Origin: Candidatus Cloacimonadota bacterium
Lineage (GTDB): Bacteria; Cloacimonadota; Cloacimonadia; Cloacimonadales; TCS61
Length of the DNA stretch: 5,111 bases
Direction: 5' to 3'
NCBI GenBank assembly: GCA_030667725.1
Contig: DAOUVH010000111.1
Coordinates: 1 to 5,111 of the forward strand
The notes below the pieces were generated by a model. It was not told the DNA's origin and made no database searches. It saw only the letters and a list, made by a program, of their open reading frames with translations. Both the position numbers and the translations under genes were made by a program. Shown here piece after piece: positions 1-5,111 of this stretch (position 1 is its first letter; each line of letters opens with the position of its first letter).

Positions 1-148
1 ATGTTTGTCCACTTTCACATTAATTTGAAGGAATATTGAAAGAGTGCTTCGGGGGACACCATTCTTCGCAAAGAGATTATAGAAATAAAGTTTCTTCTTG
101 TATCGGCTCGCCATTCGGAGCTCACGAGCAAAGCAAGTGAGCGAAGAA
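1..148. other. Non-coding left flank
   Basis: No reading frame of useful length exists here on either strand; all six frames are closed by stops. From 57 onward it is made of the inverted repeats described separately. Bases 1-56 show only a weak 6-bp inverted pair (CTTTCA 12-17 with TGAAAG 37-42). No promoter or terminator is convincing. Confidence 0.6.
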
Positions 149-153
149 TGGTG
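57..153. repeat. Inverted repeat ending at the tRNA-Val 3' end
   Basis: Thirteen bases at 57-69 (CACCATTCTTCGC) recur as an exact inverted copy at 141-153. The right copy includes the last acceptor-stem base, discriminator and CCA of tRNA-Val. A 13-bp perfect inverted match within 100 bp is very unlikely by chance. The whole unit is 97 bp, similar in size to the palindromic element at 4193-4292, but its sequence is different. It could be a small REP- or MITE-like element, or a duplicated attachment-like sequence next to the tRNA. No coding sequence lies inside it. Confidence 0.6.
111..151. repeat. Hairpin in the tRNA-Val 3' trailer, including CCA
   Basis: Bases 111-125 and 137-151 form an imperfect 15-bp stem: six outer pairs, a three-base mismatch bulge (117-119 against 143-145), then six inner pairs (GCTCAC/GTGAGC), around an 11-nt loop (126-136). 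The outer arm includes the tRNA CCA. There is no U tract after it on the minus strand, so it does not look like an intrinsic terminator. The right arm can pair alternatively with 57-69, so two exclusive folds are possible in the trailer RNA. Confidence 0.6.
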
Positions 154-225
154 GGTGATACGGGATTCGAACCTGTGACCTCTACGATGTCAACGTAGCA
201 CTCTAACCAACTGAGCTAATCACCC
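149..225 (-). tRNA. tRNA-Val (anticodon GAC)
   Basis: The minus strand folds into a complete cloverleaf. The acceptor stem is GGGTGAT (225-219) with ATCACCC (159-153). The D arm is GCTC/GAGT with loop AGTTGGTTA. The anticodon stem is CTACG/CGTAG around loop TTGACAT, giving anticodon GAC at 191-189, which reads valine GUC/GUU codons. The variable loop is 5 nt (AGGTC) and the T arm is ACAGG-TTCGAAT-CCTGT. The discriminator is A and the CCA is encoded (151-149). It lies 92 bp downstream of the small membrane-protein gene on the same strand. Oddly, its CCA is the outer end of inverted repeats that extend into the 3' trailer. No intrinsic terminator follows it. The isotype call is secure. Confidence 0.97.
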
Positions 226-234
226 ACGAGAGTT

Positions 235-263
235 TAAGAAATTTATTAAAGATTATTCGTCAA
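235..263 (-). promoter_or_regulatory. Candidate tRNA-Val promoter
   Basis: A TTGACG hexamer on the minus strand (263-258) matches the sigma-70 -35 box at five of six positions. A 17-nt AT-rich spacer then leads to TTCTTA (240-235), a poor -10 box. Transcription starting from here would begin within a few bases of the mature tRNA 5' end at 225, after a short CTCTCG discriminator-like stretch. The position and the -35 box are good but the -10 box is weak, so this is tentative. The tRNA could also be read through from upstream genes. Confidence 0.3.
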
Positions 264-317
264 GTTTTGGTGGAATTAATCATGAATTCATACATATAAA
301 TTGTTAACAAGAAAATA

Positions 318-656
318 CTAGAAAATTTTCTTAAATAATTTGATTAATAACGTAATGCTTTTTATAATCAACCATATTGCTAAAATTGAAACGACAAACC
401 ATAATAATGCAATTATCATAACTGGCCATATTGAATTAAAATTCTTTATTAAAAATCCTAAAACAAACATTCCAATAAAGATACTAATTAATTTAAGAGT
501 GTTTAGAAAATCAAACCACTGAGATTCATAATGAATACAGGTTTCTTGTAATTCAGTGATATCCTTTTTAAGTGCGTGTATTTCTTCTTCTGCCTTTCCT
601 AATGCATTTGATAAGTCATTAATTTCCTGAAAGATTTCATCAGAAATATTATCCAT
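318..656 (-). CDS. Small coiled-coil protein with two membrane helices, function unknown
   Basis: This is a 112-aa protein I do not recognise. Residues about 8-40 are charged and heptad-like (I8, I12, L15, L19, I26, L29, I33, L36), suggesting a short helical coiled coil. Two hydrophobic segments follow, about 54-70 and 76-98, with a Lys-rich C-terminus (KLFKKIF), so it is probably an inner-membrane hairpin with both tails in the cytoplasm. The start is placed at ATG 656 because GGAG (666-663) lies 6 nt upstream; a TTG at 668 would add four residues but overlaps that ribosome site. It lies 53 bp downstream of the methyltransferase-HEPN gene and is equally AT-rich, so the two may be cotranscribed and work together. 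That partnership is inference. The reading frame and topology are convincing. Confidence 0.75.
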   Translation of the reverse strand: MDNISDEIFQEINDLSNALGKAEEEIHALKKDITELQETCIHYESQWFDFLNTLKLISIFIGMFVLGFLIKNFNSIWPVMIIALLWFVVSILAIWLIIKSITLLIKLFKKIF

Positions 657-662
657 TGTTTT

Positions 663-666
663 CTCC
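663..666 (-). promoter_or_regulatory. Ribosome binding site deciding the start at 656
   Basis: GGAG on the minus strand with a 6-nt spacer (AAAACA) to ATG 656. It overlaps the alternative TTG start at 668, which favours the shorter, 112-aa product. Confidence 0.7.
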
Positions 667-709
667 AACTAAATAAGCAATAATAAAAAAACTGTTATGT
701 AAACAAATT

Positions 710-1780
710 TTAAGACAATAACTTATTTATATTCGATAAATCTGCAATTAATTGTTGAACATCAGAATTTTTCTCAACATAATTGGGTCTATCTTTTTCC
801 AAAAAATCGAATAATTCATAAATTAATTTTCCACAATCATCAATAAATTCTTTGAATTCATTATAAGTAAAATTTGCTTCTTTAAGAAAATCGGTTACTA
901 ATGATCCTTCATCAATATGGGCTACATCTTTGCATCTATAATTCCAAATTCTTCTACCTTTCTTCATAAATTCATCATAGTTAATACGATTAATGGTTAT
1001 GGTTACTTTGTTTTTTTTCATTTTTTTCAGTAAGTTTGGAAATGAAATTGATCTCTTATCTTTATCAAAAAGTGTTGCTAATTTTGTAATTAATGTTTGA
1101 AAAGATGATTCTTGAACAGCAGAAAAAAACTTAATATATTCATTATAAACAGAAACGACTTGAGGTCTTTTGCTATGATCTCTCACTAAATAATGCCATA
1201 TCACATAACATTCTTGAATCCAATAAATTCTTTTTTCAATACTTTCTAAATAAAAATCTATTAAATTGTTTATTTTTCCCTTCATGCACTTCAAATACAG
1301 TTCCTGATTTATTAACCCAGAATCAAGTACTAGAAATCCACAAGATTCTAATAACTTTTCTAAATACGATAGATCGAGTAGATTCTTACTGCGAAATCGC
1401 TCTTCTTTGTATGAAAACATCTCAACCCAATGCTGGATTGTTTCCCAATCTTTTTTGTTCTTTCTACTATTAAAATATTTCTTAAAACTTATCTCGAAAT
1501 CAGGAATGTTGCTGAGAATTAATATTCCACTTTCTTCTAAGATACGATTCCACTCCAGAAAAGTATTTTTCAAATTTTTCCAATGGATGTGATCAATAAT
1601 ATCTTTCGCTCTGATCTCGGAAACTGACTCATCTTCCAACCAGGATAAATCTTCAACGCTACTTTTATGAAATTTAAAATTTTCGACGGTTTCGTTTGAT
1701 TTAGATTGTTGAGGTTTGTAAATATCCACATTCAGATAATCTTTTAATAAATCTGAACCACAACCAAGATTTAATTTCAT
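710..1780 (-). CDS. SAM-dependent methyltransferase fused to an AbiU2-like HEPN domain
   Basis: This 356-aa protein has two parts. Residues 1 to about 170 resemble class I SAM methyltransferases: motif I LNLGCGS (3-9), an acidic ribose-binding residue in NVDI (17-20), a D-I-I-D-H-I segment (60-65) where EH usually sits, and the strand-loop GILILSNIPDF (85-95). Residues about 180-345 are helical and look like the HEPN/AbiU2 family of abortive-infection proteins: an FF-x3-Q helix (218-223), LATLFDKD (234-241) followed by ISFPNLL (245-251), and RCKDVAH (282-288), which fits the HEPN R-x4-6-H motif. Many HEPN proteins are RNases; the methylated substrate is unknown. ATG 1780 has AGGGG 5 nt upstream, overlapping the stop of the CGGC gene, so translation is probably coupled. 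The gene is much more AT-rich than ruvB, which suggests recent acquisition. The methyltransferase call is firm at fold level. The HEPN assignment is from motif memory, not a search. Confidence 0.78.
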   Translation of the reverse strand: MKLNLGCGSDLLKDYLNVDIYKPQQSKSNETVENFKFHKSSVEDLSWLEDESVSEIRAKDIIDHIHWKNLKNTFLEWNRILEESGILILSNIPDFEISFKKYFNSRKNKKDWETIQHWVEMFSYKEERFRSKNLLDLSYLEKLLESCGFLVLDSGLINQELYLKCMKGKINNLIDFYLESIEKRIYWIQECYVIWHYLVRDHSKRPQVVSVYNEYIKFFSAVQESSFQTLITKLATLFDKDKRSISFPNLLKKMKKNKVTITINRINYDEFMKKGRRIWNYRCKDVAHIDEGSLVTDFLKEANFTYNEFKEFIDDCGKLIYELFDFLEKDRPNYVEKNSDVQQLIADLSNINKLLS

Positions 1781-1785
1781 GCTAT

Positions 1786-1790
1786 CCCCT
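1786..1790 (-). promoter_or_regulatory. Ribosome binding site overlapping the upstream stop codon
   Basis: AGGGG (1790-1786) shares its first bases with the TAG stop (1791-1789) of the CGGC-domain gene and lies 5 nt before ATG 1780. This layout suits reinitiation or translational coupling and supports cotranscription of the fusion gene with the ruvB cluster. Confidence 0.6.
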
Positions 1791-2229
1791 AATCATACTC
1801 CAATCTAAGCTTTTCAACAACTAGAGTTGGTTGAATAATATCCTGCCAGTAATCAGATTCCCAAGTTCCAAGTTTTTCATGCATTAAGAAATATTTTTGC
1901 GGAATTGGATGAGTGCCGAGTACAACTTCTAAACCGTGTTTTGCTTCGATAAAATTAGTAAAATCCTGGATGTAAGGACAGGGCGGATAGCCAACGATAA
2001 GTCCTGTTGCCAGATGGATCTTTGTAACATTGTTTTTCATCATTTCATCAACGGCATATTCAATGTTCCCACCCGGACATCCATCACATGATGTATAGCC
2101 AACAAGTTCTACATCCATATCTTTGTAACGGGCAAAAGCACCTTCTCTTTTCTGTAAAGATCGAAAGCATTTCCCGCCGGCACAGCGACGATAGCGGTCA
2201 CAAATGATTATACCAATTTTTTCCTGCAT
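1789..2229 (-). CDS. CGGC domain-containing protein, putative metal-binding
   Basis: This 146-aa cytoplasmic protein matches the CGGC family (PF08821 by recall), common in anaerobes and of unknown biochemical role. Cysteines sit in the family pattern: C10, C16 and C21 in IICDRYRRCAGGKC, the paired C48/C51 of TSCDGCPGG, and C84 in GYPPCPY. THPIP (106-110) and a C-terminal KYF segment follow. The cysteine spacing suggests a metal or iron-sulfur site or redox chemistry, which is inference. The length is normal for the family and there is no signal peptide. ATG 2229 comes one base after the ruvB TAA, with AGAGG 6 nt upstream, so it is cotranslated with ruvB. The family call is fairly sure; the function is not. 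Confidence 0.85.
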   Translation of the reverse strand: MQEKIGIIICDRYRRCAGGKCFRSLQKREGAFARYKDMDVELVGYTSCDGCPGGNIEYAVDEMMKNNVTKIHLATGLIVGYPPCPYIQDFTNFIEAKHGLEVVLGTHPIPQKYFLMHEKLGTWESDYWQDIIQPTLVVEKLRLEYD

Positions 2230-2230
2230 G

Positions 2231-3262
2231 TTATTCCTCTACTATGTCAAACACACTCATTTGCGCTTGAGTTGGTTTGATATTAAAATGTTTATAGGTT
2301 TTCATTGTTGCTTTTCTGCCTTGAGATGTTCTATCCAAAAATCCCTGCTGGATAAGATAAGGCTCATAAATTTCTTCCACGGTTCCGGAATCTTCTCCTA
2401 GAGCTACTGCTAGTGTTTTCAATCCAACTGGACCACCATTGTAATTTTCAATTAACAATCTTAAAAGACGTTTATCCATATCATCAAGTCCGGCAAAATC
2501 AACATCCAGCATTTTAAGAGCTTTAATTGCTATTTCTTGTGTGATAATGCCGTCACCTTTTATTTGAGCGTAATCTCGTACGCGGCGGAGAAGACGATTT
2601 GCCACACGTGGGGTTCCACGGCTTCGACGCGCCATCTCTTTTGTTCCGGCATCTTCCAAAGGGATACCCAATAAACCGGCAGAACGTTTTATAATGTGTT
2701 CAATGCTTTTTACATCATAATAATCCAGACGCAAAACCAAACCGAATCTAGATCGCAGGGGAGAGGTTAATAATCCTGCCCGCGTAGTTGCACCGATCAG
2801 TGTGAATGGCTCGATATCAATTGAGAGCGAACGAGCGGCAGGACCACTGTCGATGATGATCTCCATTTCAAAATCTTCAATAGCAGGATACATATATTCT
2901 TCCACTACATGATTCAACCGATGAATTTCATCGATGAAAAAGACATCGTTTCTTTGCAGGTTGGTCAATATCCCTGCCAGATCGGGAGCTTTTTCCAGAA
3001 CCGGACCAGAGCTTACTTTTACTTCCACACCAAGCTCATTTGATATAATATGCGCAAGTGTGGTTTTCCCAAGTCCCGGAGGACCGTAAAACAGAATATG
3101 ATCGAGTGGCTCTTTACGCAGTTTAGCTGCTTGTATGGAAATATCCAATATCTCTTTGATCTTTTCCTGTCCGACAAATTCAGCTAGAGATTTTGGACGC
3201 AAGGTGCGGTCAAAATCTTTTTCTTCCGGTATTTCTAACGGATCGGTTAAGCGTTCTAACAT
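2231..3262 (-). CDS. ruvB: Holliday junction branch migration ATPase RuvB
   Basis: RuvB is the hexameric AAA+ motor that, with RuvA, drives branch migration of Holliday junctions in recombination and repair; RuvC cuts the junction. The 343-aa length is typical. Visible motifs are Walker [10 protein letters not shown] (60-68), Walker B FFIDEIHR (108-115), sensor 1 GATT (157-160), the arginine-finger segment PLRSRFG (168-174, R170), and sensor 2 [13 protein letters not shown] (215-227). The C-terminal winged helix (about 260-330) carries [10 protein letters not shown] and [10 protein letters not shown], the DNA-contacting wing. ATG 3262 directly abuts the TAA of the upstream 65-aa gene and has AGAGG 5 nt before it. 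The CGGC gene follows after one base. ruvA and ruvC are not in this window, unlike the common ruvAB arrangement. No defect is visible. Confidence 0.99.
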
Positions 3263-3460
3263 TTATTCCTCTTTTGTTTCGTTTTGTTTTTGAATGATCA
3301 ATCCAAGAAAATACACAACAATTCCAATACCAAGTATTATGAATGAAGATAAAAAATGCGCTCCATAAGAATATCCGAAAAATCCAATCATAAGTTTAAT
3401 AAAACCAGCAATCAAAGCTAACAAACCGATTAATTTAATATATTCGTATGTTTGCGGCAT
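3263..3460 (-). CDS. Small two-helix membrane protein, function unknown
   Basis: This 65-aa protein has two hydrophobic helices, about residues 8-28 and 38-57, joined by the short GYSYGAHFL turn. The C-terminus is charged (QKQNETKEE). It probably forms a hairpin in the inner membrane. ATG 3460 has a full AAGGAG site (3472-3467) with a 6-nt spacer, which makes it a convincing gene despite its size. Its TAA is followed at once by the ruvB ATG, so it is the first gene of the ruvB cluster and translationally coupled to it. I do not recognise the family. A role linked to RuvB is not implied; small membrane proteins are often incidental operon partners. Confidence 0.8.
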   Translation of the reverse strand: MPQTYEYIKLIGLLALIAGFIKLMIGFFGYSYGAHFLSSFIILGIGIVVYFLGLIIQKQNETKEE

Positions 3461-3546
3461 ATAATTCTCCTTAAATATTCTTTGTAACCTTTAGCTGTAA
3501 AACACATTTTATTGCAAGCGATTTCTTATGTATGGTGGGCAATTGC

Positions 3547-4176
3547 CTACATTTTTATTGCTATCGTTGCCGGACTTTTTCTTCCCACTACCGGACCATC
3601 CATTACTTTGAATCCAGCCGAGGTCATATTTTTTCTGATTTGTTTAGCACAACTATATGTACTCAGCTTTGCTCCATTCTTCATTTTATTGTATATTTTT
3701 TGGAAGATCATTTCACTCCACATTTCAGGTTGTTTCTTTGGGGAAAATGGGTCAAAGAAGACTCTGTCAAATACTCCATCTGGAAGCTCATCAACTTTTT
3801 GTAAAGCGTCTCCCAATAAGATTTGAATTCTATTGTTATTATTGTCGGTAACATCAAGATTTTCTGCAATATTCCTAAAAGGAGCAAATTCGGTTTTTAA
3901 TATTTCAGGGATTTCAACATCCTTCATTGCTTCAATTATTTTTATATCATTTTCTAAACCGATTATTTGTAGATTTGCGTGATCCTTGCAAGCAGCGATA
4001 GAATTATATCCTAATCCAAAACAGAAATCGAGGATATGCATCCCATTTTCTATTCCAAGCGCATTCACATGCTTTTCAAATGCCTCCTCAATTGCACCGG
4101 AAATTGTGTGGTAATGTTCACCTGCAACTTCGCTAAAAATGGTGTAAGAACCATCTTTTGTTTTTACTAATTTCAT
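3547..4176 (-). CDS. mnmD: tRNA 5-aminomethyl-2-thiouridine methyltransferase MnmD-like (DUF752)
   Basis: This 209-aa protein matches the MnmC N-terminal methyltransferase family (Methyltransf_30/DUF752), without the FAD oxidase half of the E. coli fusion. Stand-alone MnmD converts nm5(s2)U34 to mnm5(s2)U34 in tRNA using SAM, downstream of MnmE-MnmG. Signature segments in order are GEHYHTISGAIEEAF (19-33), SAM motif I ILDFCFGLGYNS (48-59), acidic GLEND (73-77), LGDA (121-124), the catalytic-region FFDPFSPKKQPEMW (140-153), LSTYSCA (171-177) and GRKSPAT (198-204). Its length suits a single-domain MnmD. The ribosome site before ATG 4176 is weak (AAAAAG only). The palindromic element ends 16 bp upstream, so promoter or mRNA leader signals may lie inside it. 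Substrate is inferred from the family; some DUF752 proteins have other or unknown targets. Confidence 0.87.
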   Translation of the reverse strand: MKLVKTKDGSYTIFSEVAGEHYHTISGAIEEAFEKHVNALGIENGMHILDFCFGLGYNSIAACKDHANLQIIGLENDIKIIEAMKDVEIPEILKTEFAPFRNIAENLDVTDNNNNRIQILLGDALQKVDELPDGVFDRVFFDPFSPKKQPEMWSEMIFQKIYNKMKNGAKLSTYSCAKQIRKNMTSAGFKVMDGPVVGRKSPATIAIKM

Positions 4177-4192
4177 AATTCTTTTTAATAGT

Positions 4193-4292
4193 TGTCATCC
4201 TGAGTTTGGCTTCAACCAAGTATCGAAGGATAGTAAATGATTAATAATTCTGTTCACTTCGATACCTCACTTCATTCGTACTCAGTGTGACA
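4193..4292. repeat. 100-bp imperfect palindromic element (REP/MITE-like)
   Basis: The ends are inverted copies. TGTCATCCTGAGT (4193-4205) matches the reverse complement of the right end at 11 of 13 positions, and an inner arm GTATCGAAG (4220-4228) is repeated exactly in inverted form as CTTCGATAC (4258-4266). Fourteen unpaired bases separate the two arm segments on each side, and the left set (TTGGCTTCAACCAA) can form its own small hairpin. The centre is AT-rich. It fills nearly the whole gap between the macrodomain stop (4299) and the mnmD start (4176). I recall similar TGTCATCCTGAG...GAAGGAT intergenic repeats in several bacterial phyla. No open reading frame, so it is non-autonomous if mobile. 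It could act as an mRNA hairpin between the two genes. Confidence 0.75.
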
Positions 4293-4298
4293 TTACTA

Positions 4299-5111
4299 CT
4301 AATCTCTTTCCAAAATTTTCTGATAAGTTTGATAAATCTCATCATTAAAACATACGAAAATAACTTTCTTGATCGCGGGATATTCTTTCATATATTTTCG
4401 AACTTCTGTAATAGCAATTCTGGCAGCTCTTTCTATCGGAAATCTGTAAACACCACAACTGATCGCGGAAAATGCAATTGTTTTGATCCCATTATGTCTG
4501 GCGATTTCTAATGAATTCTTATAACAGCTAATTAATAGATCATCCTCTTTTGTTTTTCCACCATGCCAAACAGGACCAACAGCGTGGATTACATATTTTG
4601 CAGGAAGGTTAAAACCTTTTGTGATCTTGGCTTTTCCGGTTGCACAACCTCCCAGTTTTCTGCATTCTCTTAAGAGTTCCTCACCGGCTGCATCATGTAT
4701 GGCTCCGTCCACACCGCCACCACCAAGAAGAGTAGTATTAGCAGCATTTACGATAGCTCCTACTTTAATTTTTGTGATATCACCTTTAATAACTTGCAAA
4801 TGATCCATTATATTATGCTCCATCACCTCAAGTATTTGAATTGTATTCAGCCCTAGTTTTGTAATTTTGTATTTTTGATAAGAACTTCCTGGTTTATTCG
4901 GGAATTTATATGCAATTAACTTGTGCTTTCTAAGCAGGCCTATGGCACGTTTGAAGTTTCCGGATTTTCCTTTTCTGCCAAGTTTTTCAGTTATCTCTTT
5001 GGTGGATACTTCCTGATGTGAACAAGTTTGTAATATCTGATAATGTAACTCTGTAAGATTCATCGGGTCCCAATTTGAACCGTCTGGAGTAATAGGCAAA
5101 TTGATCTGATC
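4299..5111 (-). CDS. Winged-helix plus MacroD-type macrodomain protein (5' end open at window edge)
   Basis: Numbering is from a TTG at 5099. Residues about 14-85 form a winged helix-turn-helix: LTELHYQIL, STKEITEKLGRK, FKRAIGLLRKHKLI, then a wing and YQKYKITKLG. Residues about 98-266 are a complete macrodomain of the YmdB/MacroD type: GDI (106-108), VNAAN (117-121), the glycine loop GGGGVDGAIH (126-135), ATGKAKIT (153-160), IHAVGP (171-176) and SAISCGVYRFP (211-221). N121 and D131 are spaced like the catalytic Asn and Asp of YmdB, so hydrolysis of O-acetyl-ADP-ribose or mono-ADP-ribose is likely. No stop lies between 5099 and the edge and the TTG has no ribosome site, so the protein may be longer; ATG 5063 is another option. 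The wHTH resembles the tail of RecG-like/AlbA_2 ATPases, a weak recollection. A free macrodomain could also start inside the frame at 4808. Confidence 0.88.
   Translation of the reverse strand, partial: DQINLPITPDGSNWDPMNLTELHYQILQTCSHQEVSTKEITEKLGRKGKSGNFKRAIGLLRKHKLIAYKFPNKPGSSYQKYKITKLGLNTIQILEVMEHNIMDHLQVIKGDITKIKVGAIVNAANTTLLGGGGVDGAIHDAAGEELLRECRKLGGCATGKAKITKGFNLPAKYVIHAVGPVWHGGKTKEDDLLISCYKNSLEIARHNGIKTIAFSAISCGVYRFPIERAARIAITEVRKYMKEYPAIKKVIFVCFNDEIYQTYQKILERD
4818..4821 (-). promoter_or_regulatory. Possible internal ribosome binding site before the macrodomain
   Basis: GGAG (4821-4818) stands 9 nt before an in-frame ATG at 4808, and GAGGTG lies just upstream. The ATG falls where free YmdB-like macrodomain proteins begin (MDHLQVIKGDI). 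Translation from here would give a stand-alone macrodomain of about 169 aa in addition to the fusion. The site is plausible but could be a coincidence of a Glu-Val-Met-Glu codon run. Confidence 0.35.

Follow-up and report, generated by a model that had tools for sequence, protein, structure and literature searches.

The fused gene and its two domains

The window, meaning the whole stretch of 5,111 nucleotides analysed here, comes from a Candidatus Cloacimonadota bacterium and carries a gene (710..1780, reverse strand; 356 amino acids) in which a small class I SAM-methyltransferase and an AbiU2-type HEPN domain are genuinely fused, and which forms accessory cargo between ruvB and a tRNA gene. 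All features named in this paragraph lie on the reverse strand. Upstream of the fused gene are a CGGC-domain gene (1789..2229; Pfam CGGC, E 1.5e-29) and ruvB (2231..3262; identified by Pfam and by comparison with relatives), and downstream are a small gene (318..668) and a tRNA-Val (GAC) (149..225; found with ARAGORN). The fused reading frame begins with an ATG, preceded by AGGGGA, 8 bases past the stop of the CGGC gene, and the gene call rests on the open reading frame, Pfam matches, and a full-length relative, P0002.

The methyltransferase domain covers residues 1-169 (1274..1780, reverse strand), as delimited by Methyltransf_11, by the point where free-standing relatives stop, and by a match to the Rossmann-type methyltransferase fold over residues 1-172. 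Methyltransf_11 passes its cut-off narrowly over residues 5-89 (23.2 bits against 21.2); a free methyltransferase, P0004, scores 30.5 bits with the same profile. The SAM-binding motif I read by the earlier note, LNLGCGS, lies at residues 3-9 (1754..1774, reverse strand) and is retained in the alignment of relatives, so that part of its reading holds.

The second assignment of that note, a C-terminal AbiU2/HEPN domain to be sought by profile search, is borne out by HEPN_AbiU2 (PF18734), which matches residues 175-322 (815..1258, reverse strand) with 52.2 bits against a cut-off of 26.8 (E 6.9e-14). Its three signatures were located at F218-F219-x3-Q223, at residues 234-241 (LATLFDKD), and at R282-x5-H288. 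The last of these, R282-C-K-D-V-A-H288 (917..937, reverse strand), is the predicted RNase motif; in a 28-row AbiU2 alignment, which took in 13 of 33 AbiU2 loci (leaving aside L019 and 19 loci found later) and 14 of 39 AbiU2 proteins, R282 and H288 are each present in 27 of the rows. The residue after the catalytic Arg is Cys283 in the window protein (P0001) and in P0002, P0009, P0014, and P0027, whereas other AbiU2 proteins have N, D, H, or S there; a polar residue (mostly N, D, or H) is typical of AbiU2 without defining it.

Structure prediction gave a confident two-domain model of the whole chain. Fold matches of the methyltransferase part include the tRNA/rRNA enzymes METTL6, Trm9, and Bud23, along with many enzymes acting on small molecules. 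Because methyltransferases filled the whole-chain fold search, we modelled the HEPN half alone (residues 166-356; pLDDT 86.7, pTM 0.83), and HepT structures were among its fold matches. A profile search of the PDB with the AbiU2 half returned no HEPN match, its 7 rows up to E 1 being designed or helical proteins. Caspase-8, the top PDB hit by sequence for the fused protein (E 0.026), we regard as a chance match.

Base composition differs between the two halves in third-position GC (53/168 versus 30/188, Fisher p 0.0007) but not significantly at four-fold sites (14/41 versus 10/43, p 0.34), an equivocal sign of a foreign origin for the HEPN half. Judging from homology, the C-terminal part is not an ordinary methyltransferase extension, since both halves exist as free-standing proteins at 60-70% identity. 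Taken by themselves, the anatomy of the gene and its accessory status are, in our assessment, nearly certain.

An accessory block between ruvB and tRNA-Val

Eight Candidatus Cloacimonadota genomes encode a RuvB 93-96% identical to that of the window. We compared the ruvB region in 33 (13 + 20) of the 111 genomes with a ruvB match. Eight of these 33 have a same-strand tRNA-Val (GAC) no more than 4.5 kb beyond ruvB; the remaining 25 showed none there, owing either to a contig end or to a different gene order. The tRNA-Val of the window lies about 2.0 kb after ruvB. Elsewhere the distance is about 63 and 73 bases (L145, L154), 286 bases (L164), 514, 517, and 611 bases with the CGGC gene alone in the interval (L135, L136, L137), 1225 bases with a DUF3795-like gene and CGGC (L139), and 1289 bases with CGGC and a 228-amino-acid membrane protein (L134). 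Across these loci (L134-L139, L145, L154, L164) the interval has the look of a small variable slot holding none to several genes, which marks it as a site of changing cargo in Cloacimonadota.

The limits of the insertion can be read from the DNA itself. Homology between the window and L136 ends at 1790 and restarts at 275, with 13 bases in between in L136, which delimits about 1.5 kb of accessory DNA made up of the fused gene and the small gene at 318..668. The outer limits of this block are 276..1788, the point where homology returns varying between 275 and 299 from relative to relative, and its left border is the CGGC gene, which is found in the interval in most close relatives. The methyltransferase or the HEPN domain was found in the interval in none of the 5 readable genomes among the eight with RuvB at 93% or more; the contigs of the other three end 39, 154, and 1122 bases after ruvB.

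In L001, a locus from the MAG of a more distant Candidatus Cloacimonadota relative, the macro, mnmC-like, ruvB, and methyltransferase genes are 68-77% identical to those of the window at the DNA level. The ruvB of L001 is followed by a free methyltransferase, a DUF3795 protein, a 218-amino-acid protein, and an SduA-type (Shedu) protein, and its contig ends before any tRNA. The last two of these genes (L001:9157-10625) encode a protein with an RNYLQH motif and the SduA/Shedu-type protein (Pfam E 8.3e-14, PADLOC E 1.4e-21); the 218-amino-acid protein is not called a HEPN protein here because its HEPN_Apea match reaches only E 0.16.

The second gene of the block (318..668, reverse strand) encodes a small protein with a coiled coil and membrane segments, of 116 amino acids when read from TTG or 112 from the likely ATG at 656. 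Its product weakly matches the phage hemolysin-type family phrog_1193 (E 8.7e-4), and tblastn found no relative of it in the ruvB regions of 13 genomes. It is a possible partner of the fused protein.

On the far side of ruvB, positions 3547-4176 encode a stand-alone MnmC2-like methyltransferase of 209 amino acids (scoring 102.8 bits where the NCBIfam cut-off is 136), and an MnmC2-like gene adjoins ruvB in many of the compared relatives too. Positions 4299-5099 encode a macro domain (E 1.3e-47) preceded by an N-terminal part, perhaps a winged helix, with weak resemblance to Fic-like_C (E 6e-4) and to the PADLOC profile CARF3--CARF_TM (E 1.1e-7).

Rarity and origin of the fusion

A search of 5.8 billion proteins, in which 1,941 candidates were scored, yielded only two fused proteins, the query and P0002, and the HEPN part used as query recovered the same pair. 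P0002 also has 356 amino acids and the same domain order, and is 67% identical to the window protein end to end, without a gap through the junction; identity is 73% in the methyltransferase half and about 61-62% in the HEPN half, and both motif sets are retained. The homologues with this two-domain order that the earlier note proposed to look for thus exist in one instance, with no others among the candidates scored. That only two fused sequences were found could suit an assembly chimera of two genes. We consider this extremely unlikely, since P0002 sits on another contig with the same architecture and a gapless junction at that identity; a second protein of equal length, order, and gapless alignment also makes the fusion more than chance.

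When 13 AbiU2 relatives were added to the profile, the search, which scored the 7,999 candidates sharing most words with the query, returned at least 48 proteins: the 2 fused ones, 7 methyltransferases or fragments, and 39 AbiU2 proteins of 131-270 amino acids. As 1,941 and 7,999 candidates were scored in the two protein searches, more fusions may exist. The free relatives of each half are close. Five free methyltransferases of Methyltransf_11 type (P0003-P0007, 169-173 amino acids) are 63-70% identical to residues 1-169 and retain motif I; unlike the window protein they have no HEPN domain and end at the point where the fused chain enters its HEPN half, and we saw no linker. Free AbiU2 proteins P0009, P0014, and P0027 (189-193 amino acids) are 60-66% identical to the HEPN half and have N-termini of their own.

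At the genome level, we collected 33 distinct PF18734 loci from four genome samples in two phyla, with matches in 6 of 124 genomes of the G001 phylum, 8 of 398 of the G002 phylum, 14 of 385 of the G482 class (one already seen), and 9 of 369 of the G449 class (three already seen); phyla beyond these two were covered through the protein search. A profile of this methyltransferase found nothing in six-frame translations of the 33 loci (the gene and up to 1.5 kb on each side), whereas both controls, L001 and L005, were found. Plasmids and phages gave no tblastn match to the fused protein, and viral contigs scanned with the fused protein and with the AbiU2 half gave no relative. With the methyltransferase half, the best 80 of 88 viral-contig loci included one close relative (L021, 67%), the rest being 25-42% identical. 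The L021 relative (L021:2-295, at the edge of an IMG/VR contig) corresponds to residues 23-116 at 62-67% identity and stops short of genes whose translations, judged by eye, look terminase- and portal-like; no tRNA was found on that contig.

The earlier note's impression that the fusion is unusual agrees with these counts and with the literature, in which a search of open-licence papers found no description of a methyltransferase-AbiU2 HEPN fusion. On that ground we regard the fusion as new in its domain architecture, the domains themselves being of known kind. AbiU2-type HEPN domains have been proposed as abortive-infection RNases, with an Rx4-6H motif given as conserved (Anantharaman et al., PMC3710099), and the motif of the window protein agrees with it. 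The operon partners that Table 1 of that paper gives for AbiU2 are Sel1 proteins and R-M genes, with no fusion to a methylase among its entries, and its text describes R-M-associated HEPN domains as not fused to methylases. The window protein shares with the lactococcal AbiU2 family the PF18734 domain, R-x5-H, and the FF/FW and F-D signatures; it differs in carrying this methyltransferase at its N-terminus, which the 33 genome loci and at least 39 AbiU2 proteins lack. In the AbiU system of Lactococcus, abiU2 has abiU1 as its neighbour. The PADLOC AbiU model, which may not represent AbiU1, matched none of the five window proteins scanned, a set without RuvB and the mnmC-like product.

The evidence on whether the fusion arose once points both ways. 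A single fusion is favoured by a tree of eight rows (the fragment L021 being left out), which places the methyltransferase halves of the two fused proteins together as sisters (99/96) within a set of free ones. Plain identity speaks against it: P0002 is, in its methyltransferase, 78% identical to free P0005 and 77% to free P0003 as against 73% to P0001; its HEPN half shares 71% identity with free P0014 and 62% with P0001, and the HEPN tree does not resolve the grouping of P0001, P0002, and P0014. Given this HEPN affinity and this tree, two fusions, a later split, or recombination are possible. Free P0014 matches fused P0002 exactly over two alignment stretches (19/19 and 14/14), and its C-terminus is nearer to the window protein (14/19) than to P0002 (8/19), a patchwork suggesting that free and fused copies may have recombined.

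Possible roles of the two halves

The mode of action of AbiU2 proteins is not settled. RNase activity is predicted for them, but PMC3985639 reports that the lactococcal member lacked toxicity in E. coli. A natural fusion names a candidate partner activity for AbiU2, SAM-dependent methylation, for which the free-standing halves could serve as controls. Because of its AbiU2 family and motif, we read the HEPN half as an RNase effector: it would be a metal-independent endoribonuclease acting through R282 and H288, probably as a dimer, and would serve a phage-defence or stress response. The methyltransferase half is predicted to bind SAM and would most likely be a second arm that senses, targets, or restrains the effector. 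We counted in support of this reading the two Pfam matches, the structural models, the retained motifs, and the free-standing halves, along with the Shedu-type gene and free methyltransferase after ruvB in L001 and the absence of the block from all five readable relatives. The whole statement, that is, a genuine fusion with an HEPN RNase effector and a methyltransferase second arm, seems to us evenly balanced between being right and wrong.

A strong rival, which we nonetheless judge somewhat unlikely, is fusion without cooperation, in which neighbouring cargo genes lost the intervening stop codon and both enzymes act independently in one chain. Each half does occur free-standing, this methyltransferase lies near none of the 33 AbiU2 loci, and the chain shows no linker, the free methyltransferases stopping where the HEPN half begins. 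In addition, the L001 methyltransferase occurs in the G001 MAG, possibly incomplete, without a PF18734 match, when 6 others of the 124 genomes matched. Against it, both motif sets have been retained in two proteins that are still fused despite 33% divergence.

Three observations speak against a simple toxin: Cys283 in place of the usual polar residue, the 8-base spacing to the CGGC gene, as if the two were co-expressed, and the report in PMC3985639 that lactococcal AbiU2 is harmless to E. coli growth.

A precedent for an enzyme acting on a HEPN RNase is HepT/MntA, in which the partner MntA adds AMPs to the HEPN toxin HepT (PMC7641770). Both systems pair a HEPN RNase (predicted in the window protein) with an enzyme that acts, or is a candidate to act, on it; HepT/MntA consists of two genes, a nucleotidyltransferase, and an RX4HXY motif, whereas the window has one chain, a methyltransferase, and R-x5-H-x-D. 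No Pfam match to an MNT nucleotidyltransferase partner was found among the seven window proteins scanned. By this analogy the methyltransferase could be a built-in antitoxin that methylates and silences the HEPN domain in cis, as the earlier note suggested, and Cys283, beside the catalytic Arg and special to this clade, would be a possible acceptor. The proposal is possible and gained no positive support, and we rate it as highly unlikely: Asp290 (R-x5-H-I-D) stands where HepT has its acceptor Tyr, Cys283 is also present in free P0009, P0014, and P0027 without a methyltransferase, either half can occur alone (the G001 MAG, for instance, has the free methyltransferase and no PF18734 match), and E. 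coli is reported in PMC3985639 to tolerate lactococcal AbiU2, which thus does without an antitoxin there.

Alternatively, both halves might share a target, the methyltransferase marking host RNA, e.g. tRNA, to be spared by the HEPN RNase, or RNA to be cut. The shared chain and the fold matches to METTL6, Trm9, and Bud23 would fit; such matches do not discriminate between substrates, however, and some remote relatives have other surroundings, L005 lying among glycosyltransferase-like genes (read by eye) and L006 within a single, very long reading frame that also has sugar-transferase-like portions. We find this very unlikely. A bolder reading, to which we give a low probability, is that of a single-chain immunity effector whose AbiU2 ribonuclease would be armed or not according to SAM-dependent methylation, either of the HEPN domain or of its RNA target. 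If true, this would be methyl-based control of a HEPN RNase, and it could fire on a phage-altered SAM or methylation state.

A combination of HEPN and methylase has a parallel in the DUF86 family of HEPN domains, for which Table 1 of PMC3710099 gives occasional fusion to nucleic acid methylases. Compared by that description alone, the two have a HEPN domain and a methylase in common; the HEPN family is another one, and the DUF86 partner is a nucleic acid methylase whereas that of the window protein is a Methyltransf_11-type enzyme.
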